Source: a virus. From it: a DNA stretch of 34,094 bases. The position numbers were made by a program, and so were the translations under genes. Numbering within the stretch: position 1 is the stretch's first letter; every line of letters starts with the position of its first letter. The notes below the pieces were generated by a model. That model did no database searches. It was not told the DNA's origin and saw only the letters and a list, made by a program, of their open reading frames with translations. The stretch spans positions 1-34,094 of the IMG/VR virus record IMGVR_UViG_3300028571_000064. The stretch is one strand, 5' to 3'. Below, one piece after another: positions 1 through 34,094 of the stretch.

Positions 1-60
1 ACTTTCCGGTATGTCCGAAAGTAAAATGCTCTGATTGTTTTTTATGCTGATGTAGTTCAT
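1..60 (-). CDS. 5' end of a host gene, cut by window edge
   Basis: Reading leftwards from an ATG at 60-58, an open frame of 20 codons runs off the window (begins MNYISIKNNQ). It lies outside the proposed prophage end and would be the flanking host gene, about 100 bp from the insertion site. The fragment is too short to assign a family. It may also be chance. Confidence 0.35.
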   Translation of the reverse strand, partial: MNYISIKNNQSILLSDIPES

Positions 61-157
61 TTTAAATCAATTCATAGAGATAAAAACATATAGTACATAT
101 AACTAATATGAACCACTTGAAATACAAATAGATACGTAAAGCCCTGAAAAAACATTT

Positions 158-227
158 TGTACATTTACTTTAATTCTACTTTAATATTTAGGCCTCATTT
201 GAGCCTTTCTTTATGCTTTACTTTAAT
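158..227. repeat. Left prophage end: terminal inverted repeat and iterons
   Basis: TGTACATTT at 158-166 is repeated inverted at 33933-33941. Directly inside are three copies of TACTTTAAT at 166-174, 177-185 and 219-227; the first two are exactly 11 bp apart, one helical turn. The right end has three inverted relatives (TTTAAAGGA) also 11 bp apart. By analogy with Mu attL/attR these are likely transposase-binding sites; that role is inferred. Confidence 0.6.
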
Positions 228-328
228 AGTGGTTTATGCGTGGCTTAATAACGCCGTAAAAGCCGACTAAATAAGGGGTTAGCAAGTATAATAACCCAAA
301 CTTATACTCCCAAAATACCCACAATAAA

Positions 329-366
329 TAAGGCCTACCGGATAACCACCGTGTAGGCCTTTTTTG
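329..366 (+). terminator. Intrinsic terminator near left end
   Basis: AGGCCTAC at 331-338 pairs with GTAGGCCT at 353-360, extended by A-T pairs and followed by a run of T. It could insulate the prophage left end from transcription entering from the host, or in the other direction end the repressor transcript less efficiently. Nothing that looks coding is seen between the end and the repressor gene (about 230-605). Confidence 0.6.
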
Positions 367-392
367 TGCTCAAAAAGGAAATAATACACTGA

Positions 393-425
393 GTAGGGTC
401 AAAGTAGGGTCAAGAATAGGGTCAA
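393..425. repeat. Three direct repeats of TAGGGTCAA
   Basis: GTAGGGTCAA at 393-402 and 404-413 and ATAGGGTCAA at 416-425 are spaced 11 and 12 bp apart, so the same face of the helix is presented three times. They lie in the non-coding left-end region between terminator and repressor gene. Likely a protein-binding array (transposase, repressor or host factor); the identity of the binder is unknown. Confidence 0.55.
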
Positions 426-605
426 AAGTATATGATTGATAATGTGATAATGTTTATATATTCCGTAAAATAGGTAATATTATGGTTAATCAACACCCTT
501 TATAACCTGATTTATACATGATTGAAACAATAAAAAATACACGTAATTAGCTAAAATACAGCTTATTATATGTATATGTGCCTGAAAAAACCAAATAAAG
601 TGTAT

Positions 606-1052
606 TTATTTGGGTTCGGCTGCAATAGAATGCACTACATTTTCCGCATTAATAGTATAATCAACAACATTAGAAGATTTGCCCCGCGAAAGCTTCAATT
701 CCTCGTTTTCCCTCTCTAAAATGGCATTTTTAGCAGCCAAAGCCTCCAATCTATCTAAAATAAAACTCATAGAGCTTGCCTCAATTATTTGAATATCCTT
801 TTTTTCTACAGGATTAATTTCATTTTTAAGCATTGGGCCTTTTCCGGTAAAGAACCAATCTGAATTTAAATTGTACACAAGTACAGAATTCTGTATTGCC
901 TTTGTTCCTACTATTGACCTTCCTTTTACTATTTCGGTAATCAATGAGCCACTAATATCTAAATTTTGAGCCATATCCTTGGCTGACTTTACAATATTAT
1001 GTAAAATCAAATAATTATAAAACTCTATAAATCTTATATTTAGCTCGTTCAT
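606..1052 (-). CDS. Phage repressor (HTH, CI/c-like)
   Basis: A 148-residue protein if started at the MNELNIRF methionine (1052); an in-frame methionine five codons upstream is less likely. Residues 10-65 look like an XRE-type helix-turn-helix (AKDMAQNLDISGSLITEIVKG region) followed by a segment ending WFFTGKGPML. This resembles Bacteroidota phage repressors with an XRE domain. A C-terminal coiled-coil (LDRLEALAAKNAILERENEE) probably mediates oligomerisation. It is divergent from the Ner-like gene at 1178 and separated from it by operator-like palindromes, one more of which lies inside this gene (882-895). By position and orientation it should keep the transposition genes silent in the lysogen. 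Family assignment is from motif pattern only. Confidence 0.75.
   Translation of the reverse strand: MNELNIRFIEFYNYLILHNIVKSAKDMAQNLDISGSLITEIVKGRSIVGTKAIQNSVLVYNLNSDWFFTGKGPMLKNEINPVEKKDIQIIEASSMSFILDRLEALAAKNAILERENEELKLSRGKSSNVVDYTINAENVVHSIAAEPK
882..895. promoter_or_regulatory. Operator-like palindrome inside repressor gene
   Basis: TACAGAATTCTGTA is a perfect 14-bp palindrome and matches the two related sites in the repressor/Ner intergenic region (1063-1076 and 1093-1106). A third site within the coding sequence could support looping or autoregulation. Binding is inferred. Confidence 0.45.
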
Positions 1053-1177
1053 AAAAAATAAATACAAAATACTGTATGATATATTTGGAAATTACAGAAT
1101 ACTGTATTAGTTTTGCATCGTATTACAACAGTGTAATAACAGTTCAAAAATACAAAAAGTTTATCAACAATACACAC
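1053..1177. promoter_or_regulatory. Divergent early control region with operators
   Basis: Between the repressor and the Ner-like gene there are TACAAAATACTGTA (1063-1076) and TACAGAATACTGTA (1093-1106), 30 bp apart, sharing AATACTGTAT. A different palindrome follows, TATTAC-N6-GTAATA (1121-1138). The first pair matches the site at 882-895. The arrangement, two operator types between divergent regulators, fits a lysis-lysogeny switch: one type for the repressor, the other possibly for the Ner-like protein. No clean TAnnTTTG promoter box was picked out here. Confidence 0.55.
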
Positions 1178-1378
1178 ATGGAAGTAGAAAAAAAAATTTT
1201 AGTAGCTCTGGGCGAAAAGAAAGTGTTGAAGGAAATGTTTGGAACAACATTTTACACAGTACGCAACGCATTAAATGGACAAGGCAGTAAAATAACTGTG
1301 ATTGGACTTAAAATAAGGTTAGCCGCCATTGAGCGTGGCGGCTTGGAGGTAGAACCAAAAAAAACAGAGGCAGTATGA
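1178..1378 (+). CDS. Ner-like small DNA-binding regulator
   Basis: A 66-residue protein starting at the ATG preceded by ACACAC, a leader also seen before the genes at 6080 and 8473. A longer frame to 1076 would run through the operator region and is rejected. The core (KVLKEMFGTTFYTVRNALNG) looks like a helix-turn-helix. Size, position divergent from the repressor, and location upstream of the transposase are those of Mu Ner or a Cro-type regulator. The stop overlaps the next start by ATGA. Function is inferred from position. Confidence 0.6.
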   Translation: MEVEKKILVALGEKKVLKEMFGTTFYTVRNALNGQGSKITVIGLKIRLAAIERGGLEVEPKKTEAV

Positions 1379-1515
1379 CAGACTTTTTGTATGGACTATT
1401 CGACCGGCTGTTATCAGACCCGCTCAATAAACGAATTTGCAACTGGGGCTTGGCAATTGGCTCCGCTCTATTTTTTGGAAATATTATTATTCAACTATTA
1501 ATTCAAAAATCATGA
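1375..1515 (+). CDS. Small membrane protein (46 aa)
   Basis: ATGA overlap with the Ner-like gene suggests translational coupling. The 46 residues begin MTDFLYGLFDRLL and contain one hydrophobic stretch around residues 26-43 (LAIGSALFFGNIIIQLL) consistent with a single transmembrane helix. No family is recognised. The end overlaps by ATGA a further frame at 1512. Confidence 0.5.
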   Translation: MTDFLYGLFDRLLSDPLNKRICNWGLAIGSALFFGNIIIQLLIQKS

Positions 1516-1808
1516 AAAATCAAATTAGCACGGAAAAGGGTACTTCGGTAGAAGGCTGTGTTTCTGAGTACCAACTTCAAATTGACCAAAAAACCGCATC
1601 GGTAATTTGTAAAACATGTCGTGAACTATCTGCCGAAACTCTTTTGCAGTTACCCGAGTACTCGGTGTTGACCGAAAATAAATCAAGTCAAAAATGCATG
1701 TGCAAGATTTATTTTCGGATAAATCAGGCTCGGGCTCAAAGTGGATGTCGTAAGATGTCGCGAACTCAAGTGAGTGAAATAATGCGAGACCTTTTAGCAT
1801 ATCAGTAA
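1512..1808 (+). CDS. Possible early ORF (98 aa), overlaps opposite-strand gene
   Basis: Begins with an ATGA overlap to the 46-residue gene and encodes 98 residues with several cysteines (CKTC, CMCK) and a charged C-terminus. It lies almost entirely opposite the frame at 1525-1899 on the other strand; at most one of them is likely to be the functional gene. The operon-style overlap favours this frame, while a recognisable promoter favours the other. No family is recognised. Confidence 0.3.
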   Translation: MKNQISTEKGTSVEGCVSEYQLQIDQKTASVICKTCRELSAETLLQLPEYSVLTENKSSQKCMCKIYFRINQARAQSGCRKMSRTQVSEIMRDLLAYQ

Positions 1809-1899
1809 TGGCTGTTCGATAGGTGGTCGTGATATCCGGGAAATGATATGTGACAACTACATTTTCTCTCCACGGTTTTTTCTTAGAATTTTTATCCAT
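1525..1899 (-). CDS. Hypothetical protein, leftward, own promoter
   Basis: A 124-residue frame starting MDKNSKKKPWRENVVV. The start is chosen because an upstream TAnnTTTG box (1929-1936) and a leader nearly identical to that of the other isolated leftward gene (10449-10613) precede it. The middle is acidic (HFEPEPDLSENKS). It could be expressed in the lysogen, since it reads away from the transposase like the repressor. No family recognised; it competes with the rightward frame 1512-1808. Confidence 0.5.
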   Translation of the reverse strand: MDKNSKKKPWRENVVVTYHFPDITTTYRTAITDMLKGLALFHSLEFATSYDIHFEPEPDLSENKSCTCIFDLIYFRSTPSTRVTAKEFRQIVHDMFYKLPMRFFGQFEVGTQKHSLLPKYPFPC

Positions 1900-1915
1900 A
1901 ATGATTGATTTTTTA

Positions 1916-1938
1916 ATGTTTGACGACGCAAAGATAAT
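1916..1938 (-). promoter_or_regulatory. Leftward promoter, TATCTTTG type
   Basis: On the minus strand TATCTTTG (1936-1929) matches the Bacteroidota -7 consensus TAnnTTTG. Plus-strand GTTTGACGACGCAAAGATA here recurs as GTTTGACGACACAAAGATA at 10635-10653, also just upstream of a leftward gene. The shared leader suggests the two genes are co-regulated. Confidence 0.55.
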
Positions 1939-2037
1939 CAATCACCCGCATAAATAATGCTCAATATCAGAGGGCATGGCATTTACACCTGGAGCGAGAA
2001 CAGGGCGGGACCTAAAAGACAACAAATACTTACAACT

Positions 2038-4020
2038 ATGTATAAAGAAATAGATGGTACTTTGACACTTACGGTGAATGACTGGTGTAACGCTGGATTA
2101 TCATTTGACCAGTTCAAAAATGATAGCAAAAGAGGCTATTTATCTATTAATAGACGTGGAACTGCTGGTAATACTCTTATTGATGTGAAATCGATTACAC
2201 GCCAAGATAGATTGAATGTATTGGAGCGGGTATATGGAAAAATAGTGGAGACTAAGAAGGCTAATTCAATTTTCACGGTCGAGATTGATGGGAAGGCTCG
2301 GAATTTTTATACTAGCTACCGGAAACCCGACGGAACGAACATTGAGCCTAACAGGATTGAGGAGTATGTGAATAGGGCTTCAATTTTCAACGCATTGGAA
2401 AAAGGATTGAAGCAACAAATGGCGGCACGTGCGAAAAGTGGCAGCCGTATGAAAATGGGTGAGTTTTGGTTGGATGCTGCTGATTGGTTCCTGGAACAAG
2501 TGGAGAAATATCCGTGTGCGGCGATCGGTAACGCCCGAAGTCTTGAAAGGGCTTTTAAAGAGTATTTAAAAGGCGGTTACGAAACATTGATTCATAAGAA
2601 CGTCGGCAACGATGCGGCACGTAAGGTATCGGTTTCGGCTGAAAAATTATTTCTGGCATTGTGGCGAACAAACGACAAGCCTTTCGTACTTCGGGTACAT
2701 GAGCTGTATTTGAATTTTGTATCGGGCGAAAAGGAACTATTTGACAAAAGCACCGGTGAGATATTTAGGCCAGCAGATTTCATGCACAAAGGTCGCGCAA
2801 TGGAGGTATCAGTGGCAACAGTATGGAGCTACTTGAAAGATGTGGTTAACAACACGGCGGTGTATTCTGATAGAAACGGAAATTTTGATTACCTGGATAA
2901 AATCAGACCTAAGAAACACCGTAAGCCGGGTAGGTTCTCACTAAGTAAAATATCGATGGATGACGTGGCCATGAGCCGCAAATCTAACAGAGGTTGGATT
3001 TATAAATATATGGCGGTGGATGTGGTGAGTGGTTATTGGTTTCGACCTGACTACGTACTTGGTAAACCTACAGTTAGAACTATTCACAACACCTTCCGCA
3101 ATATGTTTTGCGAACTTACTGAACTTGGTTTGCCAATGCCGGGAGAACTTGAAGTTGAATACGCTTTGATGAAACACATTGACTGGTTGGACAAAGCGTT
3201 CCCATTTGTACGGTTCTGTAACTCCCCAACTGAAAAACGTGCTGAACATGCCATTAAGGCTTTGAAGTATGGAGCGGCAAAGGATGCAGGTCACACACGG
3301 GGGCGTTGGTTTAGCAAAAGTGAAGCGTGGAAGGCCATACGGCACAAAGAGGATGGCGATTTTGTAGAAAAAATGTATCAACCACAAACAATTGTCCGCG
3401 ATGACTTGGACGATATTGAAAAGCATAACAACGAGCTTCACCCGCTTCAAAAGACCTATCCGGGACTAACCAGGAAACAAGTATTGATTACACAGGTGAA
3501 CCCAAATTTGCAGCCAATTGAGCATTGGCACCTTTACAAGTTTATTGGCAACGAAACGAATACATCGATTTATCACAATGACTTTTGCCCGGTATCTAAC
3601 GAGGAGTTTGAATTAAAGGATTTCAATAATTTGAAAAGGCTAAAATCTAACGATAGAACCGTAACAGCCTACTGGCTTCCGAACGATGATGGTACGATCA
3701 ACGAGGTGTATTTGTGGCAAGGTGACACTTATATAGGTGAAGCGATAAATAGAGCGCTGACAAGCTACAACGAATGTGCCATTGAGCGGACTGAACAGGA
3801 TGAAGCAAACATGTTATCGCAAAATAAACGCCTTGCCAAATTTGACAAGTTTGTGAAAGATAAAAAAGCGGAAATTCCGAAAATTGGAAGCTATGAGGCC
3901 ACTCCTGAGAAAGTATATGCGGAGGTGGAAATAATGGAAACAGTGCAACCGAAAGGTTATGACGGTGACGAAGATTTACCGGTAGAGGATTGGAGCAAGT
4001 TTGCAAGAGAAAGTTTATAA
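2038..4020 (+). CDS. MuA-like DDE transposase (rve superfamily)
   Basis: About 660 residues, close to Mu A (663). The start at MYKEIDGTLTL is preferred over a longer frame at 1957, which would run into the divergent promoter region. The N-terminal part should bind the prophage ends. The catalytic core starts near residue 300: an acidic pair in SMDDVAM (308-309), then MAVDVVSGYW, GELEVEYALM (E372/E374) and SPTEKRAEH (E399/E403). At the second catalytic position, where Mu A has Asp, glutamates are seen; Bacteroidota relatives that I recall also have EVEH there. The C-terminus contains a beta-barrel-like region (YWLPNDDGTINEVYLWQGD) and a basic, charged tail that would contact the MuB-like ATPase. 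The MuB-like gene follows 20 bp downstream. Family call is firm; active-site assignment is by inspection. Confidence 0.9.
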   Translation: MYKEIDGTLTLTVNDWCNAGLSFDQFKNDSKRGYLSINRRGTAGNTLIDVKSITRQDRLNVLERVYGKIVETKKANSIFTVEIDGKARNFYTSYRKPDGTNIEPNRIEEYVNRASIFNALEKGLKQQMAARAKSGSRMKMGEFWLDAADWFLEQVEKYPCAAIGNARSLERAFKEYLKGGYETLIHKNVGNDAARKVSVSAEKLFLALWRTNDKPFVLRVHELYLNFVSGEKELFDKSTGEIFRPADFMHKGRAMEVSVATVWSYLKDVVNNTAVYSDRNGNFDYLDKIRPKKHRKPGRFSLSKISMDDVAMSRKSNRGWIYKYMAVDVVSGYWFRPDYVLGKPTVRTIHNTFRNMFCELTELGLPMPGELEVEYALMKHIDWLDKAFPFVRFCNSPTEKRAEHAIKALKYGAAKDAGHTRGRWFSKSEAWKAIRHKEDGDFVEKMYQPQTIVRDDLDDIEKHNNELHPLQKTYPGLTRKQVLITQVNPNLQPIEHWHLYKFIGNETNTSIYHNDFCPVSNEEFELKDFNNLKRLKSNDRTVTAYWLPNDDGTINEVYLWQGDTYIGEAINRALTSYNECAIERTEQDEANMLSQNKRLAKFDKFVKDKKAEIPKIGSYEATPEKVYAEVEIMETVQPKGYDGDEDLPVEDWSKFARESL

Positions 4021-4040
4021 CAGTAAAAATACTACGAATT

Positions 4041-4925
4041 ATGATAACAGAGGAATTAAAAAAGCGGATAGTAGCAAGTTTGGCAGAAAGTCGCCAATTG
4101 TTCGACGGATCGGATGTGAAGTTTGCAACGAGTATTGGAATTAATGACTCCATTTACAATAGAATCAAAAAAGGTGATTTAACAAAAGTTCTGAAAGATG
4201 CGGTTTGGATATCGCTGGCACGTCGACAGGGGATTTCAGTAAATAATGCTTCTGAGTGGAAAATTGCAAAAACACCGGTGTTTGAATTTATCACCATGCA
4301 GTTGGAAATCTGTCAAAAAGAGGGTATTAGTTCACTGCTTTGCGATTTATCTGATATTGGAAAAACGGTGGCCGCCGTGCATTACGCAAAAACGCATAAG
4401 AACGCCATTTACTGTGATTGTAGTCAGGTGAAAAGTAAACAAAAAATGGTTCGCCATATTGCTAAAGAGTTCGGAGTTGGGCATACCGGTAAATATGCTG
4501 ATGTGTACGAGGACTTGGTATTTTACTTGAAAACATTACCCAATCCACTGGTTATTTTGGACGAGGCCGGAGACCTTCAGTACGATGCCTTCCTTGAAAT
4601 AAAAGCACTTTGGAACGCTACCGAACATACCTGCGGATATTACATGCTTGGAGCCGACGGACTACAGGAAAAAATGAGACGTGCCATTGACCATAAGAAA
4701 GTGGGATATACAGAGCTTTTTAGCCGATTTGGTAAGAAATACGGGAAAGTGGTTCCAATTGGAAAAGAAGACAGCGAAAAGCTAATGAGTGCTACTGCAG
4801 CTATGATTATTAAAGCAAATTGCACGGATGGTACTGACATTAATAAGCTACTGAGGCAAACAATGGGTGAAGATGGCCGACCAAGCCTCCGCCGAATATA
4901 CACGAAATTGACAACGGCTGAGTAG
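4041..4925 (+). CDS. MuB-like target-capture AAA+ ATPase
   Basis: A 294-residue protein directly after the transposase. Residues about 24-50 form a helix-turn-helix-like N-terminal domain (VKFATSIGINDSIYNRIKKG), as in Mu B. The P-loop is degenerate: CDLSDIGKT (101-109) keeps GKT but lacks the usual first glycine. Walker B is VILDEAGD (171-178). MuB binds target DNA cooperatively, delivers it to the transposase and gives target immunity; gene order and domain plan support the same role here. The start MITEEL is favoured over an upstream in-frame methionine within the transposase gene. Confidence 0.85.
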   Translation: MITEELKKRIVASLAESRQLFDGSDVKFATSIGINDSIYNRIKKGDLTKVLKDAVWISLARRQGISVNNASEWKIAKTPVFEFITMQLEICQKEGISSLLCDLSDIGKTVAAVHYAKTHKNAIYCDCSQVKSKQKMVRHIAKEFGVGHTGKYADVYEDLVFYLKTLPNPLVILDEAGDLQYDAFLEIKALWNATEHTCGYYMLGADGLQEKMRRAIDHKKVGYTELFSRFGKKYGKVVPIGKEDSEKLMSATAAMIIKANCTDGTDINKLLRQTMGEDGRPSLRRIYTKLTTAE

Positions 4926-4926
4926 G

Positions 4927-5565
4927 ATGCGGAGGGCTTATAGTGTAGCAAATGTAACGGATGCAAAGTTTAATACCAAAAAATTAGATGGAGAGTGGGA
5001 TGAGGCAATTGGTTCGCCTGAACTTTCTGGAACTTGGTTTATTTACGGACCTCCAAAGAATGGAAAAACAAGTTTTGCCATGAAGTTGGTAAAATACCTA
5101 ACGAATTTTAAGAGAGCAGCCTATAACCCTGTTGAGGAAGGATTAAGCCGAACTATACAGATGGCAATGGACAGGGTGAATATGGATGAGGTTGGAAATA
5201 AGCTGATATTACTTGATAAAGAAAATGTACAAGAACTTATTGAACGATTGGATAGACATAAATCGCCGGACATTATCGTAAATGACTCAATTCAGTTTAT
5301 GGAGCTAAAATTTAGTGAGTATAAACTATTGAAAGAGCGATATCCCAAGAAACTATTCATATACATATCGCACGTTGAGGGTAGTGTCCCGGACGGAAAT
5401 ACAGCGAAACGGATTTGGCGAGATGCAAATGTAATTTTTAGGATTGAGGGATTTACGGCATTTGTGACAAGTAGATACGGTGGAGAGGGTAATATAATTA
5501 TTAGTGAAGAAAGAGCAAAGGCACATTGGGGACTTAAATACGATAAAATGATTGGATTAGAATGA
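4927..5565 (+). CDS. P-loop ATPase (RecA/AAA-type), early
   Basis: 212 residues beginning one base after the MuB-like stop. Walker A is GPPKNGKT (41-48); a Walker-B-like strand IIVNDSIQF is at 116-124. Such second ATPases occur next to MuA/MuB genes in Bacteroidota Mu-like phages; they look like small RecA-fold NTPases. It may help DNA transactions during replicative transposition. No more specific function can be read. A methionine further in is not attractive because the P-loop domain needs the N-terminal strand. Confidence 0.75.
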   Translation: MRRAYSVANVTDAKFNTKKLDGEWDEAIGSPELSGTWFIYGPPKNGKTSFAMKLVKYLTNFKRAAYNPVEEGLSRTIQMAMDRVNMDEVGNKLILLDKENVQELIERLDRHKSPDIIVNDSIQFMELKFSEYKLLKERYPKKLFIYISHVEGSVPDGNTAKRIWRDANVIFRIEGFTAFVTSRYGGEGNIIISEERAKAHWGLKYDKMIGLE

Positions 5566-5589
5566 ATCAATTAAAACATACACACAATT

Positions 5590-6045
5590 ATGAAAACGAC
5601 AGCAACACCAACCGACAAGCGTAAGAATGCATTGATTAAGAGATATCACGGCTTATTGCGGGACGCAAAGATTAATGACGAACAAAAGTTAGCTCTTTTG
5701 GAAAACTGGAAAGTATCGAGTTCGAAGGAACTGACGGTAAACCAGCTTGAGGATGTTTGCAAATTACTGCAACACCTGATTAACCCTACCGAGGCGGAAC
5801 TGGAGAAATGGCGGGAGTGGACTCGTACCTGTATAAAATCGTATGGCCGATCGCTTGGTGCTAATTATACGAATGAATATGCTGAAGGTATTATTTGTGC
5901 GGCTGCAAAGATTGATAATTTTAAGGATATTTCTAAGAAACGGTTGCAAGGGATTTATAACCAATTCAAGAAAAGCAAATTGGACGCAGTTACGACTAAA
6001 CAACTGATAGTGGATGATATCAGAGCGTTGGCTGGAATGAATTAA
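5590..6045 (+). CDS. Mu gp16-like protein (DUF1018)
   Basis: 151 residues with the opening typical of the Mu gp16 / DUF1018 family: KRKNALIKRYHGLLRDAKIN, then a predicted helical segment ending in the LEDVCKLLQHL region. Family members sit in the early region of Mu-like phages between the transposition genes and the late regulator; the function is not well defined. Continuous with the early operon (24 bp after the ATPase). The C-terminal half is helical and charged. Confidence 0.75.
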   Translation: MKTTATPTDKRKNALIKRYHGLLRDAKINDEQKLALLENWKVSSSKELTVNQLEDVCKLLQHLINPTEAELEKWREWTRTCIKSYGRSLGANYTNEYAEGIICAAAKIDNFKDISKKRLQGIYNQFKKSKLDAVTTKQLIVDDIRALAGMN

Positions 6046-6079
6046 GAATTTACAATTAAATCATATACATTTTACACAC

Positions 6080-6322
6080 ATGGAAAAACAAACAGCTACC
6101 ACAGATTTGGAAGTCTGTCATCCCACAAAGTTGGGTGATTTGCAAGCCCAGGAACGGAAAAAGAAACAAGAGAAGCTAGTGGCTTCTTATGAAAGGAAAA
6201 TTGAGGTACTTACTGATTGGTTGCTTACTAGTGAGTTTCAGACCGAGGAATGGGATGGCAAGTTGCTGGATTTGGAGCATGTAGAGGAACAATTGGCTAA
6301 CCTTAAATTTTTAATGGGATGA
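6080..6322 (+). CDS. Small coiled-coil early protein
   Basis: 80 residues; the start has the same TTTTACACAC leader before ATG as the gene at 8473. Most of the protein is charged helix (QAQERKKKQEKLVASYERKIEVL) with a second short helix, so a coiled coil is likely. ATGA overlap with the following gene shows operon linkage. No family recognised. Confidence 0.6.
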   Translation: MEKQTATTDLEVCHPTKLGDLQAQERKKKQEKLVASYERKIEVLTDWLLTSEFQTEEWDGKLLDLEHVEEQLANLKFLMG

Positions 6323-6624
6323 AACAGATAAAACCAAGTGCCGGAGGGTACATTAAGAAGGACAATTTGATTTATTTGGCTAAGCCGGTAGGTGAAAACG
6401 ATAATTGTGTAGGTTGCGCCTTCCATAATTTTGGGGACTGTTCGGACATTGATTGCCTATATGGGAATGTGATATTTGAGGATGTAACAGATAAGATTAC
6501 AGTGGAACTGGTAGAGGAACAGCGGGGCGGATTTGCTCCATTTATTGGGCTTGTACTGGTAATATTGGTAGCAGTTGGATGGATGGTTTATTGGGAGTTA
6601 ATTGAAAACAATATAATAATTTAA
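6319..6624 (+). CDS. Cys-rich protein with C-terminal membrane helix
   Basis: 101 residues. The first 55 include four cysteines (CVGC, GDCSDIDC) in a spacing that might bind a metal; then a hydrophobic helix at about 75-93 (FIGLVLVILVAVGWMVYW). The start overlaps the previous stop by ATGA. Probably membrane-anchored with its small Cys domain in the cytoplasm. No family is recognised; role in the phage early programme unknown. Confidence 0.6.
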   Translation: MKQIKPSAGGYIKKDNLIYLAKPVGENDNCVGCAFHNFGDCSDIDCLYGNVIFEDVTDKITVELVEEQRGGFAPFIGLVLVILVAVGWMVYWELIENNIII

Positions 6625-6634
6625 TAATAGGAAA

Positions 6635-7288
6635 ATGGCAGACGTAAAAATTTCGGACTTAACGCCGGAGCAAATTAAAGAGTTGCACGCTGAGTTTCGT
6701 GCTAAGGAGAAACAAAACGCTGAAAAGCGAGCTAATGATCGGTTGGCATTGATTGACCTGGAGAATGAGGTAGTATTGGAAATGATGGCGGAGGTGGAGC
6801 TTCTTTCTGAAGCTATCGTGAATTTTAAACAGAAGTGTATTCACAAGCTTGAGCCACTCATGAAAATGAAAACGGAACTGGCAAAGGCTGCTGAGAAACA
6901 AAGGTCGTTTACCTTTAAAAGCAAGGACAATGTTGTGAAGTTTGTAATTGATTACAACGAGACTTTTAAGTACGACGATGGCATTCATGCGGGTGTAGAG
7001 TTTGCAAAACAGTGGCTGATTGAAAAATCGGACGAAAGCGACGACTCTAAAATGATGACGTCGATTATTGAGAACCTCCTCGGAAAATCGAGAGGTGGAA
7101 CTTACTCCGCTGAGAATCTTTGGATATTTGTGAGCTCGGCAGAGGATTACGATGTGCCATTGCTGAAATTGGCGGCTGACGCGGTGAAAAAGTCGCTGTA
7201 CAAGGAAATGACTAGCGTGAGTGTGAAGGTGTTTAAAAAGGACGAATTTGGGTATAAACAGTTGCCATTAAGTGCGACTAAGGCGTAG
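6635..7288 (+). CDS. DUF3164 family protein
   Basis: 217 residues. The opening ISDLTPEQIKELHAEFRAKE, the central block on early coiled-coil helices and the closing VFKKDEFGYKQLPLS match my memory of DUF3164 proteins found in Mu-like and Bacteroides phages. Those are early-region proteins of unknown biochemical role. This gene is in the same operon as the preceding ones (10 bp gap) and ends before a perfect hairpin at 7311-7344. Confidence 0.7.
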   Translation: MADVKISDLTPEQIKELHAEFRAKEKQNAEKRANDRLALIDLENEVVLEMMAEVELLSEAIVNFKQKCIHKLEPLMKMKTELAKAAEKQRSFTFKSKDNVVKFVIDYNETFKYDDGIHAGVEFAKQWLIEKSDESDDSKMMTSIIENLLGKSRGGTYSAENLWIFVSSAEDYDVPLLKLAADAVKKSLYKEMTSVSVKVFKKDEFGYKQLPLSATKA

Positions 7289-7310
7289 AATTTACAATTA
7301 ATAATAATCA

Positions 7311-7344
7311 GCTTTTCCAAAGTGAAAAACAACTTTGGAAAAGC
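7311..7344 (+). terminator. Perfect 12-bp hairpin between DUF3164 and DUF4494 genes
   Basis: GCTTTTCCAAAG (7311-7322) and CTTTGGAAAAGC (7333-7344) pair perfectly around a 10-nt loop. There is no T-run after the stem on either strand, so it is a weak terminator at best. It may be an RNA processing or stability element that sets relative expression of the two genes. Confidence 0.45.
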
Positions 7345-7359
7345 ACAAAAAGAAACAAC

Positions 7360-7857
7360 ATGTCTGATAAAAAAGAATCAAAGAAAAAAAAGAAGAAAGT
7401 GATTGGCGGTAATATGCATTGCTGGTTTAATGCTAAGGTTAAATACGAGAAAACAGCTGAAGAAGGTAGGATTGAAACAGCGACAGAGAGTTACTTAGTT
7501 GACGCCCTAAGTTTCACCGAGGCTGAGGCTCGGATAATTAAGGAGATGACTCCATTTATCAGCGGTGCGTTTACAGTAAGTAATATTACCAGGGCGCGCA
7601 TTAATGAGCTATTCACGAGCGATGATGGTGACAAGTGGTATCGCTGTAAGGTGTATTTTATTGCACTTGACGAGGAGAAAGGCGTGGAGAAACGTACACC
7701 TGTAACAATGTTTGTACAAGCTAGCAACGTGAAACTGGCATGGGATGGACTACAGGAGGGAATGAAGGCCACCATGGCCGATTATGAGGTGGCTTCAATT
7801 GTGGAAACAGATGTGTTGGATGTGTATCCGTTTGAAGTTGAATCAAAAGGGGAATAA
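7360..7857 (+). CDS. DUF4494 family protein
   Basis: 165 residues with a lysine-rich N-terminus, then WFNAKVKYEKTAEEG, YLVDALSFTEAEARI, EMTPFISGAFTV and GMKATMADYEVASI, all diagnostic of DUF4494 as I remember it from Bacteroidota genomes and their mobile elements. Function is unknown. It is the last gene of the early operon and ends before a strong terminator (7895-7937). Confidence 0.8.
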   Translation: MSDKKESKKKKKKVIGGNMHCWFNAKVKYEKTAEEGRIETATESYLVDALSFTEAEARIIKEMTPFISGAFTVSNITRARINELFTSDDGDKWYRCKVYFIALDEEKGVEKRTPVTMFVQASNVKLAWDGLQEGMKATMADYEVASIVETDVLDVYPFEVESKGE

Positions 7858-7894
7858 CAATAAATTAAAGCAACCGTTCAAAGCGTTGAGCGGT

Positions 7895-7937
7895 CTGAAC
7901 AAAGCCTACCACATTGGCTTTGTTCAGGGCTTTTTTT
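7895..7937 (+). terminator. Strong intrinsic terminator just before the variable genes
   Basis: CTGAACAAAGCC (7895-7906) pairs perfectly with GGCTTTGTTCAG (7916-7927), followed by GGC and seven T. A smaller hairpin (CCGTTCAA / TTGAGCGG, 7873-7892, one wobble) lies just upstream. Only 31 bp separate this terminator from the next start codon, with no promoter seen in them. The downstream genes may therefore depend on read-through or attenuation control. Confidence 0.85.
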
Positions 7938-7968
7938 AGTCATTCAATAAAAACAACATTTATTATTT

Positions 7969-8436
7969 ATGAAGAAACTAGAAATTTCAGAACAAAACGC
8001 CCGGAAGCTATACAAAGATATGCCGGACTTTCGCCCCTCACTGGAGGATACTTTTGGTAAAGCATTTTTTACTGAAAAAATTACTGATAGGATTAAGACA
8101 TACGAGGATGCATGTGCGGAACTTGGTATTAGTCCGTGGACTGAAAAGGACTTTAGCACATCGGGGTTGAAACCGGATGAGATCACTTATCGGAAAATAA
8201 AAACAATTACTGAAGCACTTAATGAAGGTTGGAAGTGTGACTGGAAAGATGCAAACCAATACAAGTATTATCCATGGTTCCGTATGTCTTCCGGGGGCTT
8301 CGTTTTCCACGGTACGTATTTCGATTACTCGTTTGCGTCTGCGGGTTACGCCTCGCGCCTTTGCTTTAAAAGTTCGGAACTGGCCAAGTATGCCGGTGAA
8401 CAATTCTTACAATTATATTCAGATTTTATCATTTAG
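7969..8436 (+). CDS. Variable-region target protein 1 (carries VR1)
   Basis: 155 residues. An N-terminal helical part (MKKLEISEQNARKLY, KITDRIKTYEDACAELGI) is followed by a linker and a conserved core: NEGWKCDWKDA, YPWFRM (residues 100-106), SSGGFVF, then a patchwork of variable residues and SRLCF, then a tail (LAKYAGEQFLQLYSDF). VR1 covers about residues 106-132. All amino acid differences from the template-encoded sequence arise at template adenines. Small proteins with YPWF, GFxF, SRLCF and Y-A-G-x-x-F motifs are familiar to me from many Bacteroidota genomes, but I know no assigned function. The protein is cytoplasmic by lack of a signal peptide or TM segment. Paralogous to the gene at 8473. 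Confidence 0.85.
   Translation: MKKLEISEQNARKLYKDMPDFRPSLEDTFGKAFFTEKITDRIKTYEDACAELGISPWTEKDFSTSGLKPDEITYRKIKTITEALNEGWKCDWKDANQYKYYPWFRMSSGGFVFHGTYFDYSFASAGYASRLCFKSSELAKYAGEQFLQLYSDFII
8285..8364 (+). repeat. Variable repeat VR1
   Basis: 80 bp aligned without gaps to the template repeat 8883-8962. There are 16 differences, all at template adenines (changes to G, C or T), and none at the 58 template positions that are not A. Codons in template AAC/AAT become CAC, TAT, TAC, TTT, TCT and TAC. The identity to VR2 extends 16 bp further 5' (from 8269) and 3 bp further 3' than either shares with the template. Confidence 0.93.
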
Positions 8437-8472
8437 CAATAATCGCCGTAAGGCACAAACAATTTTACACAC

Positions 8473-8853
8473 ATGGAAAAACAAGAAGTAACACCAATGG
8501 AAAGCATCAAAACAGTAGAGGATGCTTTGAACGTAACAGGTACGCCTGTAACACCTGAATTTAATGAAGTGCCTGAGGAACTTCGTGAGTATTTTAAAGC
8601 CGTATATGAGGCAGTTGCAATAACCAAGGCTTTAGTTGGCGACTGGAAAGCCGACTGGAATGATGGTCGCCAACGTAAATGGTATCCATGGTTCCGTATG
8701 TCTTCCGGGGGCTTCGTTTTCCGCGCTACGTATTTCGATCGCTCGCGTGCGTTTGCGGGTGACGCCTCGCGCCTTTGCTTTCCGACTGATGAGATGGCAG
8801 AGTATGCAGGTCGGACGTTCACTGACGTGTACAGTCGAATGATTCTGAAGTAA
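8473..8853 (+). CDS. Variable-region target protein 2 (carries VR2)
   Basis: 126 residues, a shorter paralogue of the protein at 7969. It shares the core (GDWKADWNDG, KWYPWFRM, SSGGFVF, SRLCF) and the helical C-terminus (MAEYAGRTFTDVYSRM); the N-terminus is different and shorter (MEKQEVTPMESIKTVEDALNV). VR2 covers about residues 76-102. In the variable positions this copy has R, A, Y, F, D, R, R, F and D where protein 1 has H, G, Y, F, D, Y, F, S and Y. The ATG has the TTTTACACAC leader shared with other phage genes. It follows 36 bp after protein 1, probably same transcript. Partner unknown. Confidence 0.85.
   Translation: MEKQEVTPMESIKTVEDALNVTGTPVTPEFNEVPEELREYFKAVYEAVAITKALVGDWKADWNDGRQRKWYPWFRMSSGGFVFRATYFDRSRAFAGDASRLCFPTDEMAEYAGRTFTDVYSRMILK
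8699..8778 (+). repeat. Variable repeat VR2
   Basis: 80 bp aligned without gaps to the template 8883-8962: 18 differences, all at template adenines, none elsewhere. Against VR1 there are only 8 differences over 99 bp (8683-8781 versus 8269-8367), again all at template-adenine positions, while flanking coding sequence of the two genes is clearly more divergent. Confidence 0.93.
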
Positions 8854-8882
8854 AAAATTGGGGCTGTTTGTCTTTGTGAGGT

Positions 8883-8962
8883 TGTCTTCCAGGGGCTTCG
8901 TTTTCAACGATACGAATTACGATAACTCGAATGCGAATGCAGGTAACACCTCGCACCTATGA
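8883..8962 (+). repeat. Template repeat TR, non-coding
   Basis: 80 bp containing 22 adenines, lying 30 bp after the stop of variable gene 2 and outside any gene. In the VR reading frame it would encode many Asn codons (AAC/AAT at seven positions, the usual variable-codon design of retroelement templates) and a TGA at its end, so it is not a usable coding copy. Mismatches to VR1 and VR2 fall only at adenines. The last 15 bp differ from both VRs by the same four substitutions, reminiscent of IMH versus IMH* in the Bordetella phage system. The 3' edge abuts a palindromic repeat. Confidence 0.92.
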
Positions 8963-8986
8963 CCCCTAGCCCCTAAAGGGGAATTA
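8961..8986. repeat. Palindromic interspersed repeat abutting TR
   Basis: CCCCTAGCCCCT-AAAGGGG-AATT is one copy of a GC-rich palindromic repeat family also seen at 17158, 17240 and, in a longer form, at 9407, 13522 and 14927. It starts at or within two bases of where similarity of TR to the VRs ends, so its arrival may define or have truncated the TR 3' side. A second hairpin (ACCGC / GCGGT) follows at about 8997-9014. Confidence 0.7.
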
Positions 8987-9034
8987 CTAAGCCCTACCGC
9001 TTTGAACGGCGGTGGGGATACAAATAAAAAAGAT

Positions 9035-9505
9035 ATGGAGCAAGTACAGGCAAAGAGTAAAGGAACATGGGGTCGAAGGGTTGACCGCTCACGGCAGGAA
9101 TTGAATGTGATATGTGGGGCTTTTTTTGACGGCTTGCAAGTGCCGAATGAGTGGAAGATTATACGGTGGGATAAAACTGAGGAACTACCGCCAATAGGGA
9201 TAACGTCGATAGGGATTATTTTTATGGATACGCGGACTCGAGGGATTGATATTATGCATTACCGGGTGATGTTCCACACTTTTAGTGAACGAGGCGGGGT
9301 GTGTGAGAAATCAATGAAGGATTTTGGGAAGTCTGCTTATAAGTCGGTAGACCATGGGATTTTTACAGTAGAGAAATTGAATGAGTTTTTACATGATAGG
9401 TATTTTGACCTCACCCCAACCCCTCTCCTTGAGGAGAGGGGACAAAACCAAGTTTATGACAAGGATGACGGCTTGCAGCATTTTAGAGATAGACTCTCAG
9501 ATTGA
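9035..9505 (+). CDS. Hypothetical protein next to TR, repeat-extended C-terminus
   Basis: 156 residues from the MEQVQAK methionine; a TTG-initiated extension to 9002 is not favoured. The body (residues 15-125) has a mixed alpha/beta look, with WGRRVDRSRQELNV and YRVMFHTFSERGGVCEKS; no family is recognised. It has none of the reverse transcriptase motifs and is not an evident Avd-type helical bundle. After FLHDRYFD the frame enters an interspersed repeat (9407-9442, encoding LTPTPLLEERG) and continues 19 further codons. The original C-terminus was thus probably replaced. Downstream of TR in the position where an RT gene is normally found. Confidence 0.65.
   Translation: MEQVQAKSKGTWGRRVDRSRQELNVICGAFFDGLQVPNEWKIIRWDKTEELPPIGITSIGIIFMDTRTRGIDIMHYRVMFHTFSERGGVCEKSMKDFGKSAYKSVDHGIFTVEKLNEFLHDRYFDLTPTPLLEERGQNQVYDKDDGLQHFRDRLSD
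9407..9442. repeat. Palindromic repeat inserted in a coding region
   Basis: GACCTCACCCCAACCCCTCT followed by CCTTGAGGAGAGGGGA. The arms CCCCTCTCCT and AGGAGAGGGG form a hairpin. Same family as 13522-13560 and 14927-14964. Here it is read in frame as LTPTPLLEERG near the end of the gene starting at 9035. Confidence 0.8.
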
Positions 9506-9593
9506 GTGGCTGATTGGATTGGACGGTGATTTTAGTAATGAGATAGAAATTTTGAAACAACAAAAAATAGAAATTTATGATAGTAGCAATTGA
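9456..9593 (+). CDS. Possible small helical protein (45 aa)
   Basis: Frame starting MTRMTACSILEIDSQIEW and ending EIYDSSN, overlapping the previous gene's 3' end by 50 bp and the HAD gene start by 17 bp. The ILEIDSQIEWLIGLDGD part looks like a genuine short helical protein. The overlap with the previous gene lies entirely within the stretch after the inserted repeat, which fits the idea that the repeat insertion extended the upstream frame into this gene. No family recognised. Confidence 0.4.
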   Translation: MTRMTACSILEIDSQIEWLIGLDGDFSNEIEILKQQKIEIYDSSN

Positions 9594-9963
9594 TTTTGAC
9601 GGAACGATAGTAACTGATAAATATCCGGAAATAGGTGAAATAAAAGATGGTGCTAAGGAAGCTATTAACCAACTGTATGCTGATGGTTATACGATAATAA
9701 TATGGAGCTGCCGCACTGGCATTAATAAAGCGAGAGCGATAGAGTGGCTAGTAAAACAGGGTATAAAGTTCCACTATTTTAATGAAAGCAGCTATGAGAA
9801 CCTAAAGCAGCATGAATTTAAAGATACTCGTAAAGTTTTTGCCAACCTGTACATCGATGACCGTATGCTGTTTAAACTTCCCACATGGGATGAAATATAC
9901 TGGATAGTGCGAGACCTGGTGCCAACGCGAGCGGATAAGGTTATTAATGAGGGGTATTTGTAA
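9577..9963 (+). CDS. HAD-superfamily hydrolase-like protein (BT0820-like)
   Basis: 128 residues. Motif I is IDFDGT (residues 5-10, nucleophile Asp and acid/base Asp), motif II is the Ser of IIIWSCRTG, and a late acidic motif is YIDDRML. Size and the GEIKDGAKEAINQLYADGYT opening resemble the short cap-less HAD phosphatases of Bacteroides exemplified by BT0820. Substrate unknown; in phages such genes are common in accessory regions, perhaps for nucleotide or sugar phosphate processing. Active-site residues appear intact. Confidence 0.8.
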   Translation: MIVAIDFDGTIVTDKYPEIGEIKDGAKEAINQLYADGYTIIIWSCRTGINKARAIEWLVKQGIKFHYFNESSYENLKQHEFKDTRKVFANLYIDDRMLFKLPTWDEIYWIVRDLVPTRADKVINEGYL

Positions 9964-9997
9964 GGCGGTTTTTAAATAACAATTAAATAGTGATTAA

Positions 9998-10228
9998 ATG
10001 GCTAGACATCCAAAACATAAAAGCACCAAACTGAGCGCAGCACGGGTAAAGGAAATGTTGCGTTTAGAGTTTGAACCGGGCAGACAGGATAAGTGCAAAA
10101 TGGCAGTGTACCGGAATATAATTAGTAAGGTTACTGGAATAAGTGAGCGGACGTTTTGGCGATACATGAAAGAACTAGAGGCAGAGAACCCAATACAGGA
10201 AGACCCGAACCAATTGAAACTATTTTAA
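9998..10228 (+). CDS. Small basic helical protein, possible DNA-binding
   Basis: 76 residues with two predicted helices, KLSAARVKEMLRLEFEPG and ITGISERTFWRYMKELEAEN; the second resembles a helix-turn-helix recognition motif. Net basic N-terminus (MARHPKHKSTK). No family is recognised. It lies in the place where Mu-like phages often have a late-gene activator such as Mor or C, but I do not see their sequence features. Confidence 0.55.
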   Translation: MARHPKHKSTKLSAARVKEMLRLEFEPGRQDKCKMAVYRNIISKVTGISERTFWRYMKELEAENPIQEDPNQLKLF

Positions 10229-10264
10229 ACAACGATTAATAACCATTTAAAGACAAATTAAATT

Positions 10265-10462
10265 ATGATTACAGTAAAAACTTATCCCGTAATGAGGGAT
10301 AGAACGCACGAAAGTGCCGAGCAACAAAGAAATGATGTAGAACTTATTAAAAAAATGGTAGCAGAATACCGATTGTTTGGCATCCTGCTACTGCGTAAAG
10401 AACTGATTACCCCCGCCAATTTTGGCGTGAAGTATTACGACAACTTCATTATAAAGTTTTAA
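10265..10462 (+). CDS. Hypothetical protein (65 aa)
   Basis: 65 residues beginning MITVKTYPVMRDRTHE. The central part is a charged amphipathic helix (VELIKKMVAEYRLFGILLL). Convergent with the leftward 54-residue gene; their ends overlap by 14 bp, so both 3' ends share the same DNA. No family recognised. Confidence 0.5.
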   Translation: MITVKTYPVMRDRTHESAEQQRNDVELIKKMVAEYRLFGILLLRKELITPANFGVKYYDNFIIKF

Positions 10463-10613
10463 ATTCTTTTGCCTTTTCGTTGAGCTCCTCAAGTATCCAA
10501 TCTTTTGGAGTTGACTTTTTGGTAGGTTCAAGAATTAAACGTAGTTGATTGTAAATTACAGCCTGATTGGCTAACACTTGCTCAAGTAGAGCTTTGATTT
10601 CATTTTGTTCCAT
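10449..10613 (-). CDS. Small leftward protein (54 aa) with shared promoter
   Basis: Reads ATG at 10613-10611 to TAA at 10451-10449: begins MEQNEIKALLEQVLANQ and ends EKAKEFKTL. A helical, charged protein, with a coiled-coil-like first half. It has a TAnnTTTG promoter box and a leader matching that before the leftward gene at 1525-1899. Being leftward within an otherwise rightward region and preceded by its own promoter, it is a candidate for expression in the lysogen. Function unknown. Confidence 0.55.
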   Translation of the reverse strand: MEQNEIKALLEQVLANQAVIYNQLRLILEPTKKSTPKDWILEELNEKAKEFKTL

Positions 10614-10634
10614 AAATATTTATTTTTTTTAATT

Positions 10635-10653
10635 GTTTGACGACACAAAGATA
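10635..10653 (-). promoter_or_regulatory. Leftward promoter, TATCTTTG type
   Basis: Minus-strand TATCTTTG (10653-10646) matches TAnnTTTG. The plus-strand motif GTTTGACGACACAAAGATA differs at one base from the one at the 1918 promoter. Both are followed by an A/T-rich leader of about 30 bases ahead of the ATG. Confidence 0.6.
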
Positions 10654-10678
10654 GATATTTAACTTGAATGTAACAGAC

Positions 10679-10720
10679 AAGCCGTTTTCGTTGTGAAACG
10701 CGACGGCTTTATATTTTTTT
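10679..10720. terminator. Possible terminator hairpin
   Basis: AAGCCGT and ACGGCTT arms (10679-10685 and 10703-10709) are followed by TATATTTTTTT on the plus strand. Stem is short with an interrupted interior. It may insulate the leftward gene's promoter from the rightward transcript. Confidence 0.45.
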
Positions 10721-10730
10721 CAGTGTTTTA

Positions 10731-10760
10731 TTGCAGAATCAAAAAACTTTATTACTTTTG
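10731..10760 (+). promoter_or_regulatory. Rightward Bacteroidota-type promoter
   Basis: TTG at 10731-10733, a 19-bp spacer and TACTTTTG at 10753-10760 match the -33/-7 (TAnnTTTG) architecture. The same TTG-N19-TACTTTTG arrangement recurs at 11957-11986. A start near 10767 would give a roughly 160-nt leader before the terminator at 10921. Confidence 0.7.
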
Positions 10761-10766
10761 CCCCCG

Positions 10767-10928
10767 ACTATTACCAAATACAAGTTCTTGGGCAAAAAAA
10801 CAACAAAAGTTTTTTAAACAAGATAGAAACGGAACGCCCGCTAAGGTGGCCAAGGAGGAAACGACTTGACAGCTCTTACGCCCGTCGTATTGGTGATAGT
10901 CACACCTACGGCGGGCGTTCTTTTTTTT
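10767..10928 (+). ncRNA. Structured leader or small RNA with attenuator-like 3' end
   Basis: From the promoter at 10731-10760, about 160 nt precede a terminator. The 3' arm TACGGCGGGCGTTC (10907-10920) can pair either with ACGCCCGTCGTA (10878-10889; 11 of 12 paired) or with GAACGCCCGC (10832-10841; perfect 10 bp), and eight T follow (10921-10928). Two alternative 5' arms competing for one 3' arm is a typical attenuator or riboswitch expression platform. The gene 20 bp downstream is antirepressor-like. A purine-rich AAGGAGG and a TTG-started 24-codon hydrophobic frame fall inside; probably chance. Not matched to any RNA class I recall. Confidence 0.6.
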
Positions 10929-10947
10929 ATCACATTCTAAAAGAGAT

Positions 10948-11484
10948 ATGACTATCACCAAGAAGAATGAAGCTGGCAGCTTACTGCCAATGACAGTAAC
11001 CGAAGGGTTGACTGTAAATGTGATGCCAAACGAGGCACACGAGTATGTAATGAGCACACGAGAAGTGTCGCACGGTTATGGAACTTCAATTTATGTAGTT
11101 CGCAAAACAATGCTGAGACATGAGGACGAACTAAAAGAGGGTAAGCACTTTATTAAAGGGGTGGACATTTTGTCCACCCCCACGGTAACCCAACCACATC
11201 AAATCTTTTGGACAAAGCGTGGTATTGTTCGCCTTGGGTTTTTTATCAAAAGCGAACGAGCAAAATTGTTTCGTGATTGGGCTGAGGAGTTGATTATTGC
11301 GGTGGATGAACAACGTGATTTGTTTGGAGTGGTAAAAACTACACGGGCATTGCCCGCTAAAACAAAAGCCAACCGATTGACTCAAGAACGTATGGTGAGT
11401 ATTTTGGCTGAAGTATGTAGGATTGAAGACATGGCGCTGCGCATGAGTATTACTAATAAACTTATGGGAGGAACTGCAAAATGA
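10948..11484 (+). CDS. Antirepressor-like protein (phage regulatory N-terminal type)
   Basis: 178 residues. The pattern STREVSHGYGTSIYVVRKTM, then FWTKRGIVRLGFFIKSERAKLFRDWAEELI resembles the N-terminal DNA-binding domains of phage antirepressors (ORF6N / P22_AR_N / BRO-like). The C-terminal segment is helical (RLTQERMVSILAEVCRIED). Such proteins relieve repression or modulate phage switches. Its transcript carries a leader with attenuator-like structure. The stop overlaps the next gene's ATG by four bases. Family assignment moderate; not tested. Confidence 0.6.
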   Translation: MTITKKNEAGSLLPMTVTEGLTVNVMPNEAHEYVMSTREVSHGYGTSIYVVRKTMLRHEDELKEGKHFIKGVDILSTPTVTQPHQIFWTKRGIVRLGFFIKSERAKLFRDWAEELIIAVDEQRDLFGVVKTTRALPAKTKANRLTQERMVSILAEVCRIEDMALRMSITNKLMGGTAK

Positions 11485-11771
11485 ACACAACAGGAGCATT
11501 TAACGGAGAAATCCGTATGTTGAGCAGTGTGCCTCGCTGCTATGTAAGGCAAAAAAGTGAACTTACCAGTTTTATAGAGGTAAACCGACAATTTGGTAAG
11601 TTTTCGTATCGTAGTTCGCTGGTGTGCGAATGTACTGACGGACAAAATGTGCGTCACTCAGGTGCGGTAGTTGTGGATAGTACTTCCGGTGTGGTAACAG
11701 GTTATATAATACGTTGCAAGGGGTGTGCTGAAAAAGCAGGAAAGGAGGTAAACCATGATGCAAATAGTTGA
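11481..11771 (+). CDS. Cys-containing small protein (96 aa)
   Basis: Begins MNTTGAFNGEIRML with ATGA overlap to the previous gene. Cys pattern CEC (residue ~50) and CKGC (~80) could bind zinc. Beta-rich with RQFGKFSYRSSLVCEC and SGAVVVDSTSGVVTGYIIRC. No family recognised; coexpressed with the antirepressor-like protein. Confidence 0.55.
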   Translation: MNTTGAFNGEIRMLSSVPRCYVRQKSELTSFIEVNRQFGKFSYRSSLVCECTDGQNVRHSGAVVVDSTSGVVTGYIIRCKGCAEKAGKEVNHDANS

Positions 11772-11940
11772 TGGTGAACTTAGGGTGAAACTTGAAGAAA
11801 AAGAAGTAACCGCCAATGGCTTAGTACCAATAATTCTGAAACGATATGAGGCAATACTCCACGATAAAGCCGTGCTGATATACGAAATTCAGAAACTGAA
11901 AGAGACACAACCGAGGGTGTTTTCTTTCTCGAATAATTAA
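11755..11940 (+). CDS. Small hypothetical protein (61 aa)
   Basis: Starts MMQIVDGELRVKLEEKEV 17 bp inside the previous gene; mostly helix with a charged C-terminal half. Ends ahead of an inverted repeat (11948-11977). Likely third gene of the antirepressor-like operon. No family recognised. Confidence 0.5.
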   Translation: MMQIVDGELRVKLEEKEVTANGLVPIILKRYEAILHDKAVLIYEIQKLKETQPRVFSFSNN

Positions 11941-11947
11941 TATTTAG

Positions 11948-11986
11948 AGAGTTTCCTTGTTTATTCGGGGAAACTCTTTACTTTTG
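11948..11986 (+). promoter_or_regulatory. Promoter with inverted repeat in its spacer
   Basis: TTG (11957-11959), 19-bp spacer and TACTTTTG (11979-11986) form a good -33/-7 promoter for the gene at 12012. AGAGTTTCC (11948-11956) and GGAAACTCT (11969-11977) form a perfect 9-bp inverted repeat that brackets the -33 element and abuts the -7 box. It might be the upstream operon's terminator or an operator for this promoter. Confidence 0.65.
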
Positions 11987-12011
11987 TGAACACTTTTAAA
12001 AATATAATATC

Positions 12012-12455
12012 ATGAGCGTACTAGGGTCATTGCAAAAATCTGAAAAAGAAATCACAATTGAATTTCCTATTAGTAAAGTAAAAGATGCAGTTATGCAGGT
12101 TTTCGATAAACTTCCGAATAGGTATAAACTCAGAAAGGACGATATCAATGAAGTTTTTAATACATACCGATTTCCAGCTACAAGTGCACTTTACCCAGGA
12201 ATGATAGATTTGTCATTGCAAGATGTTGACGGTGACAAAACTAAAGTAAATATCACTGTAACGGCTCTGCATGGCTCTGTATCGTCAAATACAACGCTGA
12301 ATAGTGTGCTGAATGAATATCTTTTAGTTTTAGGAAAAATATTAAGCGGTGAAAGTGACGAGGTTATAAAAGAACCTATTAAGCAAACTGGCTGTATGGT
12401 TTTTCTTTTAATTGGACTTACATCGGCTGCATTAATGTCATTTGCTTTGATTTAA
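12012..12455 (+). CDS. Cargo-type protein with C-terminal membrane anchor
   Basis: 147 residues. Residues 1-115 form a soluble domain opening SEKEITIEFPISKVKDAVMQVF, like the N-terminal strand-helix of the SRPBCC/START superfamily, though that is only a resemblance. A hydrophobic tail at about 126-147 (GCMVFLLIGLTSAALMSFAL) should anchor it in the membrane. It has its own promoter and a strong bidirectional terminator (12471-12509). Standing alone between the early region and the leftward late genes, it has the layout of a lysogenic-conversion (moron) gene. Function unknown; superinfection or host-envelope effects are guesses. Confidence 0.6.
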   Translation: MSVLGSLQKSEKEITIEFPISKVKDAVMQVFDKLPNRYKLRKDDINEVFNTYRFPATSALYPGMIDLSLQDVDGDKTKVNITVTALHGSVSSNTTLNSVLNEYLLVLGKILSGESDEVIKEPIKQTGCMVFLLIGLTSAALMSFALI

Positions 12456-12470
12456 TATAACTTCCCCATA

Positions 12471-12509
12471 AAAAAAGCCCCTACCATAATTTTGGTAGGG
12501 GCTTTTTTT
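12471..12509. terminator. Strong bidirectional terminator
   Basis: AAAAAAGCCCCTACC (12471-12485) pairs with GGTAGGGGCTTTTTT (12494-12508) around an 8-nt loop, with T-runs on both strands. It separates the cargo gene (rightward) from the leftward structural block whose last stop lies at its edge. Confidence 0.9.
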
Positions 12510-12939
12510 ATGCGAAATAGTGAAACATTGTTTTAAAGGTAAATCGTACAATGGCCAGTCCATCGCTGCGAGGTTCGGGTACTTGCTCGGTGCGCTCGAG
12601 TGCTGAGTAGGTTTCGGTTTCAAATCCCTGCAGGGACTTGAATACATCGTCGGCAGTGGTAAGGTAGGCCAATGAACGCTCGCGGGCAGCTTCGGTCGAT
12701 GCCTGTGAGGTTCGGCCATTGGTGGCGTCAAATACAAGTCGCACCTGAATGTTGGCATTTACAAGTTGTGAACCTCCTCCAAGCTCTTCGGGGTTGGGGA
12801 ATGATATGCGTACCAATGCAGCCGGGTACTTGAGCGATGGGCGTTCGGCATTGTCTGTTTGCCCGTTGTCCAGGTCTATCCATTTTATGGCGGACACGGT
12901 GGAAAGTTGGGCGGAGATGGTGAGAAATAGGTTTTTCAT
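12508..12939 (-). CDS. Putative tail/head completion protein
   Basis: 143 residues, last gene of the leftward block, after the virion morphogenesis gene. The sequence contains IKWIDLDNGQ, YPAALVRISF and IVRFTFKTMF beta strands, resembling small head-tail or tail-terminator proteins of Mu-like phages. Position fits a gp37-like role. No certain family match; the assignment rests on order and length. Confidence 0.45.
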   Translation of the reverse strand: MKNLFLTISAQLSTVSAIKWIDLDNGQTDNAERPSLKYPAALVRISFPNPEELGGGSQLVNANIQVRLVFDATNGRTSQASTEAARERSLAYLTTADDVFKSLQGFETETYSALERTEQVPEPRSDGLAIVRFTFKTMFHYFA

Positions 12940-13008
12940 AATTTAATGTCGAATTAGTGATGTTACTGCTGTATTTTAAACTCTTTAGTGTCTCGAAATA
13001 CTCAACTA

Positions 13009-13506
13009 CTAAAGGTTTAAAATACGTTTTATTTCCCGTTCAATTTTTGCCGTAATGGCGGCGTTTAGCACCTCAGACTTACCAATGAATGGGCGGGCTT
13101 TCATAATGTGCTCTTTTTTACCAAATATTTTGGCGGGCAGTCCAAACTGGTGAACGGCTGCGTATGGTTTATCACTTCCCACAGTTACGCGGTCGGCCTT
13201 AACCACGTAATGAATGGAGTTTTTAAGCTCCGTAGTTTCGCCGGTCAAAATTTTGTCCTGGGTGCGAGTTTGCGAGAACCGGTCTTTGTTAGTTCTTGAA
13301 AATCCATACCACTCACTTTCGGGCTTTCGGCGCTCTACGTTGCTCCACTTTTTTACTGTTTTGTCCGTAAATCCCTCCTCCACAAAACTTTTATTGTAAT
13401 GCCTTACCGCTTCCACGCCAATGATAATAGGAAGGTCCTGTTTTTTGAACTCCTTTAATTCATTTATATGTGCCTTCACTATGGCTTGCATTTGTTCGGG
13501 TGTCAT
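13009..13506 (-). CDS. Phage virion morphogenesis protein (Mu gpG-like)
   Basis: 165 residues with the signature of the virion morphogenesis / tail completion family: YAAVHQFG, then MKARPFIGKSEVL near the C-terminus, preceded by the KWSNVERRKPESEWYG region and the TGETTELKNSIHYVV segment. In Mu-like phages this protein completes heads or tail joining. The gene lies between a repeat (13522) and the next structural gene in the leftward block. Start at MTPEQMQ. Confidence 0.75.
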   Translation of the reverse strand: MTPEQMQAIVKAHINELKEFKKQDLPIIIGVEAVRHYNKSFVEEGFTDKTVKKWSNVERRKPESEWYGFSRTNKDRFSQTRTQDKILTGETTELKNSIHYVVKADRVTVGSDKPYAAVHQFGLPAKIFGKKEHIMKARPFIGKSEVLNAAITAKIEREIKRILNL

Positions 13507-13521
13507 AATTTTTCATTTATA

Positions 13522-13560
13522 GACCTCACCCATAACCCCTCTCCTTGAGGAGAGGGGAAT
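13522..13560. repeat. Palindromic interspersed repeat, long form
   Basis: GACCTCACCCATAACCCCTC ... GAGGAGAGGGGAAT: hairpin arms CCCCTCTCCT / AGGAGAGGGG. Same family as 9407-9442 and 14927-14964. It lies just upstream of the leftward gene at 13009. Confidence 0.8.
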
Positions 13561-13638
13561 AAGACGAAGTTTTGAGTTAAATTTGCACTTAAATAGCAAT
13601 TAATTAGGGTTTAAAGTACCATTTATTGAAAAATGTTG

Positions 13639-13735
13639 TACTTTTGTAGGACAAAGGAGAAAGTTCAATTGAGTGATGCCCAGGTTGTACCTGTAAGCCC
13701 TATCTTATTGGATTTTCTCTTTTTATTTGTTTTTT
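13639..13735 (+). ncRNA. Candidate small RNA converging on the portal gene
   Basis: TACTTTTG at 13639-13646 matches TAnnTTTG although no TTG is at the ideal -33 distance. Downstream, AAAGGAGAAA (about 13655-13664) can pair with TTTTCTCTTT (about 13716-13725), with an inner hairpin CAGGTtgtACCTG (13681-13693), then a T-rich tail. Together they look like a short transcript with an intrinsic terminator. Its 3' part overlaps the portal gene's 3' end on the opposite strand, so it might act antisense. Evidence is structural only. Confidence 0.3.
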
Positions 13736-16345
13736 AGCCAAAAAGTCATCTTCATTCTCAATAGTGTAGGGCTTGATTTCACCTTTCTTGGTTACTTTTA
13801 AATTGATATAGCAGGTTTCACCTCCAATTTCGGATTTATAATATATCCAGTAATCCACATCATCGTGTTTTTGCTTTCCATTAATTCTCTCATCCTCTGC
13901 CCAACCATAGTACTCAGACTTTTTAAATAAACTCTTCATAGTCATTACTGCTTTATCTCTAGCAACAGGGTCATTAATTCCTTTTGATAACAGCGTTTTT
14001 ACAGAAGACCTTGTAATGGTTAGTTTATCTATATAATCATCCTTTATAGACACCAAATACGGTTTATCGATTTCAATCTTTTTAGTTGCCCACACTTTTA
14101 CCTTTATTCTTGACTCAACAATTCTAGCCTTTTTTGCCTCTGCATTCCACATCCAGTCTTTGGCGATAATTTCAATTGAACTTCTTACTTTTTCACTGCA
14201 TGACTTTACGTATGGGTGTTCGGCCATGTTTACTATCTCGGCTGTTTCGGCTGGATTATTGGCAAATATAATGTCCAGCTGCGTGTCATCTTCGGGCGCA
14301 TCGGTTACTTCTTTGTCGGTTTGCTCCACTGAGCACTCGCATCCCCAGTCGGAAGGTGGTAAGTGCTTTTTCCACCATGGGTGGTTTATGGGCAGTATGG
14401 TTCCAACCCATGCGGCGTGTTCCTCCCGCGGTGTGGCTGCCGTGCTGGCCATGTATTCCATATTTGGGTACAAGTGGGCAGTAGCTTGAAAGCCTTTCAC
14501 CTTGGTGGCCATACGTGCAGAGCGCACGGCGGTGTTGTACTCCGTTTTGAGCCAATTCTCGTTATAATCGGATTTTATACTTGTGCCAAGTACCGATTTA
14601 CGGAAATTGTCATACGACCTTAAATTACCGTCGGCATCCAATAATTGAGCAGCTATATCCTTGCCCTGGGCATGTGTTTTGAACGCAGCAAATATGGCTG
14701 TATTTTGCTTGAACTCGTTTATAAATGCTTCGTTTTTTTTGCCAAACTCAGAAACCAGCCCACGTCCAAAAACACTGGCAATTCCGTAATCAATGGCTTG
14801 TTGAAAAGCCTTGTTTGATATATCAAAGAGTGGTTTTGATACCAACGGCATATCATTTGGATTTATGCCATATTGCTTATAGATATCATTTAATGCTTTG
14901 TCGAACAGCTTGTCAATGTTTATGCCAACCTCACCCCCGACCCCTCTCCCAGAGGAGAGGGGAGATGAATCGGTCAGGCTAATGCCTGTGTGTTTTATAG
15001 AGCTCGTTGATTTGTCTGCTAAGTTCAGTCCTGCCCGGCTCCTCGTTGTCCGGGCGTTGACGAAAAAATTGTACATCTTTTCGAATGTTTCAATATCATC
15101 ATCACTCAATTTTACCTCTGCCTTTTTTGGGGACTTTGGTGACGGTGCCGGTTCTGGTGGAACCGGGGCGTTTGGGTCAACTGGAGCATTTGGGTCAACT
15201 GGTGCTGGTTGTGAGCTTTTTTTTGCAATAATATCTCCATCAGCTGGTTGTGGAAGCCCATATTTGTCATGAAAATAATAAGCCGGTATTTCAATGATTT
15301 CACTCAGCTTTACCAGTTCATCAACCGTTAGGTCTTTTAATGCCTTTGGAAAATTGAACGCACCATCTTTTACTTTGTATCCGCGTGCTTCAAGTATGGG
15401 CTTCAACTTTTTGTTGAGAATGCGTTGTACAAAACGCAAATCTGCTTTGTTGAGTTCTTCCTCCACATCCTTATGTACATTACTTTGCGACATGCTAGAA
15501 CCGTCCATTGTAGTCATGGTCTGACTTAAAACGGTAATCAACATAAACTCCTGCAGCGTGGATATAAAGTCCTTGTATAAACCAGAGCCGGCACTTCCGC
15601 TTAAGGTGGTAGTTTCGATATCGGTTTCCTTTGGTACTATCAGCGTGGCAGCTGCACCCTGTGCATCGAAAGCTTCCTGCAACTGTTTTCGCGCTTCGGT
15701 ATCGTAAATTGAATACTTGCCCACACGCTGTGGCATGCCAAATAGTTCTACCATTTGCGCCCAGTCGCCCAATCCACCGCGTTGCATAATCACATAGGGT
15801 GCGGCACGGTGTAAAAGTCCGTATTTTGTTGAGCGGTTTTTTATTTCAATCACATTGGGAGCATCACCATAAGAAATGCCAGCATCATAATCAGACTCAT
15901 TAATGGCAATGAGCTGCTTATCGGTACGGATGTGTTTACGCGGTGCGGAATAGACATTAAAACCGTTTGAGAAATCAAACTCAAGCACGGTGACGTACTC
16001 AAAAATAGATTGCATTATTTCTTCGAGCATAAACTCAAATTCGTCAGAATCTATCAAATCTATCATCTCATCTGACTCCGTTCCGTCGGCAAACTGAAAG
16101 GTAAGGTCTGCGCCCTTCACTGCACGAATGCGCTTATCTATGGCATCGGCAAGGATACCATCCGTTTTTAGTAGTTCGTATAAATCGAATAGTTCCTTGT
16201 ACTTACCAACATCGGCAGATTTGAGCGCGTTTGTCCATTTTTCCATGGATAGTAAACTTCTGTTTACCGGCTTAACAATGACTTGGTTTACAATTATGGA
16301 TTGATTCTTACCGCCTTTTTTGACGGTGGCTTTTACATCAGTCAT
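13700..16345 (-). CDS. Portal (DUF935)-Mu F-like head protein fusion with extra C-terminal domain
   Basis: 881 residues, larger than Mu gp29 alone. Residues ~20-400 look like the DUF935 portal (MEKWTNALKSADVGKYKELF, LDFSNGFNVYSAPRKHI, ADGDIIAKKSSQ). After a Pro-rich linker and an inserted repeat (14927-14964, residues ~460-473), residues ~480-690 resemble the Mu F-like minor head protein, with AARSARMATKVKGF-type helix and ATPREEHAAWVGTILPINHPWW. Residues ~750-881 (KVWATKKIEIDKPYL, YYGWAEDERING, YWIYYKSEIGGETCYI) are additional and may be a PBECR-type nuclease domain as reported in some phage head proteins; that is a weak resemblance. The stop at 13700 overlaps the proposed sRNA. Confidence 0.8.
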   Translation of the reverse strand: MTDVKATVKKGGKNQSIIVNQVIVKPVNRSLLSMEKWTNALKSADVGKYKELFDLYELLKTDGILADAIDKRIRAVKGADLTFQFADGTESDEMIDLIDSDEFEFMLEEIMQSIFEYVTVLEFDFSNGFNVYSAPRKHIRTDKQLIAINESDYDAGISYGDAPNVIEIKNRSTKYGLLHRAAPYVIMQRGGLGDWAQMVELFGMPQRVGKYSIYDTEARKQLQEAFDAQGAAATLIVPKETDIETTTLSGSAGSGLYKDFISTLQEFMLITVLSQTMTTMDGSSMSQSNVHKDVEEELNKADLRFVQRILNKKLKPILEARGYKVKDGAFNFPKALKDLTVDELVKLSEIIEIPAYYFHDKYGLPQPADGDIIAKKSSQPAPVDPNAPVDPNAPVPPEPAPSPKSPKKAEVKLSDDDIETFEKMYNFFVNARTTRSRAGLNLADKSTSSIKHTGISLTDSSPLSSGRGVGGEVGINIDKLFDKALNDIYKQYGINPNDMPLVSKPLFDISNKAFQQAIDYGIASVFGRGLVSEFGKKNEAFINEFKQNTAIFAAFKTHAQGKDIAAQLLDADGNLRSYDNFRKSVLGTSIKSDYNENWLKTEYNTAVRSARMATKVKGFQATAHLYPNMEYMASTAATPREEHAAWVGTILPINHPWWKKHLPPSDWGCECSVEQTDKEVTDAPEDDTQLDIIFANNPAETAEIVNMAEHPYVKSCSEKVRSSIEIIAKDWMWNAEAKKARIVESRIKVKVWATKKIEIDKPYLVSIKDDYIDKLTITRSSVKTLLSKGINDPVARDKAVMTMKSLFKKSEYYGWAEDERINGKQKHDDVDYWIYYKSEIGGETCYINLKVTKKGEIKPYTIENEDDFLAKKQIKRENPIR
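14927..14964. repeat. Palindromic repeat inserted in frame in portal fusion gene
   Basis: CCTCACCCCCGACCCCTCTC ... GAGGAGAGGGGAG. Read leftward it encodes SPLSSGRGVGGEVG, a translation typical of this repeat family. It lies in the linker between the portal and Mu F-like parts and keeps the frame open. Confidence 0.8.
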
Positions 16346-16362
16346 ATTCTTATTTTATTGTG

Positions 16363-16382
16363 GTCGGAGTTGGAACTCCAAC
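16363..16382. repeat. Palindrome GGAGTTGGAACTCC
   Basis: GTCGGAGTTGGAACTCCAAC in the 44-bp gap between the portal fusion and DUF1320 gene. It is related to the ACAGAGTTGGAACTCTGT repeats at 18971-19018. Confidence 0.65.
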
Positions 16383-16389
16383 CTCCCGA

Positions 16390-16800
16390 TTAAAAATGAT
16401 TTACTCGTTTTGGGTTAGAACTGTACAAAATTGTACCAGTTTGGTCGGCTACTGGTAGTGCGGGTAGGTCTGGGTTACGATCTCCTTTTTGTACTGCCTT
16501 GAGCCATGATTGTGCATCGTCATAGCGTTTTGCTCTTAGCTTCATATCCGTGTTTACATTGCACAGATTAACAAAATGCCACACTGCTACATCCTTTACA
16601 AAAACAATGAGTAGCGCATTGCGAGCCGCTCCTGTTTTGGCAAATTCGGCTGCCATATCAAAAGCAGATAAGTAGCTTTTTACCTCTACATACGCGGCAT
16701 CGATAGCAGCTTGTAATAAGGTTTCGTCACCGTCCGAAATGGCCTCAATTTGTTCCGTATTTAGGTGAGTAGTAATTTCTGCAGTACTGATGTATGACAT
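16390..16800 (-). CDS. DUF1320 protein (Mu gp36-like)
   Basis: 136 residues with the DUF1320 pattern: an opening helix (YISTAEITTHLNTEQIEAI), then LLQAAIDAAYVEVKSYLS and VKDVAVWHFVNL with RAKRYDDAQSWLKAVQKGD. Mu gp36 is a head-proximal structural or assembly protein. Located between the putative structural protein at 16803 and the portal fusion, as in Mu-like head-tail joining regions. Confidence 0.75.
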   Translation of the reverse strand: MSYISTAEITTHLNTEQIEAISDGDETLLQAAIDAAYVEVKSYLSAFDMAAEFAKTGAARNALLIVFVKDVAVWHFVNLCNVNTDMKLRAKRYDDAQSWLKAVQKGDRNPDLPALPVADQTGTILYSSNPKRVNHF

Positions 16801-16802
16801 AA

Positions 16803-17219
16803 TTATTTTAAGTTTTTAGCGGTTTGATAAACGATGTTTATTCCTGGTACTTCTATGTTATAAATGGGGTGAGAATTAACGTGTCCCTGCGTGTCGTAAA
16901 GTTGAATGCCTTTCATTTTTTCGAGCGACATGCCTGTTTTAATGACCCGTTCATTTTTTAGCCATTGCACCTGTTTTCGGTTTACAACCCGGTACTTTCC
17001 GCCTAGAAAATAAATGTAGGTTCGTTTTCCTTTTCGAGCCCCCCTGCCCCCCATAAGGGGTGTGCCGGCAGCTAGTTTTTCGGCTTGCCTTACTGCTTTT
17101 ACAAAATGTAGCCTGTTGGCTCGCCATTTGGTTCGGGTAATAAGGAACCATTTAATAAAGCCCCCTAACCCCCTCAAGGGGGAATTAGAGTTAGTATTGT
17201 TTTTTTTGTTTGTTTCCAT
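16803..17219 (-). CDS. Hypothetical structural-region protein with two repeat insertions
   Basis: 138 residues. The N-terminal 20 residues (NKKNNTNSNSPLRGLGGFIK) are encoded by a palindromic repeat copy, and residues ~53-62 (GTPLMGGRGARKG) by a second related repeat (17038-17066). The remaining conserved-looking core, KWRANRLHFVKAVRQAEKLA and YIYFLGGKYRVVNRKQVQWL, may be the ancestral protein. A start further in is possible, but no ATG is better placed. No family recognised; in the place of a head-tail protein between DUF1320 and terminase. Confidence 0.6.
   Translation of the reverse strand: METNKKNNTNSNSPLRGLGGFIKWFLITRTKWRANRLHFVKAVRQAEKLAAGTPLMGGRGARKGKRTYIYFLGGKYRVVNRKQVQWLKNERVIKTGMSLEKMKGIQLYDTQGHVNSHPIYNIEVPGINIVYQTAKNLK
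17038..17066. repeat. Degenerate palindromic repeat within gene
   Basis: GCCCCCCTGCCCCCCATAAG followed by GGGTGTGCC. Short hairpin arms CCCC/GGGG, related to the CCCCCTAACCCCCTCAAGGGGG family. Read in frame by the leftward gene. Confidence 0.6.
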
Positions 17220-17316
17220 GTGTGTGTTGTTTACTAATAAAGCCCCCTAACCCCCTCAAGGGGGAATTAGAGTTAGTATTGTTTGTTTGTTTGTTTGTTT
17301 GTTTGTTTGTTTGTTT
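17153..17316. repeat. 82-bp tandem duplication with (GTTT)9 tract
   Basis: The segment beginning TAATAAAGCCCCCTAACCCC occurs at 17153 and again at 17235, 82 bp apart; each includes the palindromic repeat (17158-17187 and 17240-17269). The second copy ends in nine tandem GTTT units (17281-17316), whereas the first has only TTTTTTTGTTTG. On the coding strand this is (AAAC)9 upstream of the gene starting at 17219. The upstream copy has ACG where the downstream gene copy has the start ATG. Confidence 0.8.
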
Positions 17317-17330
17317 CCGTGTGTTGTTTC

Positions 17331-18866
17331 CTAATATCGTTTACTATTTGTTCGCTTCACTCCGGTAACAATGCTTCCACCAGTTATTGTTAGTGCTTTG
17401 TTATTGCAAATAAATACGCCTCCTTCTATTGCATCCGGGCCATCGGCGGGGGCTTTCATTGTTGCCGAAAACAGTTTGAACTGTTCCTCCAGCCGGAGCA
17501 TGTGTGGATTGTTTTTTTCCTTTATATTGAAAATCAACTTTCCGGTTCGTACTAGGGGCTCAAGGTTACCTTCAATACGGCTGAACTTGTCGGGCTTGCG
17601 CCTTGCGTCAGGGATCACTCCAATGTGGTGGCTACGTTCCTGCCCTTTTCTGAAAAACAGTGGCATAAATACCTGTTCGAAAAATGGGTCTTGCAACGTA
17701 TTGTTTTCGATATAGTTATATATCTGTGTGCGCTGCTTGGTATAATCCTCAATGGCATAAAACCAATCTACAAATTCGTCATTGGTTACCCTATCGAGAA
17801 AACCGTAAATGACATAAAATTGACCGCCATCGCTGCCGATAAGCCAAAGTGCTTTTGTAGAATTTTTGCGGTCGCCTACGTTGTTCGATGGGCTTGGGTC
17901 GGCATAGGCAATGAGGAACTTGAATTTATTAATGGCTGGAACTTCGCCCCATGTAAGCTCTTTAAAAATGTCACCTTCCGAAATTGGATTATTAAAACAT
18001 TCGGCTTGCTGTGCCTTTGTACTCATTTTGCTAAGTACGCGGTCAATTTGCTCCTCGCTGTTTTTTGATGGCCAGCTGCTTTTACCGTCCTTGTTACGGA
18101 TATTTACAATGTCGTGTTTATCGGCACGCTTGGCGGCACGCGTTACGCAACAATCGCGGGCAATGATATTGCCAAGTACCAGGAATAAAAGCGGCTTGGA
18201 AACAGAGCGTGTCATGTAAAGCGCACGTTCTATCCAGTCGAAGCGTTTATCAATGGTATCTTTGTTCCGACAGTCCTCGTCGGTGTCGATATCGGTAATC
18301 AGAATGGAATCAGGTCGTAAGTTTTCGTTTTTCTTACCCCGAGGACTTTGCCCCGCACCGAGTGCTACATAGCGAGCTCCGCATCGGGTGGTAAAATTTC
18401 CTGACTCCCAAGTTCCAAATGTTTTTTGCTCGCCGTAATATGCTATTATCCGCTGGTTGGCTTCAAAGTTGAGCATGTAAGGCTTTAGCAAATCACAGGC
18501 AGCATCGTAGGAACTGGATACAAAAAGAGTGAAGCGTTTTTTACCAGTAAGGTTGAGGAACATCATTGCCATCATGGTGACGGTATCTTTGGCCAGCTCA
18601 CGACTCCAACTGTTTACTTCGTACCACTCATCGTTTTCGGTGATGCGTTTTATGAACTTTAAATGGAATGGGGCGAAGTCGGCAGTAGCATAGTTCGGAA
18701 ACATATACTTACACCATTCCGCAGGACGTGCCTCGAGGTACTTACGATGCTTTTCGATATCCGCTGTCGTTTTATTGTACTCAAGTGCCGTGTCGGTAAT
18801 GAGTGCCTTTCGGTATTCGTCCCATTCCTTTAATGCCTTTTTTTTATCTGAAAGTGATGTTGCCAT
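17331..18866 (-). CDS. terL: Large terminase subunit (Mu gp28-like)
   Basis: 511 residues. The ATPase has the terminase Walker A variant SRELAKDT (88-95) and Walker B ILITDIDTDED (188-198). The nuclease has IAYADPSPS (Asp 323) and the later PDAIEGG (477-483). The WCKYMFPNYAT and APFHLKFI N-terminal motifs are of the large terminase. It packages phage DNA into heads. Mu-like phages carry this upstream of portal. It is preceded (leftward) by the small terminase-like gene. Confidence 0.85.
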   Translation of the reverse strand: MATSLSDKKKALKEWDEYRKALITDTALEYNKTTADIEKHRKYLEARPAEWCKYMFPNYATADFAPFHLKFIKRITENDEWYEVNSWSRELAKDTVTMMAMMFLNLTGKKRFTLFVSSSYDAACDLLKPYMLNFEANQRIIAYYGEQKTFGTWESGNFTTRCGARYVALGAGQSPRGKKNENLRPDSILITDIDTDEDCRNKDTIDKRFDWIERALYMTRSVSKPLLFLVLGNIIARDCCVTRAAKRADKHDIVNIRNKDGKSSWPSKNSEEQIDRVLSKMSTKAQQAECFNNPISEGDIFKELTWGEVPAINKFKFLIAYADPSPSNNVGDRKNSTKALWLIGSDGGQFYVIYGFLDRVTNDEFVDWFYAIEDYTKQRTQIYNYIENNTLQDPFFEQVFMPLFFRKGQERSHHIGVIPDARRKPDKFSRIEGNLEPLVRTGKLIFNIKEKNNPHMLRLEEQFKLFSATMKAPADGPDAIEGGVFICNNKALTITGGSIVTGVKRTNSKRY

Positions 18867-18879
18867 TGTGTGCTCAGTT

Positions 18880-18948
18880 TTATGATGCTTTCAATTCCGT
18901 ATAGAATTGACTCCAGCGTTCGAGTGCTGTTTTTACTTCAATTGCCAT
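18880..18948 (-). CDS. Possible 22-aa peptide between terminase genes
   Basis: ATG at 18948-18946 opens a frame MAIEVKTALERWSQFYTELK + 2 residues ending in TAA at 18880. It fits the operon, 13 bp upstream of the terminase start. The helical, compact composition is plausible, but at this length chance is a real alternative. Confidence 0.3.
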   Translation of the reverse strand: MAIEVKTALERWSQFYTELKAS

Positions 18949-18970
18949 GTGTTTGGTTTTTTTAGTGGTG

Positions 18971-19018
18971 TGACAGAGTTGGAACTCTATTGTCCCTGAC
19001 AGAGTTGGAACTCTGTCA
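18971..19018. repeat. Pair of ACAGAGTTGGAACTCTGT palindromes
   Basis: Two nearly identical palindromes (TGACAGAGTTGGAACTCTAT at 18971 and TGACAGAGTTGGAACTCTGT at 18998) sit between the small peptide and the small terminase gene. Same sequence family as 16363 and, with base changes, as 23799-23855. Confidence 0.75.
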
Positions 19019-19037
19019 TCCCCGTCCCGCCTGGTTA

Positions 19038-19505
19038 TTACTTGAGAGTTGATTTTATATATGAGTTGAAAATGTCGGACAGCTCCTTGGCCTTTTCATT
19101 ATCGACCTGACGTAGCCACTCCAGCAGTTTGATTGACACATTAATTACATCTACAATACCACATTCCACTTCCAGGGCTTTTAAATCTGATACTAGCTTA
19201 CGCCGGATATTTGATTCGTCCTTGTCGGGGAATCGATGATTTTCATCGCGGCTTGCAATAAGATTGTCGAGCTGCGTGAGTTGGTTGATGGTGGAGCGAT
19301 ACCGTTCATCTCTGGTGACTGAAATGGCTTTGCGGTAGTCTTCCCAGTTTCCTGCTTTTACCCACTTGCTCACCGTTACTTCACTCACATCGGCTTTTAA
19401 AGCAATTTCCTTTTGTGAAAGTTTGTCGTAAACGAACAGCATTTTAGCATAGTCATATAATGCGTCCATTTCCTGCTTAGTACGTTTTTTCTTCTTGTCG
19501 GCCAT
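19038..19505 (-). CDS. Small terminase-like protein (DUF1804-like, HTH)
   Basis: 155 residues from MADKKKKR; the upstream frame to 19529 is not favoured. A helix-turn-helix is evident at residues ~25-50 (LSQKEIALKADVSEVTVSKWVKAGNW), as in DNA-recognising small terminase / Mu gp27-like proteins. C-terminal helices (IRRKLVSDLKALEVECGI) should form the oligomerisation part. First gene of the leftward structural block, adjacent to the divergent control region. Confidence 0.7.
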   Translation of the reverse strand: MADKKKKRTKQEMDALYDYAKMLFVYDKLSQKEIALKADVSEVTVSKWVKAGNWEDYRKAISVTRDERYRSTINQLTQLDNLIASRDENHRFPDKDESNIRRKLVSDLKALEVECGIVDVINVSIKLLEWLRQVDNEKAKELSDIFNSYIKSTLK

Positions 19506-19655
19506 TATTACATGTTTAATTTTGAGCAAAATAACGGCTTTTAGTGCTGATACAAAAAAAATAATGACAAATTGGCAGTACTTTTTTAATTGGTGATATT
19601 TTACCTATTCCTTTGCATACAATTAAACCAGAAAACATTTAAACGATATTCAATC
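19506..19655. promoter_or_regulatory. Divergent late control region
   Basis: 150 bp between the leftward terminase block and the rightward protease/capsid block. On the minus strand TTG-N18-TTATTTTG near 19548-19520 is close to the -33/-7 form. On the plus strand TATTCCTTTG near 19608 is a looser candidate. Late expression of both modules must start here or be read from outside, so a late activator is likely to bind; no operator is obvious. Confidence 0.4.
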
Positions 19656-20660
19656 ATGGCAAAAAAACCCATTCCATTTGTAATTCTTGATTCTACTGTT
19701 TTAACCAACGGAATTCGCGTAATGGTGGCAGGGGTGGACATTGAGCAGTTTAAAAAGAATCCAGTTGTGCTATTCGACCACAGCGATTATTCATTGCCCA
19801 TTGGGCGCATGGAAAATGTACGAAAGGAGAATGACCAGATTTTGGGAGATGTACTTTTCGACTACGATGACAAAGATGAATACGTGCAGCGCATTATTGG
19901 AAAGGTAGAGCGCGGATACATTAAAGCGTGTTCGCCGGGGCTGGTAGAACTGGAAGGAACGGACGACACACTCTATAAACTGGAAGGTCAGGACAATGTA
20001 ACCATCACCGCCTGTCGCTTGCGTGAGGTGAGTATTGTTGCCATTGGAAAGAATCACAATGCGCTGCGCCTGTTTGACAAGGACGGTGCTGAAATACAGT
20101 ATAAGGAAAACCCAAAACTGTCACTATCGGATTTCATTATTCACTCAAAAATAAATTTAGAAATGAAAATTAATCTATCAAAACTCAATTTGAGCGACGG
20201 AGCAACCGACGAACAAATTAATCAGGCCATTGAATTGTTGCTTAGCGACAAACAAAAAGCCGTAACGGAAAAGGCAGCTGCCGAGGCTAAAGTATTGGAA
20301 CTGTCGGATAAGCTGACTGCTATTGATGCCGAAAAAGTGACTGCCCGTAAAGCTGAAGCTTTGAACCTTACCGATGCTGCCATCAAAGATGGTCGCTTGG
20401 ACGCAAAAGCCAAAGAGGCTACGCTTAATTTGTTCGACAAAGATTTTGAAGGTGCAAAAACCATGCTTGACAGCATTACAAAACCGGGGTCAATAAAAGC
20501 GGCTTTGAACGCTGGCGACAAAACCGAAACAGCCAAAATGGAGGCAATGACATGGGACGAGATGGACAAAAAGAACCTGCTCCTGAACTGTAAGGATACC
20601 GCTCCTGAGGTTTACAAAAGCAAGTTTAAAGAAAAATTTGGACACGAGCCAGCAGTCTAG
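19656..20660 (+). CDS. Prohead serine protease fused to scaffold
   Basis: 334 residues from MAKKPIPF. N-terminal domain (1-110) matches HK97-type prohead protease: VVLFDHSDYSLPIG with catalytic His (~42) and KACSPGLVE with catalytic Ser (~93). Residues ~175-290 are Ala/Lys/Asp-rich coiled-coil (KAAAEAKVLELSDKL), a scaffold. In Mu I and Z are the equivalents. The protein directs procapsid assembly and is then degraded. Next gene is the capsid. Confidence 0.85.
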   Translation: MAKKPIPFVILDSTVLTNGIRVMVAGVDIEQFKKNPVVLFDHSDYSLPIGRMENVRKENDQILGDVLFDYDDKDEYVQRIIGKVERGYIKACSPGLVELEGTDDTLYKLEGQDNVTITACRLREVSIVAIGKNHNALRLFDKDGAEIQYKENPKLSLSDFIIHSKINLEMKINLSKLNLSDGATDEQINQAIELLLSDKQKAVTEKAAAEAKVLELSDKLTAIDAEKVTARKAEALNLTDAAIKDGRLDAKAKEATLNLFDKDFEGAKTMLDSITKPGSIKAALNAGDKTETAKMEAMTWDEMDKKNLLLNCKDTAPEVYKSKFKEKFGHEPAV

Positions 20661-20723
20661 CCTGTAGTTATTAGTAAATAGTTTATAGTAAAATTTTAAA
20701 AACAACAATTAATTTTTTAAGGT

Positions 20724-21776
20724 ATGAAAAAGATTTTTGCATTATTTTTCAACATGTTTATCGGGCTTATCATAGCCTCGGTAACAGGAGGCGGTGGCTT
20801 AGCCGCAATGGGTATTGGTACGGGATTATCTCTTATCAAAACGGGAGCGAGTGGCTTAAATATGGCTGTTCAAAAAGAGATTTGGGAAAACGATATCATA
20901 GAGTCCTTATGGGCTGATAACGCATTTTTAAATTTTGCATTCAACGCCGACCAATATGTACTGGCAGGCAAAGTGGTTCACATTCCGCAAGCAGGAACCG
21001 TAGTGGGTGTAGAGACTAACCGAACTAGTTTACCAGCCACCGTAACCAGTAGAACTGATACGGATGTGACTTATGCATTGGATGAAATAACTACTAATCC
21101 AATTAAGATTTCGAATGCCGAATCGGTAGAGTTGAGCTATGACAAACGCCGCTCAGTGTTATCGGATACCACCAACGCTATCAATGAAGCTGCCGCTTTG
21201 GATATTCTTTATAAATGGCATCCTACAGTAGCAGGTCAAATTATCCGCACTACTGGTACAGCTACTTTGAGCCATACGCCAAGTGCAACTGGTAACCGTA
21301 AAGCATTCTGCGTGGCCGATGTAAAAGCCGCACAAAAATTGATGAACAAAAACAAAATGCCTAATGTGGATAGGTATATGTTGATTGACGCTGATATGTA
21401 CGACCAACTTACTGCCGACTTGACCGTAACTCAATATCGTGATTTCTCGTCACAATTGAACGTGGCCGAAGGTGTGGTAGGTAAATTATATGGTTTCAAT
21501 ATCATGATGCGTTCAGAGGTTTCTCGCTATAGCAATGCTGCAACTCCAGTGCCAATAAAATGGATTACTGCAGGAACTGCAACTGATAATGCTGCCGTAA
21601 TTTGCTGGCAAAAAAATGCCGTTGAGCGTGCGCTTGGTACAGTAAACTTTTTTGAGGACATCAAAAATCCAGTTTTTTACGGTGACATTTACTCGGCATT
21701 AGTTCGTTTGGGTGGTCGTATCCGTAGAGCGGATGGATTGGGTGTAATAGCCATTGTACAAACTGCTACAGCATAG
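20724..21776 (+). CDS. Major capsid protein
   Basis: 350 residues right after the protease-scaffold, in the position of Mu T. The body contains VQKEIWENDIIESLWADN, VHIPQAGTVVGVETNRTS, DVKAAQKLMNKNKMPNVDRYMLID and YGDIYSALVRLGGR, typical of HK97-fold capsids in Bacteroidota phages. The first 40 residues are hydrophobic (MKKIFALFFNMFIGLIIAS), like a signal or membrane segment, then Gly-rich. They may be a delta-like region removed by the protease. Length near 310 without it. Confidence 0.8.
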   Translation: MKKIFALFFNMFIGLIIASVTGGGGLAAMGIGTGLSLIKTGASGLNMAVQKEIWENDIIESLWADNAFLNFAFNADQYVLAGKVVHIPQAGTVVGVETNRTSLPATVTSRTDTDVTYALDEITTNPIKISNAESVELSYDKRRSVLSDTTNAINEAAALDILYKWHPTVAGQIIRTTGTATLSHTPSATGNRKAFCVADVKAAQKLMNKNKMPNVDRYMLIDADMYDQLTADLTVTQYRDFSSQLNVAEGVVGKLYGFNIMMRSEVSRYSNAATPVPIKWITAGTATDNAAVICWQKNAVERALGTVNFFEDIKNPVFYGDIYSALVRLGGRIRRADGLGVIAIVQTATA

Positions 21777-21889
21777 GCTAGCTGCTAGTTGATAGTTAAG
21801 AAATAATCCGTGTGTGTTTGATTTTCGGGGGGCGGGCGCTAGATTGCAACCGACCCCGAAATGAAAGCAGCCACAAAACTCCAAAGAAT

Positions 21890-22342
21890 ATGAAACGTAA
21901 AATCAACCTCATTGTAATTCACTGTTCTGCCACACCGGTAGATCATGATTATACGCCTGATCAAATGACGCGTGACCATATGGCCCGCGGGTTCAATAGT
22001 GCCGGTTATCATTTCTATGTTCGCAAAAGCGGCTATGTGGTTCACCTTCGCCCATTGGAAACCATTGGTGCGCATGTGGAAGGCTTTAACGCCAATTCTG
22101 TTGGTATCTGCTATGAAGGCGGAATGACAACAGACGGTAAACCGGCTGACACCAGAACCGTGCAACAAAAGGAAAGTCTTTTACGACTTGTAAATGAGTT
22201 TAGGGGATATTATCCAGGAATAAAAGTTTTAGGACATCGCGATTTATCGCCCGACAAGGACGGCGACGGTGTGGTAGAGCCTAACGAATGGACAAAGAGT
22301 TGTCCGTGCTTTGATGCAAAAAAGGAGTATAAAATAAAATAA
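21890..22342 (+). CDS. N-acetylmuramoyl-L-alanine amidase (endolysin, T7 lysozyme-like)
   Basis: 150 residues from the MKRKINLIVIHCSAT methionine. Zinc-binding His (residue 11 in IHCSAT), His 116 in GHRDLSPD and a Cys near 138-140 (SCPCFD) match Amidase_2/PGRP enzymes. FYVRKSGYVV and GAHVEGFNANSVGICYEGG are family-typical. It cuts the amide bond of peptidoglycan at lysis. No signal peptide, so it needs the holin-like protein downstream. Translation starts 113 bp after the capsid stop. Confidence 0.85.
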   Translation: MKRKINLIVIHCSATPVDHDYTPDQMTRDHMARGFNSAGYHFYVRKSGYVVHLRPLETIGAHVEGFNANSVGICYEGGMTTDGKPADTRTVQQKESLLRLVNEFRGYYPGIKVLGHRDLSPDKDGDGVVEPNEWTKSCPCFDAKKEYKIK

Positions 22343-22343
22343 T

Positions 22344-22784
22344 ATGGAGCCCACATATATTGCTGGCACAACCGATTGGCTTTCTATCGTTAGTTTATTA
22401 CTAAATCTGATATTGGGTAGCGGTTTCATTGTAAGCATAGTAACGCTTAGAGCACAACGAAAACAAGCCGATGCCGTGGCCAAAGGAGCTGAAGCAACCG
22501 CCAAAGGTACGGAGGCACAGGCTGAGACTACGGAGATAGAAAATGTAGATAAGGTAGCGAAAATGTGGCGCGAGTATGCCGAAATATCCGAAACACGCTA
22601 CCAGAATACGATTGGTAAAATGTCTGCTGAAATGACATCCATGAGCTCGCGGATGGGGGAAATGGAATGCACCATTAAAAAGTTGAATTCCACGAATAAT
22701 CAGATTTTAAAAATTTTAAAGGACATCAATCATGACAATCTCGAACAAAAAAAACAAGAAGCGAAAGATATCGCCGGAGCTTAA
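22344..22784 (+). CDS. Holin-like membrane protein
   Basis: 146 residues beginning one base after the amidase stop. A single hydrophobic segment (about 13-36: LSIVSLLLNLILGSGFIVSIVTL) is followed by a long charged helical region (AVAKGAEATAKGTEAQAETTE, then a coiled-coil). Between amidase and spanin-like gene, this is the expected place of a holin. A typical holin tail is less helical, so a role as lysis accessory is also possible. Confidence 0.55.
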   Translation: MEPTYIAGTTDWLSIVSLLLNLILGSGFIVSIVTLRAQRKQADAVAKGAEATAKGTEAQAETTEIENVDKVAKMWREYAEISETRYQNTIGKMSAEMTSMSSRMGEMECTIKKLNSTNNQILKILKDINHDNLEQKKQEAKDIAGA

Positions 22785-22816
22785 TTCAATTGATAATTAA
22801 TAATTAATAATGAACA

Positions 22817-23239
22817 ATGAAGAAATATTTAATTGTATTAATTCTTAGCTCTTTAGTGTTGGGTTTAAACGGATGCAAGCCCCTTGAAAGAACTACAACT
22901 AAAACGGAGTACGTTGAACGGCTTAAATACGACAGTATTTACCTGCAAAAATACGATAGCATTTATGTGGAAAAAGCGGGCGACACGGTTCGGATTGAAA
23001 AGTACAAAACCATTTACAGGGATAAGTTTACGATAAAAAGAGATTCTATATTTAAAACAGACACCATTACAAAGTTGCTGCCGCTAAAAACGGAGGTGAT
23101 AAAGGAAACACCTGTTAAAGGCTTCTTTTGGTGGACTGGATTACTTTTTTGGATAGCACTCACCGCATTTGCGGGCTTTAAATTGGTGACAAAAACACCT
23201 ATTATATCAGGAATTAAAAAGCTTTTAAAAATCAATTAA
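22817..23239 (+). CDS. Unimolecular-spanin-like lipoprotein
   Basis: 140 residues. Signal peptide with lipobox LNGC (Cys at residue 20) and a C-terminal hydrophobic helix at ~102-122 (GFFWWTGLLFWIALTAFAGF), joined by a charged, periplasm-spanning segment rich in YDSIY repeats. An outer-membrane lipoprotein with C-terminal inner-membrane anchor is the architecture of u-spanins (such as phage T1 gp11), which join the membranes at the last lysis step. It follows the amidase and holin-like genes. Confidence 0.65.
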   Translation: MKKYLIVLILSSLVLGLNGCKPLERTTTKTEYVERLKYDSIYLQKYDSIYVEKAGDTVRIEKYKTIYRDKFTIKRDSIFKTDTITKLLPLKTEVIKETPVKGFFWWTGLLFWIALTAFAGFKLVTKTPIISGIKKLLKIN

Positions 23240-23249
23240 ATTACATATT

Positions 23250-23747
23250 ATGGCTGAAAGAAGAATATTAGCAGTAAACAAAATTGAAATCGGTGCTATT
23301 GCGGCTGATGGTGATGTATCTGCGGCTTTTGCTACTGCAGGAAGTATTTACAAAGATACGGCGGACTTTAACCAGGCGGCAGATGCGGACATTGAACACT
23401 ACTGCGAAGAGAGTGACGATCCGATGGAAGTTGTTCCGGGTGCAAAGAAATCGACGGTTAAGTGGGCTATCACTGATTTTTCTCCTAGCGTATTGCTTGG
23501 CTTATTTGGCGGTGCGGTTACAGGTGTAGCTCCTGATGATTCGTGGACTGCTCCCGCTACTACCGAGATTATCGAAAAATCGGTAAAGATTACTCCTAAA
23601 GTAGGTTCTGTACTTACTTTTCCACGTGTGAGCTTGAAATGTACCATCAACTACAAGTTAGCAAAATCGGGCATCGCCCAGGTAATGATTGAAGGTCGTA
23701 TTTTGACCCCAACCAAAGCGGGTGTGAAATCGATTAAGATTGGATAG
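23250..23747 (+). CDS. Major tail tube protein
   Basis: 165 residues, rich in beta strands and Ala/Val (AERRILAVNKIEIGAIAADG, KSTVKWAITDFSPSVLLGLFGG, RVSLKCTINYKLAK). Size and position upstream of tail chaperones and a tape measure support tail tube identity in a siphovirus-like tail. No direct family signature recalled; assigned from order and content. Confidence 0.6.
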   Translation: MAERRILAVNKIEIGAIAADGDVSAAFATAGSIYKDTADFNQAADADIEHYCEESDDPMEVVPGAKKSTVKWAITDFSPSVLLGLFGGAVTGVAPDDSWTAPATTEIIEKSVKITPKVGSVLTFPRVSLKCTINYKLAKSGIAQVMIEGRILTPTKAGVKSIKIG

Positions 23748-23757
23748 AAATTAATAC

Positions 23758-23787
23758 GTAGATACGTGCCACATGGCGCGTATCTAC
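23758..23787. repeat. Palindrome GTAGATACGTGCC...
   Basis: A 30-bp nearly perfect palindrome with arms GTAGATACG and CGTATCTAC around a GC-rich centre. Another copy, a perfect palindrome, is at 24562-24591. Two ACAGAATCGGAATTCTGT palindromes follow (23799-23820 and 23834-23855). Confidence 0.8.
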
Positions 23788-23798
23788 AATTAAACCGT

Positions 23799-23855
23799 TG
23801 ACAGAATCGGAATTCTGTCATCCCTTAAACCGCAGACAGAATCGGAATTCTGTCA
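23799..23855. repeat. Pair of ACAGAATCGGAATTCTGT palindromes
   Basis: TGACAGAATCGGAATTCTGT at 23799 and AGACAGAATCGGAATTCTGT at 23834 lie directly before the tail chaperone gene. Each is a near palindrome around ATCGGAAT. Related to the AGTTGGAACT palindromes at 18971-19018 by two substitutions in each arm. Confidence 0.8.
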
Positions 23856-23861
23856 TCCAAT

Positions 23862-24353
23862 ATGAATACAGAACAAGCTGCCGCCATGGCATTGCTAGAC
23901 AGAGGCGCAGGATTTTATATACCAGCGCCTTTTTTATACCGAATTTTCGGTAAAAAGAAAATACAAATTGTAGTACGAAGGTTACGGCTGGGCACACTGC
24001 TATACCTTACGGAGCTTCCACCATCGCCACTGGTAGATGTTCCGGATGCATTATCTAAAAAGATAAAAGATACCGGGGCGGAGGTGATGGCTGTTGACCT
24101 GAAGTACATAGTGGAAAATATGACAACGGTTTGTCGGGTTATTGCGGCCTGTTTGCTGAACTCCAAGCTGAAAATTAAATTATTCCGTAAACCACTGGGG
24201 CGATATTTGAAAAATAAACTCACTGCCGACCAATTGCAGGAACTTACGATGTGGCTATTTGTGTATGGGAGGGTTGAAAGTTTTACGAATACTATCAAGT
24301 TTATACAGGCGATGCAGATGACGAAGCCGATGAACCTGAGTCCGACGGAGTAA
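23862..24353 (+). CDS. Tail assembly chaperone (gpG-like)
   Basis: 163 residues between tail tube and tape measure genes. The LNTEQAAAMALLDRGAGFYIP start and helical centre (VRRLRLGTLLYLTEL, YIVENMTTVCRVIAACL) resemble phage tail chaperones. The downstream frame in -1 register (24278-24562) continues a conserved second part, as expected of a G/GT pair. TTTT at 24281-24284, where P-site Phe can re-pair one base back, is a possible slip site. Confidence 0.65.
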   Translation: MNTEQAAAMALLDRGAGFYIPAPFLYRIFGKKKIQIVVRRLRLGTLLYLTELPPSPLVDVPDALSKKIKDTGAEVMAVDLKYIVENMTTVCRVIAACLLNSKLKIKLFRKPLGRYLKNKLTADQLQELTMWLFVYGRVESFTNTIKFIQAMQMTKPMNLSPTE

Positions 24354-24562
24354 AGGAGTCACGGAGCGAAAGTTCCCATAGCCTTTATGGAATGATTTGG
24401 AGCATACAGGAGAAAACGGGCTGGACACATGAATATATTTTGTGGAAAGAAAGCTGGTTTAACCTACAAATAAAAATGGCCGATGCACCGCGTACGGTAC
24501 GAGGCAGTAAAACAAAAGAAGTGGAAAGCTCAGATGAACTGGGAGAATTTTTAAATAGCTAG
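24278..24562 (+). CDS. -1 frameshift extension of tail chaperone (gpGT-like part)
   Basis: Open in the -1 frame from 24278 to TAG at 24562, overlapping the previous gene by 76 bp; the stretch GDADDEADEPESDG is an acidic linker, then MIWSIQEKTGWTHEYILWKE (ATG at 24392), typical of the T part of lambda-like tail chaperones. Read-through from residue 141 of the first gene at the TTTT slip would give about 233 residues. Alternatively a separate 56-residue protein starts at 24392. Both precede the tape measure gene, as in siphoviruses. Confidence 0.65.
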   Translation, partial: KFYEYYQVYTGDADDEADEPESDGVKESRSESSHSLYGMIWSIQEKTGWTHEYILWKESWFNLQIKMADAPRTVRGSKTKEVESSDELGEFLNS

Positions 24563-24591
24563 TAGATATGCGCCACGTGGCGCATATCTAC
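24562..24591. repeat. Perfect 30-bp palindrome between chaperone and tape measure
   Basis: GTAGATATGCGCCAC followed by its exact reverse complement. It overlaps the last base of the chaperone stop and precedes the tape measure start by 17 bp. The related copy at 23758 differs at a few bases. Likely an interspersed repeat that can also form an RNA hairpin in the tail operon. Confidence 0.85.
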
Positions 24592-24608
24592 AGCGAAAAA
24601 TCAAAATT

Positions 24609-27600
24609 ATGGAACCTGTAAATATTGACTTTATGCTTGGCGGCAACGTGGAGCAAGAAGCGCCAAAAATAGAGAGCTCGCTGGGCGATATTACCAACGC
24701 CAGCAAGAAAGCCGCTGACGCTGCAAAAGCGGCAGTACAGGAGCAGGTTGCCGTAATTAAACAGATAGAGGCCGACATGGCCAATATCGAAAAGCAAATA
24801 CAGAAGGCCGCTCCCGGTAGCGCCAAGGGCGCACTGGTGGAGGAACTGGGATATGCCAAAAAAGCACTGGCAGAGGAAAAAGCAGCGCTCAATGATGTAA
24901 ACGTATCCATTGAAAAAACCGCTAGCGGACACGTTCGCCTCCGCACTCAGGTGATGGAAGCCAAGGACGCACTTGCCAAAATGGAAATGGCGGGGCTGCG
25001 TGGTACAGCGGAATATAAAGCTCAGGCGCAAGTGCTGGGTGAGCTGAACGACCAAATGGGTGATACCACCGCGCAAGCTAAGGTTTTGGCCGATGATGAA
25101 AAAGGATTCAAAGGCGTAGCTTCCGCAGTAAGTGGCGTGGCTGGAGCCATGAGTGCGGCAGTAGGAGCGGCTGCTTTGTTTGGCGCGGAAAATGAGGACT
25201 TAGTGAAAATACAAACACGTCTTCAGGCAGTAATGGCCATTACAATAGGCATTCAACAGGTGGCTGAGACCTTGAATAAGGATAGTTACTTTTCCCAAAC
25301 ACTTCTAACCGGTGCTAAAGAAATGTATGCAGCCACCAACTTAAAGGTAGCTGCTACGCTAGGTATTTCAAATTTGGCTGCAAAAGCATTGATGGCAACT
25401 CTGACAGTTGGATTAACTATAGCGATAGGAGCAGCTATTTACCTTTGGGATAAATACAGCACGGCGCAACAAAAAACAGCGGATGAGGCAAAAGAATTTG
25501 GAAAGAAAACAGCCCAAGGAATAGGTGAGCCAATGGCAAAAATACAATCGCTGAGCGACCAATGGGATAAGTTGGGCGACAACCTTGTGGATAAAAAGAA
25601 GTTTGTTGACGATAACAAGGATGCATTCAAAGAACTGGGTGTACAAGTGAATAACGTGGCAGATGCCGAAAATCTACTTGTTGCCAATAAAGAAGCCTTT
25701 ATTTTATCATTAATCGCCAAGGCAAAAGCGGCAGCCGGTATGGAACTGGCATCTGAAAAATACAAGCTTGCCATGGAGAAAATGCTGCAAGCCGATAAAC
25801 TAGCCAATACGGTAGATGTATATACCAGTACTGGTGGACAAAGTAATACTGGTGGTGGTACCATGACAAAATCCACAGTAAAAAATAAAACTAAAGAGGA
25901 TTTAAAGAAACAACATGCAGACTTGTTGGCCGAGGGCGATAAGTTTATCCGCGAGTCGGACGAACAGGCAAAGAAAGCAGGTGAGTTACTTTCGGGCGCA
26001 AAAATAGTAAGCTATAAAGACCCCGAAAAAGCCGCCAAAGCTGTCAAGGACAAAGTAGCCAAAGAAGCCTACGACGCTGAAAAAGCATTACAAAAAATGC
26101 TGCTGGAGATAAAAGACCAAACTTCTAAATTGCTCCTGGACCAACAAGTGGATAGCTTGCAAAAAAGGTTGAACGCCATTGATTTGGAAAAACAGCTGGA
26201 GGTTCAAAAAATTGAAGAAAAAGAAGTTGCCATTGTTGAAGCATACAATAAGAGCCGTAAGGGTGAAAAGGGTTTTGTGCCATTATCTACCAACCCGGCA
26301 AATCTATCCGCTTCGCTAACTACTATAGACCCCACGCAAGCCAAAGGAATAGCTGATGCGAACCTTGCACTTGATGCGGCCTATGCAGCGAAGCGGGTAG
26401 ATGCGACAAAAGTGTGGGGTGAAGAACTGACAGCATTGGCGGGCGAGTTTGCCGATGAGCGTGTGCAGATAGAAACTGATTACAATGCTAAAATAAAAGA
26501 CTTAACCGACAAAGGTATGGTTCAAACGGCTGCAATGGCCACGGTGGAACGCAATAAAAAAGTAGGTGAAGTTACAATAGGACTTATTCAGGAAACTGAA
26601 GCGTATAAACTAGCTACCAGTGACCAGCTACAAGTATCAAAGGAAACAACTGAAAAGTTGATAGCAGATATTAAGAAGCGAGTGGCCGCAGAACTGGCAG
26701 CCGGTAAGCTTACTAAAGATCAGGCCAACAAGATGCTTTCTGAGCTCAACAAGGCCGAATATACCGTGCAAAAAACGGATAACCCTTTTGCCGACTTGAT
26801 GGATGGGCTGGAAAAATACAAAAAGGCTAGGGATGAACAAAGTAAGGCAAACAGCGACGTAAGTATTGCCGATTTGGCAAAAATGGAGGATGCTGCCAAC
26901 AAAGCGCAAAAGGCAACAATGGAAGCTTCCGCAGGTGCGCTGCAAGGAATTTCGGCTATTATTAGTCAGGTTACTGGTGAACTCAAAGGATTGACCAGCT
27001 CTGAAAAGAAAACAGTGGATGAGGTTCTTGGGCTTATTAATGGAGCTGCCACGTTGGCGCAAGGGCTTGATACTGATAACCCCGTTGCTATCATTCAAGG
27101 CTCAATAGAATTGATGTTGAATGGATACAAGCTTCTTGATGCTGAGCGCAAAAAACTAGATAAGAAAATTGAGGACAATCAAAACGCAATAGGAGTGCTG
27201 GAAGTTGCTTATGATAAGCTGGGCGTTGCAATTAAAGGCGCCTACGGTACTGATAAAGTAAAATTGATTAAGGAGGAGATTGATAACTTAAAGAAGCGAA
27301 AAACGCTGATTGAAGAGAATATGGCTGCCGAACAGGCAAAAACAAGAAAACCAAAGTGGTACGAATATCTAAGCCCAGCGGCGCTTATAGCCAATGCGCT
27401 AACCAAGGCAGACCCAGAGAAGCTTAAAGAATATCAGGATGCACTTGATGCAATAGCAAAAACAGAGAAGGAGCTTGAAGATAACGCTTTTCTCGAAGCC
27501 CTAACAGGAACATCTGTTTCAAGTGCAATTGATGAGTTTGCAAATGCCTACGCTGATGCCTTTACGAGTGGCGAAGACGCGGCTGCAAAGTCGGCAGAGG

Positions 27601-28070
27601 TTGTAAAAAATATACTCAAAAAGGCGTTGGTTGAAGACTTGAAAAAAGACTTAGATGAACCAATTCAAGCGCTAATGACTATGGTTAAGGAAGCAATGGA
27701 TGATGGAATTCTAACTGAAGCTGAAAAGGCCGCCATTGCCGCAAAAAAGAAAGTAGCTGATGATGCAGCAGCCAGCAACGAACAAATGTTTACCGATCTT
27801 GGGCTTAATGATTCCACAGCCGCCAAAGGTATACAGGGCGATGTAAAAAACATGACTGAAGATACCGGCAGCGCATTGGTAGGGCAAATAACCGCCATGC
27901 GTTTAAACGTAGCTGAAATAGTGGTTAATTATAAGAATTCTGCTGAAATAATGACCAAGCAACTGGCACTACAGCAGCAAATTGCGGATAATACTGCCTT
28001 TTGCCGCAAATTGGAACGGATGGATAATACACTGGAAGATATACGCATTAACGGACTGAAAATAAAATGA
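24609..28070 (+). CDS. Tape measure protein
   Basis: 1153 residues of mostly helical coiled-coil with Ala/Lys/Glu bias (KAADAAKAAVQEQVAVIKQI, KALMATLTVGLTIAIGAAIY membrane-like helix near 260-275). This is the tail length ruler; at ~0.15 nm per residue a tail of roughly 170 nm would follow. Central segments are hydrophobic and probably insert in the host membrane upon DNA ejection. Ends ATGA-overlapping with the next tail gene. Confidence 0.9.
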   Translation: MEPVNIDFMLGGNVEQEAPKIESSLGDITNASKKAADAAKAAVQEQVAVIKQIEADMANIEKQIQKAAPGSAKGALVEELGYAKKALAEEKAALNDVNVSIEKTASGHVRLRTQVMEAKDALAKMEMAGLRGTAEYKAQAQVLGELNDQMGDTTAQAKVLADDEKGFKGVASAVSGVAGAMSAAVGAAALFGAENEDLVKIQTRLQAVMAITIGIQQVAETLNKDSYFSQTLLTGAKEMYAATNLKVAATLGISNLAAKALMATLTVGLTIAIGAAIYLWDKYSTAQQKTADEAKEFGKKTAQGIGEPMAKIQSLSDQWDKLGDNLVDKKKFVDDNKDAFKELGVQVNNVADAENLLVANKEAFILSLIAKAKAAAGMELASEKYKLAMEKMLQADKLANTVDVYTSTGGQSNTGGGTMTKSTVKNKTKEDLKKQHADLLAEGDKFIRESDEQAKKAGELLSGAKIVSYKDPEKAAKAVKDKVAKEAYDAEKALQKMLLEIKDQTSKLLLDQQVDSLQKRLNAIDLEKQLEVQKIEEKEVAIVEAYNKSRKGEKGFVPLSTNPANLSASLTTIDPTQAKGIADANLALDAAYAAKRVDATKVWGEELTALAGEFADERVQIETDYNAKIKDLTDKGMVQTAAMATVERNKKVGEVTIGLIQETEAYKLATSDQLQVSKETTEKLIADIKKRVAAELAAGKLTKDQANKMLSELNKAEYTVQKTDNPFADLMDGLEKYKKARDEQSKANSDVSIADLAKMEDAANKAQKATMEASAGALQGISAIISQVTGELKGLTSSEKKTVDEVLGLINGAATLAQGLDTDNPVAIIQGSIELMLNGYKLLDAERKKLDKKIEDNQNAIGVLEVAYDKLGVAIKGAYGTDKVKLIKEEIDNLKKRKTLIEENMAAEQAKTRKPKWYEYLSPAALIANALTKADPEKLKEYQDALDAIAKTEKELEDNAFLEALTGTSVSSAIDEFANAYADAFTSGEDAAAKSAEVVKNILKKALVEDLKKDLDEPIQALMTMVKEAMDDGILTEAEKAAIAAKKKVADDAAASNEQMFTDLGLNDSTAAKGIQGDVKNMTEDTGSALVGQITAMRLNVAEIVVNYKNSAEIMTKQLALQQQIADNTAFCRKLERMDNTLEDIRINGLKIK

Positions 28071-28606
28071 ACGGACTTTGGACAATTAACGGTATAGATT
28101 TGTATGACGCCTTTGGCGCTTACATACTGAAGGGAAGTTACAATGACTTGTTATCGCCACCCATGCCTCGTAAACGACTGGAACATGAATATATTGATCA
28201 GGACGGCGTGGCTGTAGATACTACTTCGCCACTGACTTATGAGGCTAGGCGTTTTACGCTGAGAGTAGCGTTGAAGGGTATTTCATCAACTCAGTTTTGG
28301 AGTAGGTACAATGCTTTTTTTGGCCTGGTATCAACGCCCGGAAGTTTTCTGCTTTACGTGGCCGACCTTGGAAAAACATTTACACTGCTGTACGAGGGTA
28401 CGGCAAAGGCCGAAAAGCTGACGCCAATAGCTACGGCATCACAGGTATATGCCGTATTTGAAGTGAAGGTGCTGGAGCCGCTAACGGCTACAATAGCGGC
28501 TCCAGCACCCAATACAATTGTGAGTACCGAGGCAGGAACTTATGTATATACGGCAGGGCAAACACCGTTTGAATTTATTGATAATGAACTGTTTTTAAAT
28601 ATATAA
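28067..28606 (+). CDS. Distal tail-like protein
   Basis: 179 residues after the tape measure gene, with the pattern MNGLWTINGIDLYDAFGAYI and RLEHEYIDQDGVAVDTTSP, beta strands and the FTLRVALKGISSTQFWSRYN block. In siphoviruses the gene after the tape measure is the distal tail protein that connects tube and tip. No family signature recalled. Start overlaps the tape measure stop by 4 bp. Confidence 0.5.
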   Translation: MNGLWTINGIDLYDAFGAYILKGSYNDLLSPPMPRKRLEHEYIDQDGVAVDTTSPLTYEARRFTLRVALKGISSTQFWSRYNAFFGLVSTPGSFLLYVADLGKTFTLLYEGTAKAEKLTPIATASQVYAVFEVKVLEPLTATIAAPAPNTIVSTEAGTYVYTAGQTPFEFIDNELFLNI

Positions 28607-28612
28607 ACATAT

Positions 28613-29374
28613 ATGATAAAGATAAAGATATTAACGGAAAATGAACTAAAAACAAGGCCTGAGGCAATACCAAGTGACACGAATGTACTAAGTGAAAAGT
28701 ATGTGGCGGGTGTATTGGAAGCCAAAGCCGACAAGGCCTATCCTGAATTTGAGGGGTCGGCAAGTGTGACATTTAACTCGACTGGCGACCCGAATGGTAA
28801 TTCTGTATTTCGGGTAAATGATAGTTACACGGGGTATGACATAATTAACGTAACGGATGGCGGATATGTAGATCTCAGAGGGGCTTCTGTAGTACGAGTA
28901 CCCACGGCAGTGAACGATAATTCGCCATACCAAAAAATACAGGTAGATAACTTGCTTTCCGGACTAAATATTGGCGCGAAGCTCGAAAGAAATATTTTAG
29001 GGTTTTACATTTATGATACTTTACCACAAGCGGGTAACGATAAAGGTGGTGAGGTTGCATATGAAAATGCGACCAAGTCACTATATGTTTGTTATCTGGC
29101 GGTGGATTCTGGCTTTGGCTGGTATAAAATTAATTCTGCAATGTTAGTTGGCAATCTATATATGTCAAACGTGGATGATTGGTATATCTGTTTGCAAAGC
29201 GATGACAGTACTATTTTGATTAAAAAACTTACTGAAATAGGTACTGGCAGTAATGCTGATAACCCCGATAATGAAACTCTAGCTCAACTTAATGCATTCA
29301 AAAATCAATTTCTTACCACCGAAACAGGTGAATTAATACTAGACATAAACAACAATATTATAACAACTATTTAA
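28613..29374 (+). CDS. Tail tip/fibre-associated protein
   Basis: 253 residues. The start (IKIKILTENELKTRPEAIPS) looks like a short attachment domain, then NTFNSTGD-type beta region (ASVTFNSTGDPNGNSVFRVN) and YDTLPQAGNDKGGEVAYENA, a layout of small structural fibre proteins. The C-terminus LILDINNNIITTI is hydrophobic beta. Six bp after the distal tail-like gene. Exact role unknown. Confidence 0.5.
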   Translation: MIKIKILTENELKTRPEAIPSDTNVLSEKYVAGVLEAKADKAYPEFEGSASVTFNSTGDPNGNSVFRVNDSYTGYDIINVTDGGYVDLRGASVVRVPTAVNDNSPYQKIQVDNLLSGLNIGAKLERNILGFYIYDTLPQAGNDKGGEVAYENATKSLYVCYLAVDSGFGWYKINSAMLVGNLYMSNVDDWYICLQSDDSTILIKKLTEIGTGSNADNPDNETLAQLNAFKNQFLTTETGELILDINNNIITTI

Positions 29375-29387
29375 AATCAAAAAAAAC

Positions 29388-30182
29388 ATGGCACAAATAA
29401 CCGAATATTTAGCAAATAATTTAGACACGACAGTAGAAGGGAAAGCCCTCGACGCTAGAGTTGGTCAACTTATATCAAGGACAGTTATCCCAAGCTTGAA
29501 AGTAAGAATTGTAAGGAGAGATTACGGTTTAGGATATATCGCAAGAGAGATTAACGTAAGGCATCAAACAAACGTGAGCAGTGAGTTTATGAGCTATAAT
29601 CCCGTAATTGTGCTAATGAAAAAGAAAAGAAAGGCAAGCAGTTACGGTCATCTGGCAGGTAATAAGTGGGTGGAAGTAGGTGAACAGAAAACACAGGATC
29701 CGAACAAAAGCGATTACCAAGGAATAACTTGGACTGGCACATACCTTGGACCTGTTTATCAACACTTTATTTTCCGTACTGAAATTTCAGATTATTACCT
29801 TTCAACTGGCAGTGAAAAAATGACAGTTGAAAAATTAATGAACGGCTTTATTGCACATAACATAAATGTTTTAACGCAAGCCCACGGTTACACATTGATG
29901 GGGAGTAATAAAAAAAATATTATAATTAACGGTAGGGAAATTAAATCTAAGGTGGCAAAATTTGGTCTTGCAGTACGTATTGACAACCCGAGATTTAGAG
30001 AGGAAATTCTTAAAGTAAATGCAGATAATAATGCGTTGGGTCGGCAGGACTTTTTTCTAAGATTTTTGGACAATAGCTCCTTTTTTAATAGACAACCAAA
30101 ATACCTTTATGGTGAGATTTGCAAATTAGGGTTTAGGGCAGAGTATGCATCGGATGGCCTTATACAGCATATTGTAATATAA
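29388..30182 (+). CDS. Tail fibre or tip protein
   Basis: 264 residues. N-terminus AQITEYLANNLDTTVEGKALDARVGQL resembles the ALDARQGK motif common at the ends of phage fibre and collar domains. The rest, DFFLRFLDNSSFFNR and IINGREIKSKVAKF, is not recognised. It is followed by three hairpin repeats before the next tail gene. Confidence 0.5.
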   Translation: MAQITEYLANNLDTTVEGKALDARVGQLISRTVIPSLKVRIVRRDYGLGYIAREINVRHQTNVSSEFMSYNPVIVLMKKKRKASSYGHLAGNKWVEVGEQKTQDPNKSDYQGITWTGTYLGPVYQHFIFRTEISDYYLSTGSEKMTVEKLMNGFIAHNINVLTQAHGYTLMGSNKKNIIINGREIKSKVAKFGLAVRIDNPRFREEILKVNADNNALGRQDFFLRFLDNSSFFNRQPKYLYGEICKLGFRAEYASDGLIQHIVI

Positions 30183-30186
30183 AAAA

Positions 30187-30275
30187 AACGCCCTTCAAAG
30201 CAAGAAGTGCGTTAAAAAATGTCCTTCAAAGCAAGAAGTACATTAAAAAATGTCCTTCAAAGCAAGAAGTACATT
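30187..30275. repeat. Three tandem hairpin repeats with compensatory changes
   Basis: CCTTCAAAGCAAGAAGT occurs at 30191-30207, 30222-30238 and 30253-30269, period 31. Copy 1 is framed by AACGC...GCGTT and copies 2-3 by AATGT...ACATT, two compensated base pairs; inner CTTC pairs with GAAG. Each stem is preceded by A-runs, so on the minus strand T-runs follow it: possible leftward terminators. Confidence 0.75.
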
Positions 30276-30373
30276 AACGCTTGCAAAAGTAATGAATTAT
30301 TTTAATAATGCAAGTATATTGTAGAAAAATAATTTACTAGCCTTTAATTTATTAGATACAACAATAAACATAT

Positions 30374-33300
30374 ATGAAAATTAAACGCCTTGGGAACAAT
30401 TTAATTACGATTCTCCCGCAATTGTCTTCAACATATACGAAGGCAATAATGGGAGAGGAGACAGTAACGTTTGTGTGGGAGCAAAATAATATAACGCACT
30501 TTCAAATAGGTGATTATATATACTATGGTGCAAAGTTTACGCTCAACCAGTTGCCAACCATCAAAAAGGTAAGCACTACACTTTGGCAGTATAATGCTGT
30601 ATTTCAATCGCCGTTATACGACCTTTTAAAGGCTAATTATATGCTGTTTGATAACACGGCCATGCCTCCACAGGGTGAGTTTACGCTTACAGGTACAGCG
30701 CTTACTTTTGTTACACTGTTAGTGGCTAACCTTAACCGTGTATCTGGTTCAGTAGCTTGGTTTGTTGGGGAGGTTGTAGACACAGCTGTAACTACACTTA
30801 CATTTAGTAATGACAGCTGCTATGCCATATTAAGCCGACTGGCAGATGAGTTTAAAACTGAATACGACGTATCAGGTAACACAATACACTTATCAGAGCA
30901 AACCCGAAGTACCGACTTAGTACTTGAGTATGGTTCTATGCTTTATGATATTGAGCGCACCTCACTTAATAGCTCCGATGTAGTTACCCGGCTGTACGTG
31001 TACGGCGGAGAGCGGAATATTGCAGCAAGTTATCGCTCAGGTTCTAAGCGGTTATTATTGCCATCTCCTGCGTTGTACATTGAGTCCAACGTGGCCAATT
31101 ATGGCGTGATAGAGCGTGCGCAAACTTTCGATGATATTTACCCTCGCTTTGGGGCTACTGCCGCAGGAACTGTGACAGGTATTGGCGCAAGCATATATGA
31201 TTTTACGGACGCTCACCTTGACTTCAATGTCAATAGCTGTTTAGTTTCTGGCACTCCGGCAAAGGTTCGGTTTATCACTGGTCAATGTGCCGGCTACGAT
31301 CTTCAAATTAGTAGCTATAATAATTCCACAAAGTTATTTAAACTTATTGCCAATACAGATGATAAAAATTATAGTATCCCCAATGCAGTGTTATTCCCTG
31401 CCATTGGCGATAAATATGTGCTTATAGATGTGATAATGCCCGATAGTTATAGAATAGCTGCCGAGGCGGAACTATTGGCCAAAGCTACAGAGTACATTGG
31501 TAAAAATAGCAAGCCAAAGGTAAGTTATAGGTGTAACTTTAGTGCACTTTATGCCAAAGAAAACATGCCGGATATTCGATGCGGCGACACTTTGGTAATA
31601 CAGGATATCGATTTTGGGATAACACTCGAAACGCGAGTAGTGAAGTTGACACGTGGCATAACCGATGCCTATAATATACAGATTGAACTTTCGGATACCG
31701 TGAGTAAGTCTACTCTCACCCGCATAACAGAGGATGTGGCTACTGCCAACCATGGCGTGATATCAACGAATAAAGACATGAAGCAAAAATTTAATGCTGC
31801 GTACCGGAACCTCGATGAGCTTCGCACCCTGGTGTTTGATACCGATGGATACTTTGACCCACAAAACATTAAGCCACTCAGTATTGAAACAAGTATGCTG
31901 AGCGTAGGTGCTAAGAGCCAGCAGCTACAAACGAATATCGTATTTAAGCCAAATGATGGATTGGCATCAACATTTTCGTGGTCAGTGGGTTCGCTAGTAC
32001 ATTTTGGCATTAGCGATACGGAAGTAAAAACGTGGAATATACCCGCTTCATCAATTACAAATATTGAAGGATCACAATATATTTATGCCAAGTGTTCACG
32101 AACCGCCAGCGCGGGTGAAATTATCTTAAGTAGTACAGCCAATAAGTTTGACTTTGAAGCCGGTTATTGGTCATTCCTATTAGGAGTGCTACACGCTCCA
32201 ATAGATGGTGTGCGTGGCATTTCATTGACTTATGGGCAAACCGTTATTAATGGGCAGTATATCCGCACCGGGAAGATTAGCTCGGTTACTGGCGGTACTT
32301 ACTTTGACCTTAATACTGGAGAAATTGGCGGAAATTTAAAATTTGTTGCTGCGGACGGCGTATATACGAAAGTTGGTGACGGTATTAATACGGCAGTAGG
32401 CAATATCAAACAATCAAGCCGTAATTATCTACGGTTGTCAAGACTGGATTCAATTAATGGATGGGCGTCAGTGGGCGGTACAGTATCGCTTGTTTCAGAC
32501 CCCATTTATGGCAATGTTGTTGAATATTCACGCCCGCAAGGTGGTGGAGATTTTATGAAAGTATTTGGTATTGATGTATCAACTCTTAAAAATACCGATA
32601 TAGTTTATTATTGTATTGCAAAAAATATGAGTACTGACAATGGCGGGTCTTGGAATTTTGGTGGTTGGGTTGAAACATATTATTCTCTAAATCATACATC
32701 TGTTTTCAAAGACCTTGGCAATGGTTGGAAAATGTATTACGTTGCATTTAAAGCAGAAAACACGATTAGTTCAAGTAGTTATGCTTTTGGATTAAATTCA
32801 GTTGGTGGAACTTGGAGATTTCATTCATTTGGAGTTTGCAAGGGAAATACGCCACCTTCCGATTGGACAGCCGCACCCGAAGATATTGATACAGCAATTG
32901 CCACAGCTCAGAGTAAAGCGGACGCAACGGATTACCTAACCCAAGCCCTAAGCAAAGACACCTACAAACCACAGGGTTTAGATGTAGGGTTATTGTGGTC
33001 GAAAGTACTGCTCATGCGTGATACAAACGGTGATGTACAAGGCGGAATGAGTGGGCTTACAAATGATAATGTAGGAAATTGGACAGGTGGAACGTATCAA
33101 AATGCGATAGATTCGACACTTACTCCATCCAATGTATCTTGTATAGACAGAAAAGATGGAAGTGGGCATAGGGCAAAAGGTAAGCTTCTGTGGGATATAA
33201 ATGGAAACGTTTTCATTCATGGAAATTTAGAGCAAGAATCTAAGTTGTTTAAAGTAAGCGAAAATTCTGCAATCAAATTTGATAAATACAATATTAGAAT

Positions 33301-33739
33301 AGTAAGAGCCATTGGAACTCATGCAGCAAATTTATCTATTACATTTGGTCTTAACACAGAAATTAAATCAGGACAAGAACTGACTATTGTTATAAATAAT
33401 TATAGAACGGTAAATTACCCTGTTGTTTCAATTACTGGTACTTTTACACTTTTCTCTGAGCAAGTTCAATTCTTATACCCGTCTAGCATTGGCGGCGTAA
33501 TCGGAAATATCACCATACCGGCTCGTTCTTTTGCAATTATAAAAGGAACATTTAACAAGGACGTATATGAAGATTCAAGCTATGTAGGTTGTTTTTTAAT
33601 ATCCAGTTTTGTAATAACAAAGCCTGACGAACCTACTCACGCACAGAACTATATGGGTAATATTCCACGGACTATAACGGATGCAAATCCTTGGTACCTA
33701 ACAATAGATGCAACTACGGGAGAAATTTGTAAAAAATAG
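30374..33739 (+). CDS. Tail tip hub and receptor-binding/fibre protein
   Basis: 1121 residues, the last gene. Residues 1-450 contain IKRLGNNLITILPQLSSTYT, WYNAVF, TGTALTFVTLLVANLNRVSG and YARLSRLADEFKTEYDVSG-like hub features typical of tail-associated/baseplate hub proteins with an N-terminal attachment domain. After a helical linker the C-terminal half has a carbohydrate-binding-like beta domain (SVGGTVSLVSDPIYGNVVEY, GWKMYYVAFKAENTISS) and further beta-rich fibre regions, so it may recognise a host surface glycan. Standalone after a 190-bp repeat-containing gap. Confidence 0.7.
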   Translation: MKIKRLGNNLITILPQLSSTYTKAIMGEETVTFVWEQNNITHFQIGDYIYYGAKFTLNQLPTIKKVSTTLWQYNAVFQSPLYDLLKANYMLFDNTAMPPQGEFTLTGTALTFVTLLVANLNRVSGSVAWFVGEVVDTAVTTLTFSNDSCYAILSRLADEFKTEYDVSGNTIHLSEQTRSTDLVLEYGSMLYDIERTSLNSSDVVTRLYVYGGERNIAASYRSGSKRLLLPSPALYIESNVANYGVIERAQTFDDIYPRFGATAAGTVTGIGASIYDFTDAHLDFNVNSCLVSGTPAKVRFITGQCAGYDLQISSYNNSTKLFKLIANTDDKNYSIPNAVLFPAIGDKYVLIDVIMPDSYRIAAEAELLAKATEYIGKNSKPKVSYRCNFSALYAKENMPDIRCGDTLVIQDIDFGITLETRVVKLTRGITDAYNIQIELSDTVSKSTLTRITEDVATANHGVISTNKDMKQKFNAAYRNLDELRTLVFDTDGYFDPQNIKPLSIETSMLSVGAKSQQLQTNIVFKPNDGLASTFSWSVGSLVHFGISDTEVKTWNIPASSITNIEGSQYIYAKCSRTASAGEIILSSTANKFDFEAGYWSFLLGVLHAPIDGVRGISLTYGQTVINGQYIRTGKISSVTGGTYFDLNTGEIGGNLKFVAADGVYTKVGDGINTAVGNIKQSSRNYLRLSRLDSINGWASVGGTVSLVSDPIYGNVVEYSRPQGGGDFMKVFGIDVSTLKNTDIVYYCIAKNMSTDNGGSWNFGGWVETYYSLNHTSVFKDLGNGWKMYYVAFKAENTISSSSYAFGLNSVGGTWRFHSFGVCKGNTPPSDWTAAPEDIDTAIATAQSKADATDYLTQALSKDTYKPQGLDVGLLWSKVLLMRDTNGDVQGGMSGLTNDNVGNWTGGTYQNAIDSTLTPSNVSCIDRKDGSGHRAKGKLLWDINGNVFIHGNLEQESKLFKVSENSAIKFDKYNIRIVRAIGTHAANLSITFGLNTEIKSGQELTIVINNYRTVNYPVVSITGTFTLFSEQVQFLYPSSIGGVIGNITIPARSFAIIKGTFNKDVYEDSSYVGCFLISSFVITKPDEPTHAQNYMGNIPRTITDANPWYLTIDATTGEICKK

Positions 33740-33941
33740 ATAGTGTATTATGAAATGAAAATATAATGCCATGGGGTGCTACGTTGTTGTTGGGTGTTGT
33801 TGGGTGAACAGGTGAAGTTTGATGATGTATAGAGAAATGATTAAATAGTATTTAAAGGACGTTTAAAGGACGTTTAAAGGATGAATAGATGACCACGTGT
33901 TTGTTTATTTTATTTATGTATGGTTGTTTGAAAAATGTACA
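33740..33941. repeat. Right prophage end with iterons and terminal repeat
   Basis: No coding frame of note. TTTAAAGGA occurs three times at 33851-33859, 33862-33870 and 33873-33881, 11 bp apart. AAATGTACA at 33933-33941 is the inverted partner of the left end. CCTTTAA arms are the reverse complements of the left-end iterons in type, so transposase is expected to bind inverted at the two ends. Confidence 0.65.
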
Positions 33942-34094
33942 ATTTGTTTTTAAAATGCGTATAATTTGATTTTGTGATTAAGAATTAATAATTAAAAATT
34001 AATAATTAAAAATTTGTTTGACATTCTTTCATTTTTCCATTCCCATGCATTTCATACATGGCTAATCACATTTAACCACTTCGCGGTTTTTCAT
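33942..34094. other. Right host flank
   Basis: AT-rich DNA beyond the proposed right end. It contains repeated AATTAATAATTAAAAATT (about 33982-34012). No gene is supported. It begins ATTT, matching the four bases before the left end. Confidence 0.55.

Follow-up and report, generated by a model that had tools for sequence, protein, structure and literature searches.

A reverse transcriptase-less DGR cassette in a Mu-like phage of Bacteroidota, with one variable repeat apparently rewritten after the enzyme was lost

Can a phage that carries the repeats of a diversity-generating retroelement (DGR) and no reverse transcriptase (RT) still diversify its target genes and, if so, with whose enzyme? 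This question is raised by IMG/VR record IMGVR_UViG_3300028571_000064, which was analysed whole (34,094 bp; hereafter the window). The carrier is a Mu-like phage of Bacteroidota, as judged from a MuA-type transposase (phrog_310; 1957..4020, + strand), a MuB-like transposition protein (phrog_296; 3990..4925, + strand) and phage head genes, with PHROG matches that include a terminase (phrog_38) and a major head protein (phrog_267). Its genes run from the repressor side, by way of transposase, head and tape-measure genes, up to a Prophage_tail-type protein. At 30183-30270, directly 5' of the gene for a 1121-aa tail protein, a unit resembling AAAAAATGTCCTTCAAAGCAAGAAGTACATT occurs three times in tandem.

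Two small genes in the early region, both on the + strand and both matching phrog_11581 (function unknown), encode proteins of 155 aa (target gene 1; 7969..8436) and 126 aa (target gene 2; 8473..8853). Each contains a variable repeat in its C-terminal part, VR1 at 8285..8363 and VR2 at 8699..8777 (+ strand), and a template repeat (TR) follows at 8883..8961 (+ strand), preceded by a non-coding leader (GGCTGTTTGTCTTTGTGAGGT; 8862..8882, + strand) that is conserved across RT-bearing relatives. Realignment confirms the first-pass annotation in that the three segments align without gaps and that the TR is non-coding, being located between the stop of the VR2 gene at 8853 and a gene that starts at 9036. 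That annotation treated the repeat as 80 bp long, and over this length its counts are reproduced: VR1 and VR2 differ from the template at 16 and 18 positions, respectively, each of them one of the 22 adenines in 8883-8962, whereas the 58 other positions are unchanged (P = 3e-12 for VR1 and 2e-14 for VR2 under random placement). The last of the 80 bases does not belong to the repeat, however. All related TRs examined, except that of the contig L064 described below, end in ...CACCTATGC or a close variant, and the adenine at 8962 already belongs to a deletion scar, as its first base, so that the true TR is 79 bp (8883-8961). Over these 79 bp, 15 and 17 of the 21 template adenines are changed in VR1 and VR2, and 0 of the 58 other positions. 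VR1 and VR2 also differ from each other at 8 sites, each of which, as originally described, is a template adenine. Moreover, reading the TR codon by codon in the VR frame shows that A-to-N changes yield no stop codon. A tblastn search with the target VR protein gave no match in annotated phage records. The predicted fold of the target contains confident helices and a variable stretch of low confidence, and it has no match in the PDB; we therefore make no claim for a C-type lectin fold.

The window encodes no enzyme that could have produced this pattern by the usual route, since a six-frame search of the 34,094-bp record gives no RVT_1 match. Motifs of the YxDD type do not point to an RT either; the only genes in which they appear are a HAD-like one near 9850 and a tape-measure-like one, which has two. 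In addition, the window lacks a match to the covariance model (R1) that describes the spacer RNA of its relatives, and it encodes no homologue of the 105-aa protein found beyond their RT. Both a DGR-type RT encoded with the TR and a structured spacer 3' of the TR are therefore missing, and because these are two defining features of DGRs, we use the term RT-less DGR cassette rather than complete DGR.

Alignment to RT-bearing relatives locates the loss. Homology runs through the TR, ends at 8961, and restarts with the gene at 9036..9505 (+ strand), which in these relatives is found 3' of the RT and 105-aa genes. The intervening 74 bp (8962..9035, + strand) form a scar in place of the spacer, the RT and the 105-aa gene, and contain the palindrome CCCCTAGCCCCTAAAGGGG and a second strong hairpin. 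In the related phage L015, the counterpart of the gene at 9036 is preceded by a MazG-like gene as well as by the RT and the 105-aa gene. A deletion that begins precisely at the 3' end of the TR has taken out the spacer along with the RT and 105-aa genes, and possibly one gene more. L064, an independent Bacteroidales MAG contig with approximately 80% identity across this region, shares the junction and has a nearly identical scar, which shows the scar to be an inherited state and rules out an assembly artefact. Exact-pattern scans located the junction sequence in no other viral contig, and a search of 393 genomes from the order of L064 with DNA spanning the 3' end of VR2, the TR and the junction returned only L064's own genome and one weak match. 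When the window TR and scar are folded as a single strand, their stability is not clearly above that of shuffled sequences. Palindromes of the form CCCCT...AGGGG are dispersed in the window (8963, 9420, 13536, 14941, 17041, 17162 and 17244); several lie inside predicted phage ORFs and one is exactly at the RT deletion junction. L064 has a similar palindrome between VR2 and the TR.

What the cassette has lost can be seen in a lineage that is widespread among phages of Bacteroidota and whose cassettes are ordered VR gene, VR gene, TR, structured RNA spacer, RT and 105-aa protein. All 17 relatives first found by means of the VR2 protein carry an RT directly 3' of the TR. Wider scans gave 112 distinct cassettes, in 104 of which the RT starts 88-121 nt (median 105) past the TR match; the remaining eight are L110, which is cut by a contig end, the window, L064, L055, L059, L060, L061 and L063. 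The best match of the relatives' RT is PDB 8ub7 (E 6e-56; file name 'Reverse transcriptase'), which we take to be the DGR RT of phage BPP-1, and retron-type and group II entries match at 6e-19 or weaker. Given also its match to phrog_1423 and the DGR-type IGxxxSQ motif, the sequence evidence identifies this enzyme as a DGR RT. The first-pass annotation's proposal of a DGR thus stands as regards the adenine-only pattern and the DGR-type RT that directly follows the TR in relatives with the same gene order. It is incomplete in that the RT, the cDNA-priming spacer RNA and the 105-aa gene are gone from the cassette of the window, and this cassette is not self-sufficient. Nor is the layout itself unusual, as had been suggested: the order VR-VR-TR is ordinary in this lineage, and the missing RT is the unusual part.

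The adenine specificity holds throughout the lineage. Among 75 distinct TR-VR pairs (29 TRs and 72 VRs), 1,061 of 1,557 cells are changed at adenines, as compared to 61 of 4,443 elsewhere, and most of the 61 fall in the outermost three positions of the repeat. The first-pass annotation had pointed to numerous non-adenine mismatches in related phages, or to similar VR variation in close relatives without a TR, as evidence against its reading; neither is found. These data bear directly on the idea that no RT was ever involved and that the window's pattern arose by chance, from a chimeric assembly or through the ordinary divergence of duplicated copies. The absence of an RT from the window is what this idea has in its favour. 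It must nevertheless accommodate mismatches confined to adenines at probabilities of about 1e-12 and 1e-14, the repetition of the pattern in 75 TR-VR pairs, a DGR RT adjoining 104 cassettes, and the same scar in the independent L064 MAG, and we regard it as extremely improbable. Moreover, the RT-bearing phages L001 and L003, which come from different metagenomes, show 6 differences in 9,219 bp, all of them at template-adenine sites of VR2, which indicates that the lineage is active in nature.

Some template adenines have a single fixed counterpart in the VRs. Repeat positions 9 (G in 34/34), 59 (G in 68/68), 66 (G in 65/69), 73 (G in 69/70) and 77 (T in 72/72), which correspond to 8891, 8941, 8948, 8955 and 8959 of the window, were recognised from the 75 TR-VR pairs of related loci. 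Changes at 59 and 77, both of them third codon positions, are synonymous, and the tract replaced in the L001/L003 event includes position 59. From their sequence distribution, these positions are probably the marks that distinguish IMH (in the VR) from IMH* (in the TR). The 105-aa protein encoded 3' of the RT (e.g., L015 7571-7888, L048 10553-10870 and L035 7632-7949) matches phrog_19665 and has no Pfam match. Its structural model is beta-rich, with weak OB-fold-like matches (SSB, RPA, HIN), none of them significant. Avd is a helix bundle, and the modelled 105-aa protein, which is not Avd-like, is a candidate new DGR accessory. L048 (8041-9370) has three VR-bearing target genes in place of the usual two, and its near relative L051 has two, so that target copy number changes quickly. 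Target homologues are also seen on contigs on which no TR or RT was detected nearby (L076, L081, L082, L084, L085 and L087-L097), and these are candidates for stable paralogues or remote targets.

The spacer that separates TR and RT forms a structured RNA, with compensatory changes at 6 of 9 consensus pairs in an alignment of 30 sequences. Covariance model R1 finds it in the relatives, including five that lack an RT beside the TR (L055, L059, L060, L061 and L063). The corresponding spacer of BPP-1 recruits the RT complex and primes cDNA synthesis (PMC12875486). By analogy, the window TR, which has no spacer, is probably no longer functional as a template.

If neither enzyme nor template works, the window VRs might be expected to have stopped changing in the adenine-directed manner, and the comparison with L064 suggests that this is not so for VR2. 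The flanks of VR2 are 96.8% identical between the two phages over 221 bp on one side and 93.3% over 75 bp on the other, with the next relative at 87-88%. Within VR2 there are 11 differing sites, all of which are template adenines, and none among the 58 other positions (P = 4e-8 under random placement). Sister flanks, a common scar and adenine-only differences together indicate that adenine-directed rewriting apparently took place after the RT was lost. On this evidence, which for the RT-less lineage consists of one sibling pair, diversification of VR2 apparently continued past RT loss, most simply by means of an RT acting in trans. VR1 is left out of this argument because its flanks stem from different lineages; those of the window and L064 differ by more than 20% and are best matched by different RT-bearing phages.

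This mosaic early region, the loss of both RT and spacer from the window, and the lack of an RVT_1 match in the L064 MAG, in which no helper is therefore seen, would also fit a recently dead fossil. In that case, nothing diversifies now, and the VRs are either the last states reached before the loss or were brought in by ordinary recombination with RT-bearing phages. Divergence between the window and L064 is approximately 5% in the VR2 gene flanks versus approximately 1% in the TR and scar, so that VR2 and the junction may have separate genealogies. The timing argument would fail if an RT-bearing phage were the source of VR2. Such an import would need to be confined to the VR alone, however, and a fossil does not readily explain why VR2 differs only at template adenines between phages that have sister flanks and the same RT-less scar. 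We therefore consider a fossil to be rather unlikely, while continued rewriting of VR2 in trans by an RT-bearing relative, in a DGR cassette without an enzyme of its own, is the probable explanation. Put differently, the cassette is either a freshly disabled copy or one on which the enzyme of a different phage now acts as mutator.

Related phages suggest how an RT might serve a template encoded elsewhere. The L015 phage (L194/L195) has a second TR-spacer unit behind the gene for a 506-aa tail protein and a single RVT_1 match; likewise, the L117 phage (L217/L218) has two template-spacer cassettes and one RT. The L061 contig (L188-L190) has its RT beside the tail cassette, and its early cassette, some 36 kb distant, is RT-less. 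A similar split is seen for L059 and L055, with their RTs on other contigs. In the L015, L117 and L061 phages, one cassette is for the small early proteins and the other for a protein from the tail region (about 475-506 aa), and the RT may be at either. Two further loci, L060 (Dysgonomonas sp. 216) and L063, have kept the TR and spacer, and no DGR-type RT was found in their genomes. The L060 spacer is still followed by the latter half of the 105-aa gene, so that the RT and the first half of that gene must have been deleted. These loci have adenine-only signatures and conserved spacers, and the phages in which a single RT goes with two template-spacer cassettes suggest that an RT can serve a template elsewhere.

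The same phages raise the possibility that the window phage has a split DGR of its own, its RT being encoded past either end of a record that may be a fragment, as is seen for L061 with its RT some 36 kb from the early cassette, and for L059 and L055. The window, however, spans the repressor-side genes to the Prophage_tail-type protein, its interval from tape measure to tail, which is the site of the RT in L061, contains no RT, TR or spacer, and its TR, unlike those of the split phages, has no spacer. A second locus within the same genome is thus improbable. As to rewriting in trans by another phage, several RT-bearing phages have a TR identical to that of the window over 79 nt, so that their cDNA would fit the window VRs.

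Taken together, these observations are consistent with the following sequence of events, the first part of which is modelled on BPP-1. In the relatives, the TR would be transcribed jointly with the structured spacer 3' of it, the DGR RT would copy the TR RNA into cDNA while misreading adenines, and the cDNA would overwrite the VRs of two small early-region proteins. In the lineage of the window, the deletion that starts at the TR 3' end took away this spacer together with the RT and 105-aa genes, and possibly another gene. The VRs being intact, an RT-bearing relative in the same cell, presumably another phage, would supply template RNA and RT in trans.

Comparison with known systems places the cassette among DGR derivatives. 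In Bordetella phage BPP-1 (mtd-avd-TR-brt) the RT and spacer that the window lacks are present. The targets in the window are, by contrast, two small non-tail genes of the early region, and no avd is recognised in its lineage, whose relatives carry the beta-rich 105-aa phrog_19665 protein past the RT. Hankyphage resembles the window in being a transposable, Mu-like phage of Bacteroidota (Bacteroides) with a DGR, although its DGR is intact, with RT and Avd, and targets a tail fibre (PMC6199706, PMC12135933) rather than small early proteins. Inactivated DGRs (PMC3521204) and RT-less DGR fragments (PMC4372165) have been published, and these resemble the window in having intact TR/VR pairs, or VRs only, without a functional RT. 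The window differs from them in that the same RT-less scar is present in two diverged phages with adenine-only VR2 divergence, and in that a working alternative is available in sister phages, where one RT accompanies two template RNAs. Remote DGR targets have also been published (PMC7517822), and in Thiohalocapsa PB-PSB1 incomplete chromosomal DGRs, lacking RT and/or TR, are reported as apparently diversified in trans by components encoded elsewhere (PMC10907252); there, however, everything lies within one bacterial genome, whereas the likely helper of the window is a separate RT-bearing phage. The window system is DGR-derived, and its layout, without an RT and possibly served in trans, is a variant for which partial precedents exist. 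In an incomplete search of the literature, we found no account of a phage that combines a single RT with two template-spacer cassettes, or of RT-less siblings with adenine-only divergence.

DGRs are usually regarded as self-contained, and searches for them mostly begin at the RT gene, so that an RT-less cassette would escape detection. The covarying spacer RNA provides a search model that is independent of the RT, and the lineage described here is a widespread one in which the targets are small early-region phage proteins and not tail fibres. The comparison also opens a direct test of whether the RT and template RNA of a DGR are able to act across replicons, for which natural material exists in the RT-less window/L064, L060 and L063, in the one-RT, two-template phages L015, L117 and L061, and in RT-bearing phages with a TR identical to that of the window. 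There is, in our estimation, an even chance that such cassettes represent non-autonomous DGRs, in which RT-less phage cassettes, in a manner related to the use of one RT for two template RNAs inside a single phage, would be diversified by the RT of a co-resident phage (and, for the window, by its template RNA as well), and hypermutation would be a resource that phages share.

What the first reader, a model, noticed from the sequence alone, without database searches (positions are those of the whole stretch)
7969..9505. The DGR-like cassette has no reverse transcriptase or Avd in the whole prophage
Known DGRs keep an RT gene (about 300-400 aa) close to the TR, and often an Avd helper. Every long frame in this 34-kb window has another assignment, and no frame shows RT motifs; the gene after TR (9035-9505) is too short and unlike RT or Avd. 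So the cassette is either served in trans by an RT elsewhere in the genome or another phage, or uses a different mutator, or is a relic of a system that lost its RT. The first two would be new arrangements for a phage-carried DGR.
Basis: partly seen in the sequence, partly recalled or inferred. Interest (0 to 1): 0.88.

Follow-up and report, generated by a model that had tools for sequence, protein, structure and literature searches.

The report
Phage hypermutation cassette missing its enzyme
This Mu-like phage carries a gene-scrambling cassette whose enzyme and RNA handle have been cut out, while most of its close relatives still have both, so it is most likely a recently disabled copy that can only receive new variants from other phages.

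Summary
Two variable repeats (8285-8363, 8699-8777) differ from the template repeat (TR, 8883-8961) at 15 and 17 of 21 TR adenines and at 0 of 58 other positions; the 34-kb record has no reverse transcriptase (RT). The cassette belongs to a diversity-generating retroelement (DGR) family of Mu-like Bacteroidales phages. Of 35 records that read past the TR, 32 carry an RT beside it (two frameshifted), 3 do not. In the window and one MAG prophage (L026) a deletion removed the RT, a 105-aa companion gene and the structured spacer 3' of the TR; a GC-rich palindrome marks the joint. A third prophage (L028) keeps TR and spacer but has another gene in place of the RT. No RT was found in either MAG. 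By the known mechanism the window's own TR should be dead even with an RT in trans. No decay is visible, but the shared RT-less block is young (2 differences in 396 nt). Inside it VR2's flanks differ from L026 about as much as from an RT-bearing relative, which points to recombination replacing VR2. Homing from a helper phage's identical TR is possible, unproven. Best reading: recent, recurrent loss of the DGR engine.

The parts
7969..8436 (+). Target gene 1 (155 aa) with VR1 near its C-end; relatives at 27.7-32.1% identity in Bacteroides-type phages, among them the distal DGR target of LoVEphage
   Evidence: phrog_11581, E 7e-32; 8 of 10 records match over 99-100% of the query
8285..8363 (+). 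VR1
   Evidence: 15 of 21 TR adenines changed, 0 of 58 other positions
8473..8853 (+). Target gene 2 (126 aa) with VR2
   Evidence: phrog_11581, E 1.8e-15
8699..8777 (+). VR2
   Evidence: 17 of 21 TR adenines changed, 0 of 58 other positions
8862..8882 (+). Conserved 5' flank of TR
   Evidence: alignment with relatives
8883..8961 (+). TR (79 nt, AAY codons), identical to the TR of RT-bearing relatives L001, L015, L017, L027, L032
8962..9034 (+). Deletion joint: GC-rich palindrome (8970-8981) and a second predicted hairpin (8992-9017; fold only modestly better than shuffles, z -1.68) where relatives have the TR spacer, RT and 105-aa gene
   Evidence: same joint in L026
9035..9505 (+). Conserved phage gene of unknown function, downstream of the RT in 12 of 15 RT-bearing records compared
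9577..9963 (+). HAD-like phosphatase, next gene in the conserved order

Best explanation
The cassette is a DGR of Mu-like Bacteroidales phages that lost everything between the TR and the next conserved gene: the structured spacer 3' of the TR, the RT and its 105-aa companion (shown by comparison; that it was one deletion is inferred from the clean joint). The loss is recent and the RT-less block has moved between phage backbones by homologous recombination (inferred from mosaic identity). By the BPP-1 model the window's own TR can no longer be reverse transcribed (inferred). Its two target genes keep variants made before the loss and can gain new ones mainly by recombination with RT-bearing relatives, as the VR2 tract suggests. 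RT function has been lost or broken in three ways in this family (deletion, replacement, frameshift).
For: 14 of 14 relatives searched (of 17 loci) carry an RVT_1 RT; 32 of 35 records that read past the TR have it next to the TR. The relatives' RT is DGR-like: best solved match 8ub7, E 5.1e-56 (BPP-1 DGR RT by recall), with an IGxxxSQ motif (motif by recall). Order TR-RT-105 aa-cargo-9035-like ORF-HAD in 12 of 15 RT-bearing records; window and L026 lack just the middle. Covariance model of the spacer hits 33 of 35 and misses only window and L026 (12 hits are training sequences, 15 more score like one of them, 6 are new: L028, L083, L086, L088, L089, L100). Window v L026: 0/144 and 2/252 differences either side of VR2, but 16/121 in VR2's flanks plus 11/79 in VR2, all 11 at adenines; in those flanks the window is 17/122 from RT-bearing L001 and 15/122 from L026. 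L026's terminase is only 43-44% identical in protein.
Against: TR, VR1 and VR2 show no non-A mismatch in window or L028 and one in L026, as clean as RT-bearing cassettes, which a maintained system would also give. The blocks of the mosaic argument were chosen after seeing the data. The spacer's fold rests on few covarying pairs (4 of 16), and one intact spacer (L015) folds no better than shuffles (z +0.91). The joint was found in no further IMG/VR contig, so it rests on two records. The record may be incomplete and no reads were available.
Confidence: 0.7

Rival explanations
1. Helper model: RT-less phages are clients. A co-resident RT-bearing phage supplies RT, companion protein and mutagenised cDNA from its own identical TR, which homes into the client's VRs; in L028 even the client's own TR RNA could be used.
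For: TR identical in several RT-bearing phages. [quoted passage not shown] More than one inducible prophage in 28 of 41 (68%) Bacteroidota lysogens (PMC12629997, passages). L028 keeps the spacer (116.5 bits, not in the training set). Window and L026 share the RT-less joint but differ at 11 of 16 core VR2 adenines.
Against: No RT found in the MAGs holding L026 (6.3 Mb) and L028 (3.9 Mb). VR2's flanks changed together with VR2, which homing alone does not explain. No near-identical RT-less pair was available for a clean test.
Confidence: 0.22
2. The RT lies elsewhere in this phage, outside the 34-kb record.
For: Record linear, completeness not given. Distant relatives have a target gene far from the RT (LoVEphage, Versailles).
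Against: In 32 of 32 RT-bearing relatives the RT is next to the TR; none found in L026's and L028's MAGs; the record runs from transposase to tail genes.
Confidence: 0.04
3. Old fossil: the cassette died long ago.
For: RT, companion gene and spacer are all gone.
Against: No non-A mismatch among TR, VR1 and VR2; both target frames open; shared RT-less block only 2 of 396 sites diverged.
Confidence: 0.03
4. Assembly or binning artefact.
For: Metagenomic record.
Against: The same joint in an independent MAG contig with a different backbone.
Confidence: 0.01

Closest known systems
DGRs of the Mu-like Bacteroidales phage family found here (e.g. IMG/VR contigs L001, L015; Paludibacter MAG L027)
   Same: Same two target genes, same TR (79/79 in these three), same neighbours
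   Different: They keep spacer, RT and 105-aa gene; window and L026 lack all three, L028 lacks RT and 105-aa gene
Hankyphage DGR (Bacteroides transposable phage; PMC6199706 and PMC12135933, passages)
   Same: Transposable Bacteroides-group phage with a DGR
   Different: Hankyphage has RT and Avd and its tail fibre is mutated; here there is no RT and the small targets lie away from the tail genes
[quoted passage not shown]
   Same: A prophage with VR but no RT; shows that service in trans is possible
   Different: Laboratory deletion; the natural case here keeps the TR but not its spacer
Treponema denticola strains with VR genes but no RT or TR (PMC4891356, passages); partial DGRs in nanoarchaea (PMC4372165, passages)
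   Same: A-pattern targets left without a local RT
   Different: Cellular genomes; TR lost too (Treponema) or other DGRs present in the genome (nanoarchaea)
TR-VR pairs in 6.5% of 53,630 RT-less gut virus genomes (PMC8241571, passages)
   Same: RT-less phage genomes with TR-VR pairs were counted before
   Different: Not characterised individually in the passages seen

Membership tests
Diversity-generating retroelement (DGR) | Near-identical TR and VR differing at TR adenines | tested here: met
   32 of 32 differences at adenines in the window
Diversity-generating retroelement (DGR) | DGR-type RT gene | tested here: not met
   None in window; present in 32 of 35 records incl. two frameshifted
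Diversity-generating retroelement (DGR) | Accessory gene (Avd or other) | tested here: not met
   105-aa companion gene absent; no Avd family among 19 window proteins scanned
Diversity-generating retroelement (DGR) | Structured spacer RNA 3' of TR that recruits RT (BPP-1 rule) | tested here: not met
   Model R1 misses window and L026, hits L028 and all 32 RT-bearing records; the spacer's role is by analogy only
Diversity-generating retroelement (DGR) | VR lies in a gene with a C-lectin or Ig fold | tested here: inconclusive
   AlphaFold model of target 1: helical N-part, residues 107-129 pLDDT below 50; best PDB match E 2.1
Diversity-generating retroelement (DGR) | Ongoing mutagenic retrohoming | not testable with these tools
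   Needs reads or cultures; in RT-bearing L001 v L003 VR2 differs at 6/16 core adenines with flanks 0/275
Mu-like (transposable) phage | MuA/MuB-like transposition proteins and Mu-type portal | tested here: met
   phrog_310, phrog_296; Portal_Mu E 8.8e-58, Phage_Mu_F

The most novel reading that the evidence does not exclude
DGR clients: phages that have shed the RT but keep hypervariable targets (and, in L028, a complete template RNA) and have them diversified by the RT or cDNA of co-resident RT-bearing phages, so that hypermutation is a shared good between prophages.
Probability: 0.22. Interest if true: 0.82.

Novelty: new variant of a known kind. Interest (0 to 1): 0.5.

Why it matters
Naturally RT-deleted DGRs with the template kept are ready-made knock-outs. 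They separate which parts are needed in cis (spacer, TR, target site) from those that could act in trans, and raise the testable question whether prophages share one hypermutation engine. Repeated RT loss in one family suggests that the engine is costly or dispensable while its products are kept. The comparison also gives a conserved spacer RNA and a 105-aa RT companion as new handles on this DGR family.

Tried and rejected

(393 genomes) used a mistyped pattern; G015, which holds the TR, did not match, so the call is void and not counted. Done correctly: 2 of 150 and 3 of 150 genomes with the TR, on largely overlapping genome sets, all three already known.

ORF 9035 as a divergent RT or Avd: rejected. 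Relatives of ORF 9035 and of L028's 144-aa ORF in viral contigs: none confirmed. The joint sequence in viral contigs: none (the window's own record may be left out of such scans).

LoVEphage as a second RT-less phage: rejected, it has TR, two VRs and a split RT.

TR conservation between window and L026 (0/79) as proof of function: rejected, because the joint next to it is equally conserved (1/103).

Fold of target 1: no usable match by sequence or structure.

Literature: listings and passages of PMC8144416, PMC11792537, PMC6642488 (no passage for the terms) and PMC6199706 showed no natural phage DGR with TR kept and RT lost; this is limited to the held open-access library and these terms. PMC8525569 (LoVEphage) was seen in the listing only.

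Numbers: the Fisher test used 15/122 for VR2's flanks and 2/396 for the rest (P 1.7e-8); the exact flank count of the same call is 16/121. One search examined 39 records; four were set aside (L090, L096, L101 end before the RT place; L102 has no target genes). Not given: L084, L085, L087 (no target gene seen) and second loci of contigs already counted. One search covers 33 records and counts 21 distinct cassettes, one of which (L016) is a partial copy of L014's; L088 and L089 were left out there because their TR is too diverged for that scan. 'Core' adenines are the 16 of 21 TR adenines left after dropping five that carry the same base in all VRs of the close group.

Full report
What is there. 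The window is a Mu-like phage record (MuA and MuB relatives; Mu portal). Two small genes each carry a variable repeat near the C-end: VR1 8285-8363 in the 155-aa frame 7969-8436 and VR2 8699-8777 in the 126-aa frame 8473-8853. The TR follows at 8883-8961. All 15 and 17 differences fall on TR adenines, none on the 58 other positions (P about 1e-11 and 7e-14). The TR is rich in AAY codons, as expected of a DGR template. No RT was found in the record.

The family. A peptide-pattern scan of IMG/VR gave 17 related loci, a TR-pattern scan 21 stretches, scans with the transposase and with the 6635-7288 protein 7 and 14 loci, some on contigs already held, and the genome collection 3 MAG loci. Of the first 17 loci, 14 were searched for RVT_1 and 14 of 14 have it. 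In all, 39 records were checked for the RT; 35 read past the TR place. 32 of these have an RT next to the TR, two of them (L094, L095, identical over 2844 nt, from two metagenomes) with a frameshift after the YADD motif; 3 have none: window, L026, L028. Many of the 35 are copies of one population: one search counts 21 distinct cassettes in 33 records (one a partial copy), 3 of them RT-less and 1 with the frameshifted RT. The RT is DGR-like: its best solved relative is 8ub7 (E 5.1e-56; known to me as the BPP-1 DGR RT, by recall), and it has the IGxxxSQ motif recalled for DGR RTs.

Anatomy of the intact system. The usual order is VR1, VR2, TR, RT, a 105-aa gene that overlaps the RT stop (phrog_19665, function unknown), variable cargo, the relative of window ORF 9035-9505 (12 of 15 RT-bearing records compared), and a HAD-like gene. 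The 105-aa gene was found in 28 of the 32 RT-bearing records; two more are cut by the contig end and two (L088, L089) gave no hit. Between TR and the presumed RT start lies a spacer of roughly 100-120 nt. Its alignment (12 sequences) gives a consensus with 16 pairs, 4 of them with changes on both sides. One is a hairpin pair that is C-G in 8, G-C in 3 and broken in 1 of 12 (the broken one is L095, whose RT is frameshifted). The TR's last bases can pair with a conserved AGCAAAG just before the RT start, but these pairs hardly vary and so say little. Single spacers fold unevenly: L028 better than shuffles (z -2.84), L015 not (z +0.91). The layout resembles the BPP-1 spacer, which recruits the RT-Avd complex and primes cDNA at the 3' end of TR (PMC12875486, passages). 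The likeness is by position and pairing only; function was not tested.

What the window lost. In window and L026 the TR is followed by a GC-rich palindrome and then the 9035-type ORF, with no spacer, RT or 105-aa gene. The spacer model hits all 32 RT-bearing records and L028, and misses window and L026. 12 of those hits are training sequences and 15 more score like one of them; outside the training set are L028 (116.5 bits), L083, L086 and L100 (123) and the distant L088 and L089 (45.8). So the window's TR would lack its presumed RT-recruiting part even if an RT came from elsewhere. L028 is different: TR and spacer are complete up to the RT start, but RT and 105-aa gene are replaced by a 144-aa frame with weak likeness to endonuclease VII families. 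Searches of the MAGs with RVT_1 (E<=0.01) and with L027's RT (E<=10) found no RT for L026 (one chance-level match, E 0.447) or L028, and found L027's own RT as positive control. MAG completeness is not known.

Is it a fossil, or still served? TR and VRs agree at every non-A site in window and L028 and at all but one in L026, like RT-bearing cassettes, which have 0 or 1 mismatch per VR. That excludes long decay but not recent loss. Window and L026 have 0/144 differences at 8469-8612 and 2/252 at 8813-9064 (this includes TR 0/79 and joint 1/103), but 16/121 in the flanks of VR2 and 11/79 within VR2; downstream, 9065-9408 has 36/344. The 11 in VR2 are all at core adenines, with 0 of 58 non-A sites changed. 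In VR2's flanks the window is about as close to RT-bearing L001 (15/88 and 2/34) as to L026 (11/88 and 4/34). The simplest reading is that the two share a recent RT-less block and that in one of them a tract with VR2 was replaced by recombination with an RT-bearing relative. Homing would have changed VR2 alone. The reverse, two imports of the flanking blocks, is less simple but not excluded, and the blocks were chosen after looking. The backbones are far apart at terminase (43-44% identity) and portal (29%), so the RT-less block seems to have travelled between phages. The joint was seen in these two records only (one search found no other).

Helper model. It stays open. The TR is identical in several RT-bearing phages; a VR-only BPP-1 prophage is diversified by a donor in trans in the laboratory (PMC3240598, passages); more than one inducible prophage per lysogen is common in Bacteroidota (PMC12629997, passages). 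But no helper RT was found with the two RT-less MAG prophages, and no clean pair of RT-less siblings was available.

What the targets may do. The two targets lie between transposition genes and structural genes, not with the tail genes. Among their relatives is the second, distal DGR target of LoVEphage-type Bacteroides phages. PMC12629997 (passages) notes that such second targets lie near counter-defence genes such as a DNA methyltransferase, and one is annotated upstream of the target in a LoVEphage record. A role inside the host cell is a guess. The predicted structure is helical with an unresolved variable part, and no known fold matched.

Novelty. DGR targets without a local RT, and RT-less phages with TR-VR pairs, have been reported or counted (PMC4891356, PMC4372165, PMC8241571; passages). 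A natural phage DGR with template kept and RT plus spacer deleted, set against its intact family, was not found in the searches made. I rate it a new variant of a known kind, interest 0.5.

Noticed in passing
L068, L071, L072, L073 (LoVEphage group records): The LoVEphage RT is split into 275-, 111- and 199-aa frames in the four records read, and the RT match is split alike in all six. Yet the TR is identical in six of six, the near VRs differ in all six and the distal VRs make five alleles: a possibly active DGR with a broken or frameshifted RT.
   Followed up: partly
L094 5980-7080, L095 5550-6650: RT frameshifted after the YADD motif in two metagenome contigs, with three VRs (one non-A mismatch in all) and a TR.
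   Followed up: partly
L083, L086, L100: Apparently closely related phages with three VR genes, the first two, or the first and third: target genes seem to be gained or lost as units.
   Followed up: no
L013 2760-3429: VR1 identical to L014's and lacking a non-A base of its own TR, while VR2 and TR equal L011's: recombinant, or a chimeric contig.
   Followed up: no
L015 10341-10658; L027 11560-11877: 105-aa gene overlapping the RT stop (phrog_19665), with a similar C-terminal part in LoVEphage's third RT frame: candidate DGR accessory protein (the LoVEphage likeness is by eye).
   Followed up: partly
window 8293, 8343, 8350, 8357, 8361 and the same places in VR2: Five of the 21 TR adenines (TR positions 9, 59, 66, 73, 77) carry the same non-A base in the VRs of the close group (read by eye), although one of them (59) is a silent third position with variable sites on both sides.
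   Followed up: no
window 8970-8981, 9418-9459, 13534-13575, 14939-14980, 17153-17206, 17235-17288: Scattered short GC-rich palindromic repeats, one at the RT deletion joint, another inside ORF 9035-9505, and one between VR2 and TR in L026.
   Followed up: no
window 30183-30277: Three tandem repeats of 31 nt in front of the large tail-like gene.
   Followed up: no
L001 v L003: Two contigs identical in the VR2 flanks but differing at 6 of 16 core VR2 adenines: recent DGR activity in an RT-bearing relative.
   Followed up: yes
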